In this document: piece after piece, positions 1 to 41,452 of the stretch | Layout of the letters: the number at the start of each line of letters is the position of its first letter | How positions within the stretch are numbered: the first letter of the stretch is position 1 | From: Helicobacteraceae bacterium | GTDB taxonomy: Bacteria; Campylobacterota; Campylobacteria; Campylobacterales; SZUA-545 | Direction of reading: 5' to 3' | NCBI GenBank assembly: GCA_031286325.1 | Contig: JAITUT010000024.1 | Span: forward strand, 1 to 41,452 | DNA: 41,452 nucleotides | Program-made: the position numbers and the translations under genes | The notes under the pieces: generated by a model | The model's database searches: none | Told to the model about the DNA's origin: nothing | Seen by the model: the letters and a program-made list of their open reading frames with translations, nothing else

Positions 1-1
1 T

Positions 2-403
2 GACGATCTAGCAGGTCCCGATGTCAACAATAACGGCGTACGAGACGACGTAGAGAACTACATAATTAAAAAATACCCAGACGAAAGGCAAAAAAGAGCG
101 TTGCTTCAATTTGCGAAAAGTCTGCAAAAAGAGATATTGACGGATAAAAATGACGAAGCCGCCATTAGAGCAGCTTTTGAGAGCGGATTGAAAGCGGTGA
201 GTTGTATGAGAGAAGTATTTCCGCCAGACATAGGGGAAAACAAGAGCGCGACACATAAAGAAATTGATTCAATAACTGTGAATACAAGAGTTCGTCTTAA
301 AGCGTATTACGATTTTGCCAAAGCGCTTTTCAATCGAAAACTGAGTTTTGCAGTAATTAACGACCCAACTTGGCGCGCTACGAAAGGGGATACTTGTGAG
401 TAA
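2..403 (+). CDS. Putative lipoprotein, 5' end cut by window edge
   Basis: The reading frame is open from the first bases of the window and ends with TAA at 401-403. It matches the complete gene at 2553-3176 almost residue for residue from that protein's Asp-Asp-Leu-Ala-Gly-Pro stretch onward, so its signal peptide and first part lie before the window. The visible N-terminal part contains DVNNNGVRDDVE, which resembles a calcium-binding loop of the EF-hand or dockerin kind; that is an inference from Asp/Asn spacing. The rest is a charged, mostly helical domain with one Cys in SCMREVF and another at the C-terminus (GDTCE). The stop overlaps the GTG start of the hydrolase gene by 8 nt, so the two are probably translationally coupled. 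No function is known to me. Confidence 0.75.
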   Translation, partial: DDLAGPDVNNNGVRDDVENYIIKKYPDERQKRALLQFAKSLQKEILTDKNDEAAIRAAFESGLKAVSCMREVFPPDIGENKSATHKEIDSITVNTRVRLKAYYDFAKALFNRKLSFAVINDPTWRATKGDTCE

Positions 404-1694
404 GAAATTTCTAGTTATTTGCATCTCTTTTTTCTTGCTTTTTGGCAACGTTAACATATATGCGGCTAGCGCTTGTGACCGCGATATAACAATAGGGTTT
501 TTCAATGGAGTTCTAAACACACACGAGCAAGCAGAGGAGTCTCGTACTTTTCTAATGGGTTTATACGGGACGACAGGACCTAATGGCGAAACTTTAAGTT
601 ACGAAGTTTTCTATAACCACACAGCAAGTATAGATGATTTTTTAGAAACTTTCAAAGCTTTGCAATATTTAGATTTGAACGGCGTAGAACAAGAGCTATC
701 GGAGAGCTATGAATTGTTTGACGCTATTAGAAATGGCGAGGGACCTTTTTATGAACAAATTGCGCCGTTCATAGCGGTCGCTGCTAATAAAATAGAGATG
801 GAGTTTACTAAAGCTCTGATAAATGTTTTTGAATATTTTGATAACTCTCCGACAGCCGCAGACCTTGCCGAACATCGCTCAAAAATAAATAGGTTATTTG
901 CGGCAAATAACAAACTTCTTTTTGTGGCGCATTCGCAGGGCAATCTTTTTGCCGCTTTTGCTTATGATTACGCTGTTGGATTAAAAAGCGAAAAATGGGT
1001 GAAAGTCGTTCATATCGCGCCTGTAATGCCGGTAAATCAATTAAAAGGTCCTTATGTGTTGGCATCCTCAGATCGAGTTGTTTTGTTGCTGGATATAGTA
1101 ACTTTTGATACGCCTAATCCGACTGATGTCGTCCCTATTTATTTTAATCCCTTAACACTGACTTTCAGACCGCCGGGCGCGAATGGCAATAGAGATCCGT
1201 TTTTGTCGCACGGTTTTGCGGAAATATACATAAATCCCAATTTTACTACCGCGCAGAAAATCAGGCAATATATGAATGAAGCGATCAAAGCAATGGCTGA
1301 ATCCCTTTTCACTTTTGAGCTAAATTGGAGCGGGATGGATTGGCGGTTTGCCGTAGAAATGCTGATCACAGAGCCGAGCGGCAATCAGATAGATTTTATG
1401 AATAATATGAGTAGTGTAGGCTACTATGACGCTAATCGTATTTCGCCCGATTATTATATCGCTAGCTGTAGCGCCGCGAATCTTATCGAGGGGATATATG
1501 AATTTAGGCTAACCAGAGCGTATTATGGGTCTGGTTATAATGACGCTTCTATAGGGTCGGCGGAGGTAACTACATACAAAAGCGATTCGTTAGAGATTAA
1601 GTATTTCGACTTTGCAAATTACTCTCCAAGCCACACAATTAAGATAGTAGTCGCAAAGGAGGCAAACGGCGACTACGCTATCTCGTGGCAGTAA
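396..1694 (+). CDS. Secreted alpha/beta-hydrolase (lipase-like)
   Basis: This 432-residue protein starts at a GTG that overlaps the upstream lipoprotein gene by 8 nt. Residues 1-24 form a signal peptide ending in NIYA, so the protein should be exported. Around residue 178 the sequence LLFVAHSQGNLFAAF contains A-H-S-Q-G, the nucleophile elbow of alpha/beta-hydrolases, with the Ser as likely catalytic residue. The early FFNGVLNT segment is compatible with the first strand and oxyanion region of this fold. The acid and His of the triad cannot be assigned by eye. The coupling to a putative lipoprotein suggests a lipoprotein-hydrolase pair acting at the cell envelope, but the substrate is unknown. 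A decayed second copy lies at 3169-3340. The hydrolase call is fairly secure; the lipase activity is a guess. Confidence 0.7.
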   Translation: MSKKFLVICISFFLLFGNVNIYAASACDRDITIGFFNGVLNTHEQAEESRTFLMGLYGTTGPNGETLSYEVFYNHTASIDDFLETFKALQYLDLNGVEQELSESYELFDAIRNGEGPFYEQIAPFIAVAANKIEMEFTKALINVFEYFDNSPTAADLAEHRSKINRLFAANNKLLFVAHSQGNLFAAFAYDYAVGLKSEKWVKVVHIAPVMPVNQLKGPYVLASSDRVVLLLDIVTFDTPNPTDVVPIYFNPLTLTFRPPGANGNRDPFLSHGFAEIYINPNFTTAQKIRQYMNEAIKAMAESLFTFELNWSGMDWRFAVEMLITEPSGNQIDFMNNMSSVGYYDANRISPDYYIASCSAANLIEGIYEFRLTRAYYGSGYNDASIGSAEVTTYKSDSLEIKYFDFANYSPSHTIKIVVAKEANGDYAISWQ

Positions 1695-1765
1695 TTTATG
1701 TTTTTCTGTGTGAAAATTGTTGAAAAACTCTGTTTCCATATAACTGCGGCATTTCGCGCTTCCTG

Positions 1766-2359
1766 CTACTTATTGTTTCTAGCCATTTTTATCAGACCTT
1801 TTATGAGTCTGCTGAAACTGAATGGTTCTTTTCCAGTAGCTTCTTCTCCGTCGTTTTTACGTTTCTCTACTTCATTATCTATAATTTTAATCTCATCTTC
1901 TAACGCATAGACAGGCTTACAAAACCATTTCAAAAATGTCGCGACTACTGCTACGCCAATACAAACAATATAACATATTTGTTTAATCGCAGTATCTGAT
2001 ATTAATACGATAAAGTATGAAATAATGCAAATATAGATAAGAATAAAGTACCATTTATCCAACTTCTTGTTGTGTTTGGCGTTCGCTTCAAGTTGTTCGC
2101 GCAACTTTAACCGCGTTGCAATAAGCTCTCGATCGGACTTACTGCGAAAGAATTTTTTTGACCTTGCCGAAGTATTATCATCATTAGGTCTAATTGCGCA
2201 CACCCAAAAAATAAATAGAAACGGAACACTGAGGATCACAGCCATTTTAAAATTGTCTCCTTCGTAAAGAAAGCAACACGCCAAAAAAATAAATAGAAGT
2301 GGAATGCTGAGGATTATGGACATTTTAAGATTGTTTCCTTTGTAAAAAAGCCAATTCAT
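1766..2359 (-). CDS. Small multi-pass membrane protein with internal duplication
   Basis: I place the start at the ATG at 2357-2359 because AAGGAA lies a few bases upstream. The frame extends 40 residues further to another ATG at 2479, which has no ribosome-binding site. The resulting 197-residue protein begins MNWLFYKGNNLK and has two near-identical hydrophobic segments, SIILSIPLLFIFLACC and AVILSVPFLFIFWVC, created by a 78-nt tandem duplication. A charged cytoplasmic linker follows, then two more membrane helices around KWYFILIYICIISYFIVLI and ICYIVCIGVAVVATFL, and a charged tail ending ARNNK. I do not recognise a family. It lies antisense between the two copies of the lipoprotein-hydrolase unit, so it may have been inserted there or trapped by the duplication. 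Confidence 0.55.
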   Translation of the reverse strand: MNWLFYKGNNLKMSIILSIPLLFIFLACCFLYEGDNFKMAVILSVPFLFIFWVCAIRPNDDNTSARSKKFFRSKSDRELIATRLKLREQLEANAKHNKKLDKWYFILIYICIISYFIVLISDTAIKQICYIVCIGVAVVATFLKWFCKPVYALEDEIKIIDNEVEKRKNDGEEATGKEPFSFSRLIKGLIKMARNNK

Positions 2360-2515
2360 TAGTTTTTCCTTTGTAATAGTAGAAATAGCGATATAATCGC
2401 ACTTGTTATCATAGCAATTAACTATTTTGCCTTGACCAGAGTCTTTGAAAGTATGAACGAGTAAGATAGCCGCCAACATTTTTGAATGTTGAAGCTACAA
2501 AGCAAGTTTTTATAT

Positions 2516-2521
2516 TATAAT
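2516..2521 (+). promoter_or_regulatory. Putative -10 box of the lipoprotein gene
   Basis: TATAAT is a perfect -10 hexamer preceded by a T-rich stretch, as is usual for Campylobacterota sigma-70 promoters, which often lack a clear -35. It is 31 nt before the ATG at 2553, leaving room for the AAGGGG ribosome-binding site. A small hairpin (AACATT, 4-nt loop, AATGTT) lies just upstream at 2475-2490. Confidence 0.45.
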
Positions 2522-2552
2522 CCGCTTAATTCACCTTAAAAAGGGGCGATCA

Positions 2553-3176
2553 ATGTCAAATTTAAGTTTCTTGCGCGCGGCTACTCGATTTACGATCGCG
2601 CTTGCGATCATATTCTTTTTCGTAGGTTGTAGCGGAGGCGGCGGCAGTAGCAATTCCGATTCGTCTTTACCGTCTAATGGTGGAAGCGGCAATCCTCTCG
2701 CAGAGGGCAGAACTCCGCTTGAAAGACTAATCGAAAAGTACGAGAGCGAAAAGTCGCTCGAGTTAGATCGCTCTGACGATCTAGCCGGTCCCGACGTCAA
2801 CAATAACGGCGCGCGCGATGACGTAGAGGACTATATCATTAAAAAATACCCAAGCGAAGGACAAAAAAGAGCGTTGCTTCAATTTGCGAGAAATGCGCAA
2901 AAAGAGATATTGGTAGATAAAAATGACGAAGCCGCCGTTAGAGTAACTTTTGAAAATGGATTGAAAGCGGTGAGTTGTATGAGAGAAGTATTTCCGCCAG
3001 ACATAGGGGAAAATAAAAGCGCGACGCATAAAGAGATTGATTCAATAATCCTAAACACAAGAGCTCGTCTTAAAGCGGATTACGATTTTGCCAAAGCGCT
3101 TTTCAATCGAAAACAGAGTTTTACAGTAATTAATGAGCCAACTTGGCGCGCTACGAACGGGGATACTTGTGAGTAA
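2553..3176 (+). CDS. Putative lipoprotein, complete second copy
   Basis: This 207-residue protein starts at an ATG preceded by AAGGGG. Residues 1-24 are a lipoprotein signal with the lipobox FFVGC, followed by the Gly/Ser-rich linker SGGGGSSNSDSS. A short charged helix leads to GPDVNNNGARDDVEDY, which resembles a calcium-binding loop, and then to a helical domain with one Cys in SCMREVF and one at the C-terminus (GDTCE). It is nearly identical to the truncated gene at 2-403, so the pair is a recent tandem duplication. The last bases overlap a GTG that opens the remnant of the partner hydrolase, reproducing the 8-nt overlap of the first unit. Its role is unknown; the pairing suggests a partner or anchor for the exported hydrolase. 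Confidence 0.75.
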   Translation: MSNLSFLRAATRFTIALAIIFFFVGCSGGGGSSNSDSSLPSNGGSGNPLAEGRTPLERLIEKYESEKSLELDRSDDLAGPDVNNNGARDDVEDYIIKKYPSEGQKRALLQFARNAQKEILVDKNDEAAVRVTFENGLKAVSCMREVFPPDIGENKSATHKEIDSIILNTRARLKADYDFAKALFNRKQSFTVINEPTWRATNGDTCE

Positions 3177-3340
3177 AAAATTTCTAGTTATTTGTCTCTC
3201 TCTTTTCTTGCTTTTTGCCAACGCTAATATATATGCGGTTGCTCCTTAACGTATTATGAGTTGGGATATAATGACGGTTCTATTGGCGGTTCGCGTAGCC
3301 TCTTATCAAGAAGCCTTCAGAATTAGCCTAAATCCCGTTA
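3169..3340 (+). pseudogene. Remnant of a second alpha/beta-hydrolase gene
   Basis: A GTG at 3169 opens the same signal peptide as the hydrolase at 396 (MSKKFLVICLSLFLLFANAN) but reaches TAA at 3247-3249 after 26 residues. Immediately afterwards, in another frame, bases from about 3251 match the 3' part of the intact gene around 1520-1557: YYELGYNDGSIG here against YYGSGYNDASIG there. About 1 kb of the middle, including the nucleophile motif, is therefore deleted, and the junction is frameshifted. The exact 3' limit of the remnant is uncertain because the similarity fades after about 3290. Confidence 0.75.
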
Positions 3341-3412
3341 GATCGCGGACTTCACCAAAACTCCACAAAATTTTCGTAGAATTACGCGTTAATTTTCCTA
3401 AAAGGAGTCTTT

Positions 3413-4822
3413 ATGAGGTTTCAAGCGGTGATTTTGGCGGCGCTTTTTGCGGCGATATTCTCATTCAGCACGGCGCTTTTAGCCGACAAGATAGAGTTTC
3501 AGGACTTCAAGAGCGCCGTAGCGCGCGAGCAACCCACAGGCGAAAAGATCGCCTCGTACTCAAAAATGCTCAAAGAGGCGCGCCAAAACGTGGTTAATAT
3601 CTCCACGCAAAAGAGCGTGAAAAACCAACAATTTCAGCATCCGCTCTTTAACGATCCGTTCTTTCGTGAGTTTTTTGACAACAGGGGTTTTTCCGTGCCG
3701 AAAGAGCGCGTGGAGAGATCGCTAGGCAGCGGCGTGATCATCAGCGCGGACGGTTATATAGTTACGAATAACCACGTGATCGAGGGCGCTAGCAAAGTGC
3801 TAGTTACCCTCGCGGATAGCAAAGAGGAATATGAGGCGAAAATTATCGGCAGCGATCCCAAAAGCGATCTGGCGGTGATAAAAATTGAGGCGAAAAAATT
3901 GCGCCCCGCAGTATTTTTTGACTCCGACAATGTAGAGGTTGGCGATCAGGTATTCGCGATCGGCAATCCCTTTGGCGTTGGGGAAACGATCACGAGCGGA
4001 ATTGTTTCGGCGATCAATCGTCAAAGCGTTGGGATCGTGGAATATGAGGACTTCATTCAAACGGACGCGGCGATCAACCCAGGCAACAGCGGCGGCGCGC
4101 TTGTAAATTCCACAGGCGCGCTCGTGGGCATAAACAGCGCGATCCTAACCCGTAGCGGCGCGAGCCACGGCGTAGGCTTTTCAATTCCTAGCAATATGGT
4201 CAAGCGTATCGCAAAACAACTCGTAGAGAGCGGCGCGGTCAGCAGGGCGTGGCTTGGCGTGGGCATAGCCGACCTCAAAGACGATCAGCAGGAGTTTTAC
4301 GCGCGTAAAGAGGGAGCTTTGGTAATGAGCGTAGAACCCAAATCGCCCGCCGAAAAAGCGGGTTTGAAGCGCGGCGATCTGGTGGTGAAAATAGATGGCA
4401 AAGCGATTGACGGCGCAAATTCATTGCGCAATGTGATCGGCGGTTACGCGCCGAACGCGAAAGTGGCGATTGAGATTGTGCGCGACAAAAAATCGCGCGT
4501 GGTGAACGCGGTTTTGGGTTCGCAGGAAAAAGCGGCGGAGAGCGCGGCAAAGAGCGATTATCAAGGTTTGAGCGTCAGCGAACTCAATGACGAGACCAGA
4601 TCGCAGTTAAGGATCGCCAAAGATACGCGCGGCGTGGTCGTGCGCGAGGTCAAAAGCGACTCGGCGGCGGAGAGCGCGGGCTTTAACGAGGGCGATGTGG
4701 TGGTGCAAATTGAAGAGAGCGAGATCGCGTCGATCACCGACTTCAAAAAAGCCGTAAGCGGCAAGGGTAAAAAGCGTTTTTATATATTGCGGCGCGGAAT
4801 TATATTTATGGTCGCGCTCTAA
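3413..4822 (+). CDS. htrA: Periplasmic serine protease DegP/HtrA
   Basis: This 469-residue trypsin-like protease and chaperone degrades or refolds misfolded envelope proteins. A signal peptide covers residues 1-24. The catalytic triad is visible as His121 in TNNHVIEGA, Asp152 in KSDLAVIKI and Ser226 in NPGNSGGAL. Two PDZ domains follow: the first from about 260 (RAWLGVGI to SRVVNAVLG), the second from about 375 (YQGLSVSEL to the end). This is the usual two-PDZ DegP layout and length. The start is supported by AAGGAG eight bases upstream. The gene follows the decayed hydrolase remnant and appears monocistronic, with a strong hairpin just after the stop. In Campylobacter and Helicobacter, HtrA is also secreted and cleaves host junction proteins; whether that applies here cannot be told. 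Confidence 0.95.
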   Translation: MRFQAVILAALFAAIFSFSTALLADKIEFQDFKSAVAREQPTGEKIASYSKMLKEARQNVVNISTQKSVKNQQFQHPLFNDPFFREFFDNRGFSVPKERVERSLGSGVIISADGYIVTNNHVIEGASKVLVTLADSKEEYEAKIIGSDPKSDLAVIKIEAKKLRPAVFFDSDNVEVGDQVFAIGNPFGVGETITSGIVSAINRQSVGIVEYEDFIQTDAAINPGNSGGALVNSTGALVGINSAILTRSGASHGVGFSIPSNMVKRIAKQLVESGAVSRAWLGVGIADLKDDQQEFYARKEGALVMSVEPKSPAEKAGLKRGDLVVKIDGKAIDGANSLRNVIGGYAPNAKVAIEIVRDKKSRVVNAVLGSQEKAAESAAKSDYQGLSVSELNDETRSQLRIAKDTRGVVVREVKSDSAAESAGFNEGDVVVQIEESEIASITDFKKAVSGKGKKRFYILRRGIIFMVAL

Positions 4823-4846
4823 ATTCGCGATCTTTGAGCGAAAGGC

Positions 4847-4868
4847 AAGCCTCTCGCGCGAGAGGCTT
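4847..4868 (+). terminator. Palindromic hairpin after htrA
   Basis: AAGCCTCTCGC followed by its exact reverse complement makes a 22-nt perfect palindrome 25 nt after the htrA stop. The stem is GC-rich, but no run of T follows, so it is a candidate terminator or mRNA-stabilising hairpin rather than a canonical intrinsic terminator. Confidence 0.4.
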
Positions 4869-4887
4869 ATCAAGAAACCCGCGATCT

Positions 4888-4950
4888 CGTCATTACCGTT
4901 TTGACCCGCGATCTCTTATATGAGATTTGCGGCTTTCTACGGAATGACGG
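4888..4950. repeat. Inverted-repeat element with CGTCATT arms
   Basis: CGTCATTACCG at 4888-4898 and CGGAATGACG at 4940-4949 are inverted copies with one extra base in the first arm. Between them lies a smaller dyad, ATCTC-TTATAT-GAGAT, at 4911-4926. The arms resemble the ATGACGG-type intergenic repeats common in proteobacteria, but only this copy was noticed in the window. Confidence 0.35.
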
Positions 4951-5125
4951 GATTAAATTTCCTACGAAAATAAATCTGCCGCCGCGCGCCGCGCCAAAAG
5001 TTACTCGAGAGATAAAAAGAAAATCAAAACGCCGCGAAACTCGCCGAAAAAAGCGGGATCGGAAATATCTTCCTTGCGAGCGTTGAGGAGCATTCAACTT
5101 GGGCGAAAAGGGCTGGAGGCTTGCT

Positions 5126-5302
5126 ATGAGCGCCGCCAAAGGCAATCAAAACGCGCGCAAAGCCGCAACTCGCGAGGCGCGCGGCATAATTTAGGCAACC
5201 GCGACGTAGAAAGTCCTGCTCGTAGCCGCCGATCGCAAAGACGGTTTATCGCTCGCCTCTTTTATCCGCGCCGCCGCCCTCAAAGCCTTGCGCGGCGAGT
5301 AA
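5126..5302 (+). pseudogene. Small ribbon-helix-helix-like gene with two in-frame TAG codons
   Basis: An ATG at 5126 with GGAGG six bases upstream opens MSAAKGNQNARKAATREARG, typical of the N-terminus of small basic DNA-binding proteins of the ribbon-helix-helix antitoxin kind (DUF1778-like). The frame meets TAG at 5192-5194 and TAG at 5207-5209. It then continues, with no frameshift, into KVLLVAADRKDGLSLASFIR and AAALKALRGE before TAA at 5300-5302. The second part is the characteristic helix pair of such proteins (G-L-S-L-A-S-F-I-R-A-A-A). The two amber codons sit where the recognition strand should be. Other genes here, such as dapB, end with TAG, so decay by nonsense mutation is more likely than recoding. 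No toxin partner is visible beside it. Confidence 0.5.
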
Positions 5303-5371
5303 GAAAATTACGCGCTAAAAGACCAGCAAATATAGGGCGGATTTAAGCGGCGGATTTAATCAGTTCTTGAA

Positions 5372-5436
5372 TTTGAAATCTCCTAAAAGTGAAATTTGAA
5401 ATGAGAAAATCCCGCCCGATTTAAGGAGATTTCAAA
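5372..5436. repeat. 13-bp inverted repeat downstream of ftsK
   Basis: TTTGAAATCTCCT at 5372-5384 and its exact reverse complement at 5424-5436 flank a 39-nt spacer. It lies 70-130 nt beyond the end of ftsK. It could be a loose terminator or a relic of a small mobile element. The rest of 5303-5505 holds no gene that I can support. Confidence 0.4.
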
Positions 5437-5505
5437 CTCCACTTTCGCTAAAGATATTTCAAAAGGCATTTGACAAAATCAGCGTCGCAATGACCGTGAG
5501 CGCGA

Positions 5506-7728
5506 TCACAGAATTTCGCGCTGCCCTTTACTATTCTGCTCGCTCAAAACTCCCGTTTTTTCCAGCTGTTCTACGAGCCGCGCCGCGCGGTTATAGCCGA
5601 TCTGCAAACGCCGCTGAATGTAACTAATAGAGCTTTTGTGCTCGGTTAAAACGATATTTTTCGCCTCTTCGTAAAGCTCGTCAATCTCGTTGTCGCCCAA
5701 ACCCTCCGCGCTGCCGCCCGCGAGGTCTTCGGCTTCCATTAAGAAACTGTTGTCGTAATTCGGCGGACGCTGGGATTTTAAAAATTCCACGATCTTTTCA
5801 ATCTCCGCCTCGCTGCTAAACGGCGCGTGAAGCCGCACCAAACCTACCGATCCTGGCGGCGTGAATAGTAGATCGCCGCGTCCTAGCAAACTCTCCGCGC
5901 CCTGCGAATCCAGAATTACTTTTGAGTCAATTTTCGTCCCCACGCGATAGCTAATTCGGCTCGGCAAATTCGCCTTAATCAGCCCCGTGATCACATCTAC
6001 GCTAGGACGTTGCGTGGCGACAATCAGGTGAATCCCGCTCGCCCGCGCCATTTGCGCCAGTCTAGCGATCGCAAGTTCCGCGTCTTTGCCGCCGTTCATC
6101 ATCAAATCCGCTAGCTCGTCTATCACAATCACGATAAACGGCATCGGCTCAAAACTCTCTTTGGCGGCGAGCGCGTTGTAACTCTCAATATTTTTCGTCT
6201 TGGTCTTCGCCATAATTTCGTAGCGGCGTTCCATCTCTTTTACAGCGTTGGCGAGCGCGGCGATCGCCTGCTTGGGTTTGGTAATTACAGGCGTCAAAAG
6301 GTGCGGAATGTCGTTGTAAACGCCAAATTCCAGCATTTTAGGATCGACCATTATAAGGCGCAAAGCGTCTGGAGAATTGCGGTAGAGGAGCGACAAAATC
6401 ATCGCGTTAATTCCCACGCTTTTGCCGCTGCCTGTCGTACCCGCAATCAAAAGGTGCGGCAATTTTTTGAGGTCAGTTACAAACGGATTTCCCACAATAT
6501 CCTTGCCGAGCGCGATCGTAAGAGGACTCGCGGCTTCTTTGAATAGCGGGCTGTCAAACATTTCGCGCAGGTAGATTGTCTCAAAGTTGGCGTTGGGAAT
6601 CTCAATGCCGATCACATCTTTACCAGGAATCGGAGCTTGAATACGGATCGTCTGTGCGCGCAGAGCCATCGCGATATCGTTCTCCATACTCGTAATGCGC
6701 GAAACTTTCACATTCGGCGCGGGCTTAAACTCAAAGGTTGTTACCACAGGTCCCGTATAAGTGCGCACGACATCGCCGTCAATTTTGAAAGTTTTGAGTT
6801 TCTCCAAAAGCTCGGCGACTTTCAGGTCAATTTCCGTCTCATTTACCTCGTTTTTGCTGTGTTTGACCTCGCTTAGAAATGACAACGGCGGCAAAACGAA
6901 ATCTTTCGGCTTATCCGTCCTGCCCTTTTCAACTTGCTCCAAAAGTTTTTTATTTTCCTCCAATTCGCGGACGATCTGCGCGCCGCCGTGTCGTTTGGAG
7001 CGGGTTATCGCGGGCGCGTCAAAGTCGTCATTTTCAAAAGACGAAGCCGCGATCGAGGGCGCGGGCGAAAAAGTCTCTGGCTCCAAAGCTAGTCTAGGCG
7101 CGGGTTTCTCGTATTCATAACTAGACGAAACATTCACAGGCGCTTTGTAGATAGATCGCGGCTGTTTCTGCGGTATAAACGGCTGATCTTCTACGCGATC
7201 CTTTGACGAAGGCAACATATCTCTAAATGTATCAGCCGCGCCGGCTCGAAAATCCCTGAAACGCGCCGAAAAACTCTTGAAAAATTTAGATTTCACGAAT
7301 AAGGCGAGCAACTCTAAGATCGTTACGCGAAACGCCAGAAACCAGCCGTTTAAGATCATAAAAAACGCTATCACCGCCACGCCCACGCTTCCCACAACAG
7401 GTTTCGCGCCCTCGCAGATCATAACGCCGATTTTGCCGCGCGCGAACCACAACGCTTGCAATATGAGCAGCGCGAAAATGAAGAGCAAGATCGCGAAAAA
7501 AACCTCTACAAATCTGCGCATAGTCTTCGGCGCGTAGCGGTAAGCGCGCCACAAGACTAAAAAGCCTATCGGCGGCGCGGCATAAATGAGCGGTCCAAAC
7601 AGCGGCGTGATAAATTTCACGAGTTTGTATCCGTAAATCCCGACCTCCGCGATCCCGCCCGCGTAGAGCGCAACGGAGAAATAGAGCCAAAAACCCACGC
7701 CTAATAAAAAAAATATCTCTCTTTTCAC
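5506..7728 (-). CDS. ftsK: DNA translocase FtsK/SpoIIIE family
   Basis: This is a septum-located, ATP-driven DNA pump that clears and aligns chromosomes during division. The N-terminal 150 residues contain about four membrane helices. A Pro/acidic linker of about 130 residues follows, then the motor: the beta-domain around EFKPAPNVKVSRI, Walker A GTTGSGKS at about 430-437 and Walker B IVIVIDELADLM. The C-terminal gamma winged helix contains SYIQRRLQIGYNRAARLVEQ and would read the orientation sequences. About 740 residues is typical of Campylobacterota FtsK, which have a short linker. No ATG is available; I chose the GTG at 7728, and a TTG two codons upstream is the alternative. The upstream region is shared with the divergent MORN-repeat gene. 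Confidence 0.93.
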   Translation of the reverse strand: MKREIFFLLGVGFWLYFSVALYAGGIAEVGIYGYKLVKFITPLFGPLIYAAPPIGFLVLWRAYRYAPKTMRRFVEVFFAILLFIFALLILQALWFARGKIGVMICEGAKPVVGSVGVAVIAFFMILNGWFLAFRVTILELLALFVKSKFFKSFSARFRDFRAGAADTFRDMLPSSKDRVEDQPFIPQKQPRSIYKAPVNVSSSYEYEKPAPRLALEPETFSPAPSIAASSFENDDFDAPAITRSKRHGGAQIVRELEENKKLLEQVEKGRTDKPKDFVLPPLSFLSEVKHSKNEVNETEIDLKVAELLEKLKTFKIDGDVVRTYTGPVVTTFEFKPAPNVKVSRITSMENDIAMALRAQTIRIQAPIPGKDVIGIEIPNANFETIYLREMFDSPLFKEAASPLTIALGKDIVGNPFVTDLKKLPHLLIAGTTGSGKSVGINAMILSLLYRNSPDALRLIMVDPKMLEFGVYNDIPHLLTPVITKPKQAIAALANAVKEMERRYEIMAKTKTKNIESYNALAAKESFEPMPFIVIVIDELADLMMNGGKDAELAIARLAQMARASGIHLIVATQRPSVDVITGLIKANLPSRISYRVGTKIDSKVILDSQGAESLLGRGDLLFTPPGSVGLVRLHAPFSSEAEIEKIVEFLKSQRPPNYDNSFLMEAEDLAGGSAEGLGDNEIDELYEEAKNIVLTEHKSSISYIQRRLQIGYNRAARLVEQLEKTGVLSEQNSKGQREIL

Positions 7729-7789
7729 GACCAATCTTAAATGTAATTTCTAGCGGTTTTGCGAGCGCGGTTTGCCGATCCCGCGAGCG

Positions 7790-7847
7790 CCGCTTAACGC
7801 CCGAAACTTCGGATTTTAGCGTTTTTACATTTAGCGGCGTTAAGCGG
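7790..7847. repeat. 12-bp inverted repeat enclosing an flgL-like fragment
   Basis: CCGCTTAACGCC at 7790-7801 is the reverse complement of GGCGTTAAGCGG at 7836-7847, in the divergent region between ftsK and the MORN gene. The enclosed bases 7805-7835 resemble 10152-10182 inside flgL, with only two differences over about 31 nt. The dyad could form a hairpin or bind a regulator. Confidence 0.45.
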
Positions 7848-7975
7848 GTGTTTTTATGGGTTTAGCTTTGTCAATAAACCTCGCGAATTTGTCGTTAGCT
7901 CTCTTAAAAAACCCCGATCTCTCGCGAAGATTTAAGTAAATTTCGCTAAATTTCAGAATACAAAAAAGAGAGAAG

Positions 7976-8413
7976 ATGAAAAGGGTTTTGATCGCTATTT
8001 TACTGGCGACTATCTGCCAAGGCGCGAACGAGGGTTACGAAATTCGTAAGTCTTTCTACGATAGCGGCAAAGTTAGTTACGAAACGCCATATAAAAACGG
8101 CAAACAGGAAGGGGTCGCGAAAGCTTTCTACGAAAACGGCAAGCTTGCGCACGAAACGTCATACAAAAACGGCGACAAGGACGGGATTAGCAAAATTTAT
8201 AGGGAAAACGGCAAAATTTGCGCCGTATTCACATACAAAAAGGACAAGGCGATAAGAGGCGTTTGGCATAATACGAACGGCGAAAAAGAGCCTTTAACCA
8301 AAACCGAGCTGGAAAATTGGGGCAACGGCAAATTCAAGATAACTGGCGGAGATGGGTTGCAGTATGCGTTGCTTGGCAACCTCTTAACCACGATCACGAC
8401 AACTTACAAGTGA
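7976..8413 (+). CDS. Short exported MORN-repeat protein (family copy 1)
   Basis: This 145-residue protein starts MKRVLIAILLATICQGA, a signal peptide shared with the other four copies. Three MORN-type units of 24 residues follow, with the pattern FYxxGKxxxETxYKNGKxxG. The family's C-terminal segment (YKKDKAIRG, NTNGEK, ELENW) comes next. Compared with copies at 16490, 22361, 23042 and 40441 it lacks the N-terminal domain with CxDxxGNLL and CIDGE, and its tail after ELENW is different and lacks the final Cys, so it is probably a deletion derivative. Similar proteins are often annotated as 'YwqK family antitoxin', but no toxin is visible here. The ribosome-binding site is AGAGAGAAG. Two REP-like palindromes follow the gene. 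Confidence 0.75.
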   Translation: MKRVLIAILLATICQGANEGYEIRKSFYDSGKVSYETPYKNGKQEGVAKAFYENGKLAHETSYKNGDKDGISKIYRENGKICAVFTYKKDKAIRGVWHNTNGEKEPLTKTELENWGNGKFKITGGDGLQYALLGNLLTTITTTYK

Positions 8414-8451
8414 GTTGCGCGATCGCTATTGCGGCGAACAATAGATAACGC

Positions 8452-8474
8452 GGGCGAACACAGTTCGCCCCTAC
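8452..8474 (+). repeat. REP-like palindrome, copy 1
   Basis: GGGCGAAC-ACA-GTTCGCCC followed by CTAC forms an 8-bp stem with a 3-nt loop. It is one of six copies in the window. With the opposite copy at 8553 it makes an inverted pair 78 nt apart, the arrangement called a REPIN. The gap 8414-8786 contains only these repeats and no supported gene. Confidence 0.8.
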
Positions 8475-8506
8475 GGCTTGCCAGTTTCCGCGAGGAGCGA
8501 CGTTTT

Positions 8507-8544
8507 AGAGCTACGAAACCCAAATAAAACCTATTATTCCCGCC
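8507..8544 (+). repeat. 38-bp exact repeat, downstream of MORN copy 1
   Basis: These 38 bases, beginning AGAGCTACGAAACCC and ending TATTATTCCCGCC, recur exactly but inverted at 16332-16369. In both cases the segment lies about 100-150 nt beyond the stop of a MORN-repeat gene and in the same orientation relative to it. Confidence 0.85.
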
Positions 8545-8552
8545 GTGTATAT

Positions 8553-8575
8553 GTAGGGGCGAACTGCGTTCGCCC
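8553..8575 (-). repeat. REP-like palindrome, copy 2
   Basis: GTAG followed by GGGCGAAC-TGC-GTTCGCCC is the same element in reverse orientation. The next 60 bases (ATTCCGCGAGGGGCGA and onward to GTCCGCGAAGT) are also similar to the bases after the copy at 17709. Confidence 0.8.
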
Positions 8576-8727
8576 GATTCCGCGAGGGGCGACGTCCATT
8601 CTCGCAAGCGGGAGCTTTGGTAGTCCGCGAAGTAAAATGAACGGACGTTTTGTGCCTCTACCGCTAAGCGAAGTTAGCGAGGCAACAATGCAAAGGGCGC
8701 GAAAGAGTGCTTGAAAATTTAGACGAG

Positions 8728-8751
8728 TTTTGAGGCGTTCAAAGCCTAAAA
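8728..8751 (-). terminator. Possible terminator of the TPR gene
   Basis: TTTTGAGGC and GCCTAAAA form a stem with one bulged base around an 8-nt loop, 36 nt beyond the TPR stop codon on the minus strand. A-rich and T-rich flanks make it a weak intrinsic terminator candidate. Confidence 0.3.
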
Positions 8752-8786
8752 CGTGCCTAAACTTCGCGCTCTTATCTATAACGCGA

Positions 8787-9531
8787 TTAATATCGCCTTA
8801 TTTTTCTAACAGGAGTTGATCCCTCGCCGTATACAATATTCAAACGTCCGCAGTCTCCAAGAGCGCACGCTCTTCTAGCGTCATCTCTCGCTTTTCCGTG
8901 TTCTCTTATTGCCTCATACGCAGTGCTACGATTGTGGTAATATGCAGAAGAATTTGGGTAAAGCGCGATTGCTTGCGTATAATCATCAATCGCTCGATTA
9001 AGGGCGTAAACGCCGCCGGCACTATGATTGGAAATTCCTAGTTCTGCATATGCATTGCCGCGACCGTTGTAAGCTTCGTGGTATTTTGTATTAAGCTCGA
9101 TTGCTTTCGTATAATCTTTAATCGCTTGATCGTAATTTTTCAGTTCATAATACGCACTACCGCGTTTTTTGTAAGCTGAAGCGTCTTTTGGATCAAGCTC
9201 GATCGCTTGCGTATAATACTCTATGTCCGCTACAGGGTTAGCGCAAGCCGATAAACCAAAAGCTAATAAGCAGACAAAAATCGTAAAAACAATGCCGACT
9301 ATGTTGGGTTTGAGCGCGGGTTTGTTGTTTCGCGTATATTGCGCCTGCGTATGCGAACAATTAGGCGACGGGACGTATTGCGGCTGTTGCGACGTTTGAT
9401 ACTGCCGTTCAGTAACCGCGCTAACGCTTAACGCTGTGCTGTGCTGTGCTGTGCTGTGCTGTGCTGTGCTGTGCTGTGCTGTGCTGTGCTGTGCTGTGCT
9501 GTGCTGTGCTGTGCTGTGCTGTGCTGTGCAT
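8787..9531 (-). CDS. Phase-variable TPR membrane protein, OFF in this sequence
   Basis: An ATG at 9529-9531, with AGGAG six bases upstream, is followed directly by 19 CACAG units on the coding strand. In the third frame beyond the tract an open frame of 215 codons runs to TAA at 8787. It has a Gln-rich stretch, a membrane helix (IVGIVFTIFVCLLAFG) ending in LSACA, and TPR units such as AIELDPKDASAYKKRGSAYY, AIKDYTKAIEL and AYNGRGNAYAELG. With 19 units the ATG frame stops at TAG after 36 residues; 17 or 20 units would join it to the TPR frame. Twenty units would give about 249 residues starting with (HSTAQ)n. No in-frame ATG, GTG or TTG lies between tract and helix, so expression should depend on slippage. 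LSAC could be a lipobox, but the long N-terminus favours a single-pass anchor. The interacting partner is unknown. Confidence 0.8.
9434..9528 (-). repeat. Pentanucleotide tract (CACAG)19
   Basis: Nineteen perfect CTGTG units (CACAG on the coding strand) occupy 95 nt immediately after the ATG of the TPR gene. Units of five bases shift the frame at each gain or loss, as in contingency loci of Helicobacter, Campylobacter, Neisseria and Haemophilus. The unit count could be wrong if the sequence was assembled from short reads. Confidence 0.97.
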
Positions 9532-9776
9532 TATGATCTCCTTATAAAGATGATCTGTAATTTTACCAAACTAAAGCTTAAGCCAAATTTCTCTGATAAT
9601 CAAGTTATGACAACTAAAAACAAACAAAATAAAACATTTCAGCAAAAAGCACAGTAGTCTAGCGGCGGAGAGGAATTTTTTGATTAACTCGCAATCTTTT
9701 CGCCTCGCGCGCTTTCAATGCCGCTACTCGCAAACTTCGCGCTCCTCTCTGTAACGCGATTAACCAATGTCGCCTC

Positions 9777-9908
9777 CTACTGCTTTACTAGTTCGTTCGC
9801 TTTTTCAACGTCTTTTAACGCTCGATAGTGATTATTCAGTTGAGAATGCGTAATGCCGCGCATATAGTAAGCCGTAGCGTTTTTTGGGTCAAGCTTAATT
9901 GCTTCCCT
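9777..9908 (-). pseudogene. Remnant of a second TPR gene
   Basis: On the minus strand 43 codons read REAIKLDPKNATAYYMRGIT and continue LNNHYRALKDVEKANELVKQ to TAG. This is a TPR unit closely related to the AIELDPKDASAYKKRG unit of the neighbouring gene. No start codon or signal region precedes it; upstream similarity continues only in another frame. The bases after its stop (9729-9775) resemble those after the intact TPR gene (8757-8799), so gene and 3' flank were duplicated together and this copy decayed. The rest of 9532-10034 holds no other supported gene. Confidence 0.55.
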
Positions 9909-10034
9909 GCGTATTGATCGCGGTTGCCTCTTGATTGCCAAAATCCTTGCGAATTTATCGCGCCAACCTTGCTTTAATTTATCAAAGATTATCCGCTAAG
10001 CCGATTTACGAAGCAAAATAGGCGCGAAGTCAAA

Positions 10035-12893
10035 TCATAAATAATTTACCAGCGACATAGAGTGGATTCTGCTCAGCGAGGACAATAGCGCCTGATACGA
10101 CACGCTTAGTTGGTTCATCTTCACCGCCGCCTCGCCAATATCCGCGTCCAAAACTTCGGATTTGAGCGTTTTTACATTCAGCACCATTAACTCCGTTTTT
10201 TCGTATGTAACCTTTAACTCCATTCCAACCGAGCCGTTTTCGGTATAAAGGCGGTTAAAGTGGTCGAGCAGGTGATCTACGACATAGATAGCGTTTTGAA
10301 TCCCCATATTGCGCGCGCCGATCTCGCTGTTGCCGTCCGGTCGCGTCATACCCATTTTCGTAGCGGAGATCGCCTCTTCAAGCTGCGCGAATACATTCAC
10401 GCGCGGCTGATCAATCGTCAAAACATTATTCGCCGCAAATGAAAACGCGGGCGACTTATTCATTAAAAGATCGCTCTCGGCTTGCTCAAAGAGAAAGTTA
10501 ATTTGCACGGGGGAAGTACCAGTGTTGATGTTGTCGCGCGTTATGAGCCGCCCGTCAATCACTTCGGTTACAAAGCCGCCGTTGCCCACGCCGTCTCCGA
10601 ATGTGCCGTCAATCGCCGCTTGCAGATCGGCTAGCGTGGAGTTTTGCGTCAAAGTTACGCTCACCGCCGCGCCGTTCATATCAGTACCGCTTAACACCAA
10701 ATTGCCGGCGAATTTAAAGCCGAAAACTTGATCTAATGTGCGATCCGTACGATGCTCGTTGATAGTCCAGCCGGGCTCGCCTTTGGCGCCAGAAAAAGTT
10801 TGCAGGATCGTCTTGTCGCTTACTTTGTTTTGCGTATCAAAGTTATCGGTGTCGGCGTCAAAGAGGGAAACTTGGATTTTACTCTCGCTTGTCGTTTTGT
10901 CTCTGATCTTAAAACGCCCGATCTCGTCTAACTCCACGCTCACTTTCGCGGCGGCGGAATCTTTCGCGGCGTTGTAGTCGGCAAATGAATTTCCCGCCGG
11001 CATATCGCCGCTCATAGCGATCCCCATAATGTTCATAAGTTGCTGATAAGTTACGCCCTTGTGGTCAAGATCGCGCGTCTCCAAGCCGTCCGTCTGCGGC
11101 ACGAGCTCTTGCGTTTTGTATCCCGACGCGGTTGTGTGGTTGCCCTGATTGTCATAAATATCGTAGATCGCGCCCGGTTGCGGCTCTATAATTTGGTATG
11201 TCGAAAGCCTGCCGTTCGCGTCCGGTACATCGCGCAGGGTAATTTCAACGAGTTTGCGCTCGCCGTTAATGCCGTTAATTTCAAGGTGCAAGCGTTTTTC
11301 GTCTAATTTTTCCGCGCCGCTAATGTCTTTTAACTCGGTTTTGCCAGTTGCGAAACTGCCGTCAACGCGCGAAATTTGCGAGATCGTGGAATTAAGGTTT
11401 GCGCCCGCTTTCTCAAACCTAGCGCGATCGTAAGCAAGCGCGTCGTGCTCCGAAAACGCCAGAACTTTTTCGCCGTTGGAGTTGGTAGCTTCCATAGAGA
11501 CAGATTGCAACTTTGTGTGAATAAAGTACGCGGGATCGGTATCGGGGCTGGATGCGACATTGTCGAATATGGCGATCTTGCCGTTTTGAATCCCGACGTC
11601 AAACGATCCGCCCAGATCGGCTTCTAAAGAGGATTTAATCCCTTTTGTGAGGTCTTCGATTGTGGTGTAGAAATTCACCGCGAAGTTGTGCGCTACGCCG
11701 TTGATCGTGATCGTTACATTATCCACATTTTCACCCATTACGCTCTGGACGCTGTCGTATTTGGTGGCGGACGTCTCGCTGTCGCGGCGGCGCAAAGTGG
11801 TGTTGAAGTCAAACATTCTCTCGTCATAGTAGTTCTGCGCCGAGCCGACTTTGTCTTGCGTACGCGCGTATGAGTAGCCGCTTTTGATAAACGAAAAAAT
11901 GTGCGCGCCGTCAATCTCGCCGAGCGTCGAAATATCGTCTGTCTTGACATCGCTGGCGACTAAATGCAAATCCGTTAACATTCGCCCGCTTTTAACATCT
12001 TTGATCTCAATGTGCCCTAAATTATTGAGCGAAACTTCAACCGCCTGATAGACATTCGTATTGCCCATCGCGCGCCCGATTTGATCCATTAAATCCCGCA
12101 CCGTAGCGCCGTTGGTAAATTCCAGCCGCGATTTGAACGCCTCTCCGTCCGGCTTGCTGCCGCGCAGGTAAAAGTATGTCGGCTTTGAGTCGTCGGGCTG
12201 ACCAATAAGATCGCGGATCGTATCCGACGCCGTGATCGGCACGGGCGAATCAAGCCCCATAGGATCGTCTTTGCTTAAAACGCGGTGATGCAAAAGCGTT
12301 TGGTTAAAAAGCTGCAAATTAGTCGTAACGCGCCTCGAATAGTCGTTGTCAATTCCTTGCATCAAAGTCCAGCCGTCTATGTTGTACGCGATATTCACGC
12401 CGTCGCCTACAAGGGCGGTAATACGCGCGTCGTTGCCTTTATATATACCGCTTTCATCAAAGGGCTTTTGCTTCATATTTGTCCCGCTGAAAAGGAAACT
12501 GCCGTTGATTGAAGTATTCGCCATATCGCGAATGTTAAACATCAACGCCTTCAAATCCGCCGCGAGCGCCGCGTAACTCGTGGTAGAGTGCACATCATTC
12601 GCCGCTTGGACGAGTTTGATTTTGAAAGTTTCGAGAGTTTTAATCATTGAGTTGATCGCGGCGTCCGTGTTATATGAAAATGTCTGCGCCTTTTTGATAT
12701 TGTCCGATGACTGCAAAAGCGTTTCGCGCTCGTTGATGAGGCGCAAGGCGTCTTGATATATCGTGGTTTCTTCGTAGCCGAAGTTAATACGCAACCCAGT
12801 TGTGAGTTGATTATTCACTTTCAGCAAGCCGCTTAAAGCGACTTGCTGGTTATAAATAAAGTTGTTATAAACCGCCGAAGTGCTGATCCGCAT
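10035..12893 (-). CDS. flgL: Flagellar hook-filament junction protein FlgL (HAP3)
   Basis: FlgL joins the flagellar hook to the filament. The start chosen is the ATG at 12891-12893, preceded by AGGAG; it gives the conserved MRISTSAVYNNF instead of an upstream 15-residue extension. The N-terminal D0/D1 helices (NNFIYNQQVALSGLLKVNNQ, GLRINFGYEETTIYQDALRL) and the C-terminal helix (KMNQLSVSYQALLSSLSRIH) are flagellin-like. Together with the motif SINGSFLFSGTNMKQKPF near residue 145 they identify FlgL. At 952 residues it is far longer than enterobacterial FlgL (about 320); large central insertions are known in Campylobacterota. The central part contains several repeated units of the type V-TITINGVAHNFAVN / LVLSGTDMNGAAVSVTLTQN, which look like outer flagellin subdomains. 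A sigma-54-like promoter lies upstream. Confidence 0.9.
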   Translation of the reverse strand: MRISTSAVYNNFIYNQQVALSGLLKVNNQLTTGLRINFGYEETTIYQDALRLINERETLLQSSDNIKKAQTFSYNTDAAINSMIKTLETFKIKLVQAANDVHSTTSYAALAADLKALMFNIRDMANTSINGSFLFSGTNMKQKPFDESGIYKGNDARITALVGDGVNIAYNIDGWTLMQGIDNDYSRRVTTNLQLFNQTLLHHRVLSKDDPMGLDSPVPITASDTIRDLIGQPDDSKPTYFYLRGSKPDGEAFKSRLEFTNGATVRDLMDQIGRAMGNTNVYQAVEVSLNNLGHIEIKDVKSGRMLTDLHLVASDVKTDDISTLGEIDGAHIFSFIKSGYSYARTQDKVGSAQNYYDERMFDFNTTLRRRDSETSATKYDSVQSVMGENVDNVTITINGVAHNFAVNFYTTIEDLTKGIKSSLEADLGGSFDVGIQNGKIAIFDNVASSPDTDPAYFIHTKLQSVSMEATNSNGEKVLAFSEHDALAYDRARFEKAGANLNSTISQISRVDGSFATGKTELKDISGAEKLDEKRLHLEINGINGERKLVEITLRDVPDANGRLSTYQIIEPQPGAIYDIYDNQGNHTTASGYKTQELVPQTDGLETRDLDHKGVTYQQLMNIMGIAMSGDMPAGNSFADYNAAKDSAAAKVSVELDEIGRFKIRDKTTSESKIQVSLFDADTDNFDTQNKVSDKTILQTFSGAKGEPGWTINEHRTDRTLDQVFGFKFAGNLVLSGTDMNGAAVSVTLTQNSTLADLQAAIDGTFGDGVGNGGFVTEVIDGRLITRDNINTGTSPVQINFLFEQAESDLLMNKSPAFSFAANNVLTIDQPRVNVFAQLEEAISATKMGMTRPDGNSEIGARNMGIQNAIYVVDHLLDHFNRLYTENGSVGMELKVTYEKTELMVLNVKTLKSEVLDADIGEAAVKMNQLSVSYQALLSSLSRIHSMSLVNYL

Positions 12894-12926
12894 TTTGACT
12901 CCTTTTTGCTTTTTTTCACGCTCTAC

Positions 12927-12944
12927 AAGCAATTTCAATTCCTA
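12927..12944 (-). promoter_or_regulatory. Putative sigma-54 promoter of flgL
   Basis: The coding strand reads TAGGAATTGAAATTGCTT, with GG and GC exactly ten bases apart and a perfect -12 element TTGCTT. The -24 half is weak (AGGAATT against TGGCACG). It lies about 35 nt before the flgL start. RpoN control of hook-stage genes is established in Campylobacter and Helicobacter. Confidence 0.45.
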
Positions 12945-13108
12945 AATCGGCGTATATTGACGGAGCTTTAATTAGGATTTGAGGCGGATTGCCATAACGC
13001 GATCCGTAAATCGTTAAAGAATAATTCCAAAACCCTAAAGCCAAAGCGTTATTCCCGTCCTATCACAGCGCGGGGGCGCGAAATTCCAAACGATAAACCC
13101 CTCTTTGC

Positions 13109-13114
13109 TATCAT
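13109..13114 (+). promoter_or_regulatory. Putative -10 box of trxB
   Basis: TATCAT lies 31 nt before the trxB start, in an AT-rich stretch. No convincing -35 is present. GGAG at 13137-13140 is the ribosome-binding site. Confidence 0.35.
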
Positions 13115-13145
13115 AAACCCTCAAAAATGACAAATCGGAGCAAAA

Positions 13146-14093
13146 ATGATAGACATAGCGATTATTGGCGGCGGTCCGGCGGGGCTTACAGCGGGGCTTT
13201 ACGCGGCGAGAGGCGGCATAAAAAATGTCCTCCTTTTTGAAAACGGTATGCACGGCGGACAAATTACCGCGTCCAGCGAAATAGAGAATTATCCCGGGCA
13301 AATAGATGTCGTCAGCGGAATGGAGCTGACGCGAAATTGGTTCGCGCAGGGCGAAAAATTTGGCTTAAAGAGCGAGTTTGACGGCGTGGCGAAAGTGCGC
13401 AAAACTGGCGATTTCTTTACGATCGCGACTGAAAACGGCAAAACCCACGAGGCTCGCGCCGTGATCTTCGCGACTGGCAGCGTGCCAATGCGCGCGGGCT
13501 TCGCGGACGAAGAAAAATTTATTGGGCGCGGGATCAGTACCTGCGCGACCTGCGACGGTTTCTTTTATCGCAACAAAGATGTGATCGTAATCGGCGGCGG
13601 CAACGCGGCTTTGGAGGAGGCGTATTACCTAGCCAAAAGCAGCGGCAAAGTCTATATTGTGCACCGCCGCGAGGAGTTCCGCGCTCCGCCCGCGACCGTA
13701 GAGCGCGTGAAAAACACGCCGAATATAGAGTTGGTTTTGAATGCCAAGCCGATCGCGTGCGTAGGCGATGAAAAGGGCGTTACAGGCTTGAAAGTCAGCC
13801 AAAACGGGACGGAAAGGGTGATCGAAGCGCCCGGAATTTTCCTCTTTGTCGGCAGAACCGCCAAGAGCGAGGCGTTGAAAACCGATGATAACAAATACAT
13901 CTGCGAGGCGAACGATCGCGGCGAAATTATCGTGGATTTGCGAATGCGCACGAGCCTAGCGGGGCTATTCGCGGCGGGCGATGTCCGCGCCGAAGCGCCG
14001 CGCCAAGTGGTTTGCGCCGCGGGAGACGGCGCAACTGCGGCTTTGAGCGCGATCTCTTACCTTGACGAACACCCAATTACGGAGATACGCTAA
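13146..14093 (+). CDS. trxB: Thioredoxin reductase
   Basis: This 315-residue flavoenzyme transfers electrons from NADPH through FAD and a redox disulfide to thioredoxin in the cytoplasm. The FAD-binding motif GGGPAGLTAG is at residues 8-17 and the redox-active pair is Cys133-Ala-Thr-Cys136 in STCATCDGFFY. The NADPH-binding motif VIGGGNAALEEA follows at about 147-158, and the C-terminal FAD motif GLFAAGDVRAEAPRQV is present. Length and motif order are those of low-molecular-weight bacterial TrxB. The stop TAA overlaps the dapB start by one base (TAATG), so trxB, dapB and purF probably form one transcript. Confidence 0.95.
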   Translation: MIDIAIIGGGPAGLTAGLYAARGGIKNVLLFENGMHGGQITASSEIENYPGQIDVVSGMELTRNWFAQGEKFGLKSEFDGVAKVRKTGDFFTIATENGKTHEARAVIFATGSVPMRAGFADEEKFIGRGISTCATCDGFFYRNKDVIVIGGGNAALEEAYYLAKSSGKVYIVHRREEFRAPPATVERVKNTPNIELVLNAKPIACVGDEKGVTGLKVSQNGTERVIEAPGIFLFVGRTAKSEALKTDDNKYICEANDRGEIIVDLRMRTSLAGLFAAGDVRAEAPRQVVCAAGDGATAALSAISYLDEHPITEIR

Positions 14094-14860
14094 TGGCGAA
14101 TTTCGGCATACACGGCGCGGCGGGGCGAATGGGCAAACTACTCGCGGATTATCTCGTAAACAGCGGCGATCACAGACTCGCGGCGCTTTACGATCGCGGC
14201 GAAATCGGCTTCTATCCGAACGCGCTAGTTACGAACGATCTGGACAAATTCCTCGCCGAGTGCGAGATCGTAGTGGATTTTTCCGCGCCGAGCGGTACCG
14301 AGACGCTCCTTGAAAAAGTAATGCAGATCGGTAAAAAGTTGCCGCTTGTGATCGGCACGACAGGCTTAAACGCCCACCAGCAAAATCTCTTGAAACTAGC
14401 CGCCGAAAAGACGCCCGTCCTATACGCTACGAATATGTCGCTGGGGATCGCGCTCCTAAACAAACTTGTCTATGACGCGGCGAAAGCTCTGAAAGACTTT
14501 GACATTGAGATCGTGGAGATGCACCACAAACACAAAAAAGACGCGCCGAGCGGCACGGCGTTGACCCTCGCCAAAAGCGCGGCAATGGCTCGCGATCTTG
14601 AACTAGATAAAGCGCGCGTTAGCGGCAGGGACGGCATTATCGGCGAGCGATCGAAAGACGAGATCGGCGTTTTGAGCCTGCGCGGCGGCGACATTGTGGG
14701 CGATCACGCAGTCGGCTTCTACGGAGAGGGCGAATACATTAAATTACAGCACACCGCCACGAGCCGCGCCACTTTCGCGACGGGCGCGATCAAAGCGGGC
14801 GGTTGGTTGTTAAACCAGCAAAACGGGTTATATTCAATACAAGATTACTTCCGAATTTAG
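14093..14860 (+). CDS. dapB: 4-hydroxy-tetrahydrodipicolinate reductase
   Basis: DapB makes tetrahydrodipicolinate, the branch intermediate for lysine and the meso-diaminopimelate of peptidoglycan. The 255-residue protein has the nucleotide-binding motif GIHGAAGRMG at residues 5-14. The catalytic and substrate-binding block EMHHKHKKDAPSGTAL begins near residue 142, with the conserved His pair and the Lys before DAPSGTA. It overlaps trxB by one base and ends with TAG eight bases before the purF ATG. The dapB-purF neighbourhood is also found in Campylobacter jejuni (from memory). The use of TAG as a true stop here argues against amber reassignment in this organism. Confidence 0.95.
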   Translation: MANFGIHGAAGRMGKLLADYLVNSGDHRLAALYDRGEIGFYPNALVTNDLDKFLAECEIVVDFSAPSGTETLLEKVMQIGKKLPLVIGTTGLNAHQQNLLKLAAEKTPVLYATNMSLGIALLNKLVYDAAKALKDFDIEIVEMHHKHKKDAPSGTALTLAKSAAMARDLELDKARVSGRDGIIGERSKDEIGVLSLRGGDIVGDHAVGFYGEGEYIKLQHTATSRATFATGAIKAGGWLLNQQNGLYSIQDYFRI

Positions 14861-14868
14861 GGGGTTTT

Positions 14869-16248
14869 ATGCGCGAGTTGAACGAAAAGTGCGCGGTTGT
14901 AGGCGTATTCGGCGTGGATAAAGCCGCGCTGATCGCCCATTTAGGGCTTTACGCGATGCAACACAGAGGGCAGGAGGCTACGGGAATCTCCGCCGCGAAC
15001 GGCGCAAGGATCGCCACGATCAAAGATCGCGGTTTAGTTTCGCGCGTCTATACCGACGAGAGCCTCTCTAAGCTGCCCGGTTGCGCCGCGATCGGGCACA
15101 ACCGCTATTCCACCGCCGGCGAGGACAGCATTTTAGACGCGCAACCGATTTTCGCGCGTTACGCGCTGGGCGAGATCGCGATCGCGCATAACGGCAACTT
15201 TCCAAACGCCCGCGCCGTACGCGCCAAACTCATTGAAGACGGCGCGATCTTCAACACCTCGCTCGACACTGAAAATCTCGTCCATTTGATCGCCAAAAGC
15301 CACGAAAACAAACTGCAGGAGCGGATTTTGGACACTCTTTCGCAGTGCGACGGCTCGTATTCATTATTATTTTTAAGCCGCACAAAACTATTCGCCGCCC
15401 GCGATCCGCGCGGTTTCCGCCCGCTTTCGCTCGCAAAACTCGGCGACGGTTATATGATCGCCAGCGAAACTTGCGCCTTTGATCTCGCCGGCGCGAAATT
15501 TATCCGCGATATTGAGCCCGGCGAAATGGTTATTTTTGAAGAGGGCAAAGAGCCGCGATCAGTTAATTTCGCCAAAGAGCCGATAAGAAAGTGTATATTT
15601 GAGCATATTTACTTCGCGCGTCCAGATAGTTTTTTATTCGGAGAGAGCGTCTATGCGATCAGAAAAGAGCTAGGAAGGCTTCTTTGGGAGGAGTGTAAAA
15701 CTAACGCCGATATGGTAATTCCCGTACCCGATTCGAGCATTCCGCACGCGATCGGCTACGCGCAAGCGAGCGGCTTGCCCTTTGAGCTAGGCATTATCCG
15801 CAACCACTATGTAGGGCGCACTTTCATTGAGCCGTTACAAGAGATTCGCGATCTGAAAGTCAAGAAAAAGTTAAGCCCCGTCAAAGAGCTAATTTGCGGC
15901 AAGCGGCTCGTGATCGTAGACGACAGCATTGTGCGCGGCACGACCAGCCGCCAAATCGTCTCGCTCCTGCGCGAGGCGGGCGCGAAAGAAATCCATATGC
16001 GTATCGCCTCGCCAACTATTACGCACTGCTGTTTTTACGGCATTGATACGCCGCAGCAAAGCGAGTTAATAAGCCATAAAATGAGCGTTGATCAAATTCG
16101 CGAATACCTTAAAGCCGATTCTTTGCGATTTTTGTCAATTGACGCCTTGCGCAAGGCGGCGCGGTGCAAAGGCGACTTTTGCCTTAGCTGTTTTGACGGC
16201 GAATACTATCACGATCCCGCGAATAATTCAGTTTCAAACGCGGCTTAA
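14869..16248 (+). CDS. purF: Amidophosphoribosyltransferase
   Basis: PurF commits PRPP to purine synthesis by transferring ammonia from glutamine to form phosphoribosylamine. I place the start at the ATG at 14869, preceded by a G-rich site (AGGGGG). The frame is open further upstream but overlaps dapB. The first seven residues MRELNEK would be a propeptide that exposes Cys8 as the N-terminal nucleophile of the glutaminase domain (CAVVGVFGVDKAAL, then MQHRGQEATGI). The PRPP-binding loop is RLVIVDDSIVRGTTSRQI near residue 350. The length of 459 residues is normal. The 3' end shows a small 24-nt duplication spanning the stop (GTTTCAAACGCGGCTTAA, then GTTTCAAATGCGGTTTAA). Confidence 0.95.
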   Translation: MRELNEKCAVVGVFGVDKAALIAHLGLYAMQHRGQEATGISAANGARIATIKDRGLVSRVYTDESLSKLPGCAAIGHNRYSTAGEDSILDAQPIFARYALGEIAIAHNGNFPNARAVRAKLIEDGAIFNTSLDTENLVHLIAKSHENKLQERILDTLSQCDGSYSLLFLSRTKLFAARDPRGFRPLSLAKLGDGYMIASETCAFDLAGAKFIRDIEPGEMVIFEEGKEPRSVNFAKEPIRKCIFEHIYFARPDSFLFGESVYAIRKELGRLLWEECKTNADMVIPVPDSSIPHAIGYAQASGLPFELGIIRNHYVGRTFIEPLQEIRDLKVKKKLSPVKELICGKRLVIVDDSIVRGTTSRQIVSLLREAGAKEIHMRIASPTITHCCFYGIDTPQQSELISHKMSVDQIREYLKADSLRFLSIDALRKAARCKGDFCLSCFDGEYYHDPANNSVSNAA

Positions 16249-16331
16249 AGCGCGGTTTCAAATGCGGTTTAACGCCGCGAGCGCAATTGCGAACCTTATG
16301 AACAGAGGCGCAATTTTACGAATGCAAGCGC

Positions 16332-16369
16332 GGCGGGAATAATAGGTTTTATTTGGGTTTCGTAGCTCT
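16332..16369 (-). repeat. 38-bp exact repeat, downstream of MORN copy 2
   Basis: This is the inverted exact copy of 8507-8544. Adjacent bases (16379-16415) include GATCGCGGCTTTCTTTG and nearby CGCGC motifs that also occur after MORN copies 3 and 5 at about 22223 and 40312. The interval 16249-16489 contains no supported gene. Confidence 0.85.
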
Positions 16370-16489
16370 TAAACGCAAAACGATCGCGGCTTTCTTTGTT
16401 TTTCGCGCTCTTTCGCGCTTTGCAATTCTCCGTCCGCGCCGAAACGAGAAATCGCCGCCCGCAAAGCGCGATGGCGATCGCTCGACTCG

Positions 16490-17611
16490 CTAGCAAGTTA
16501 TCTCGAGTCCATTATTCCAATTTTCTAACTCAGCTTCGGTGAAAGGTCTTTTCCCACCGTTCATGTTACGGCAAACGCCGCTTACTGCCTTATCATTTTT
16601 GTATGTAAATACGCTACCAATTGCGCCGTTTTCCCTGAAAACTTTCGCTTCGCCCTCTCTTTTGCCATTTTCCCACGTGGTCTCTTGCCTTAACTTGCCG
16701 TTCTCATAATAAACTCTGCCAATCCCGTCTATGATACCGTTTTTGTATGGTATTTCGTACTCAAGTTTGCCGCTCTCGTAGAAACGCTTAGAGATCCCTT
16801 CGCCTTCGAGTTCGTCGTTTTTGTATGACAGGATGCGTTCCAGCACACCGCTCTCATAATAAATTTTGCTAATCCCGTCCCTGACACCATTTTTGTATGG
16901 CGTTTCACCTCGAACTTTGCCGCTCTCATAAAAACGCTTCGCAACCCCTTCGGCTTTACCGTTTTTATATGGCGTTTCACCTAGAAGTTTGCCGCTTTTG
17001 TAGAAACCCTGCGCAACCCCTTCGGCTTTACCGTTTTTGTATGGAGTTTCCTCTTTAAGTTCGCCGCTCTCGTAATAGGTTTTGCTAATCCCATCCTTGA
17101 CGCCGTTTGTGAATGGTGTTTCGTATTGAAGTTTACCGTTTTCGTAATAAGCTTTGTAAATCCCATCCTCGACGTCGTTTTTGTATGGTGTTTCCCGCCA
17201 AAGTTTGCCACTCACGTAGTACTTTGCGACCCCTTCGCGTTTACCGTTTTTGTATGGAATTTCTTTCTCAAGTTTACCGTTCTCATAGAAATAATTCGCG
17301 ACCCCTTCGCGTTTGCCGTTTCTGTATGGCGTTTCTTCTATTACCGCGCACGATTTGTGATATTCCCTCACCACGCCGTTTGCTTCGCCGTCGATGCAAA
17401 GGATTTCAAACCTTACGCCGCATTTGTTGACCCCTCGAAATTCCGTTTCGCCGGAGAGCAAATTGCCTTTCTTATCCAAGCACTTGCCATTGTCAAAACG
17501 CGCCGTTTTACCATCAACATAATTCGCGTTTTCGTTATTCGCCTTTGGGTTTTGGCACGCCGCCGCCAGCAAAGCCATCAGCGCCAAAACGGCAATTAAG
17601 ACCTTTTTCAT
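16490..17611 (-). CDS. Large MORN-repeat lipoprotein (family copy 2)
   Basis: The start is the ATG at 17609-17611, preceded by AGGAG; the upstream extension of the frame has no signal sequence and covers a REP element. The 373-residue product begins MKKVLIAVLALMALLAAACQ, a lipoprotein signal with LAAAC. An N-terminal domain follows with GKCLDKKGNLLSGETEFRG and ILCIDGEA. Then come ten to eleven MORN-type units of 24 residues (GVAKRFYESGKVRGETPYKN and similar). The conserved C-terminal cap contains YKNDKAVSGVC, GGKRPFTEAELENW and a final Cys. The Cys residues shared by copies 2-5 suggest disulfides in the periplasm or outside. The units are 72 nt long at the DNA level, with long shared stretches. 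The function is not known. Confidence 0.8.
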   Translation of the reverse strand: MKKVLIAVLALMALLAAACQNPKANNENANYVDGKTARFDNGKCLDKKGNLLSGETEFRGVNKCGVRFEILCIDGEANGVVREYHKSCAVIEETPYRNGKREGVANYFYENGKLEKEIPYKNGKREGVAKYYVSGKLWRETPYKNDVEDGIYKAYYENGKLQYETPFTNGVKDGISKTYYESGELKEETPYKNGKAEGVAQGFYKSGKLLGETPYKNGKAEGVAKRFYESGKVRGETPYKNGVRDGISKIYYESGVLERILSYKNDELEGEGISKRFYESGKLEYEIPYKNGIIDGIGRVYYENGKLRQETTWENGKREGEAKVFRENGAIGSVFTYKNDKAVSGVCRNMNGGKRPFTEAELENWNNGLEITC

Positions 17612-17654
17612 TTGCTTACTCCTTTTTGTATTGTTAAAAAATTGCGTGAAATTT

Positions 17655-17667
17655 AGCGAAATTCGCT
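17655..17667. promoter_or_regulatory. Palindrome upstream of MORN copy 2
   Basis: AGCGAA-A-TTCGCT lies about 50 nt before the start of MORN copy 2. The same 13-mer, within a shared AATTTAGCGAAATTCGCTTA, is found at 23898-23910 upstream of copy 4. Degenerate forms are seen before copies 1 and 3. It may be an operator or simply part of the duplicated cassette. Confidence 0.4.
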
Positions 17668-17708
17668 TAAAGCTAAGTGCCTTATGTTCCCGCCGCGCTA
17701 AGCGCAAC

Positions 17709-17731
17709 GGGCGAACACAGTTCGCCCCTAC
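17709..17731 (+). repeat. REP-like palindrome, copy 3
   Basis: GGGCGAAC-ACA-GTTCGCCC followed by CTAC lies about 100 nt upstream of MORN copy 2 and downstream of the carboxypeptidase gene. A further half-stem GGTTCGCCC follows at 17732-17740. The next bases resemble those after the copy at 8553. Confidence 0.8.
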
Positions 17732-17803
17732 GGTTCGCCCAATTCCGCGAGGGGTGATCGCCCCTTGTCGCAAGAACGAGCTTTGCTCGTCCGCGAAGTT
17801 AAG

Positions 17804-19345
17804 TTATGGAAATTTAATGGCGATCGTGCCGCAAAAGTCCGCGCCTTTGTAAAATTCCACGCGATAAATTTGCTCGCGCACATCTGCGCTAAAACGCGAA
17901 GAGAGATCGCTTTTTTTGATCTCCACGTCTGATTCGTCCTCTAAAGCGACTTTTGAAAAGCCGATCACATTCACGCGGATATTTTTAGTTTTTTCTATTT
18001 TGAATTTATCTTTTACTTCGGCAAAATCGCCCATTTTATAAAATCTAGAATTGCCGTCTAAAGTAATATTTGCTCCCTCCAAATTACAATTATCACCGAA
18101 AAACTGCGGATAAAACGAACTTACGCGCTTATTTCCGATCATTAGATCGTATCTTTCGCCTTTGTTATCAATCGCTTTTTTCACCGCGCCTAGCGGGTGA
18201 TCAAATACAAAGCGATCTTCGTTATTTCCCTTTAACGGCACATAACGCAATATATTTCGTAAATTCACAAGATTATATACGCTTTTTTCGTTAATTTTTA
18301 CCGATCCCATTTGTAATAAAGCAGCGGAAATTTCCTCAAAATTCAACTCAAAATCGCGCTCAAATTCTATATCCATAATCCGCATAAATTCTTCAATAGA
18401 TCGCAGGTGATATTCAATTTGCAAAGCGAGCGCATCAATATTTTTGCTCGTCTCCTGCCCGAACGCTGGTTTAAGGTTTGTAACGGCGAAATATGTGAGC
18501 GATTGGCGCATCTCCTCGTCTTTGTAGCGCGTTTCGGTGTTTTTCACGCGAAAAATATGATATTCGCTAGTGAGGTGTCCGTCCAAAGACTCAATAACGC
18601 GGCTCGCGATGCGATCCATATCGCCGAACCTCACATCGCTTAAAGTTTTTTGATCTATCACGATCGTCTGCCCCCACGATTTGGGGTTAAAGATCGTGTT
18701 CTCCCACCGCTCGCGGTAAAATCCGTGCCCGTCGTGGAGGTTTAAGACCAAATCGACCTGCGGCTGCAAAATAATCTCCTTAATTTTCGCCACGATCGGC
18801 GCGTCTGGATCGTCCTTTTTGATCGTGTTGAATTTGCGGTTCATATCGCCATAAACGCCGCGCCGCGACATAATGAGGCTTTCGTGGTTTAGATTCGGCG
18901 CCACCCACAACGCGCCCTTTTTGATTTTGTAGCGCGAAGCCAAAAGCGCCGGCGCGAAGTAGCCGCCCGGCTCATCGCCGTGTACGCCGCCGACCACGAG
19001 GAGCGTCGCGCCCTTTTCATTACCCTCCGCTTTGTAGAGCGAAAAGTGCAGAAATTTGCCCGATTCGGTGCTTTTTATCTCATCTTTTGACCAGATCGAG
19101 ACCTTTTCAAAAGGCGCGGGCAATGCAGGGGGCGCGGGCGGCTCAAAGAAAGAAAAGTTAAAGTCGCCGCTGTTTTGCGCGGCATTGGGATCGGATAAGT
19201 TGCCCTCCGAGAAATTATTATCCGCAGGTTTATCCTCTGTGGATTTATCCTGCGCCGATTTATCCTCCGTTAACTTATCCTCCGCGATCAGAGCGGCGTT
19301 AAATGTAATTAGAATTGTTAAAGCGTATATAAGTATTTTACGCAT
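17804..19345 (-). CDS. Cell-shape peptidoglycan carboxypeptidase (Csd4/Pgp1-like, M14/M99)
   Basis: Csd4 of Helicobacter pylori and Pgp1 of Campylobacter jejuni trim peptidoglycan tripeptides to dipeptides and set helical cell shape. The start at 19343-19345 is preceded by AAGGG and gives MRKILIYALTILITFNAALIA, a signal peptide. Residues 22-80 are a low-complexity linker with repeats such as EDKSAQDKSTEDKPAD and a Pro-rich end. The zinc-binding core shows GGVHGDEPGGYFAP, with His122 and Glu125, and LNLHDGHGFYRE, with His204. C-terminal beta-rich domains follow. The length is about 513 residues. I recall that H. pylori Csd4 uses an atypical Gln as first zinc ligand; here that position is His. 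A PAS-like gene lies upstream on the same strand, 71 nt away. Confidence 0.85.
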   Translation of the reverse strand: MRKILIYALTILITFNAALIAEDKLTEDKSAQDKSTEDKPADNNFSEGNLSDPNAAQNSGDFNFSFFEPPAPPALPAPFEKVSIWSKDEIKSTESGKFLHFSLYKAEGNEKGATLLVVGGVHGDEPGGYFAPALLASRYKIKKGALWVAPNLNHESLIMSRRGVYGDMNRKFNTIKKDDPDAPIVAKIKEIILQPQVDLVLNLHDGHGFYRERWENTIFNPKSWGQTIVIDQKTLSDVRFGDMDRIASRVIESLDGHLTSEYHIFRVKNTETRYKDEEMRQSLTYFAVTNLKPAFGQETSKNIDALALQIEYHLRSIEEFMRIMDIEFERDFELNFEEISAALLQMGSVKINEKSVYNLVNLRNILRYVPLKGNNEDRFVFDHPLGAVKKAIDNKGERYDLMIGNKRVSSFYPQFFGDNCNLEGANITLDGNSRFYKMGDFAEVKDKFKIEKTKNIRVNVIGFSKVALEDESDVEIKKSDLSSRFSADVREQIYRVEFYKGADFCGTIAIKFP

Positions 19346-19416
19346 ATTAGCCCTTAATTTAAAAAAATGCAAAAGAAATAGTAGCTAAAACTTTCTTATT
19401 CTTAAACTATTCGCCC

Positions 19417-20142
19417 TTAAACTATTAGCGGGATTTCAATGATGATTTGGTTGTTTTCAAAGGTAGCGGCAATGTGATTTTTATTCGCGAGCTCTTCTAT
19501 TGAGGAGTCGTTATCTTTTCTACGATCGGCGGCGGAAATTTTCAACTCTATTAACGGATATTTTTCATTATTTATTGACAAAAATTCACCGGCTTTTAAC
19601 TTTAATTCCGATAGAATAATTTCGGAGTTTGCGCCGAAACTATCAAAAATTTTGCGCATTATTTTTGCGAAATCATTTTGCGGCAGATAAAAATCATCAA
19701 TTTCAAGATCAAATTCGTTGCGAAAAGTAGTTTTGGGTAAACGGGCTTTCGCTTGACGGATCGCTATTTCGTAGATCGCGTAAATGTTTGTTTTATCATT
19801 TGATTTTATTTTATCCACAGAAGATTCTTTGTGGTTTAGGGTTTGGTAGAGTTTTATGCCGATTATATTTTCGTTTTCGTAACCGATTGTGATCGCGAAA
19901 AAGTGAAATTTACCGAATGTAATTTCCGTGAAAGTAGTTTTATATCCGAAATGTTTCGGCGCAAACGAGATCGCTATGTCGTAAAATGACTTTACGCTCT
20001 CGTAACCGCTCACTAACTCAGCCGCGCGGTTTAGATAAACAGGCGATCCGTTTTGGTTAAAGGCAAAAAACGGATTATAGTCGTATTCAAGCCAATTTTT
20101 ATATTCGTTTTGCGTGATTTCGTTATTTAACATCAAGTTCAT
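19417..20142 (-). CDS. PAS-like protein of unknown function, possible degenerate sensor
   Basis: This 241-residue, AT-richer protein overlaps the AAA-Fis gene by 20 nt and is probably translated with it. Its N-terminus (WLEYDYNPFFAFNQNGSPVY, then LNRAAELVSGYES) resembles a PAS sensor fold. The C-terminal half (SEIILSELKLKAGEFLSINN, then PLIELKISAADRRKD, then IAATFENNQIIIEIPLI) has the beta-strand rhythm of a histidine-kinase ATPase domain. However, I see no H-box, N-box or G-box, so kinase activity is not supported. There is no membrane segment. A second ATG at 20133 is an alternative start. It may modulate the neighbouring regulator. The PAS resemblance is a judgement by eye. Confidence 0.6.
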   Translation of the reverse strand: MNLMLNNEITQNEYKNWLEYDYNPFFAFNQNGSPVYLNRAAELVSGYESVKSFYDIAISFAPKHFGYKTTFTEITFGKFHFFAITIGYENENIIGIKLYQTLNHKESSVDKIKSNDKTNIYAIYEIAIRQAKARLPKTTFRNEFDLEIDDFYLPQNDFAKIMRKIFDSFGANSEIILSELKLKAGEFLSINNEKYPLIELKISAADRRKDNDSSIEELANKNHIAATFENNQIIIEIPLIV

Positions 20143-20875
20143 AGACCTTTTTTCTTAATGTGTTTCTGTTGATTCCAAGCGCGGCGGAGAGTCGCAGTTG
20201 CGATCCGTATTGCGCGAGCCCAGCCGCGATCAGCGGTTTTTCGTATAAATATAAAAAATCGCGGTAGATATTTTCACTTGTTCCAGATCGTAATTTTTCG
20301 CGTAAAAACTTTTGCATTAATGATAACAAATCTTGTTCGTCAAGCGAATTTATAATAGCGAATTTTAGCACGCTTTTACGCAAAGAAATCGCGTTCAAAC
20401 TCAAATCAAACTCCGCATTTTTTAAGTTAAATTTTTCGTCAATTCCAAGTAAATTTTTAGCTTCATTTAAAAACATTTCAGCGAGCAACAAAGTATCATT
20501 TGGACGATCGCTTAGAGGCTGTAAAAAAAGCGTTAAACCAAAGTAATGATCAATTATTTCTGAGTTAAGATTTTTAGTAGTTGTCGCAATTACTTTTTTT
20601 TCGCCTAAATCTATACGATCCAAATTGTTTATTTTATCAAAATTTTCTATGATAATCGCGTCCGTTCTGAGCAAAATCTCATTTATTTCGCTTTCAGGGT
20701 TTCCGCTATCGCGATCCGCGTTTATCACGGCGGCGTCAGGCGCGATATATTTCGCCAGAGTCGTTTTACCCGCGCCGCGCTCGCCGCCGATTAGGACGCT
20801 AATCGCCAAATTGCGCGCCATCAGCGCGGTTTTGGCGATCTCTTTCGTCTTTGAATCGGCGGCTAAAAATTTCAC
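20123..20875 (-). CDS. Fis-type DNA-binding regulator with degenerate AAA+ domain
   Basis: The 250-residue protein starts at a GTG eight bases after the aminotransferase gene. Residues 30-39 carry the Walker A motif GERGAGKTTL, and TDAIIIENFDKINN looks like a Walker B in which one acid is missing. The sigma-54 contact motif GAFTGA and a receiver domain are absent. The C-terminus QLRLSAALGINRNTLRKKVY is a typical Fis helix-turn-helix. It thus resembles an NtrC-type activator that has lost the parts needed to activate sigma-54 polymerase. It may act as an ATP-dependent DNA binder or repressor. Pairing with the overlapping PAS-like gene suggests a two-protein control unit; the target is unknown. 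Confidence 0.75.
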   Translation of the reverse strand: MKFLAADSKTKEIAKTALMARNLAISVLIGGERGAGKTTLAKYIAPDAAVINADRDSGNPESEINEILLRTDAIIIENFDKINNLDRIDLGEKKVIATTTKNLNSEIIDHYFGLTLFLQPLSDRPNDTLLLAEMFLNEAKNLLGIDEKFNLKNAEFDLSLNAISLRKSVLKFAIINSLDEQDLLSLMQKFLREKLRSGTSENIYRDFLYLYEKPLIAAGLAQYGSQLRLSAALGINRNTLRKKVYELDVK

Positions 20876-20882
20876 ACTATTT

Positions 20883-22061
20883 TTAATAATTCTTCACAAA
20901 ATCCGCGATCAAATGAATGCCCTTTTCAATTGACTTTTCATCAGTCGCGAAACTCATTCTAAAATATCCCTCTTGCTCAAAACCTACGCCCGGCACCGTA
21001 GCCACGCCAGTTTTTTCCAGCAAATCAAGGCAGAATTTCATTGAATCTTTCTCAACCGCCTCGTGCGAAACAAAGAGATAAAACGCCCCCTGCGGTTTCA
21101 CCACTTTCAGCGTTTTCAAAGGATCAAGCTTTTCAAACAAACTGAGCGCCAGATCGCGCCTAGCCTCAAAACGTTTCCTCATCGCCTCCATATCGGCGTC
21201 GGCTCTGCCGTCCAGCGCGGCGATCGCGGCTTTTTGCACAATTGACGAAGCGTTCGTGGTCGATTGGCTCTGCAACTTCGTAACCGCTTTCGCGATCTCG
21301 GCGTTCGCGGTCGCGAGGTAGCCCAGCCGCCAGCCCGTCATCGCCGCGCATTTTGAGAGTCCGTTGACTGTGATCGTGCGATCAAATAGATCGCTCACGG
21401 CGGCGGTGGAGATGAATTTCACGCCATAGACGAGTTTTTCGTAAATTTCATCGCTCACGACAAAAGCGTTCGTGCCGCGCAAAATTTCGCCGAACGCCGC
21501 GATTTCCTCCGCGCTATAAACCGATCCCGTGGGGTTTGACGGCGAGCAAATTACGACAAGTTTCGCGCGCGGCGAAATTGCGGCGCGCAGTTCGTCGGGG
21601 GTCATTTTGAAGTCATTCTCGGCTTTCGTGCGAACGAGCACATCTTTCGCGCCGTGATAACGCGCCATTTCTGGGTAGCTAACCCACGCGGGAGTCGGGA
21701 TTATGACTTCGTCGCCGTGATTTAACAATACCGCGAAAAGTTGAAAGAGCGAGTGCTTTGCGCCGCTGCTGACCACGATATTTTTCGGCGCGTAGCCAAT
21801 GTGGTTTTCACGTTTTAGCTTCGCGGCGATCGCCTCGCGCAATTCGTCCGTACCCGAAACATTCGTGTATTTATTCGCGCCTGACTTGATCGCGGCGATC
21901 GCGGCGTCTTTCACCGCTTGCGGCACATCAAAGTCTGGTTCTCCCGCCGAAAACGAGAGCGTTTCGCGCCCCGCGGCTTTGAGTTCGCGCGCTTTTTGCG
22001 TCATCGCGAGGGTGAGCGACTCTTCCATTATTTGGATTCTTTCAGATAAAAATTGATGCAT
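20883..22061 (-). CDS. aspB: PLP-dependent aspartate aminotransferase (class I)
   Basis: The enzyme interconverts aspartate and oxaloacetate with glutamate/2-oxoglutarate. The start at 22059-22061 is preceded by AAGGA; an upstream ATG six codons earlier lacks a site. The 392-residue product shows SFSAGEPDFDVP near residue 36, the aromatic stacking region YTNVSG, ICSPSNPTGS at about 171-180, SDEIYEKLVYG, and the PLP-binding Lys237 in NGLSKCAAMTGWRLGYLA. A conserved Arg near the end (GYFRMSFA) binds the substrate carboxylate. Length and motifs fit the AspB/AspC subgroup Ib. It may be cotranscribed with the AAA-Fis gene downstream. Confidence 0.9.
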   Translation of the reverse strand: MHQFLSERIQIMEESLTLAMTQKARELKAAGRETLSFSAGEPDFDVPQAVKDAAIAAIKSGANKYTNVSGTDELREAIAAKLKRENHIGYAPKNIVVSSGAKHSLFQLFAVLLNHGDEVIIPTPAWVSYPEMARYHGAKDVLVRTKAENDFKMTPDELRAAISPRAKLVVICSPSNPTGSVYSAEEIAAFGEILRGTNAFVVSDEIYEKLVYGVKFISTAAVSDLFDRTITVNGLSKCAAMTGWRLGYLATANAEIAKAVTKLQSQSTTNASSIVQKAAIAALDGRADADMEAMRKRFEARRDLALSLFEKLDPLKTLKVVKPQGAFYLFVSHEAVEKDSMKFCLDLLEKTGVATVPGVGFEQEGYFRMSFATDEKSIEKGIHLIADFVKNY

Positions 22062-22279
22062 TGCGTTCCTTTTAGTCAAAAATGCGCGATTTTAGCCAAA
22101 GTGGGCTTGCCGCCCGATCGCCTATTGCTTCGCGAAAGAATTTTAGTCTTAGAATTTTGAATTTTTAAGGCGGTTTTTATAGGTTTTTGCTTTTTTATTT
22201 TTTGTGATCGCGGTTAATGATCGCGGCTTTCTTTCGCTTTTCGCGCCTCTACGCCGCCTGCCGCGGAATCGGGCGAACC

Positions 22280-22302
22280 GTAGGGGCGAACTGCGTTCGC
22301 CC
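22280..22302 (-). repeat. REP-like palindrome, copy 4
   Basis: GTAG followed by GGGCGAAC-TGC-GTTCGCCC lies about 60 nt beyond the stop of MORN copy 3, with an extra half-stem GGGCGAACC just before it. The region 22062-22360 otherwise holds only a T-rich stretch and the GATCGCGGCTTTCTTT motif seen near other MORN copies. Confidence 0.8.
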
Positions 22303-22360
22303 GATCGCAATATAACGTCAGCTAGTTATCTATTGTTCGCAGCGATAACGACCCTGCAAC

Positions 22361-22960
22361 TCAATAGCAAGTTACCTCGAAGTCGTCATACCAATTTTCT
22401 AACTTAGCTTCGGTGAAAGGTCTTTTTTCTCCGTTTGTTTCATAACAAACGCTGCTTATTACATTGCCGTTTTTGTATGTAAATGTGGCCCAAATTGTGC
22501 CGTTTTCCCTGTAAACTTTCATTTCGCCATCTAGTATGTCGTTTTTCCACGCGACCTCCCACGCTAACTTGCCGTTCTTGTAATAACGTTTCTGTGTCCC
22601 ATCCTTGAGCTCGTTTTTGAATGGTGTTTCATACCAAAGTTTGCCGCTTTCGTAGAAGAACCTCTTGACCCCTTCGGCTTTACCGTTTTTTTGCGGTTCA
22701 ATGTATAGTAGCTCGCCGCTCTCATAATAACCGCGCTCCTCTATAGCCTCGCCGTCAATACAGCGCGTTCCAAACGTTTCCACGTCGAACATAACCCATC
22801 GCAACTCCGCTTTGCCGGGGAGCAAATTACCTTTCATATCCATACACTTCTTGCCCTCCTCGTCAAGACGCGCCGTTTCGTCCACGATATAAACTTTATA
22901 ATCCGTATCCGCGCTTTGGCACGCCGTCGCCAGCAAAATCGCGATCAAAATCCTTTTCAT
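22361..22960 (-). CDS. Exported MORN-repeat protein (family copy 3)
   Basis: The start at 22958-22960 has AGGAG upstream. The 199-residue protein begins MKRILIAILLATACQSADTD, a signal peptide that could also be a lipobox (ATACQ). The N-terminal domain contains KKCMDMKGNLLPGKAELRW and RCIDGEA. Four 24-residue MORN-type units follow (for example GVKRFFYESGKLWYETPFKN). The C-terminal cap has YKNGNVISSVC, GEKRPFTEAKLENW and EVTCY. It lies 81 nt after copy 4 in the same direction, and the short region between them carries the family's 3' flank sequence, so the two probably arose by tandem duplication. Confidence 0.75.
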   Translation of the reverse strand: MKRILIAILLATACQSADTDYKVYIVDETARLDEEGKKCMDMKGNLLPGKAELRWVMFDVETFGTRCIDGEAIEERGYYESGELLYIEPQKNGKAEGVKRFFYESGKLWYETPFKNELKDGTQKRYYKNGKLAWEVAWKNDILDGEMKVYRENGTIWATFTYKNGNVISSVCYETNGEKRPFTEAKLENWYDDFEVTCY

Positions 22961-23041
22961 CTTGTCTCCTTTTTCTATTTTGAAATTTAGCAAAATTTAT
23001 TTAAAAGCACGTTTGCTTCGCCGCAATAACGGTCGCGCGAC

Positions 23042-23857
23042 TCAATCGCAATTTATCTTGAGACCCTTATTCGAATTTTCTAACTCGGCTTTCGTGAAAG
23101 GTCTTTTTCCGCCGTTTGTTTTATAGCAAACGCCGCTTATTGCTTTATCATTTTTATATGTAAATACGCCCAAAATTTCGCCGTTTTCCCTGAAAATTTT
23201 CGTTTTGCCCTCTTTTGCGCCGTTTTTGAACGCGATCTCTTTCTCTAACTTGCCGCTCTCGTAGAACTGCCTTTCGACCCCTTCGAGTTTATCGTTTTTG
23301 TATGTTCCTTCCTCTTTAAGTTTACCGCTCTCGTAGAAAAATTTCGCGACCCCTTCGAATTTACCATTTTTAAACGGCGTTTCTTCTTTAAGTTCGCCGC
23401 TCTCATAATAAACTTTGTCAATCCCGTCTTTGACGCCGTTTTTATATAGTGCTTCACCTAGAATTTTGCCGCTCTCGTAGAAAGACCTCCCGACCCCTTC
23501 GGCTTTGCCGTTTTTTAACGGCGTGATGTATTTCAGCGCGCCGCTCTCATAGTAGCCGCGCTCCTCATTTGGCGCAACTTCGACTTCTAACGCGCCCGAT
23601 TTGTAATATCCCCTAAACGCGTCGGTTTTATTGCCGTCAATGCAGAGCGTTCCGATCGCCGCGCCGTCTTTGAGCGATTCTCGCAACTCCGCTTTGCCGA
23701 AAAGCAAATTGCCGTCCATATCCAAACACTTGTTCCAGTCTGCGCTAAAACGCGCCGTTTCGCCCACGAGATAAACTTTGTAATCCGCGTTTTCATAATC
23801 CGCGTTCGCGCTTTGGGAGATAGCCGTCAGCAAAATAGCGATCAAAAGCCTTTTCAT
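23042..23857 (-). CDS. Exported MORN-repeat protein (family copy 4)
   Basis: This 271-residue protein begins MKRLLIAILLTAISQSANA, a classical signal peptide without a lipobox Cys. The N-terminal domain has NKCLDMDGNLLFGKAELRES and LCIDGNK. About seven MORN-type units follow, the first two shortened (RGYYKSGALEVEVAPNEE, RGYYESGALKYITPLKNG). The cap carries YKNDKAISGVC, GGKRPFTKAELEN and a Cys one residue before the end. The start is preceded by AAAGG. The gene is divergent from polA, and the palindrome AGCGAAATTCGCT sits between them. Confidence 0.78.
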   Translation of the reverse strand: MKRLLIAILLTAISQSANADYENADYKVYLVGETARFSADWNKCLDMDGNLLFGKAELRESLKDGAAIGTLCIDGNKTDAFRGYYKSGALEVEVAPNEERGYYESGALKYITPLKNGKAEGVGRSFYESGKILGEALYKNGVKDGIDKVYYESGELKEETPFKNGKFEGVAKFFYESGKLKEEGTYKNDKLEGVERQFYESGKLEKEIAFKNGAKEGKTKIFRENGEILGVFTYKNDKAISGVCYKTNGGKRPFTKAELENSNKGLKINCD

Positions 23858-23897
23858 TCGCTTGCCTTTCGTGTTGCTAAAAAATTGCGCAAAATTT

Positions 23898-23910
23898 AGC
23901 GAAATTCGCT
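23898..23910. promoter_or_regulatory. Palindrome between MORN copy 4 and polA
   Basis: AGCGAA-A-TTCGCT is identical to the dyad at 17655-17667 and lies 47 nt before the MORN start. It also lies upstream of polA, so polA promoter activity could be affected if a protein binds it. Confidence 0.4.
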
Positions 23911-23949
23911 TAACGCGTTTTTGTTACACTTTACATTCTGGAGGGCGAT

Positions 23950-26655
23950 ATGCAAAAAATTACGATCATTGACACATTCGGCTACCTGTTCCGCCTCTAC
24001 CACGCGGTTCCCAAACTCACTTCGCGAAACGGTTTTCCTACGGGGCTTTTAACGGGTTTTGTAAATTTTATCGCGAAAGTCAAGCGCGAAAACGAGAGCG
24101 ATTTTTTAGTTTTCGCGGCGGATTCGGGCAGGAGTTTTCGCGCCGATTTATATGCGGAGTATAAAGCTAATCGCAAAGAGCCTGACGACGATCTTAAAAA
24201 GCAGATTCCAATCGCTTTAGATTGGATATCCAAAATGGGATTTTTTCTCTTAAAAAAAGATAATTATGAAGCGGACGATCTGATCGCCTCTTTGGCGGTT
24301 AATTCCGCCGATCGCGGAATATACGCGCGGATCGTTAGCAGCGATAAAGATATGTATCAGTTAATTCAAGACGATAGGATTGTGATTTACGATCCCGTTA
24401 AATATATGGAAATTGATTCAAAAGGATGTTTTAACAAATTTGGGGTAGAGCCGAAAAACTTTATTGATTTTCAGGCGATTTTAGGCGATACCAGCGATAA
24501 TGTGCCGGGTGTTAAAGGTATTGGAGAGAAAGGCGCGGCGAATTTAATAAACAATTATAGAACTTTGGAGAAAATTTATGATAATTTAGAGGAGATTGGC
24601 GGCAGGACAAAAGAACTTTTGATTGCGAACAGAGACAACGCTTTTATTTCAAAAGAACTTGTTACATTAAAAAAAGACGCAATAAATTTTGATATAAATT
24701 ATAATGAATTTTTGTTGCCTGAAAACCCGATCGCTAATATAGCCGAAGATTTGGCAAAACTTGAGATTAAAGCGATCTTTAAGCGTGAGAAGATCGCGCC
24801 GAAGCCTGTAGAGAAAAAAGTCAGTAGTTCGCTATTTGGCGAAGATGAAGTTAAAGAGAACTTAACTTTTGAGAGAGTATTGATCACAAACGATCAAGAG
24901 TTGTTAAAAATTGTTGATGAAATTCCTAAAAACTCGCTTGTGAGTTTTGACACCGAAACCGATAATTTGAATGTGCGCGAGGCTGCGATCGTGGGATTTA
25001 GTTTCGCTTATGAAGAAACAAAAGGATTTTACGCGGCGATCGGGCATCGCTATTTAGGCGCGCCCGAACAAATTTCAATCAAGGCGGCGAAAACCGCGAT
25101 TGAAAAGTTATTTGAAAATAATAAAATCATCGCGCAAAACGCGAAATTTGATATGCATATTTTAGAGTACGCTTTAGACTTAAAAAATATGCGAATTTTC
25201 GCCGATACGATCATAATGGCGTGGCTCATAAATTCAGAAATTGGGCAAAGAAGCGAAAAGGGCTTGGATACATTGGCTAAAATTTACTTAAACCACGAAA
25301 TGATCTCATTCAAAGAGACTACGAAAGGGCTTAAAAATTTTTCGGAAGTAGAGTTAAGCGCGGCTTGTGATTACGCGGCTGAGGATGCTGTGATCACATT
25401 CAAACTCTATCCAATTTTGCTAGCGAAATTAGACGAAACTCTGTTAAAAGTTTATAATGAAATTGAGTTGCCGTTTTTATATACTTTAATGGCAATGGAA
25501 GATAAAGGCTTGACAATTGATACGAAGTTTTTTGAGAACCTTCGCGTAAAAATTCACGAAGAGGAAAAAGAGCTTGAAAATAAGATCAAAAATCTCGCGG
25601 GAAGAGACTTTGATATAAACAGCCCCTTACAACTTGCGATCGTGCTTGCCGAAGACCTCAAAATCCCGCTTAAAAAACGTACTTCTACAGGCGCGTTCAG
25701 TACTGACGAGAGCGTCCTTTCGGAGCTAGAACACCCGATCGCGGAGGCGATTTTGGCTTACCGCGAAATTTACAAGCTGCAATCAACTTACATCAATCCG
25801 TTTTTGACGTTGGAGCAGGGCGGCGGCAAGGTTTATACCACGCTTTCGCAAGTTGGCACTACCACAGGCAGACTCTCTTCGCGCAATCCGAATCTGCAAA
25901 ATATCCCCGCGCGCACCGAGACGGGGCGGCAGATCAGGCGCGGTTTTGTCGCGCCGAAAGGGCATAAACTTTTAAGCGCGGATTATTCGCAAATTGAGTT
26001 GCGCCTTTTAGCGCATTTCAGCGGCGATCCTACGATGATCGCGGCGTTCAAATCAGGCGCGGACATTCACGCCGAGATGGCTCGCACGCTTTTTGGCGAG
26101 GGGCGCGAGCGCGAAATGCGCGCGGCGGCGAAGAGCGTGAATTTCGGCGTGATTTACGGAATGGGCGCGCGCAAACTTTCGGCAGACATCGGCATTTCAA
26201 ACGCGGAGGCGAAAGAGGTAATTGACGGCTACTTCGCGAAATTTCCGACAATTCGCGACTATTTGGAGGCAATTAAACGCGAGGCGCGCGAAATTGGTTT
26301 TGTGAGCACTTTGCTTGGGCGGCGCAGACTCTTTGATTTCGCGGGGCTTTCAAACGGCGGCAAGATCGCGGCGGCGGAGCGAGAGGCGGTGAATACTAGG
26401 TTTCAAGGGAGCGCGGCGGATTTGATCAAACTCGCGATGCTGGCTTTGGATCGCCGTTTTAGCAGGGAGGCGGCGATCGCGAGTAAAGTTCAAATGACTT
26501 TGCAAATCCACGACGAACTCTTATTTGTAGCGCGCGAAGATTTTGCCAGCGAGGCGGCGGCGATTATAAAAGAGGCGATGACAAACGTCTACTCGCTGAA
26601 TGTACCGCTGGAAGTTTCGGTCGCGATCGCCGATAATTGGGCGGATTTGAAGTGA
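23950..26655 (+). CDS. polA: DNA polymerase I
   Basis: Pol I fills gaps and removes RNA primers in replication and repair. The 901-residue protein starts at an ATG with GGAGG nine bases upstream. Residues 1-290 are the 5'-3' exonuclease (TIIDTFGYLFRLYHAV, FAADSGRSFR, ADDLIASLAV, LGDTSDNVPGVKGIGEKGA). The 3'-5' exonuclease motif VSFDTETDNL, with Asp334 and Glu336, and IIAQNAKFDMHI appear intact, so proofreading is probably retained. The polymerase domain has motif A LSADYSQIELRLLAHF near 675, motif B RAAAKSVNFGVIYGMG near 722 and motif C QIHDELLF near 850. The gene runs divergently from MORN copy 4. Confidence 0.96.
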   Translation: MQKITIIDTFGYLFRLYHAVPKLTSRNGFPTGLLTGFVNFIAKVKRENESDFLVFAADSGRSFRADLYAEYKANRKEPDDDLKKQIPIALDWISKMGFFLLKKDNYEADDLIASLAVNSADRGIYARIVSSDKDMYQLIQDDRIVIYDPVKYMEIDSKGCFNKFGVEPKNFIDFQAILGDTSDNVPGVKGIGEKGAANLINNYRTLEKIYDNLEEIGGRTKELLIANRDNAFISKELVTLKKDAINFDINYNEFLLPENPIANIAEDLAKLEIKAIFKREKIAPKPVEKKVSSSLFGEDEVKENLTFERVLITNDQELLKIVDEIPKNSLVSFDTETDNLNVREAAIVGFSFAYEETKGFYAAIGHRYLGAPEQISIKAAKTAIEKLFENNKIIAQNAKFDMHILEYALDLKNMRIFADTIIMAWLINSEIGQRSEKGLDTLAKIYLNHEMISFKETTKGLKNFSEVELSAACDYAAEDAVITFKLYPILLAKLDETLLKVYNEIELPFLYTLMAMEDKGLTIDTKFFENLRVKIHEEEKELENKIKNLAGRDFDINSPLQLAIVLAEDLKIPLKKRTSTGAFSTDESVLSELEHPIAEAILAYREIYKLQSTYINPFLTLEQGGGKVYTTLSQVGTTTGRLSSRNPNLQNIPARTETGRQIRRGFVAPKGHKLLSADYSQIELRLLAHFSGDPTMIAAFKSGADIHAEMARTLFGEGREREMRAAAKSVNFGVIYGMGARKLSADIGISNAEAKEVIDGYFAKFPTIRDYLEAIKREAREIGFVSTLLGRRRLFDFAGLSNGGKIAAAEREAVNTRFQGSAADLIKLAMLALDRRFSREAAIASKVQMTLQIHDELLFVAREDFASEAAAIIKEAMTNVYSLNVPLEVSVAIADNWADLK

Positions 26656-26671
26656 AATTTCCGCGGAAATT
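26656..26671. terminator. Palindrome directly after polA
   Basis: AATTTCCGCGGAAATT is a perfect 16-nt palindrome starting one base after the polA stop. It may stabilise or end the transcript, though no T-run follows. Confidence 0.3.
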
Positions 26672-26754
26672 AGCCGCGAACAACTACTTATGAAAGTAAA
26701 TAAAGGTTTTTACTATACAATTTGCTTTAATAAAGTCGCAATACAGGAGCGGGT

Positions 26755-26970
26755 ATGGATTTCTCGGATTTTACGCGTTTTCGCCAAGCGCACAAAAGCT
26801 TTGGCGATAAGAAGATCGACAAAGACGATTTCTCCAAAATTTTGGAGGCGGGGAGGCTCTCGCCGTCATCTTACGGCTCGGAGCCTTGGAAATTTATCGC
26901 AATTACTAACGCGCAAGCAGAAAAATTAAGAGCCGAACGCCAAAGCGCGGCGCAATTGGAGCAATTATGA
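26755..26970 (+). pseudogene. Nitroreductase N-terminal fragment
   Basis: Seventy-one codons begin MDFSDFTRFRQAHKSFGDKK and continue with ILEAGRLSPSSYGSEPWKFI, the FMN-binding N-terminus of NfsB-like nitroreductases, which are usually about 200 residues. After about residue 55 the homology stops and a short unrelated tail (AERQSAAQLEQL) runs to a TGA that overlaps the ATG of the next gene (ATGA). The ribosome-binding site AGGAG is intact, so the stump may still be translated and could couple translation to the acidic protein. It cannot be a working enzyme. Confidence 0.75.
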
Positions 26971-28694
26971 AAATCCTTTTAATAAACCAGAACGCTACTG
27001 TTGAAAAACTCGTGCGCCTAAGCGCGCAACGCATAGGGCTGGAACTAGCTATGGCGGAGAATGCGCAGAGCGCGGCGGGCGGCGCGGAGTGGGTTTTGAT
27101 AGACCACGACAGTTTAGCGGGCGAGAGCGCGGAGTCTTTACGCGGACGTTTTGCGGGCGCGAAAATCGGGCTTTTGTATCCGAAAACAGGCGCGAAGAAA
27201 GAGGGCTTTGACCTATATATAGAGAAGCCGTTTTTGCCCACAGAGCTCATTGAAGAGTTCAACGAAAAAATTAAAGGCGGCGCGGATACTCCTCTCGCCG
27301 GCGCAACGCAAAACGCGGATTCGCCTCTGGCGGATTTAAGCGCGCTGGGCGGCGATCTCGGTTCTGATCTTGGTGATCTTAGTTCTGATCTTGGCAATCT
27401 TGATTCCGATCTTGGCGATCTCGGTTCCGATTTGAGTTCCGATCTTGGCGGGGATTTGACCGCCGATCTTGCGGGAGTTGGCGATCTCGCCAGCGAACCC
27501 GCTTTGGAGGCTACCGATTCTGGCGGTTTGGGGGATTTAGGCTCGCCCGATATGCCCGCTGACGATCTGGGCGCGGACTTAGGCGCTTTAGACGGCGCGA
27601 TTGAAACTCCTTCATACGCGGCGGAGACGCAAATAGCGGACGCCTCGGCGGATTTTGCGCCGCGTCCCGCCGATGATCTTCTTATTCCCGGAGAGCCCAC
27701 CCTTAACGCTATGGATTTGTCGGCGGACGAGGACGCGCAAAAAGTGCTGGACATCGGCGAAGTTTCCGAGGTTAAAGAACTTTTGGGCGACATTAACGAG
27801 CCCATTCTTGAGGAAGCTATACCCGAACCCGCAGTTGATCTAGCGGAGGAGCTGCCGGATATGGCGGCGCCGATCGCGGAGGAGCCTCTTGCTGATGAAC
27901 CGCTTGTTGAGGAGCCTTTGGCGTCCGCGCCTCTTGCCGATGAGCCTTTGTCGCCCGCGCTGGACGAGGCGGCTCTTGACGAGGCGGCGGCGCTCTTGAA
28001 TGACGATTTGAGCGCGGATTTAACCGCCGAAACTCCCGCCGCGCCGGAGGAGGGCGATCTCAAAATTGACTTCGGCGAAAACGAAGGGCTTTTAAACGAA
28101 GAAGATGTGGCGGATATTCAAAACGCTCAAATGGGCGAGGAGAGCGATCTAGATTTGACCGCGCTGGACGCGCCGACTCCCGAAGAAATGCCCGCCGATG
28201 AACTCGCGGTAATACCGGAGCCTGATTTTGGCGAAAACTTGGGTGAAAATCTAGGCGAGGATTTGGGCGCGGACCTCGCGGCGGAGTTGCCGGTTGAGCC
28301 CGAAACGCCGCTTGATTTCGCTGAAGTTCCAGACGAGTCAAGCTCGGAAACGCCGAGCGTTGAGGAGACGCCAGACGAGGAATTCAGCGCAATTGGAGAG
28401 CCTGAAATGGCGGCGGCTTTGGGCGAGGAGCTGCCATTAAACGAAGCGGTAGAGTCGGAGGCTTTGGAGTCTATTGACGAGCCCAAGATTGCTATGGACG
28501 CCGCTGTGGAGGAGCCCGCCGAATTAGAGCCGATCACGCCTACGGCGGAGGAGACGATTGCGGCTGTCGCGAATGTGGAAAAGGGCGGCGGAAAGTTCAT
28601 TCAGACTGGACTCGGCACGGTTTCTACGGGCACATTGCGCGAGCTTCTTGACGGAATGCAGCTGACGATCAACATCTCGTTTCCGAATAAGTGA
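26967..28694 (+). CDS. Highly acidic protein with receiver-like N-terminus
   Basis: The 575-residue protein starts at an ATG overlapping the nitroreductase stump by four bases. Residues 1-100 look like a response-regulator receiver fold (MKILLINQNATVEKLVRLSA, then WVLIDHDSL with a possible phospho-Asp, then YIEKPFLPTEL with the K-P-F signature). A long acidic, low-complexity region follows. It starts with short DLGSDLGDLSSDLG repeats and continues with many EEPLADEP units. A conserved C-terminal block TGLGTVSTGTLRELLDGMQL ends the protein. C. jejuni also has a 'highly acidic protein' gene next to gmk (Cj1178c, from memory), so this may be its orthologue. Function unknown. Confidence 0.7.
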   Translation: MKILLINQNATVEKLVRLSAQRIGLELAMAENAQSAAGGAEWVLIDHDSLAGESAESLRGRFAGAKIGLLYPKTGAKKEGFDLYIEKPFLPTELIEEFNEKIKGGADTPLAGATQNADSPLADLSALGGDLGSDLGDLSSDLGNLDSDLGDLGSDLSSDLGGDLTADLAGVGDLASEPALEATDSGGLGDLGSPDMPADDLGADLGALDGAIETPSYAAETQIADASADFAPRPADDLLIPGEPTLNAMDLSADEDAQKVLDIGEVSEVKELLGDINEPILEEAIPEPAVDLAEELPDMAAPIAEEPLADEPLVEEPLASAPLADEPLSPALDEAALDEAAALLNDDLSADLTAETPAAPEEGDLKIDFGENEGLLNEEDVADIQNAQMGEESDLDLTALDAPTPEEMPADELAVIPEPDFGENLGENLGEDLGADLAAELPVEPETPLDFAEVPDESSSETPSVEETPDEEFSAIGEPEMAAALGEELPLNEAVESEALESIDEPKIAMDAAVEEPAELEPITPTAEETIAAVANVEKGGGKFIQTGLGTVSTGTLRELLDGMQLTINISFPNK

Positions 28695-28717
28695 GCGAGA
28701 ATTAAGGCTAGTTTAAT

Positions 28718-29371
28718 ATGACCGATCAAAACGGATCGCTTCTAATTTTGTCGGGTCCCAGCGGATCCGGCAAAAGTACGCTTTGCCGCGAGCTTTGCGC
28801 GGCGTTTGACTTTGCCACGCTTTCTATCTCAACAACCACAAGATCGCCGCGCGAGGGTGAGAAAGACGGCGAACACTACTTTTTTACGAACCATGAAAGT
28901 TTCCAATCGGCGATCCATCGCGGCGATTTTTTGGAGTGGGCGAGGGTGCATAACAACCTATACGGCACAAGCAAAAGCTGGGTTGAGTCGGCGCTCGCGG
29001 CGGACAAGACGATAATTTTTGATATTGATGTGCAAGGGCAGGCGAGCCTCAAAAAGTTATATCCGCGCGCCGCCACGAGCGTTTTCATTACCACGCGCAC
29101 CAGCGAAGTGTTGCGCGAGCGCCTGGCCAAACGCGCGACCGAGAGCGCCGACGCCATTGAGACGCGCCTCGTTACCGCCGCAGAAGAGATGACGCGAATT
29201 GCTGAATACGATTATTTGATTATCAACGATAATTTTGAAACCTCTTTGACCGCGCTGAAATCTGTGGCTATCGCCTCTAGGCTCAAACGCGGCGAATCAG
29301 AGATCGCGGATTTCACGGCGCGCTGGAACGCTTGCGATCCGCAAAACGCTTGCGCGATCCGAAAATCATAA
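28718..29371 (+). CDS. gmk: Guanylate kinase
   Basis: Gmk phosphorylates GMP to GDP with ATP in the cytoplasm. The 217-residue protein has the P-loop GPSGSGKS at residues 13-20. The GMP-binding region follows: STTTRSPREGEKDGEHYFF, FLEWARVHNNLYGT and IIFDIDVQGQASLKK. The C-terminal lid (FITTRTSEVLRERLAKRATE) is normal. It follows the acidic-protein gene by 23 nt and is convergent with the Maf gene, with only 13 nt between the stops. Confidence 0.95.
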   Translation: MTDQNGSLLILSGPSGSGKSTLCRELCAAFDFATLSISTTTRSPREGEKDGEHYFFTNHESFQSAIHRGDFLEWARVHNNLYGTSKSWVESALAADKTIIFDIDVQGQASLKKLYPRAATSVFITTRTSEVLRERLAKRATESADAIETRLVTAAEEMTRIAEYDYLIINDNFETSLTALKSVAIASRLKRGESEIADFTARWNACDPQNACAIRKS

Positions 29372-29384
29372 AAACGCGCGGGAA

Positions 29385-31256
29385 CTAGCCGCCGCTGAAA
29401 TTTTCGCTCAGAAAACGATCAAAATAGTTTTTTATTTCATCAACGCACTCGGCGTATAATTTAGATAAATCATCGCCTTTTACGCACAATAAAATTTTAA
29501 AAATAGTATTTGTAAAGTGCCAAACGCTTCCCCGAAAGAATAGCGCGCCGAAAGGGTATTCTTTTTGGATTTGTATAGAGAAGAAATATAACTCTCTTGC
29601 CATTAAAAAAATCTCATTGCGATCGCGTATGCTATATTTGGAAAATAGTTTAATATAAATATCGCGGATCGCTAATAACTCTTCACGCAATTTTACCGTA
29701 TTTTTATTATTTATTTTATGCGAAAAAGATGATTTGATTTGTTTAACGCAATCATCTTTTTTTATCGGGTTTAATTTAACTTTTGTATGGCCTTTTGGGA
29801 TCGCGCCGTTTATAAAAGCTCCGTTTGATAAGTTATATACTTTTTTTTCGGAATTTTTAGATAATAGTTTCTCCATTGATGCTCTGCTATGAGACAAAAG
29901 AGAATTTGTCCATATATTATCGCTGAAATTTCCGCGAGTTGGGAATAATTCAACGCTTTTGTCGGCTGTATTTTCATAAAATGAATTTTCAGCGTGAATT
30001 TTACCGTCTTTTAAAAATCCAGCGTCAATTCCGCAAATATAAACTTCATTCGCGAATTTTAACGCCAAAGATAGAGCGGCGTTGCCGACTAATGGGCTTG
30101 AATATAGAAGCGCTTCGCTGTCTAATAAGCTTGCGCTCGCGCTGTCGCGGGTAAATAAATATACTTCTTTCGCGGCTTTTAATGTCAAATTATCTACAAG
30201 GCTTGCGGCGATCAGAGGAATATCGCCGATCGGCGCGTTTTTAAGAATTTCATATAGGTGATCGCCGCGCTCTATCTCTATATGAAAATCTGGTAAAATT
30301 CCATTTAAAATTAGCGGTTTAAGAGCAGTTCCAGCGCTAAAAATTATCATATTTTTTTGATTATTTTTCAGAAATTCAAATAACTCATTTAGAGACGAAC
30401 CGCTACCGACTACGGCGATTGTAAAGTTATCGGATTTTACCGCAAGATTTAATCTGCGATAATCGTTATTTAATAGTAAATTTTTGACGCCTTTTAATTC
30501 GTCTTCCGCGCTACCCCACCCGCGCAAACTCTCTTTATGCGCCGCGGAAATTACTAATTTAGCGTCGTCATAAATTTTATCCTCATTAACGCGCAACTCC
30601 AAACGCATAAAGGATCGTAAAAATCTGTCGCATTGAAAAAACGCGCCCGCTATCTCGCTGCGCATTTTGCCGTCAATCATTAAAAAATTATTGCGATCCG
30701 CGCGCAAAAATCTTTCATAATCCAAAAAATAACAAGAGATTATAAACCACTCGGGATCGCTTTCAAAAATAAACGCGCCGTTTGCCAAAGCGTTCATCTC
30801 CTCTAATATCGCGATATGCGCTCCGTGCAAAACGCCGTAAAATATCGCGGGCGGCAATGGAAATTTAGCCGAAAAATGCGCTTGATTTGGCGTAAAATTC
30901 GCGCCTTTTTCAGCGATTTTTATTAAATTATTTATAGTTTGCGAAGTTAAATGATTGTTATCGTCTTTTATATTAGAAAGGTCTTGAATTACGATCGCGG
31001 AATAATTCAAATTTACATTTGGATTTTCGGATAACGCACAAGCGTTTTGTATCACTCCGTTTTCAAAAACTTTTATATTATTCTCTGCGACATTTATTTC
31101 ATTAGATAATAATAACTTTAACCGCTTGTTTTCACTCTTAAAATATCGCGCGAGATCGCTATTGGCAAAAAATTTCTCATTCTTAGCAAACCTTGTTAAC
31201 AAAAGATTTGTCGCCTCTTTAAGCGAAGCTTTTTGAAGCAAATCAATAAAACTCAT
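29385..31256 (-). CDS. maf: Motility accessory factor, DUF115 (Maf) family
   Basis: Maf proteins are thought to transfer nonulosonic acids such as pseudaminic or legionaminic acid to flagellin in Campylobacter, Helicobacter and Aeromonas. The 623-residue protein shows the DUF115 signature at residues 279-290 (TIAVVGSGSSLNE), then MIIFSAGTALKPLILNGILP, DFHIEIERGD, and VGNAALSLALKFANEVYICG. The last of these is the 6-hydroxymethylpterin pyrophosphokinase-like Rossmann core. The gene has an AT-richer composition than its neighbours, common for surface-glycan genes. Its ATG overlaps the hypD stop by four bases, so it is probably translated after hypC-hypD. No other flagellin or glycan genes lie next to it. 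Confidence 0.85.
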   Translation of the reverse strand: MSFIDLLQKASLKEATNLLLTRFAKNEKFFANSDLARYFKSENKRLKLLLSNEINVAENNIKVFENGVIQNACALSENPNVNLNYSAIVIQDLSNIKDDNNHLTSQTINNLIKIAEKGANFTPNQAHFSAKFPLPPAIFYGVLHGAHIAILEEMNALANGAFIFESDPEWFIISCYFLDYERFLRADRNNFLMIDGKMRSEIAGAFFQCDRFLRSFMRLELRVNEDKIYDDAKLVISAAHKESLRGWGSAEDELKGVKNLLLNNDYRRLNLAVKSDNFTIAVVGSGSSLNELFEFLKNNQKNMIIFSAGTALKPLILNGILPDFHIEIERGDHLYEILKNAPIGDIPLIAASLVDNLTLKAAKEVYLFTRDSASASLLDSEALLYSSPLVGNAALSLALKFANEVYICGIDAGFLKDGKIHAENSFYENTADKSVELFPTRGNFSDNIWTNSLLSHSRASMEKLLSKNSEKKVYNLSNGAFINGAIPKGHTKVKLNPIKKDDCVKQIKSSFSHKINNKNTVKLREELLAIRDIYIKLFSKYSIRDRNEIFLMARELYFFSIQIQKEYPFGALFFRGSVWHFTNTIFKILLCVKGDDLSKLYAECVDEIKNYFDRFLSENFSGG

Positions 31257-32368
31257 TTAAGCCCGTATTTATAATATGCCGCGCACGCGCCTTCGCCAGA
31301 AACCATACACGATCCAAGCGGCGATCTAGGCGCGCAGGCTTTACCGAAAACTTTGCAGTCTAGCGGCGATTTTTTGCCCTTCAAAATTTCGGCGCATAAA
31401 CATAATTTATGATCGTCAATCGGCTCGTAACTCAAAAATTCCTTAAACACAACTTCCGCGTCAAATTCCGCGTAATTTTCGCGCAGCTTTAAGGCGCTTT
31501 TTTTAATATCGCCGAGCCCGCGCCAGCGAAAACTTTCTCGGCTTAGCATATATTTCGCGATCAGCTCCTGCGCCTTTTCGTTTCCTTTCGCCGAAACCGC
31601 CCGCGAATATTGATTTTCTACCTCGCGGCGACCCTCGTTAAATTGCCGCAAAATCATCAAAACGCCCTGTAAAACATCGCTCGGCTCAAAGCCGCTCACC
31701 GTGATCGGCGTCTTAAATTCCGTTGCGATCGGCGCGAAAATTTGATAACCCGTAATCACGCTTACGTGCGAAGGTCCCAAAAACGCGTCAATTTCGCCGC
31801 CGTCAAGCATTATCGCGCGCACCGGCGGCGGTACTAGAATATGATTTATATGAAAAAATAAATTTTTGAGTCCAAGCGCGATCGTCTTTTCCAGCAAAAT
31901 CGCGGTCATCGGCGTGGTCGTTTCAAAGCCGATCGCGAAAAATATCACCTTTTTGCGCGGATTTTCCCGCGCGATCTTAATTAAATCAAGCGGCGTGTAT
32001 AACGCGCGGATATCCGCGCCAGCGGAGCGAGCCTCTTGCAGAGTTTTTTTGCTGCCCGGCACGCGAATCATATCGCCCAAAGTCGCCAAAATAGTATCGG
32101 GCATTTCGGCAAGCGTGATCGCGTGATCAATGCGCTCTTTAGGCATCACGCAGACGGGGCAGCCCGGTCCGTGAATAAAGCGAATGTTCGCGGGCAAAAG
32201 CTGGCTAATCCCATATTTCATAATCGTATGCGTGTGCCCGCCGCAAATTTCCATAATGTTAATTTGCCGCTCGCCGCTTTCGCAAAGCCGCTTGTTTTCG
32301 CGCGCGATTTGGGAGGCGATCGCGCCAATCAGCGCGGGATCGCGGTATTCATTGATGTAGTCGCGCAT
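31253..32368 (-). CDS. hypD: Hydrogenase maturation protein HypD
   Basis: HypD holds a [4Fe-4S] cluster and, with HypC, assembles the Fe(CN)2CO unit of [NiFe] hydrogenases. The 371-residue protein contains EICGGHTHTI at about 40-49, with Cys42, and HGPGCPVCVMP at about 66-76, with Cys70 and Cys73. It also has the FFAIGFETTTPMTA motif and the C-terminal Cys-rich region (LCLCAEILKGKKSPLDCKVF, GKACAPRSPLGSCMVSGEGA). All are typical. It overlaps hypC by 20 nt and is followed by the Maf gene with a four-base overlap. HypA, HypB, HypE and HypF are not in the window. Confidence 0.95.
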   Translation of the reverse strand: MRDYINEYRDPALIGAIASQIARENKRLCESGERQINIMEICGGHTHTIMKYGISQLLPANIRFIHGPGCPVCVMPKERIDHAITLAEMPDTILATLGDMIRVPGSKKTLQEARSAGADIRALYTPLDLIKIARENPRKKVIFFAIGFETTTPMTAILLEKTIALGLKNLFFHINHILVPPPVRAIMLDGGEIDAFLGPSHVSVITGYQIFAPIATEFKTPITVSGFEPSDVLQGVLMILRQFNEGRREVENQYSRAVSAKGNEKAQELIAKYMLSRESFRWRGLGDIKKSALKLRENYAEFDAEVVFKEFLSYEPIDDHKLCLCAEILKGKKSPLDCKVFGKACAPRSPLGSCMVSGEGACAAYYKYGLK

Positions 32369-32633
32369 TTAGCCCCAAATCTCCCTCAAGCTCTCCGATC
32401 TCGCCGCTCTCCATTTGCCGCGCGATCTCCTCAAAGATCGCAATGCTTTCAATCGCCTCTTTCTCGTCGATTTTGCCCATTGCGAAACCCACATGGATCA
32501 GCACATAATCGCCGATCGCCACCGATTCGCCCACGAGCTCAAGCGAAACTTTGCGCCGCGCTCCTAATGTGTCGACTACGGCATTGTTTTCGTCATCTAT
32601 CTCTATTACTTTAGAAGGTATAGAAAGACACAT
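32349..32633 (-). CDS. hypC: Hydrogenase maturation chaperone HypC
   Basis: HypC escorts the Fe(CN)2CO precursor from HypD to the hydrogenase large subunit. The 94-residue protein begins MCLSIPSKVIEID with the essential Cys2. It contains ARRKVSLELV and VAIGDYVLIHVGFAMGKID, the OB-fold core of the family. The C-terminal tail of about 25 residues is longer than in E. coli HypC. The gene is divergent from hydA across a 158-nt region. Confidence 0.93.
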   Translation of the reverse strand: MCLSIPSKVIEIDDENNAVVDTLGARRKVSLELVGESVAIGDYVLIHVGFAMGKIDEKEAIESIAIFEEIARQMESGEIGELEGDLGLNARLHQ

Positions 32634-32733
32634 ATTTAAGTCCTTTTTTAAGCCATTTTGCGAAAACGCGGTATTTTAGCGATTGTCGCTTTGCGGGGGC
32701 TGAAACTTAAAAATAAATAAAATATAAAAACTC

Positions 32734-32762
32734 TTGCAAACGAATTTACAAAAAGATATGAT
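32734..32762 (+). promoter_or_regulatory. Sigma-70-type promoter of the hyd operon
   Basis: TTGCAA at 32734-32739 and TATGAT at 32757-32762 are separated by 17 bases, a near-consensus arrangement. They lie 30 nt before the hydA ATG. The ribosome-binding site AGGAGGT follows. The same 158-nt region must also drive hypC in the opposite direction. Confidence 0.55.
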
Positions 32763-32791
32763 TGAGATTTGATTTAGAAAAGGAGGTCTAA

Positions 32792-33928
32792 ATGGAGTAT
32801 AGCGAACTCTACGATCGGCTGAGCAGCCGTCTTGACGCGCTTGAAAAGACTAGCGCCATTAGAGAGGACAAACCTGTCGTCTCGGTTTTGGAAGAAAACG
32901 GCGTCAGCCGCCGCGACTTTATGAAGTGGGCGGGCGGTATGACGGCGCTTTTCGCGTTACCCGCGACTTTCACGCCCCTTGTGGCGCGCGCCGCGGAGCT
33001 AACAGACAGATTGCCTGTGATTTGGTTGCATATGGCGGAGTGCACAGGCTGTTCCGAGAGCCTATTGCGCACGGACGCGCCTACAATTGACAGCCTGATC
33101 TTTGATCACATCTCGCTGGAGTATCACGAGACCGTGATGGCGGCGGCGGGCTGGCAGGCGGAGCACAACCTAGAAAGCGCGATCAAAAAGTACAACGGTA
33201 AATATATTTTGATGGTAGAGGGCGGTATACCAGCAGGTAGCAAAGACTTTTATCTTACGGTCGGTCCTATGGGCAAAAAGGGCAGCGAGCACGCTAAAGA
33301 GGCGGCGGCGGGCGCGGCGGCGATCTTCGCGATCGGCACCTGTTCGTCTTTTGGAGGCGTGCAAGCGGCGCACCCGAACCCGACTAACGCGAAACCTCTC
33401 AGCCACTTTACGAGCAAACCTGTGATAAATGTGCCGGGTTGCCCGCCAAGCGAGAAAAACATCGTGGGCAATGTGTTGCATTATATTTTGTTCGGTACGC
33501 TTCCCGCGCTTGATAGCTACAACCGCCCCAAATGGGCTTACGGCTTGCGCATTCACGATCTATGCGAGCGGCGCGGTCGCTTTGACGCGGGCGAATTTGT
33601 GGAAAAATTCGGCGACGAGGGCGCCAAAAACGGCTACTGCCTCTATAAAGTCGGCTGCAAAGGTCCTTATACCTTTAATAACTGCTCGCGCGAGCGCTTT
33701 AACCAGCATACCTCGTGGCCTGTTCAAGCGGGACACGGTTGTATTGGTTGCAGCGAGCCGGACTTTTGGGATAAGATGGGTCCGTTTGAGGAGCCTTTGG
33801 CGGATAAACTCTACCACTCAATCAGCGCGGACGCTACAGCGGACAAAGCGGGGATCGCGATCCTCACGGTTACGGCGGCTGCGATCGCGGCGCACGCGGC
33901 AATAAGCGCGCTTAAAAAACCCGAGTAA
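32792..33928 (+). CDS. hydA: [NiFe] uptake hydrogenase small subunit
   Basis: HydA carries the iron-sulfur clusters that pass electrons from the active site to cytochrome b. The 378-residue precursor has a long N-region and the twin-arginine signal SRRDFMKWAGG at residues 39-49, so the folded HydAB dimer is exported by Tat. The mature part starts near LTDRLPVIWLHMAECTGCSES, with Cys84 and Cys87 of the proximal cluster. Further Cys ligands are in FAIGTCSSFGG, VPGCPPSEKN, IHDLCERRG, CLYKVGCKGP, NNCSRERFN and GHGCIGCSEPDFW. A C-terminal helix (AGIAILTVTAAAIAAHAA) anchors it in the membrane. It starts the hydABCDE operon; the order equals that of Wolinella and Helicobacter. Confidence 0.95.
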   Translation: MEYSELYDRLSSRLDALEKTSAIREDKPVVSVLEENGVSRRDFMKWAGGMTALFALPATFTPLVARAAELTDRLPVIWLHMAECTGCSESLLRTDAPTIDSLIFDHISLEYHETVMAAAGWQAEHNLESAIKKYNGKYILMVEGGIPAGSKDFYLTVGPMGKKGSEHAKEAAAGAAAIFAIGTCSSFGGVQAAHPNPTNAKPLSHFTSKPVINVPGCPPSEKNIVGNVLHYILFGTLPALDSYNRPKWAYGLRIHDLCERRGRFDAGEFVEKFGDEGAKNGYCLYKVGCKGPYTFNNCSRERFNQHTSWPVQAGHGCIGCSEPDFWDKMGPFEEPLADKLYHSISADATADKAGIAILTVTAAAIAAHAAISALKKPE

Positions 33929-33937
33929 GGAAGTAAT

Positions 33938-35659
33938 ATGAGCAAAAGAATAGTAGTCGATCCGATAACCAGAATTGAAGGGCACCTGCGCGTGGAGGTT
34001 GTGGTTGACGACAAAAATGTCGTCCAAGAGGCATACTCTACCGCTACGCTTTGGCGCGGGATTGAGAAAATTTTAAAGGGTCGCGATCCCAGAGACGCGG
34101 GCTTTTTCACACAGCGTATCTGCGGTGTTTGCACATTCTCGCACTATAAAGCGGGGATTATGGCGGTAGAGGACGCGCTGGGCATTAAACCGCCTTTGAA
34201 CGCGACTTTAACCAGAACTTTGATGAACGCGGCGCTCTTTTTGCACGATCACCCCGTGCATTTCTACCAACTACACGCGCTTGATTATGTGGATATTGTC
34301 TCGGCGCTTTCAGCCGATCCTAAAAAAGCCGCGGACGAGGCTTTCAAATACGCCGCGATTCCCTACGCTTGCGGCGCGGATCAACTCACGCTTGTTAAAG
34401 AGCGCGTAGCGGCGTTCGCAAAGCGCGGCAACTTAGGACCATTCGCGAATGCGTATTGGGGACACTCCACATATCACTTGACGCCCGAGCAAAACTTGAT
34501 CGCGCTCTCGCACTATTTGGAGTGCTTGCGCATTCAGCGCACTGTAGCGCAAATGATGGCGATCTTCGGCTCCAAACAACCGCACCCGCAGAGTTTAACG
34601 GTGGGCGGCGTAACTTGCGTGATGGATTTGCTCGATCCCGCGCGGCTCGGCGAATACCTTGTGAAGTTCCAAGAGACGGCGGATTTCATAAATCGCGCGT
34701 ATTACCCCGATCTCGTAATGGCGGGCAAAGCATACGCCAACGAGGGTAGCGTGAATAAAGATTTCGGCGTTAAAAATCTCTTTACATACAAAGAGTTCCA
34801 AACCGGCGCGAACGATTGGCTATTTGACAGCGGCATAATCTTAAACGGCGACATCTCTAATGTGATTGAAGTCGACGAGAGCAAGATCGCGGAAGAGGCT
34901 ACGAGATCGTGGTATCAAGATAACGCGGCTCTGCACCCGTACGAGGGCAAAACGGAGCCGAACTACACAGGTTTCAAAGACGCCGAGACGATAGGACCAG
35001 ACGGCAAACCCGTAATGAGCAAAGTCATCAAAGAAGACGGCAAATATTCGTGGGTTAAAGCGCCGCGTTACGACGGCAAACCTATGCAAGTAGGACCGCT
35101 CGCGAATATCGTGGTGAATTACGCTAAGAAAAACGAAAAAGTCGGCGCGGTAGTTGAGAAATTCCTAAAAGACACAGGCTTGCCTGTGGGCGCGGTATTC
35201 TCTACTTTGGGTCGCACCGCTACGAGAATGCTCGAGGCGAAAGTGATCGCCGATCACGGCTTGGAAGCGTTTAATAATCTTGTCGCCAACTTGAAAGTAG
35301 ATCAATCCACTTGCGCTACTTACACGATTGACAAGAACAAAACCTATCGCGGGCGCTACATCGGACACGTCCCGCGCGGCACTTTGAGCCATTGGGTCAA
35401 CGTTAAAGGCGGCGTGATTGAAAATTATCAAGCCATTGTGCCCAGCACTTGGAACGCGTCGCCCAAAGACGCGGCGGGTCAGCGCGGCTCTTATGAGGAG
35501 TGCCTCGTGGGTATGAAGATAGCCGATCTCTCCAAACCGCTTGAGATCATTCGCGCGATCCACTCATACGATCCGTGCATTGCTTGCGCGGTGCATGTAA
35601 TGGATACGAAAGGCAACGAACTCGGATCGCACAAAGTCGCGATTGAGCAAGTCTGTTAA
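33938..35659 (+). CDS. hydB: [NiFe] uptake hydrogenase large subunit
   Basis: HydB holds the Ni-Fe site that oxidises H2. The 573-residue precursor has DPITRIEGHLRVE at the N-terminus and RICGVCTFSH, with Cys62 and Cys65. The C-terminal DPCIACAVH supplies Cys547 and Cys550. After His553 a 20-residue tail (VMDTKGNELGSHKVAIEQVC) should be removed by the HydD endopeptidase once nickel is inserted. Four of four active-site Cys are present, so the enzyme is expected to be active. The subunit has no signal and travels with HydA. AAGGA stands before the ATG, nine bases after hydA. Confidence 0.96.
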   Translation: MSKRIVVDPITRIEGHLRVEVVVDDKNVVQEAYSTATLWRGIEKILKGRDPRDAGFFTQRICGVCTFSHYKAGIMAVEDALGIKPPLNATLTRTLMNAALFLHDHPVHFYQLHALDYVDIVSALSADPKKAADEAFKYAAIPYACGADQLTLVKERVAAFAKRGNLGPFANAYWGHSTYHLTPEQNLIALSHYLECLRIQRTVAQMMAIFGSKQPHPQSLTVGGVTCVMDLLDPARLGEYLVKFQETADFINRAYYPDLVMAGKAYANEGSVNKDFGVKNLFTYKEFQTGANDWLFDSGIILNGDISNVIEVDESKIAEEATRSWYQDNAALHPYEGKTEPNYTGFKDAETIGPDGKPVMSKVIKEDGKYSWVKAPRYDGKPMQVGPLANIVVNYAKKNEKVGAVVEKFLKDTGLPVGAVFSTLGRTATRMLEAKVIADHGLEAFNNLVANLKVDQSTCATYTIDKNKTYRGRYIGHVPRGTLSHWVNVKGGVIENYQAIVPSTWNASPKDAAGQRGSYEECLVGMKIADLSKPLEIIRAIHSYDPCIACAVHVMDTKGNELGSHKVAIEQVC

Positions 35660-35668
35660 GGAGCGGTT

Positions 35669-36355
35669 ATGAAAGACCCTATCTACCACAGAGAAGCCGA
35701 AACCGAATACACTGGCGTTGTGCGCTGGGTGCATTGGCTCAGATTTTTCTCGATCGCGATATTGACCTGCACGGGTTTTTATATCGCGTCGGTCTTTATC
35801 GCGCCTATGGTTTCGAGCGAGCCAGTCTTGTTTATGCACGCGAAGATGCGAATGGTACATCTGATCTTCGGCTTCCTTTTATTGGGGCTTACGATCTTTA
35901 AGACTTATTACTTCTTCGCCAGCAAGAGCAAGATCGAGAAGTTGGAGCGTATGTCGTTCAAGAGCGTTTTTGAGCTTAAAACTTGGGTCGATCAGATCAA
36001 GTATTACCTCTTAATCGGCAAACACCCTCAGTTGCACGGCGTATATAACCCGTTGCAAACGGTCGCGTATATGGGGCTATACGCTCTAATGGTGATCTTG
36101 TGCCTTACCGGGCTTATTATGTATGCGCACATTTACCACAACGGGCTTGGCGGGTTTTTATCTTTCCTGCGCCCGATAGAGGCGTTAATGGGCGGTTTGG
36201 CGCCTGTTAGAATGGTGCATCATATTGCGACTTGGGCTGTTATGATCTTTTTGTTGGGTCACGTCTATATGGTGATCTTTAACTCCATTAAAGGCAAAGA
36301 GGGCGGGCTTGACTCGATCGTAAGCGGCATCAAGTTCAAAAAGAGCGGGCATTAA
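35669..36355 (+). CDS. hydC: Hydrogenase cytochrome b subunit
   Basis: HydC is the membrane dihaem cytochrome b that takes electrons from HydA to the menaquinone pool. The 228-residue protein has four membrane helices: FFSIAILTCTGFYIASVFI, MVHLIFGFLLLGLTIF, YMGLYALMVILCLTGLIMYA and WAVMIFLLGHVYMVIF. Likely haem-ligand histidines are in VVRWVHWLRF, RMVHLIFG, VRMVHHIATW and LLGHVYM. Length and pattern fit the HupC/HyaC/HydC family. AAGGAG precedes the ATG and the gene follows hydB by nine bases. Confidence 0.94.
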   Translation: MKDPIYHREAETEYTGVVRWVHWLRFFSIAILTCTGFYIASVFIAPMVSSEPVLFMHAKMRMVHLIFGFLLLGLTIFKTYYFFASKSKIEKLERMSFKSVFELKTWVDQIKYYLLIGKHPQLHGVYNPLQTVAYMGLYALMVILCLTGLIMYAHIYHNGLGGFLSFLRPIEALMGGLAPVRMVHHIATWAVMIFLLGHVYMVIFNSIKGKEGGLDSIVSGIKFKKSGH

Positions 36356-36363
36356 GGCTTTTT

Positions 36364-36915
36364 TTGAAAATTTTACTGCTCGGCATCGGCAATATAATGT
36401 TCGCGGACGAGGGAGTCGGCGTGCATTTGTGCCGTTTGCTGAGCGGAAAGTATCGTTTTTCCGCCGCCGATCATACGATTGAGATCGTAGACGGCGGCAC
36501 CCTTGCGCAACTTCTATCCCCGATCATCGCGCAATTTGACTACTGCGTAATTTTTGACTGTGTAGCGGCGGACGGCGGCAAAGCGGGCGATGTCTATTTC
36601 TTTGACTTCACCGATATTCCAAACGGCGTTTCGTATCAAGGCACGGCGCACGAAGTCGAGATGCTGCAGACTTTGGCGATGATGGATTTGGCGGGCGATC
36701 GCCCGCCTACAAAAATTATCGGTATTATTCCCGCGGCGGTTGAGGGTACGGGGCTTACGATGAGCGAAGAGGTCTTAAAGGGCGCGATCGTAATGGAAAA
36801 GGTTTTAGTAAAACATTTAACGGAATTAGGGGTGAATTGCGAGGTTATCGCGCCTGAAATTTCGTTGCAAGAGGTAGCGGATCAATTCGGAGGTAAAAAT
36901 GGTTTTGGAGTTTGA
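36364..36915 (+). CDS. hydD: Hydrogenase maturation endopeptidase
   Basis: HydD is the nickel-sensing protease that removes the HydB C-terminal tail. The 183-residue protein starts at a TTG preceded by AAGG, eight bases after hydC; no ATG is available in frame nearby. The family motif LLGIGNIMFADEGVGVHLC places the metal ligand at Glu16. VIFDCVAADGG and GTAHEVEML supply the likely Asp and His ligands. The length is typical of the M52 family (HupD/HyaD/HybD). The 3' end overlaps hydE by 17 nt. Confidence 0.93.
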   Translation: MKILLLGIGNIMFADEGVGVHLCRLLSGKYRFSAADHTIEIVDGGTLAQLLSPIIAQFDYCVIFDCVAADGGKAGDVYFFDFTDIPNGVSYQGTAHEVEMLQTLAMMDLAGDRPPTKIIGIIPAAVEGTGLTMSEEVLKGAIVMEKVLVKHLTELGVNCEVIAPEISLQEVADQFGGKNGFGV

Positions 36916-38605
36916 ATTTAACTATGTCGGCAACAACGATCTTTTAGAAAATTTCTTGCAGGAAATTTCCGCGAGCGGCGGATGTGAATTTTATATTAAA
37001 AAATCAGCGGATTTTGTATATTTATACGCGCAAGGGACTGAAAAAGAATTAGCCGATTTCAGCGATCATTTGGCGCAAGAATTGCCGTATTCGATATTTT
37101 TGCGATCCACGGCGGCTAAAGTTGTTGAAAAATTTAATCGTAACGAGAGTTCAAAGATCGCGCCTTGCGAAGTAATTTTGCCGATGACTCCAAAGAGTAT
37201 GAAAGAAGCCGAAAAAACGGGTGATTTCCGCATTAAAAGCGAGATAGGGAAAGAGTATGTTTTAGGCGAAGTTCCGACTATTGAAGAAGCTGTTGAAAAG
37301 TTGATCTCAGAGCTTGCGCCAGAAGCGATCGGCGGCGACTGCTGTAATTTTGGCATAACTACCGAGAGCTACACTATAAATCTTCTAAAGCCCGCCAATA
37401 GCGGACATTTTGTCATAATGCCTACGGATTTGAAATTTCTGCCGCGTATTGCGGTAGCCTCAGAAGAGGAGGCGGCGGCGATTTCGGCGATCGAGCGACC
37501 AGTAGTAGAGATGAAATTAAACGCCATATTCCGCGCGAAATACCTTGATTCGTTTCCACTAATGGCTCATATCGCTTTGCCGGGCGATCTGTATTTATAT
37601 TTATTGTGTTTGGAGCTTGCGAAAAGAGACGTAGAAGCGATCGCCGTTTCCAACTATCACGAGCATATTACAAAACACAAAAACGCCAGAGCGATCGTAA
37701 TGCCGTTAAAGACGCAAAATGTATTGGTTTCAGCGGGCGATTTTTTGCCTCAAAAAATTGATAAATTTTTAACGATTAAAGAGCCGCATTTTAGAATTTT
37801 TGCGGCGGCGATCGAAGATCAAAATAAAAAGCAAGACAGATCGCTCGGTTTTTATTTCAGCGATTCAAACGACGATTATGTTATGTTTAATTCGCCCGAA
37901 ACAGGGGCGAAAGAGTTATTAAAAGTTTGGTTGCCTGATAATATAGACGATCTTTTAGCCGCGATAGAGAGCGATGAAACAGGCGCGAAACTGCTGGAAA
38001 ATTACAAAGCGAAATTTCCAGAAAATTTCGCAAATTTTCTCGCGATCAAAGAAGACGCGGCAAAACTTAATATCCGCGTCTTGAATAACGGCGCGTTTAG
38101 ACAGAATATCGCCGCTCTTTGGGCGATCGCCGCCGTCTTTACGGGGCTCTCAAACTCTATTTTTGACTCCGCCCATACAGCCGACTCGTTTCATAAGATA
38201 CTGCACAACGCCGCATTTTCCGCCGCCCCTAAGGGACAGCGCATAGACTACAAATTAAAAAGCGGCGAAAACGCCATTGACGGAGTTCGCTTTTTACGCA
38301 GCGTTATCAGCTTTAAACTCGCAGGCGCCGACAACGAAATCCTCTCGCTCGGTATTGTAGAGTCTCTCGCGCACTTTATCAGCGATCTCGTTAGCATCGT
38401 TTGCAACAAAGAGACGACCGACTTCACGTTGATTGAGACGCGTAATTTTGGCGAATTTATTAAATCGCTTGATTTCAGATCGCGCGCGGACGCGGTATTT
38501 TTCACGGGGCGGCTCTTTGCCTGCGCCAAACTCAGCGAAATCGCGCTGGAAAAAGTCGGCGCGAGCCGCAAGTGTTATTTTCCCTCCGCGCTAGCGCTTG
38601 AATAA
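36899..38605 (+). CDS. hydE: Hydrogenase accessory protein HydE-like
   Basis: The 568-residue protein starts at an ATG with GGAGG inside the end of hydD. It sits where Wolinella succinogenes and Helicobacter pylori have hydE, a gene needed for hydrogenase activity. The N-terminal 90 residues (EFEFNYVGNNDLLENFLQEI, then SIFLRSTAAKVVEKF) resemble an acylphosphatase-like fold. The middle (GGDCCNFGITTESYTINLLK, then AVASEEEAAAISAIERPVVE) and the C-terminal part (LWAIAAVFTGLSN, LGIVESLAHFISDL) recall HypF segments. The HypF zinc fingers are not seen, so it may be a HypF-derived protein. The name rests on position and general resemblance. Confidence 0.75.
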   Translation: MVLEFEFNYVGNNDLLENFLQEISASGGCEFYIKKSADFVYLYAQGTEKELADFSDHLAQELPYSIFLRSTAAKVVEKFNRNESSKIAPCEVILPMTPKSMKEAEKTGDFRIKSEIGKEYVLGEVPTIEEAVEKLISELAPEAIGGDCCNFGITTESYTINLLKPANSGHFVIMPTDLKFLPRIAVASEEEAAAISAIERPVVEMKLNAIFRAKYLDSFPLMAHIALPGDLYLYLLCLELAKRDVEAIAVSNYHEHITKHKNARAIVMPLKTQNVLVSAGDFLPQKIDKFLTIKEPHFRIFAAAIEDQNKKQDRSLGFYFSDSNDDYVMFNSPETGAKELLKVWLPDNIDDLLAAIESDETGAKLLENYKAKFPENFANFLAIKEDAAKLNIRVLNNGAFRQNIAALWAIAAVFTGLSNSIFDSAHTADSFHKILHNAAFSAAPKGQRIDYKLKSGENAIDGVRFLRSVISFKLAGADNEILSLGIVESLAHFISDLVSIVCNKETTDFTLIETRNFGEFIKSLDFRSRADAVFFTGRLFACAKLSEIALEKVGASRKCYFPSALALE

Positions 38606-38659
38606 TTTCGTAAACTGTTCCTAATATGGAAATAGAAATTTGAAAAGTAAAGAGGAAAT

Positions 38660-39283
38660 ATGGGAACGATAAAAACAGGTTTTTGGCAAACTAAATTTAT
38701 TATAACGCCAACCGAATTTCACGATTTTTTGAAATTGAGCGAAAAGTATGACGTCAAGTTTGCGGAGCTGAGTTATGGCTATCCACAAAAGACGACAAGC
38801 GAAATTTTACAAAAATATACAATGTCTTACGAGGCATTTACATCAATAAAAAACGACAGCGAATTTATTAAAACTATATCGTGCGCGATGGAAATTGAAT
38901 TTGAAAAGTATAAATCATCTTTTCACTTACTGCTTGACAGAATTCAGTTTTACAAAAACAACGTATTGGCGCGAGACGAAATACATTGTTTAAGGATTTC
39001 ATTTCCAAAAGGTTACGCCGTAAATTACGAAGATGAAAAAGGAAAATATTTTGTTTATGAAGATATAAACAAACACGAGCCTGAAATGTATCCGATTTTT
39101 GAAACGTTAAGCAAGCATATTAAGCAATTTACAAAGCCATTTCGTTTTGAAATTGCGCAACGCGACAAAATAGAGGCGCAAAAGCCCTCTTCTGTTCGCA
39201 TAAGTCGGCAGGCGGCGGAAGATTATGGTAAAAGTTGGCTTTTCAAAGAATATCAACTGAAAATGAAAAGTTTTGAAAAGTGA
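38660..39283 (+). CDS. Hypothetical protein, first gene of AT-rich stretch
   Basis: The 207-residue protein starts at an ATG preceded by GAGGAAAT. It has no signal peptide or membrane helix and is rich in Lys, Phe and Tyr (MGTIKTGFWQTKFIITPTEF, FHLLLDRIQFYKNNVLARDE, HCLRISFPKGYAVNYEDEKG). I recognise no family. Base composition changes from the GC-rich style of the hyd operon to AT-rich codons, suggesting acquired DNA. The next gene begins within about 45 nt. Confidence 0.65.
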   Translation: MGTIKTGFWQTKFIITPTEFHDFLKLSEKYDVKFAELSYGYPQKTTSEILQKYTMSYEAFTSIKNDSEFIKTISCAMEIEFEKYKSSFHLLLDRIQFYKNNVLARDEIHCLRISFPKGYAVNYEDEKGKYFVYEDINKHEPEMYPIFETLSKHIKQFTKPFRFEIAQRDKIEAQKPSSVRISRQAAEDYGKSWLFKEYQLKMKSFEK

Positions 39284-39326
39284 AATCAAAAAATGCGAAA
39301 ATGAATACCCCAAAAATAAAATCGCA

Positions 39327-39767
39327 ATGAAAAGCGAAGAAAAAGAGAATTTAAAAATGAATACAGAGGCGATTGATGGAAAACCACAGGCGAACGAGGA
39401 AATATATTACGCATTGACCTGTTTAGAATTTTTTGAGGCTTTTGAGAAAGGACATCGAAAATTCAATGACCTTGAATTTGAAGAATTAGACGGCTTTTCA
39501 AATAAGGATTTTTCTGGTGTTGAATTTACAGGTTGTTTTTTTGCTCTTGATTTTAGAAACAGCAATTTAAGTAAATCAAAATTTGTCAGGTGTAATGTAA
39601 AAACGAGTGATTTTAGACAGGCAAACTTGACAAACGCTTTAATGAAAAATTGTTCTATTGAGAGCGCAATGTTTGAAGGCGCAATAACTGACGGATTTCA
39701 ATTTATTGAGAATTACTGTTATGGATGTGTATTAGACCAAGAGGATTTTGAACGTAGTTTGATATGA
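39327..39767 (+). CDS. Pentapeptide-repeat-like protein
   Basis: I chose the ATG at 39327, which gives MKSEEKENLKMNTEAIDGKP and matches the start of the following gene. A TTG 54 nt upstream and an ATG at 39357 are alternatives. The 146-residue product contains a run of pentapeptide-type repeats (FEELDGFSNKDFSGVEFTGC, then FALDFRNSNLSKSKFVRCNV, then DFRQANLTNALMKNCSIESA), expected to form a right-handed beta-helix. Such proteins range from gyrase mimics to effectors and immunity-like factors, so function is open. The stop overlaps the next gene's ATG (ATGA). The gene is AT-rich compared with the chromosome core. Confidence 0.65.
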   Translation: MKSEEKENLKMNTEAIDGKPQANEEIYYALTCLEFFEAFEKGHRKFNDLEFEELDGFSNKDFSGVEFTGCFFALDFRNSNLSKSKFVRCNVKTSDFRQANLTNALMKNCSIESAMFEGAITDGFQFIENYCYGCVLDQEDFERSLI

Positions 39768-40180
39768 AAGATAAAAACGAAGAAAAAGAAAATTTGAAAA
39801 TGAATACAGAGGCGACTGAGGGGCAAACGCAGTCGAACGGGGCGGCACATTTTGACTTTTTCAAACCGACAATGCCTAAAAGTAGAGAAGCAAACTTTTA
39901 TTTAGGTTGCCGCGATGGTTCTGTGTATCTTGACTTCAATTACACGATAGACAAACGTATAAATTTACGTAGAATTTCCTTTGATGGATACGGTTGTTGC
40001 GACATTGACGCCAACGCGAAGTGTTTAGACTATCAATTGTCAAAAGACTTCATAGAAGAAATTGACAAGGACAATTTAGACCAAGAAAAAATTAAGAAAA
40101 TTGTTTTGGAGCTAATTCGGCTTAATAAAGATAGTATTTGGACTGACGCGCTTGAAGAGTACAATTTAATTGACAATTAG
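39764..40180 (+). CDS. Hypothetical protein sharing a leader with the preceding gene
   Basis: The 138-residue protein starts at an ATG overlapping the previous stop. Its first 25 residues (MKDKNEEKENLKMNTEATEG) share most positions with the pentapeptide gene's start, also at the DNA level (GAAGAAAAAGA and ATGAATACAGAGGCGA). The remainder (NFYLGCRDGSVYLDFNYTID, RRISFDGYGCCDIDANAKCL, then a charged helical tail ending EEYNLIDN) is unrelated. Size, acidity and context are compatible with an immunity-type protein, but I see no toxin and do not assign a function. It ends with TAG. Confidence 0.6.
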   Translation: MKDKNEEKENLKMNTEATEGQTQSNGAAHFDFFKPTMPKSREANFYLGCRDGSVYLDFNYTIDKRINLRRISFDGYGCCDIDANAKCLDYQLSKDFIEEIDKDNLDQEKIKKIVLELIRLNKDSIWTDALEEYNLIDN

Positions 40181-40372
40181 AAAACAGCGATAGAGTAAGA
40201 TTTATGACAATAAAGAAAAATTATTATGGTTGACAATTTCCACGTTAGTCATAGTTTGCGCCTAGTCAAACCTATTTTGCGATAAGGAGCTTTGCCTCTT
40301 GACCCTCAGAAGATCGCGGCTACTTTTTTCGCTCGCGCTTTAAAAGTCGCGATTTTCGTCCGCTACGGAAGC

Positions 40373-40395
40373 GGGCGAACGCAGTTCGCCACTAC
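40373..40395 (+). repeat. REP-like palindrome, copy 5 (one mismatch)
   Basis: GGGCGAAC-GCA-GTTCGCCA followed by CTAC lies about 50 nt beyond the stop of MORN copy 5. The bases between it and the stop (TATCTATTATTCGCCGCAAT) repeat the 3' flank of copies 1 and 3. The rest of 40181-40440 holds no supported gene. Confidence 0.75.
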
Positions 40396-40440
40396 GGTTT
40401 GCCCGTTATCTATTATTCGCCGCAATAACGATCGCGCAAC

Positions 40441-41274
40441 TTAATCGCAAGTTATCTTGAGCCAGTTATTCCAATTTTTACTCAAATTTTCTAACTCGGC
40501 TTCGGTAAAAGGTCTTTTTTCGCCGTTTATTTTATAGCAAACGCCGCTTATTGGCTTGTCCTTTTCGTATGTAAATATGCCCCAGATTGTACCGTCTTCC
40601 CTGAAAACTTTCTTTTCGCCCTCTCTAATGCTGGAGTCTATGCCATAATAAGTTTTACCGTTTTTCCACGTGATCTCTTCATTTAACTTGCCGCTCTCGT
40701 AATAAGTTTTGCCAATTCCGTCCGCGACGTCGTTTTTGTATGGTATTTCTTCTTCAAGTCTGCCGTTCTCGTAGAAAGACTTCGCGACCCCTTCGCGTTT
40801 ACCGTTTTTGTATGGTGTTTCGGAACGAAGTGCGCCCCTCTCGAAGAATGGGGTATCGTAAAAAGACTTCGCGAGCCCTTCGCGTTTACCGTTTTTGTAT
40901 GGTGTTTCGGAACGAAGTGCGCCGCTTTCGAAGACTTCGCTCTCGTAGAAAGACTTCCCGACTTCAAGTTCACCGTTTTTGTATGTCCTTTCTGCGACTA
41001 ATGACGGTCTTCTCTCGATCCAGCGGCGAGTGGACAGGTAGCGATATTCCCTCTCGCGGATTCTCTCCCCATCAACACAGAAGATTTCAAGCGGGGATGC
41101 ATCTTTGAAGACCCCTCGCAACTCCGCTTTGCCGGAGAGCAAATTGCCTTTCATATCCAAGCACTTCTTGTTCTTATCGTCATAAAGCGCCGTTTTGCCC
41201 GCATAATGCGGTATCGTACACCCCGTCGCCAGCAAAGCTGTCGCTAACAAGACAGCAATTAAAATCCTTTTCAT
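40441..41274 (-). CDS. MORN-repeat lipoprotein (family copy 5)
   Basis: The 277-residue protein starts at 41274 with AAGGA upstream and begins MKRILIAVLLATALLATGCT, a lipoprotein signal with LATGC. The N-terminal domain has KKCLDMKGNLLSGKAELRGV and FCVDGER. About six MORN-type units follow, two of them enlarged by five residues (SFYDTPFFERGALRSETPYK and a near-identical one with SEVFESGALRSETPYKN). This shows a recent internal duplication with small insertions. The cap has YEKDKPISGVC, GEKRPFTEAELEN and a final CD. REP-like elements lie on both sides. Confidence 0.8.
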   Translation of the reverse strand: MKRILIAVLLATALLATGCTIPHYAGKTALYDDKNKKCLDMKGNLLSGKAELRGVFKDASPLEIFCVDGERIREREYRYLSTRRWIERRPSLVAERTYKNGELEVGKSFYESEVFESGALRSETPYKNGKREGLAKSFYDTPFFERGALRSETPYKNGKREGVAKSFYENGRLEEEIPYKNDVADGIGKTYYESGKLNEEITWKNGKTYYGIDSSIREGEKKVFREDGTIWGIFTYEKDKPISGVCYKINGEKRPFTEAELENLSKNWNNWLKITCD

Positions 41275-41332
41275 TTGCTTCCTTTCAAAATAATCGCCGA
41301 ATGGCGAACGCTTACGTTTGCAAAGCGGAATC

Positions 41333-41355
41333 GGGCGAACACAGTTCGCCCCTAC
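41333..41355 (+). repeat. REP-like palindrome, copy 6
   Basis: GGGCGAAC-ACA-GTTCGCCC followed by CTAC lies 59 nt upstream of the start of MORN copy 5. Together with the copy at 40373 it brackets the gene in the same orientation. Confidence 0.8.
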
Positions 41356-41388
41356 AAAGCCTAAACAAAACGATGTGGTTTGGGATTT

Positions 41389-41416
41389 ATCTCATATAAG
41401 CCCCCTTATATGAGAT
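41389..41416. repeat. Hairpin near the window end
   Basis: ATCTCATATAA and its exact reverse complement TTATATGAGAT are separated by GCCCCC, giving an 11-bp stem with a 6-nt loop. The half TTATATGAGAT also occurs at 4916-4926 within another dyad. It may be a terminator for a gene beyond the window; the last 36 bases show no gene. Confidence 0.5.
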
Positions 41417-41452
41417 TGAATTGAAGAGAGAAAAATTTGCTGGCGTTAAAGT

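What the first reader, a model, noticed from the sequence alone, without database searches (positions are those of the whole stretch)
8787..9531. Phase-variable TPR membrane protein switched by a (CACAG)19 tract
The sequence shows an ATG with a good ribosome-binding site followed at once by 19 perfect pentanucleotide units, then a 215-codon TPR frame in a different phase with no alternative start. Frame arithmetic gives OFF for 19 units and ON for 17 or 20. Slippage at such tracts is established for contingency loci, but these usually control surface glycan, restriction or adhesin genes. A TPR protein with a membrane helix and a variable His-Ser-Thr-Ala-Gln N-terminus is unusual, and a CACAG tract directly at the start codon is not one I know.
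Basis: partly seen in the sequence, partly recalled or inferred. Interest (0 to 1): 0.85.

Follow-up and report, generated by a model that had tools for sequence, protein, structure and literature searches.

The report
Pentanucleotide-switched surface-protein gene network
A bacterial gene for a membrane-anchored TPR protein begins with nineteen copies of a five-base repeat that can put it in or out of frame, and it is one of about twenty surface-protein loci in this genome with such a repeat at a start codon, which suggests that the bacterium reshuffles its surface by random ON/OFF switching.

Summary
In detail: ATG, (CACAG)19, then a 214-codon TPR frame in another phase with no start of its own. 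Read from that ATG the gene is OFF at 19 units and ON at 17, 20 or 23. Phase variation is the best reading, but no allele, read or expression data were available. CACAG at a start codon is not new: 42 stretches in other genomes match an ATG-plus-CACAG pattern, and an (STAQH)n methyltransferase active only when in frame is in print (PMC4996451).

The scale is unusual. About 20 pentanucleotide tracts with five different units lie beside ATGs. Four are fused to secreted TPR genes (class A, including this one). At least 16 lie in a short leader ORF running into a conserved hairpin upstream of Opa-like barrels or lipoproteins (class B). Ten of eleven Opa-like genes have this leader; the eleventh has C16. 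Of 199 genomes searched in the order, only three others match a generic pentanucleotide pattern. Class B resembles the Streptococcus gallolyticus pil1 phase-variable attenuator, but its hairpin lacks the U-run. Verdict: a real contingency locus within an unusual phasome; new variant of a known kind.

The parts
9529..9531 (-). ATG start codon abutting the tract
   Evidence: read directly; the same position is the start in the locked paralogue C33
9537..9543 (-). Shine-Dalgarno-like AAGGAGA
   Evidence: read directly
9560..9565 (-). possible -10 (TAAAAT); inference only. The consensus scan found no promoter-like site here
   Evidence: by eye,
9434..9528 (-). (CACAG)19 slippage tract, (HSTAQ)n in every frame
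8787..9431 (-). ON-frame TPR protein (214 codons plus stop), out of frame with the ATG at n=19
9243..9302 (-). hydrophobic segment ending in LSAC, lipoprotein-type signal (by eye)
   Evidence: sequence; paralogues C92a and C93
41391..41414 (-). class B leader hairpin CTCATATAAGGGGGCTTATATGAG; its tract lies beyond the contig end
40441..41274 (-). MORN-repeat lipoprotein downstream of that class B leader

Best explanation
The locus is a translational contingency switch. Slippage during replication adds or removes CACAG units directly after the start codon. When (lead plus 5n) puts the ATG in frame, ribosomes make an N-terminally (HSTAQ)n-extended TPR lipoprotein; otherwise they stop within a few codons. 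It is one of four such 'class A' fusions to secreted TPR proteins (C1, C57, C88, C92). The genome also holds at least 16 'class B' cassettes in which a pentanucleotide tract sits in a short leader ORF upstream of surface genes, so that many surface proteins are probably switched independently. Shown: tract, frames, intact TPR, paralogues and distribution. Inferred: slippage in the population, expression, surface location, and selection for diversity.
For: Tract and frames. Four class A loci have the ON frame open for 214, 222, 487 and 187 codons and the other two frames closed within 1-5 codons. Paralogue C33 has ATG CACAGCAC then the same PSRR..KFAFLIAI signal peptide in frame, that is, a collapsed tract locked ON. 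Tract-free paralogues at C92 and C89 start with their own ATG just before the signal peptide. The TPR family occurs in all 7 genomes of the genus searched, and congener G005 has ATG..C10..TPR, in frame. 42 stretches in other genomes match ATGNNNNN(CACAG)4; by frame 8 are ON, 23 OFF and 11 undecided. The ten I scanned include GT25, HsdM, an N6_N4 methylase, TonB receptors and an acyltransferase. In print: 27 versus 17 copies of ACAGC in a Bibersteinia trehalosi methyltransferase, methylation only in the in-frame strain (PMC4996451, passages).
Against: No reads, strains or transcripts: length variation is not shown. All four class A loci are OFF in the assembly, and 2 of the 10 complete class B leaders are in the long frame; 2 of 14 against 1/3 expected gives P about 0.11. 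Tract lengths in a draft may be wrong. (CACAG)5 is absent from all 13 family relatives searched, so the tract itself is not conserved. The promoter scan finds no site upstream of this gene.
Confidence: 0.82

Rival explanations
1. Decayed pseudogene: the tract expanded neutrally in a dead TPR gene and the OFF state is permanent.
For: OFF in the assembly; all four class A loci are OFF; a degenerate TPR fragment lies just upstream at window 9760-10034.
Against: The 214-codon frame has no stop and strong TPR matches. The layout recurs at four loci with the off-frames closed early. 10 of 11 Opa-like genes of the genome carry a tract leader. Pentanucleotide tracts at ATGs use several unrelated units, hard to explain by drift alone.
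Confidence: 0.12
2. Low constant expression through ribosomal frameshifting, transcriptional slippage or an unrecognised start, with the tract as a flexible N-terminus rather than a switch.
For: Not excluded by sequence; some expression could leak in OFF cells.
Against: No in-frame ATG, GTG or TTG in the first 60 codons after the tract. 5-bp units change the phase with each step, an odd choice for a mere spacer. Collapsed copies (C33 class A, C60 class B) sit in the long frame, 2 of 2.
Confidence: 0.06
3. For class B only: the leader tract changes promoter or mRNA geometry (as reported for some 5'-untranslated tracts) and reading frame is irrelevant.
For: The downstream genes have their own Shine-Dalgarno and ATG 88-374 nt after the hairpin (for C55 the same start is 93 nt after it). 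The hairpin has no U-run; no terminator-like site was found at the L019 locus, and the scattered weak sites at other loci are not at the hairpin.
Against: Units differ in sequence but all are 5 bp and lie 0-8 nt from an ATG. In 13 of 13 leaders with a visible tract end exactly one frame reaches the hairpin's 3' arm, shuffle product about 0.008 though the loci are related.
Confidence: 0.35

Closest known systems
CACAG/ACAGC contingency tracts of Pasteurellaceae methyltransferases (Bibersteinia trehalosi M.Btr188III; Pasteurella haemolytica mod)
   Same: Same repeat unit (rotated), at the start of the coding frame, giving an (STAQH)n N-terminus; ON/OFF by frame (PMC4996451 passages; P. haemolytica seen only as a table row and reference).
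   Different: There it switches DNA methyltransferases; here secreted TPR lipoproteins, with many copies in one genome.
Neisseria opa genes
   Same: Multi-copy beta-barrel outer-membrane proteins switched by pentanucleotide repeats at the 5' end (PMC13183285 passages); the class B barrels match OMP_b-brl 9 of 9 and Opacity 6 of 9 at E 0.01.
   Different: opa tracts are CTCTT inside the signal-sequence coding region; here several units, mostly in a separate upstream leader ORF.
Streptococcus gallolyticus pil1/pil3 leader-peptide attenuator
   Same: Pentanucleotide (GCAGA) tract in a leader ORF followed by a hairpin; only some frames carry the ribosome to the hairpin (PMC3894217 abstract and passages).
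   Different: pil1 has a U-tailed intrinsic terminator; here a 10-bp A/U-rich stem without a U-run, in at least 15 copies, upstream of Gram-negative surface genes.
Poly-G/C contingency loci of Campylobacter and Helicobacter
   Same: C>=10 runs occur in all 7 genomes of the genus, some of them in contig-end low-complexity; the C32 barrel (C16) and G005 TPR (C10) are of this kind.
   Different: The pentanucleotide tracts are found only in this species within the genus.

Membership tests
SSR contingency (phase-variable) locus | short tandem repeat, unit not a multiple of 3, at the 5' end of a coding frame | tested here: met
SSR contingency (phase-variable) locus | unit number decides ON or OFF frame, no start after the tract | tested here: met
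SSR contingency (phase-variable) locus | unit number varies between cells or strains | not testable with these tools
   one genome of the species, no reads; paralogous copies differ (2 to 19 CACAG units), which is not allelic variation
TPR lipoprotein | TPR repeats | tested here: met
TPR lipoprotein | signal peptide with lipobox | tested here: inconclusive
   LSAC read by eye and shared with paralogues; no signal-peptide predictor was run, and the segment lies about 80 residues from the ON-state start
pil1-type phase-variable attenuator (class B leaders) | tract in a leader ORF with one frame reaching a downstream hairpin | tested here: met
   13 of 13 leaders with visible tract end
pil1-type phase-variable attenuator (class B leaders) | hairpin is an intrinsic terminator with U-run | tested here: not met
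   15 of 15 hairpins have no U-run directly after the stem; no terminator-like site found at L019
Opa (Opacity) family (class B barrels) | Opacity PF02462 domain | tested here: inconclusive
   6 of 9 at E<=0.01, best 8.7e-7; the member shown in full is below the curated cut-off; OMP_b-brl is the better match
Opa (Opacity) family (class B barrels) | CTCTT repeats within the signal-sequence coding region | tested here: not met
   tracts lie upstream in a separate leader, other units

The most novel reading that the evidence does not exclude
The genome uses an exchangeable regulatory cassette: promoter, ATG, a pentanucleotide tract of interchangeable sequence, and a short leader ORF whose one long frame drives the ribosome through a conserved hairpin. 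This gives phase-variable, translation-coupled control of at least 15 separate surface genes (Opa-like barrels, MORN and TPR lipoproteins). It would be a multi-locus, Gram-negative counterpart of the pil1 attenuator that works without a canonical terminator, with direct ATG-tract-TPR fusions, such as the reported gene, as its second form.
Probability: 0.45. Interest if true: 0.75.

Novelty: new variant of a known kind. Interest (0 to 1): 0.6.

Why it matters
If true, one small genome would be reshuffling a repertoire of about 20 surface proteins through hypermutable five-base repeats. That would be a case of convergence with Neisseria opa (repertoire) and with S. gallolyticus pil1 (leader design), in a lineage whose relatives use poly-C tracts. 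The fact that several unrelated units serve at the same position in the same cassette would make it testable whether frame, rather than repeat sequence, is what is selected. It also warns annotators: OFF copies such as this TPR gene have no start codon and drop out of ordinary gene calls.

Tried and rejected
Uniqueness of the CACAG tract at a start codon: rejected.

A fused leader-barrel reading frame for class B: rejected. The genes have their own Shine-Dalgarno and ATG 88-374 nt downstream of the hairpin.

The hairpin as a standard intrinsic terminator: not supported. A second stem followed by a T-rich run (mostly TTTTTG) lies just before most class B Shine-Dalgarno sites. It also precedes a tract-free gene at C71 by eye, so I did not build on it.

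Poly-G31 near the C57 TPR gene: judged contig-end low-complexity, not a switch.

Excess of OFF states: 2 of 14 in the long frame, P about 0.11; not significant. For comparison, 8 of 31 decidable loci in other genomes are ON.

Naming the organism: the genome scan leaves out the window's own records. FlgL's best model and the helical-shape carboxypeptidase PF17033 suggest Campylobacterota; that lineage link is recalled, not tested.

No paper on phase-variable TPR proteins or on multi-copy phase-variable leaders in Gram-negatives stood out in the listings. Those are word searches of open-licence papers only and listings were read, so this is not proof of absence.

Full report
OBSERVATION. The minus strand holds AAGGAG, ATG (9531-9529), (CACAG)19 (9528-9434) and a 214-codon TPR frame ending at 8787. 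Chance is excluded: 16 overlapping (CACAG)4 matches against 0 in 100 shuffles. The three frames after the tract run 1, 3 and 214 codons. The ATG reads the second, so the gene is OFF at 19 and ON at 17, 20 and 23. No start codon occurs in the first 60 ON-frame codons, and the ORF listing lists no minus-strand ORF of 60 aa or more there. Pfam places TPR_1 at E 1.8e-17. The hydrophobic stretch ends in LSAC, which I read as a lipoprotein signal; the tract-free paralogue C93 (CLLAFGLSAC) and C92a (LALGLSACANHVADIEEYTQ) share it.

CLASS A. The window is contig C1 of a 2.05-Mb, 96-contig genome. CACAG tracts occur on many contigs. Three more are fused to secreted TPR genes: C57 (n=6), C88 (n=16) and C92 (n=6), with ON frames of 222, 487 and 187 codons and off-frames closed in 1-5 codons; all four class A genes are OFF as assembled. 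The strongest support for the reading frame is a paralogue on C33, with a similar upstream region, whose tract has collapsed: ATGCACAGCAC runs directly into PSRRFFLTARKFAFLIAI and the TPR protein. Paralogues without a tract (C92 third gene, C89) start with their own ATG shortly before the same signal peptide. Of 18 TPR ORFs printed, two carry CACAG tracts (C88, C92); the window gene and C57 come. Of 17 TPR ORFs printed for congeners, one (G005) has a start-proximal tract, C10, in frame.

CLASS B. Most tracts are of another design. A TATAAT-type promoter region, an ATG, a tract and a short ORF are followed by CTC(A/G)TATAAGGxxxCTTATATGAG and then, 88-374 nt on, a gene with its own Shine-Dalgarno (for C55 the homologous start is 93 nt after the hairpin). 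The hairpin motif occurs 15 times in this genome at up to 3 mismatches and 0 times in 6 congeners. The promoter-side motif occurs 11 times, and five further leaders diverge beyond that search (C60, C85, C92a, C45, C71). Ten leaders are complete on one contig, six are cut downstream and five upstream, so at least 16 exist. Units are CACAG, CACGA (GACAC), CAACG and CAGTT, plus a (CACGG)10 block after (CACAG)7 on C84. The 15 genes behind hairpins are ten beta-barrels, two MORN lipoproteins and a third related to them (C33), one TPR lipoprotein (C92a) and one without a Pfam match (C60).

BARRELS. The barrels match OMP_b-brl 9 of 9 and Opacity 6 of 9 at E<=0.01; the best PDB match is NspA at a weak E of 0.033. 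NCBIfam gives sub-cut-off matches to the adhesin Adr (barrel C26a) and the LIC20035 adhesin (window MORN protein). In a search of 14 family genomes the profile finds 11 genes, all in this genome, and none in 13 relatives (two of the 13 rows are fragments: the C35 signal peptide and a signal-peptide-only match on C71). Ten of the 11 have the hairpin leader and a pentanucleotide tract (in C35, C94 and C79 the contig begins inside the tract). The eleventh (C32) has C16 in its own 5' coding region and is OFF.

FRAMES IN CLASS B. In 13 of 13 leaders with a visible tract end exactly one frame reaches the hairpin's 3' arm (stop at +20 or +25). In five of them a second frame stops at +6, inside the 5' arm. 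Shuffled spacers give a product of about 0.008, but the loci are homologous, so this overstates the case. As assembled, 2 of 10 complete leaders (C33, C60) are in the long frame; C60, with two units, is collapsed. All 15 hairpins form a 10-bp stem, the variants being G-U changes. They lack a U-run, and the terminator scan of one locus found none.

DISTRIBUTION. (CACAG)5 is absent from 13 family relatives. A generic pattern for 8 or more pentanucleotide units containing CA matches 4 of 199 genomes of the order: this one with 201 overlapping hits, and three others with 1, 4 and 4, of which one is not a clean tandem. The reversed control also scores in this genome (61 and 100 hits), as expected of AC-containing units, and is 0 in the three others. 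Poly-C>=10 is common in all 7 genomes of the genus, partly in contig-end low-complexity. Elsewhere, 42 stretches match ATGNNNNN(CACAG)4: 8 ON, 23 OFF, 11 undecided. Ten scanned include GT25, HsdM, another DNA methylase, two TonB receptors, an acyltransferase and HlyD-like, DUF4852 and caspase-domain proteins; one had no match.

LITERATURE. B. trehalosi M.Btr188III: 27 copies of ACAGC in frame, 17 out of frame in two strains, N-terminus MPN(STAQH)n, methylation only in strain 188 (PMC4996451, passages). S. gallolyticus pil1: GCAGA tract in a leader peptide, hairpin terminator, longer peptides raise transcription, and the terminator needs its six T (PMC3894217, abstract and passages). N. [quoted passage not shown] P. 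haemolytica CACAG mod was seen as a table row and a reference only.

CONCLUSION. The reported gene is best explained as a translational contingency switch, currently OFF (0.82). It belongs to an exceptionally large pentanucleotide phasome for its order. How class B leaders act on their genes is open: coupling to the hairpin (pil1-like, perhaps through polarity) is my favoured but unproven reading, at 0.45 for the full novel case.

Noticed in passing
window 9760-10034, minus strand: Degenerate TPR fragment (EAIKLDPKNATAYYMRGITHSQLNN..) between flgL and the tract gene, with a stop and no complete ORF.
   Followed up: partly
   Followed up: no
L023 (C55 barrel): The signal-peptide start MKKLLAVV appears out of frame with the barrel after a run of five T, so this copy may be broken or switched a second time.
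   Followed up: no
L026 (C84) 6-90: Compound tract (CACAG)7 followed by (CACGG)10, suggesting unit turnover within a tract.
   Followed up: partly
L029 (C92): The upstream half of the first C92 leader resembles the C88 class A start, while its downstream half is class B, as if halves were exchanged at the tract.
   Followed up: no
L089 (G006:C45): Congener TonB-receptor-like gene (Plug domain) with C14 after its ATG, out of frame as assembled.
   Followed up: partly
window 8400-8700 and class B spacers: Dispersed palindromic intergenic repeats (GTAGGGGCGAAC..GTTCGCCC) recur in the spacers between hairpin and gene.
   Followed up: no
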